From positions 1 through 9,595 of the forward strand of contig JAFARM010000107.1 of NCBI GenBank assembly GCA_019245455.1: DNA of 9,595 nt, read 5' to 3'. A program made the translations under genes and the position numbers. The notes below the pieces were generated by a model that saw only the letters and a program-made list of their open reading frames with translations, was not told the DNA's origin and did not search any database. Source of the stretch: Sphingomonadaceae bacterium (GTDB lineage Bacteria; Pseudomonadota; Alphaproteobacteria; Sphingomonadales; Sphingomonadaceae). Of this stretch, positions 1 through 9,595 are shown piece after piece. Each line of letters begins with the position of its first letter. The stretch's first letter is position 1.

Positions 1-1721
<1,721 letters not shown>

Positions 1722-1727
1722 CCGGAC

Positions 1728-1755
1728 AGTCTAGGCCGATGCGCGTGCCGGTCAA
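1728..1755 (-). promoter_or_regulatory. Predicted sigma70-type promoter of the thiC riboswitch transcript
   Basis: On the minus strand TTGACC (1755-1750) and TAGACT (1733-1728) are separated by 16 bases, close to the TTGACA/TATAAT consensus. The predicted start of transcription, near 1722-1721, falls at the first base of the aptamer P1 stem. The -35 box contains the TGA stop codon (1754-1752) of the upstream regulator gene, so the two units are packed with no spare sequence. This is a motif-and-position prediction. Confidence 0.6.
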
Positions 1756-3710
1756 CCGTGCGCTGCCGCCGCGGCGCTGCAGCGGTAGCGGAGCGCCGGA
1801 TCGCCGCAGAAGTCGGGCCATAGGCGGGTCGCGCGCCAGATCGCGGTCAGCCCCTGGCGCGCGGCGACTTCCATGAACCGCGGGTCGGCGCGCACGGGGG
1901 CGAGCGCGGCATCGAACCACAGCTCGCTGTCGGGCTTGGGCGGCAGCGCCAGGGCCAGGCGCAGCGCCAGCGTCGGGCGGCCGAGCAAGGCGATGTCGTC
2001 GACCAGCTGCGGCCCCGAAACCACGCCGCGCTGCTCGGCCGCGGTCAGGGTAGCAACGGCACGATCGACGACGGCGGGCGTCGGGGTCAGCTTGGCGTCG
2101 AGGAACGCCTGCCACGCCGCCGCCTCGTCGGCGGTCGTCGCGTCGAGGGGATGAGCGAGCAGCGCCGCCGCCGTCCGTGCATCCCCCAGCCGCGCCGCCG
2201 CATCGAACGCCGCCGACCAGGTATAGGGATTGTCGGGCCAGATCGCCTGCATCCGGCGAACCGCCTCGTCGGCTTCGTCGCGCTTGCCGGCGCTGGTCAG
2301 GCTGCGCACGAGGCGGGCGGCCTTGCCGGGGAACAACGGGTCGAGCGTGACGGCGCGGCGGCCGGCGACGATGCTGTCGCCGAGCCGTCCGATCGCGGCG
2401 AGATCGACGGCGAGCCGGGCGTAGAGCTGCGGGTTGTCGGGCTGCGCCGCCAGCCCGGCGAGCAGGATCCGTCGGCGCGCGGTCCAGTTGCGCAGACCCG
2501 GCAGCATCAGCGTTCTAGCGTAATAGGCGTTGCCCTGGTGCGGATCGAGCGCCAGCGCATGCGCCGCGGCGGCGCTCGCCTCGCGCCGCATGGCGTGCAG
2601 ATCGCCGGTCCGCTCGCGGTCGGTGGCGAAGCTGAGGGCGATCGCCAGGTCGGACCACGCTCCGGCGAAGCGCGGCGCGCTCGCCAGCACCTGCCGCAGG
2701 AGGAAGATCTCCTGCCGCTGATCCCCGCTGTGCAGGTTGCAGGCCTCGAAGTACAGCGCGAAGACGCGCCGGTCGGTATCGCCGCCGAGCCCGCGCGTGC
2801 CGGCGGCGCAGACCAGGACCGCGGCGAGGTTGGTGCTGACCTGTTGCCGCAACGCCGCCGGGGCATCGGCGGGTGCGGTATAGTCGTGCGACCACAGGAT
2901 CGTCGGATCGTCACCCGTGCCGATGGCGACGACGGCGTGCAGGTCGCGGCCGATGGTCGCCACGCTGCCCGTGACGGTGAACGCCGCGTGCGCGTCGCGG
3001 CCGGCGTCGGCGAAGGCCAGCCGGGTATCGTGGCCCAACGTCACCCGCGACAGGTCGCCGGCGAGGTCTTGGGCGACGCGTCGCGCCGACGCATCGCCTG
3101 CGGCGACCCGCAGCGGGGCGACGACGACCAGGCGGCGGTCGGCCTGCCCCTGGCTGCCGGCGATCGCGGCGGCGACGAGAGCGACGCCGAGCCCGGCGGC
3201 CGTCCAGGCGGCGACGCGGCGGGGAGTGGAGCGCCGGGTGGTCGGCGGAGCGGCAGTCACGGCGGTCGCAACGGCGGGAATAGCACCGGCCGGCGGAGCG
3301 GGGACGACCTCGATGGTCGGCGCGGCGTCGGCGGAAAGAGCGGCGCCGGTCGGCGGCGGCTCGACGACGGCGGGTTCAACGGCGACGGCGAGGCGATAGC
3401 CGACCTTGGCCACCGTCTCGACCACCGGCGTGCCGCCGATCTCGTCGAGCGCGCGGCGCAGCTTGAGGACCGCGCGGTTGATCGCGTCGTCGCCGACGAT
3501 GCGGTCGTCCCAGCAGGCCGTCGCCAGCGCGTCGCGGCCGACGACCTCGCCGCAGCGCCGCCCGAGCAGGACCAGCACCTGCATGACGCGCGGCTCGAGG
3601 ACGGCCGCGTTAGGCCCGACGGCGATGGTCCGCGACGAGGGGGTGACGGCGACGTTCCCGGCCACGAAGGCCGCTTCTCCGGTCAGTCGGATCGGCCGCG
3701 CGTCGGTCAT
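1752..3710 (-). CDS. Membrane-anchored winged-helix transcriptional regulator with TPR domain (CadC/ToxR-like)
   Basis: This 652-residue protein has a DNA-binding domain of the OmpR/PhoB winged-helix type (Trans_reg_C) at about residues 10-110. It shows the expected core: LEPRVMQVLVLLGRR, then AINRAVLKLRRALDE, and ending ETVAKVGYRL. A Pro/Ala-rich linker (111-163) follows, then one hydrophobic segment (about 166-186) preceded by Arg residues, which suggests a cytoplasmic N-terminus. The rest (187-652) would lie in the periplasm; about 320-520 is helical and TPR-like (for example AHALALDPHQGNAYYAR and GRRAVTLDPLF). The end carries WPDFC...YRC, two cysteines (C635 and C644) that could form a disulfide. 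No receiver or enzymatic domain is seen, so the outer domain would be the sensor. The ATG at 3710 has only a weak ribosome site. It is divergent from the PEP-CTERM gene and directly upstream of the thiC promoter. Target genes and signal are unknown. Confidence 0.85.
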   Translation of the reverse strand: MTDARPIRLTGEAAFVAGNVAVTPSSRTIAVGPNAAVLEPRVMQVLVLLGRRCGEVVGRDALATACWDDRIVGDDAINRAVLKLRRALDEIGGTPVVETVAKVGYRLAVAVEPAVVEPPPTGAALSADAAPTIEVVPAPPAGAIPAVATAVTAAPPTTRRSTPRRVAAWTAAGLGVALVAAAIAGSQGQADRRLVVVAPLRVAAGDASARRVAQDLAGDLSRVTLGHDTRLAFADAGRDAHAAFTVTGSVATIGRDLHAVVAIGTGDDPTILWSHDYTAPADAPAALRQQVSTNLAAVLVCAAGTRGLGGDTDRRVFALYFEACNLHSGDQRQEIFLLRQVLASAPRFAGAWSDLAIALSFATDRERTGDLHAMRREASAAAAHALALDPHQGNAYYARTLMLPGLRNWTARRRILLAGLAAQPDNPQLYARLAVDLAAIGRLGDSIVAGRRAVTLDPLFPGKAARLVRSLTSAGKRDEADEAVRRMQAIWPDNPYTWSAAFDAAARLGDARTAAALLAHPLDATTADEAAAWQAFLDAKLTPTPAVVDRAVATLTAAEQRGVVSGPQLVDDIALLGRPTLALRLALALPPKPDSELWFDAALAPVRADPRFMEVAARQGLTAIWRATRLWPDFCGDPALRYRCSAAAAAHG

Positions 3711-3834
3711 AGCCTGCCGGTCGGCAAAAGGTCATCGCTTCGTCAGGCGTTATCCATGTTGTGCAGCCGCGGCAAGCCGTAGCCCGGTGCGGCCATCCCG
3801 GCGACCACGCATCCCCAACAGGAGGATCCGACCC
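3711..3834. promoter_or_regulatory. Divergent intergenic region between the regulator and PEP-CTERM genes
   Basis: These 124 bases must hold the start signals of both divergent genes. On the plus side there is a strong Shine-Dalgarno site, AGGAGG (3820-3825), 9 bases before the PEP-CTERM ATG at 3835. I could not pick a convincing -35/-10 pair on either strand, and saw no clear operator palindrome. A role as the binding site of the neighbouring regulator is possible, but nothing in the sequence shows it. Confidence 0.5.
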
Positions 3835-4566
3835 ATGACCTATCCCCGCAACGCATCCCCCGGCCGGCGACAGCGTCGCTTGCGCCTGCACGCAGCCGTC
3901 CTGACCCTCGCCCTAATCTGCGGCGGCACGGCAACCGCCCGCACCGTCATCAGCGACAATTTCGACGCCGATAGCTATACCGGCAGCTTCGGCCAGAACT
4001 TCAGCGGCGATGCCGTCTTCACCTCGTTCTCGCCGCCGGGCAATGCCCCCAACCCGGCCTCGGTCGACCTGGTCGGCACCGGCACCAGCTTTCCCTTCGC
4101 CGCGGCCGGCGCCGGCCACGGGCTGTTCATCGACCTCGACGGGTCGACCGGCAACGGCAACCTGCCGGCGGCAGGCGCGCTGATCTCGAACGCCGCGCTG
4201 GCGGCCGGCACCTACCGCGTCAGCTTCGACCTTGCCGGCAATCAGCGGGGCAGCGCGGCCGAGACGACGGCGCTGCACATCGTCGACTTCGCCGTCGCCG
4301 GGCCGCCGACGATCACCCTGATCGGCCAGACCTATACCCCCGACTCGGTCGAGCCGTTCACCACCCGCTCGTTCGTGTTCCGCACCGCCGGCGGCCACCT
4401 GACCATCGGCGACGAGGGACCATCGGACGAGCAGGGCAATCTGCTCGACAACGTCAGGGTCGCGGCCGTGCCCGAGCCGTCGGCGTGGGGTCTGATGATC
4501 GCCGGCTTCGGCCTGGCCGGCGGCGTCGCCCGCCTGTCGCGGCGGCCGGCGGTCGTCGCCAGCTGA
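3835..4566 (+). CDS. Exported PEP-CTERM (PEPxxW-type) sorting-domain protein
   Basis: The start at ATG 3835 is set by AGGAGG 9 bases upstream and by the signal peptide that follows; the frame is open further upstream but that part is shadow. The 243-residue protein begins with an Arg-rich n-region (residues 5-17) and a hydrophobic core (about 20-32), with likely cleavage after ATA (residue 35). The mature part is rich in Gly, Ser and Thr with short beta-type stretches, such as GTYRVSFDLAG and GNLLDNVRV, which suggests a beta-sandwich or jelly-roll fold. The C-terminus is a sorting signal: VPEPSAWGLMIAGFG (212-226), a hydrophobic stretch, then an Arg cluster (RLSRRP). PEP-CTERM proteins are processed by an exosortase and often end up in the envelope or extracellular matrix. 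Here Gly replaces the usual Ala after Trp. The actual function is unknown. No exosortase gene is in the window. Its stop lies 8 bases from the stop of the convergent hydroxylase gene. Confidence 0.87.
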   Translation: MTYPRNASPGRRQRRLRLHAAVLTLALICGGTATARTVISDNFDADSYTGSFGQNFSGDAVFTSFSPPGNAPNPASVDLVGTGTSFPFAAAGAGHGLFIDLDGSTGNGNLPAAGALISNAALAAGTYRVSFDLAGNQRGSAAETTALHIVDFAVAGPPTITLIGQTYTPDSVEPFTTRSFVFRTAGGHLTIGDEGPSDEQGNLLDNVRVAAVPEPSAWGLMIAGFGLAGGVARLSRRPAVVAS

Positions 4567-4574
4567 GCGGCACG

Positions 4575-5330
4575 TCAGGGCTGGCGGTCGGGCAACAGCT
4601 CGGCCGCCCACCCCCGGTCCGTCCCGCACACCCGGTCCCAGAAGCGGAAGTACAGCCCGTAGTTGCAGCGGTAGTGGCGGTGGTGCAGGTGGTGGTGCGA
4701 CGGCGTGATGACCGTGCGCCCGAACCAGCCGGCGACCCAGCTCCGCGGGTACACCTCCCACCCCATGTGGTTGATGACGCCGTTCCACGTCATGATCGTC
4801 AGCACGGCGAGCAAGGCGGCGACGTGGATGGGGATGACGAACACCAGCGCCGGCACGACGACCGCGCCGGACAGCGACTCGGTCCAGTGGAAGCTCATCG
4901 CCGCCCAGGCGGTCGGCGGGCGGCTCGCATGGTGGACGGCGTGGACGCGGGCGAAGACGGCCGGGCGGTGCATCCAGCGGTGCGTCCAGTAGAACCAGGT
5001 GTCGTGGGCGAACAGATAGGCCAGCGCCGACGCGGGCAGCGCCAGCCAGCCGAGCACCCCGCACGGCGTGCCGTCGTAGATCAGCGTCAGCCCACGATCG
5101 TGCCACAGCGCCGCGACGATGCCGGCGGGCACGCCGTAGATGAGGGCGGCGAGGGTGGACCAGGCGATCTCGCGGCGCACCTGCGCGCGGCGCTTGGCCG
5201 GTGCGGGGCCGGCGGTGGGGTGGCGGTGGAGGGTAATGGCGGCGAGCGTGCCGGAGACGACGAAATAGCGCACCGCGACGATCAGCGTCATCAGCGCCGC
5301 GCCGGCGGCGAGGAGAGGGAGGAGAGACAC
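4575..5330 (-). CDS. Fatty-acid hydroxylase / sterol desaturase superfamily membrane di-iron enzyme, possible carotenoid hydroxylase
   Basis: This 251-residue integral membrane protein has the histidine clusters that bind two irons in this superfamily: HRWMH (117-121), HAVHH (130-134) and HHHLHH (212-217), with further conserved-looking residues in WNGVINHMGWEVYP (182-195). Hydrophobic segments lie near residues 3-26, 56-75, 91-108 and 154-180, which would place the His clusters on the cytoplasmic face. The enzyme would use O2 to hydroxylate or desaturate a lipid substrate. Its position next to crtY-crtI-crtB makes a carotenoid ring a plausible substrate, but at 251 residues it is longer than classical CrtZ (about 160-180), and its layout resembles the ERG3-like sterol desaturase branch. 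It could equally act on another lipid. The start is GTG at 5330; no in-frame ATG was seen just upstream and the ribosome site is weak. It is convergent with the PEP-CTERM gene with an 8-base gap, leaving no room for a separate terminator. Confidence 0.8.
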   Translation of the reverse strand: MSLLPLLAAGAALMTLIVAVRYFVVSGTLAAITLHRHPTAGPAPAKRRAQVRREIAWSTLAALIYGVPAGIVAALWHDRGLTLIYDGTPCGVLGWLALPASALAYLFAHDTWFYWTHRWMHRPAVFARVHAVHHASRPPTAWAAMSFHWTESLSGAVVVPALVFVIPIHVAALLAVLTIMTWNGVINHMGWEVYPRSWVAGWFGRTVITPSHHHLHHRHYRCNYGLYFRFWDRVCGTDRGWAAELLPDRQP

Positions 5331-5375
5331 GAGATGACGGTAGCCTATCGCGTGGGCAAGGCGAAGCGCGGTGCC

Positions 5376-5402
5376 TTGGCGCGGCTGGTTCCGCTGTATA
5401 GC
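5376..5402 (+). promoter_or_regulatory. Possible promoter for the DUF2314-DUF2185 gene, giving a nearly leaderless mRNA
   Basis: TTGGCG (5376-5381) and TATAGC (5397-5402) are spaced by 15 bases. Transcription would then begin near 5409, right at the ATG at 5411. That fits the absence of a Shine-Dalgarno sequence before this gene. Each box matches the sigma70 consensus at about four of six positions and the spacer is short, so this is only a candidate. Confidence 0.28.
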
Positions 5403-5422
5403 GTGGTGTTATGTCGAATGAA
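5395..5422 (-). promoter_or_regulatory. Possible promoter for the divergent hydroxylase gene
   Basis: On the minus strand TATACA (5400-5395) is a good -10 box; TTCATT (5422-5417), 16 bases upstream, is a poor -35. Transcription would start near 5388, leaving a leader of almost 60 bases to the GTG at 5330. The -10 overlaps the candidate -10 of the opposite gene, so the two promoters would share DNA and compete. Confidence 0.28.
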
Positions 5423-6061
5423 GTCGCACGGGGATACACGCTTGCCGACCCGCGCCTCATTGCCGCTGATTCGCCTTACACCTTCTTCCTGCCCTTCCAG
5501 TCGCATCTTGAGGCGATTGCTCCCGGCGACAGCGTCAAGCTGATCTTCGAGTATACGCATCCGACGGAAACATGGTCGGCCGAGCGGATGTGGGTAGTCG
5601 TCGAGACAGTCGATGGCACCCGCTACAGCGGGATGCTCGACAATCATCCGGACGAGCCCACTTCGCCGCTCAGCGCGGGTAACCGGATCGAGTTCGACCG
5701 GCACCAGATCGTTGATATCAGTTGGAACGATCCGGTCACGGCCCCACCGACGCCCGAACGCCGGACCTTCTGGCAACGCTGCTTCGTCGATGAGCGCGTT
5801 CTCGATGGCGAGGAGACGGTCTATTGTCTCTTCCGCGAGGAGCCTGAAAGTAACGAGGACGACGAGTATCAAGACAGCGGATGGCGCATTTGGGGTGGCA
5901 TCGAGTCGGCGACGCCGGACGAGCTGGCGAAGCGCAAGTTCGCCTATGTCGCCCTTGGTGCGGTCCTTAATCGTGACGACAGTTGGATCGGGTGGATCGA
6001 CGCGCCGATCGGTACCGACCTGACCCGCAACCCCTCCACGGGAGAGTTCGTCGAGGAATGA
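5411..6061 (+). CDS. DUF2314-DUF2185 two-domain protein, related to Imm33-type immunity proteins
   Basis: This 216-residue soluble, acidic protein has no signal peptide or membrane segment. Residues about 35-105 look like DUF2314: GDSVKLIFEY, SAERMWVVVETVDGTRYSGML, then IEFDRHQIVDISW. Residues about 124-205 look like DUF2185: CFVDERVLDGEETVYCLFREE, QDSGWRIWGG, and AVLNRDDSWIGWIDAPIGTD. DUF2185 belongs with predicted immunity proteins (Imm33) that neutralise toxins of polymorphic toxin systems, but many members are orphans of unknown role. No toxin gene is present here. Base use differs from the neighbours: 60-base lines I counted in this gene are 53-65% GC, against 77-82% for two lines in crtY. 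That fits acquisition by transfer, though it could also reflect weaker codon selection. The gene starts at ATG 5411 without a clear ribosome site and ends 51 bases before crtY on the same strand. Domain names are recognised by eye from family consensus. Confidence 0.78.
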   Translation: MSNEVARGYTLADPRLIAADSPYTFFLPFQSHLEAIAPGDSVKLIFEYTHPTETWSAERMWVVVETVDGTRYSGMLDNHPDEPTSPLSAGNRIEFDRHQIVDISWNDPVTAPPTPERRTFWQRCFVDERVLDGEETVYCLFREEPESNEDDEYQDSGWRIWGGIESATPDELAKRKFAYVALGAVLNRDDSWIGWIDAPIGTDLTRNPSTGEFVEE

Positions 6062-6112
6062 GGGCATCGTGCCGCCCTGTCCCTCCCGTGCCTTCCCCGC
6101 TAAACCCCCGCC

Positions 6113-7411
6113 GTGGACTTCGACCTCATCCTTGCCGGCGGCGGCCTCGCCAACGGCTTGATCGCGCTGCGGCTGGCGGCGCTGCGGCCCGAGGTGCGGG
6201 TAGGCATCATCGAGGGCGGCGCATCGGTCGGCGGCAATCACAGCTGGTCGTCGTTCGAGGCCGACGTGTCGCCGGAGCAGGTCGCGTGGACCGCGCCGCT
6301 GATGGCGCATCGTTGGGATCGGTACTCGATCCGGTTCCCCGACCACGGGCGGACGATCCGCGCCGGGTATCGGACGGCGACCTCGGCGACGCTCGACCGC
6401 GCGGTCGCGGCGTGCGGGGCGACGGTGCTGACGGGCGCGACGATCACGGCGCTGACCCCGACGAGCGTGACCCTTGCCGATGCCGGGGCGGTGAGGAACG
6501 GGGCTAGCGGCAGCGGCAGCGGCAGCGGCAGCGGCAGCGGCAGCGACAGCGATGCGACGGGAATTGGGGCCAGCGGCAGCGGCGCGTCGGGAGCTGTCGC
6601 CGACGAGCGTCACGCAGGACGCACCCTCACCGCCCGCGCGGTGATCGACGGGCGCGGGCAGCAGGCGCAGCGCGAGCGCGGGGCGGGGAAGGGGCCGCCG
6701 CTCGACCTGCGGGCGCAGAAGTTCGTCGGGCTGGAGGTCGAGCTCGCCGCGCCGCACAGCCTCGACGGGCCGATCATCATGGACGCGACCGTGCCACAGG
6801 TCGACGGCTACCGCTTCGTCTATACCCTGCCGTTCGGGCCGCGCACGCTGCTGGTCGAGGACACCTATTACTCCGACGGCCGCGACCTTGCCGCCGACGT
6901 GGTGCGGGCGCGGGTGATGGATTACATCGCCGCGCAAGGGTGGCAGGTGGCGAGGGTCGTCCGCGAGGAGGCCGGCGTGCTGCCGATCGCGCTCGACGGC
7001 GATATCCGCGCCTTCTGGGACGCAGCACCTCCCGGCGTGCCGCTGGCGGGGCTGCGCGCGGCGCTGTTCAACCCGATCACCGGCTACAGCTTTCCCGACG
7101 CGGTGCGGACGGCGGACCTGGTGGCGTCGCTGCCGGACCTCTCCGCACCGAGCCTCTACGCGGCGCTGCGACACCATAGCGTGTCGACGTGGGGCAGCCG
7201 CGGCTTCTACCGCTTCCTGACGCGGATGCTGTTCATCGCTGCCGCCCCGTCGGAGCGGTACCGCGTGCTGCAGCGCTTCTACCGGCTGGACGACGATCTG
7301 GTGCGGCGCTTCTATGCCGGGCGGTCGACTGCGCTCGACAAGGTGCGGACGCTCGTCGGGCGTCCTCCCGTGCCGGTTGGGCGGGCGATGAGCGTGCTGC
7401 TGGGATCGTGA
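6113..7411 (+). CDS. crtY: Lycopene beta-cyclase CrtY
   Basis: CrtY closes both ends of lycopene into beta-ionone rings, giving beta-carotene, at the membrane surface with a reduced flavin cofactor. Residues 3-15 hold the nucleotide-binding start FDLILAGGGLANG, with Glu34 at the end of the second strand. Other family signatures are GGNHSWSSF (40-48), PFGPRTLLVEDTYYSD (240-255), FNPITGYSFPDAV (319-331) and the C-terminal FYRFLTRMLFIAA. The protein has 432 residues, against roughly 380-390 for the family. The excess is a Ser/Gly/Asp-rich segment at about residues 129-165 that begins with a hexanucleotide repeat. The start is GTG at 6113: an in-frame TAA at 6101 rules out anything earlier, and a later start would lose the nucleotide-binding motif. 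No Shine-Dalgarno sequence precedes it. crtI starts 13 bases after its stop, so the two are probably co-transcribed. Function is confident; whether the insert affects activity is unknown. Confidence 0.95.
   Translation: MDFDLILAGGGLANGLIALRLAALRPEVRVGIIEGGASVGGNHSWSSFEADVSPEQVAWTAPLMAHRWDRYSIRFPDHGRTIRAGYRTATSATLDRAVAACGATVLTGATITALTPTSVTLADAGAVRNGASGSGSGSGSGSGSDSDATGIGASGSGASGAVADERHAGRTLTARAVIDGRGQQAQRERGAGKGPPLDLRAQKFVGLEVELAAPHSLDGPIIMDATVPQVDGYRFVYTLPFGPRTLLVEDTYYSDGRDLAADVVRARVMDYIAAQGWQVARVVREEAGVLPIALDGDIRAFWDAAPPGVPLAGLRAALFNPITGYSFPDAVRTADLVASLPDLSAPSLYAALRHHSVSTWGSRGFYRFLTRMLFIAAAPSERYRVLQRFYRLDDDLVRRFYAGRSTALDKVRTLVGRPPVPVGRAMSVLLGS
6506..6547 (+). repeat. Hexanucleotide tandem repeat (AGCGGC) inside crtY
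   Basis: There are six perfect AGCGGC units (6506-6541) and a seventh variant unit AGCGAC (6542-6547), followed by AGCGATGCG. In the crtY frame this reads as alternating Ser-Gly, then Ser-Asp, starting at residue 132. The unit is two codons long, so gain or loss of copies would change linker length without breaking the frame. A second short patch (about 6570-6582) repeats the same unit twice, suggesting the whole insert grew by slippage. Confidence 0.95.
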
Positions 7412-7424
7412 CGAAGGGGACGGA

Positions 7425-8942
7425 ATGACGACGGCAGCGGTGATCGGCAGCGGCTTCGGCGGCCTTGCGCTTGCCATCCGCCTGCAGTCGGCGGGCATCG
7501 CGACGACGCTGATCGAGGCGCGCGACAAGCCCGGCGGGCGCGCCTATGTCTTTGAGGATCAGGGCTTTACCTTCGACGCCGGGCCGACGGTCATCACCGA
7601 TCCGACGTGCCTGGAAGAGCTGTGGGGCCTGTCGGGACGGCGGCTGGCGGACTATGTCGAGCTGCTCCCCGTGACCCCCTTCTACCGGCTGATCTGGGAT
7701 GACGGGTTCGTCTTCGACTATTCCAACGACGACGCCGCCCTGTTCGCGCAGATCGGGGCGAAAAGCCCTGGCGATGTCGAGGGTTACAAGCGCTTCCTGA
7801 CCTATTCGGCGAACGTCTTCCGCGAAGGCTATGAGAAGCTTGGCCACGAAGCCTTCCTCGACTTCGCGTCGATGCTCAAGGCGGCGCCGCAGCTGATGCG
7901 CTACGAGGCGTTCCGCAGCGTCTACGCGATGGTCGCGCGCTACATCAAGGACGAGCAGCTGCGCGAGGCGTTCAGCTTCCACACATTGCTCGTCGGCGGA
8001 AATCCGTTCAAGACCAGTGCGATCTACGCGCTCATTCATGCGCTGGAGAAGAAGTGGGGCGTCTGGTTCCCGCGCGGCGGCACGCACGCGCTGGTTCGGG
8101 GAATGGTCAAGCTTTTCAGCGACCTGGGTGGAACGGTGCGCGTCGGCAGCGGGGTCGAGGCGATCCGCGCCGAGGGCGGGCGCGTCACCGGGGTCGCGAC
8201 CGCCGACGGCTGGTCGGGCACGTTCGACGCCGTCGCCTCCAACGCCGACGTCGTCCACACCTACCGCGACCTGCTCCGTGACCATCCCCGTGGCAAGGCC
8301 GCGGCGCGGCTGCTCACGTGGAAGAGCTTCTCGCCGTCGCTGTTCGTCACCTATTTCGGGCTGAAGCGGCAGCATCCCGACATCCGCCACCACACGATCC
8401 TGTTCGGACCCCGCTACCGGGCGCTGCTCGACGACATCTATTCGAGGGGCGTCGTCGCCGAGGACTTCTCGCTCTACCTCCACCACCCGACCGCGACCGA
8501 TCCGGCGATGGCGCCGCCGGGGTGCAGCGCCTTCTACGTGCTCTCGCCGGTGCCGCACCTGGGCAAGTACGCCGGCGACTGGACGGTCGAGGGGCCGAAG
8601 TACGCCGACCGCATCCTGGACGCGCTGCAGGCGACGCTGATCCCGGGGCTGAAGGACGATCTGGTAACGATGCGCATCTTCACGCCGCAGGACTTCAAGG
8701 TCGAGCTGAACGCGCACCTGGGGTCGGCCTTCAGCCTCGAACCCGTGCTGTGGCAGAGCGCCTTCTTCCGCACCCACAACCGCGACGATGTGCTGAAGAA
8801 CCTGTACTTCGTCGGTGCGGGCACCCACCCGGGGGCGGGCATCCCGGGCGTCGTCGGATCGGCCAAGGCGACGGCCAAGCTGATGGTCGCGGATCTGGGC
8901 GGGGTGGGCATCGGGCACAACTCGGCGCTGGCGGCGGAGTGA
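7425..8942 (+). CDS. crtI: Phytoene desaturase CrtI
   Basis: CrtI is an FAD-dependent membrane-associated enzyme that introduces four double bonds into phytoene to give lycopene, the substrate of the CrtY encoded just upstream. The 505-residue length is normal for the bacterial family. The N-terminus carries the FAD-binding motif VIGSGFGGLA (GxGxxG at 8-13) with Glu31, then the PGGRAYVFEDQGFTFDAGPT segment (36-55) typical of CrtI. FPRGGTHAL is the mid-protein signature, and the C-terminal bacterial phytoene dehydrogenase signature NLYFVGAGTHPGAGIPGVVG starts at residue 459. The protein ends in GIGHNS plus a few residues. ATG 7425 follows the crtY stop by 13 bases, with AAGGGGA (7414-7420) close upstream as ribosome site. 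I see no truncation. The number of desaturation steps cannot be read from the sequence, but pairing with crtY argues for lycopene. Confidence 0.97.
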   Translation: MTTAAVIGSGFGGLALAIRLQSAGIATTLIEARDKPGGRAYVFEDQGFTFDAGPTVITDPTCLEELWGLSGRRLADYVELLPVTPFYRLIWDDGFVFDYSNDDAALFAQIGAKSPGDVEGYKRFLTYSANVFREGYEKLGHEAFLDFASMLKAAPQLMRYEAFRSVYAMVARYIKDEQLREAFSFHTLLVGGNPFKTSAIYALIHALEKKWGVWFPRGGTHALVRGMVKLFSDLGGTVRVGSGVEAIRAEGGRVTGVATADGWSGTFDAVASNADVVHTYRDLLRDHPRGKAAARLLTWKSFSPSLFVTYFGLKRQHPDIRHHTILFGPRYRALLDDIYSRGVVAEDFSLYLHHPTATDPAMAPPGCSAFYVLSPVPHLGKYAGDWTVEGPKYADRILDALQATLIPGLKDDLVTMRIFTPQDFKVELNAHLGSAFSLEPVLWQSAFFRTHNRDDVLKNLYFVGAGTHPGAGIPGVVGSAKATAKLMVADLGGVGIGHNSALAAE

Positions 8943-8950
8943 TCTACACT

Positions 8951-9104
8951 TTCTCCCTCCCCCTCTGGCGCGTAGCGCCAGAGAGCGGGGAGGGCTGGGG
9001 TGGGGGAACCCCCTTGCCGCGCAGGCTGCATCCTCCCGCCCAGGAACCCCCACCCCGGCCCTCCCCGCTCTCCGTTCGCTTCGCTGACGGGGGGGGAGGG
9101 AGAA
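8951..9104. repeat. Inverted pair of GC-rich palindromic repeat units filling the crtI-crtB gap
   Basis: Two copies of one unit face each other. Outer arms (8951-8962 and 9093-9104) are exact 12-base inverted matches. Inner arms (8982-9006 and 9047-9071) match over 25 bases with one mismatch, at 8996. Between them each unit has its own centre: the left forms a perfect 9-bp hairpin with a GTA loop (8963-8983), while the right (9072-9090) has different bases but is again largely self-complementary. The left unit also extends to a longer stem, CCCTCCCC (8955-8962) with GGGGAGGG (8987-8994). This pattern of constant flanks and variable hairpin centres fits a dispersed REP/BIME-like intergenic element. 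It may fold strongly in mRNA between crtI and crtB, but no T-run follows, so I do not call a terminator. Nothing else is evident in the rest of the 8943-9183 gap. Confidence 0.85.
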
Positions 9105-9183
9105 GCGATCGGCTTGAACGACATCGTTTACCCGAACGCTGTTCTGTTGCCTCTGCTGTGCTGCTGGTTGTGGGAGGCAGCAC

Positions 9184-9595
9184 GTGACCGACCCCCTCGT
9201 CGCCGCCGCGCGCGCGGCGATCGTGCGCGGGTCCAATAGCTTCGCGCTCGCCAGCCGCCTGTTCGATCCCGTCACGCGCGACCGGGCGACCCTGCTCTAC
9301 GCCTGGTGCCGCCATGCCGACGACGTCATCGACGGGCAGGTCGACGGCTTCGGCCGGGTGGCGGGCGAGGGGACGCCGGCCGAGCGGCTGGAGCGCCTCG
9401 AGGCGGCGACGCGGAGGGCGCTGAGGCTGCCCCCTGTTCCGGGTCATGCTGGCGCAGGCCAGCATCTACCTGTCCGCGAGACGCCCGGCCGGGGCGCTGG
9501 CACGACCGTGGATGCTGGCCTGCGCCAGCATGACGGCGGGCTCGGGGAGGGGACGATCGCTTTCGCCGCGCTCGCCCGCGTCGCCGCCGAGACCG
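9184..9595 (+). CDS. crtB: Phytoene synthase CrtB, N-terminal part; runs off the right edge
   Basis: CrtB condenses two geranylgeranyl diphosphates to phytoene, the first committed carotenoid step, upstream of CrtI and CrtY. The start is GTG at 9184, set by a strong GGGAGG (9172-9177) 6 bases upstream. Early residues fit the family: SNSFALASRLFD (17-28) and YAWCRHADDVIDG (39-51), which contains the first Asp-rich, magnesium-diphosphate-binding motif (D46, D47, D50). Homology resumes with FAALARVAAET (127-137) at the window end. In relatives I know, such as Erwinia CrtB, these blocks are separated by a much shorter loop. Here about 35 extra residues, rich in Gly, Arg and His, lie between TRRAL (80) and FAAL (127). 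Residues 87-117 are encoded by an inverted hairpin repeat pair (9443-9534). The frame stays open throughout. The second Asp motif is outside the window. It is separated from crtI by 241 bases holding another repeat element. Confidence 0.92.
   Translation, partial: MTDPLVAAARAAIVRGSNSFALASRLFDPVTRDRATLLYAWCRHADDVIDGQVDGFGRVAGEGTPAERLERLEAATRRALRLPPVPGHAGAGQHLPVRETPGRGAGTTVDAGLRQHDGGLGEGTIAFAALARVAAET
9443..9534. repeat. Inverted pair of REP-like hairpins translated inside crtB
   Basis: Bases 9443-9466 and 9511-9534 are perfect 24-base inverted repeats, separated by 44 bases. Each arm is itself a palindrome: ATGCTGGC and GCCAGCAT pair over a 4-base GCAG loop on the left (9446-9465), and the mirror-image hairpin lies at 9512-9531. 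Two inverted REP-like hairpins with a spacer is the layout of a BIME. Such elements are normally intergenic; this one lies within an open coding frame. The sequence is unrelated to the repeats at 8951-9104. Confidence 0.93.

Follow-up and report, generated by a model that had tools for sequence, protein, structure and literature searches.

How does a 92-bp palindrome come to be translated as part of a phytoene synthase, and does it sit there as a domesticated insert or as a mobile repeat that the enzyme tolerates? The window—by which we mean the whole 9,595-nt stretch of DNA analyzed here—closes within the 5′ part of crtB, where positions 9443–9534 form an element with perfect 24-nt inverted arms that lies in frame inside the gene. 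The reading frame stays open up to the contig end, 61 nt beyond the element. A full-length CrtB query against the draft assembly found no further part of crtB beyond the window and, because the gene is truncated, its match to the CrtB family model (NF042419) scores under the full-length cut-off. The features on which the argument turns are the following:

9184..9594, plus strand: 5′ part of crtB (phytoene synthase), running off the contig end at 9595 (NCBIfam NF042419 Phyto_syn_CrtB, E 2e-20; Pfam SQS_PSY, E 5e-11).
9443..9534, no strand assigned: head-to-head dimer of CGTC-type REPs, 92 bp, in frame, encoding crtB residues 87–117 (inverted arms, folding, family alignment).
9443..9468, plus strand: first REP unit, with tag GTC, stem ATGCTGGC, loop GCAG, stem GCCAGCAT and tail CTA (family consensus CCA).
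9469..9508, no strand assigned: middle stretch of the dimer, a near-palindrome in the family consensus; the window copy has diverged mainly on the left side (family alignment).
9509..9534, minus strand: second REP unit in opposite orientation, with tag GTC, stem ATGCTGGC, loop GCAG, stem GCCAGCAT and tail CCA.

The left arm (9443–9466, GTCATGCTGGCGCAGGCCAGCATC) is the exact reverse complement of 9511–9534, and each arm holds one 8-bp stem (ATGCTGGC/GCCAGCAT) closed by a 4-nt loop (9446–9465 and 9512–9531). The two-hairpin, in-frame palindrome described in the initial annotation thus stands as drawn. Over its full length the element is 78% self-complementary, and its 92 nt fold at −78.3 kcal/mol as compared with −40.6 (sd 3.5) for shuffled versions (z −10.7; 0 of 200 shuffles as good).

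That annotation had also likened the palindrome to REP/BIME elements, and its dispersal bears this out. In the window's own genome (G000; its five congeners are G001–G005), the hairpin pattern with at most one mismatch occurs at 72 sites and a reversed control at none, which argues against chance. At least 39 near-full-length copies of the 92 bp, plus four partial places, were found among the 40 of 65 candidates scored, and the consensus of the 39 aligned copies is a near-full 92-bp palindrome with sharp ends (GTC...GAC). When relatives were searched (at most 15 candidates scored per genome), 9 of 59 genomes, own included, gave a match at E 0.001: G002, G003 and G004 hold several to many and G001 one weak match, G005 has none at this threshold, and four genomes of other genera carry the family as well, among them G025 with at least 15 matches.

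A broader survey of REPs in G000, which required the GTC tag and used gene calls from a home-made codon model, covered 649 kb on 81 of 430 contigs, 35 of which were picked as family-bearing (34 plus the window), so that densities are biased upward. It returned 150 CGTC-type arms in 83 loci, the main stems being ATGCTGGC (63), ATCCCCGC (57) and ATCCCGGC (17), and a head-to-head pair is present in 60 of the loci. Though 87.6% of the surveyed sequence is called coding, 72 of the 83 loci lie outside gene calls: 43 in co-directional gaps, 20 in convergent gaps, 6 in divergent gaps and 3 at contig edges, set against background gaps (≥30 nt) numbering 234, 51 and 75 for the three orientations, respectively. 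Among the 61 dimers with flanks, length is narrow for each stem (GCTGGC 91–93 bp; CCCGGC 74 bp; CCCCGC mostly 71–72 or 106–111 bp).

The anatomy of the window element fits that of head-to-head dimers of CGTC-1 REPs, as described by Di Nocera et al. (2013; PMC3733652). Specifically, both units bear a GTC tag, preceded by C in the right unit and by G in the left unit of the window copy (C or T precedes GTC at 74% of 122 dimer ends); both have a perfect 8-bp stem beginning with AT and a 4-nt loop (GCAG/CTGC); and the tail is CCA in the right unit and in the consensus of 39 copies, and CTA in the left. Shared with CGTC-1 REPs are the NGTC tag, the AT-start stem, the loop length, the CCA tail, the head-to-head dimers, the placement mostly between co-directional or convergent genes and the presence of some copies within genes; particular to the family here are the stem ATGCTGGC and the 91–93 bp dimer, in a comparison that leaves aside the published stem list (Figure 2). 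The original description gives the CGTC tag of CGTC-1 REPs as unpaired, with TGTC or CCTC variants, and the REPs as lacking a dedicated transposase and as occurring mainly in alphaproteobacteria; it places some CGTC REPs inside genes, many of those being replication and repair genes (PMC3733652). GTAG REPs and REPINs are likewise short paired hairpins dispersed as dimers, yet the window element carries a GTC/CGTC tag in place of GTAG, and no RAYT match was found in the six congeneric genomes, most of them drafts.

S. wittichi, S. alaskensis, S. chlorophenolicum, N. aromatocivorans and E. lithoralis are sphingomonads. CGTC REPs are reported from these five species (PMC3733652), and the idea that sphingomonads might have a palindromic family of their own is not supported, as the window's family fits that described superfamily. 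The same paper equates RPE-4 and RPE-6 of Rickettsia with CGTC REPs. Rickettsia palindromic elements (RPE-1) resemble the present case, on the basis of their description, in being coding palindromes that lie in frame in conserved proteins and also between genes; different here are the free-living lineage, the two-hairpin dimers of 91–93 bp and the use of one linker by different families. A Rickettsia guanylate kinase with a palindromic insert is reported to be active with altered substrate affinity (PMC2229807). Different REPs at about one site are reported in one case, recB of two Xanthomonas species (PMC3733652), and none of the papers listed by a literature search deals with REPs within crtB or from Polymorphobacter. 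We regard the element as a further CGTC REP; what sets it apart from the CGTC-1 REPs described is that REPs of several families appear to have entered one enzyme's loop repeatedly across a clade.

REP loci overlap gene calls in 11 of the 83 cases on the 81 contigs. Three of these calls (C110, C235 and C278) have the element at the N-terminus and were discounted as probable start misannotations, and C170 was dropped as a weak 55-codon call. Seven of the 83 loci in the 649 kb are in frame within genes, namely crtB, mutY, metH, coaBC, pbpC, tatB and an acetate/propionate-CoA-ligase-like gene (named from an NCBIfam match below cut-off), and the recurrence in other genes that the initial annotation had raised as a prospect is thereby found. 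With tatB left out of the comparison, each of the other six has some orthologues without the insert. In coaBC the REP occupies residues 178–202, between the domains Flavoprotein (1–174) and DFP (214–289), and in metH the Met_synt_B12 match is interrupted by the insert and falls into two parts; the mutY, metH and tatB cases lie more than 1 kb from any contig end. The mutY of G000 (L068:2497–3729, minus strand) carries three consecutive CCCCGC-type REP units, 46 residues in all, before the matched NUDIX part.

At the sites corresponding to those of G000, congeners hold varied contents. G002 has a different REP in the CoA-ligase-like gene, G005 has a decayed REP (assigned by eye) in mutY, the metH of G002 has a longer linker with no recognizable REP, and neither coaBC (3 congeners) nor pbpC (2 congeners) has an insert at the G000 site. 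Counting the crtB sites of G005 and G002, a REP or by-eye remnant is thus present at 4 of 20 orthologous congener sites (crtB 5, mutY 3, coaBC 3, metH 3, CoA-ligase-like 4, pbpC 2), whereas insertions spread evenly along coding DNA would be expected at about 0.015 of the sites' total count of 20 (7 loci per 568,767 coding bases, 60-bp sites). Inheritance may lie behind some of the four. In-gene copies are the exception: across 198 kb of G005, in 18 regions of which 14 were picked for REP matches, 27 arms were found, and those in genes are the crtB pair and one in dnaX. This dnaX (DNA polymerase III gamma/tau; L224:11890–13710) includes a REP-coded VIPAQAGTH..MGPGLRRDD stretch.

The crtB linker is six residues long in G003 and ten in G001, and a plain 49-residue segment is found in 93 of the 120 CrtB relatives listed (of 5846 matches); relatives that lack the insert thus exist, in line with the initial annotation. 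G004 has a 19-residue stretch with no recognized REP, and G002 has an apparent single decayed hairpin of GCTGG type (by eye). At the crtB loci read on genome contigs (46 of 80, from partly overlapping genomes), the linker is long only in G002 and G004. In G005, whose crtB rests on homology because the gene caller chose the wrong strand, the linker holds a different 92-bp REP dimer, in frame and with stem CCCGGC. This element is identical at 89 of 92 positions (97%) to a copy at C1:3433772 of the same genome, and similarity between their flanks is not evident by eye; this sequence comparison makes it probable that one is a copy of the other or that a shared source supplied both. After the REP in G005 crtB (L018/L182), a 20-nt piece (the element end plus GATCAAGGGGT) occurs once more, perhaps the remains of a REP that occupied this position before.

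Linker peptides that read as REP-coded appear in 12 of the 120 listed CrtBs, from several families and in two frames, among them RHPGEGRDP..GPGLRRDD, RHPGESRDP..WVPAFAGMT and HAGAGQH..DAGLRQHD and, in another frame, VMLANASTH..WVLAFASMT. The window's own family occurs in another frame in P0037, types A (window) and B (G005) share one reading frame at nearly the same point, the related strains G005 and PAMC 29334 have an identical linker insert, and P0012 is a metagenomic full-length CrtB with an insert of the window type. Of the 13 REP-bearing CrtBs, eleven are represented by protein sequences only, such that their DNA palindromes are deduced, and REP types of metagenomic CrtBs were assigned by eye from the peptides (P0006 is the least certain); the linker count behind the 93 plain segments scores the REP-bearing P0005, P0009 and P0020 as too short, and their linkers are complete in the listed peptides. 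The initial annotation had named residues shared by all close relatives as evidence against a mobile element. This condition applies in part, as some relatives do have inserts at this site, but several of those inserts come from different REP families, a pattern that favours repeated insertion.

We asked the tree whether there was one gain or many, using a quick tree with the linker excluded (built from 74 rows out of 123, with 28 of its 71 inner branches left open). REP versus short linker requires at least nine changes on this tree, short linkers interleave with inserts, and the starred branches force at least four changes of REP state. The REP label is neither clearly clustered nor scattered (7 changes against a shuffled mean of 8.6; 101 of 500 shuffles as low). 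Grouping into one clade is rejected for the 13 REP-bearing CrtBs (p-AU 3e-8), for the two type-B rows (2e-5) and for P0047 with P0048 (0.017), and is left unrejected for the four type-A carriers (0.09), for A with A2 (0.08), for these with P0018 (0.07) and for type C (0.8). A rejected clade excludes a single gain without loss, but not one old gain followed by many losses. Since losses would have had to bring the linker back to about six residues time after time, we disfavour a single old gain with many losses and read the pattern as some four to eight entries of REPs into the crtB linker.

What would let an enzyme take up such a peptide? Structure models of P0001 and P0012, standing in for the truncated window protein, place the insert between two helices as the sole long low-confidence stretch (pLDDT below 50 at residues 93–138 and 85–119, respectively), and the confident core of the P0001 model is related to CrtM-type synthases. 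The insert is thus predicted to be a disordered loop, in keeping, at the level of these two related CrtBs, with the loop that the initial annotation had pictured. Both Asp motifs are kept in all 12 insert-bearing CrtBs. The linker is likely a spot where CrtB tolerates inserted mobile DNA, and tolerated, recurrent insertion is the best reading of it.

We consider it probable that a CGTC-type REP pair was copied into crtB by a trans-acting transposase and has persisted there since its frame stays open across a loop predicted to be disordered. Under this model, some enzyme acting in trans would copy REP dimers, and their insertion would be an HUH-type event on single-stranded DNA. Insertion of this type is not known to duplicate the target. 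Among the 61 dimers, none has a directly abutting copy of 4 bp or more, such that the target duplication looked for at the suggestion of the initial annotation did not appear. Selection would purge insertions that break the frame or the protein core, and survivors would gather in the few permissive linkers that tolerate some 30 residues. The right element end reads TGA in one of three frames (ATGAC as A-TGA-C), which leaves two that can be read through, and both are observed in crtB. The inserted peptide might be neutral or slightly costly and would erode through in-frame deletion; apparent remnants do suggest later in-frame erosion. A functional role of the CrtB insert is not needed by this explanation.

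A RAYT, proposed at the outset as the enzyme to look for, is unsupported as the mover. PF01797 has no match in G000–G005 (0 of 6 genomes, most of them drafts; the G000 draft is 95% complete), and no CGTC unit turned up in the 13 of 17 RAYT loci from other genomes that were scanned under a strict rule (8 of 8 stem pairs), most of these loci being in genomes in which the window family was not found and some ending at contig ends. The flanks of the 61 dimers contain no strong motif (largest column information 0.21 bits). They are G-poor at −13 to −5 on the 5′ side, mirrored on the 3′ side, a weak, purely descriptive asymmetry that might mark the target strand.

Other readings of the crtB linker deserve weighing against tolerated insertion. 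The REP machinery could recognize the linker DNA, by sequence or as a hairpin, so that recurrence would reflect target choice and not tolerance. Several REP families do use this one linker, the 4 of 20 filled congener sites far outnumber the uniform expectation, and the dimer flanks are G-poor; yet the uniform model neglects that most coding positions cannot take 30 residues, some of the four sites may be inherited, the flank motif amounts to no more than 0.21 bits per column, and the coaBC and pbpC sites were struck once only. We hold target choice to be unlikely, and doubtful to the same degree its fuller version, in which CGTC REPs would re-enter a docking loop of CrtB in the Polymorphobacter clade by a targeted single-strand route and dimers would serve as interchangeable in-frame loop cassettes. 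Were the latter true, housekeeping enzymes (CrtB, MutY, a CoA ligase) would receive new disordered peptides at the same sites again and again. Assembly offers a different source of the pattern, since the contig, which the window spans entirely, stops just past the repeat and the rest of crtB was not found in the assembly, as if a short-read assembler had fused crtB with a repeat where the contig stops. However, crtB continues in frame on both sides of the element, with EGTIAFAALARVAAET after it, the independent metagenomic P0012 carries the same insert type at full length, and the genome has six more in-frame cases, three of them (mutY, metH, tatB) well away from contig ends; an artefact is hardly credible.

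Two further readings concern the history of the insert and its role. One has a single ancestral insertion inherited with losses, its stems converted to the active REP family of each lineage. It would account for types A and B sharing a frame at nearly the same point and sits with the unrejected clade of four type-A carriers, but rejection of the 13-member and type-B clades means that many losses to about six residues are required, the window's family is in another frame in P0037, the G005 element has a near-identical counterpart at another place in that genome, and short linkers are interleaved with inserts in the tree. We judge such a history to be very unlikely. The other would have the insert functional in CrtB—in regulation, partner binding or membrane contact—and kept by selection. 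The intact catalytic motifs in 12 of 12 insert-bearing proteins and the identical insert of G005 and PAMC 29334 are what one would then see, whereas the segment is plain in 93 of the 120 relatives listed, and the site, in a region predicted to be disordered, is occupied by peptides unrelated in sequence and frame. Selection for a function is accordingly highly improbable, and the word “domesticated,” used in the initial annotation, is unsupported at a site that differs from species to species.

A clade whose CrtB loop several REP families appear to have entered provides natural replicates for a question that the description of CGTC REPs, which reports no dedicated transposase, left open: what moves them (PMC3733652). 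The clade offers filled, other-filled, eroded and empty sites, together with the 89/92 copy pair in a near-complete genome. With these replicates one can ask directly whether REPs select where they insert or simply persist where they are tolerated, and by what steps a palindrome turns into protein and then erodes. The same process would account for odd linker inserts in CrtB, MutY, MetH, CoaBC, PbpC and DnaX of the clade.

There are two further palindromes in or beside crtB. The crtB of G002 (L113) has a lone REP-like palindrome further along the gene that codes for part of TSDCHARVGGDDDEGHGG, and the congeners compared are without it. Between crtI and crtB, the window (8951–9104) holds a second GC-rich palindromic repeat, unrelated to the REP dimer, with 26-nt arms that are 96% complementary and 13-nt outer arms; it recurs at 15 sites on 12 of the 81 surveyed contigs (window included), 14 of the 15 outside gene calls.
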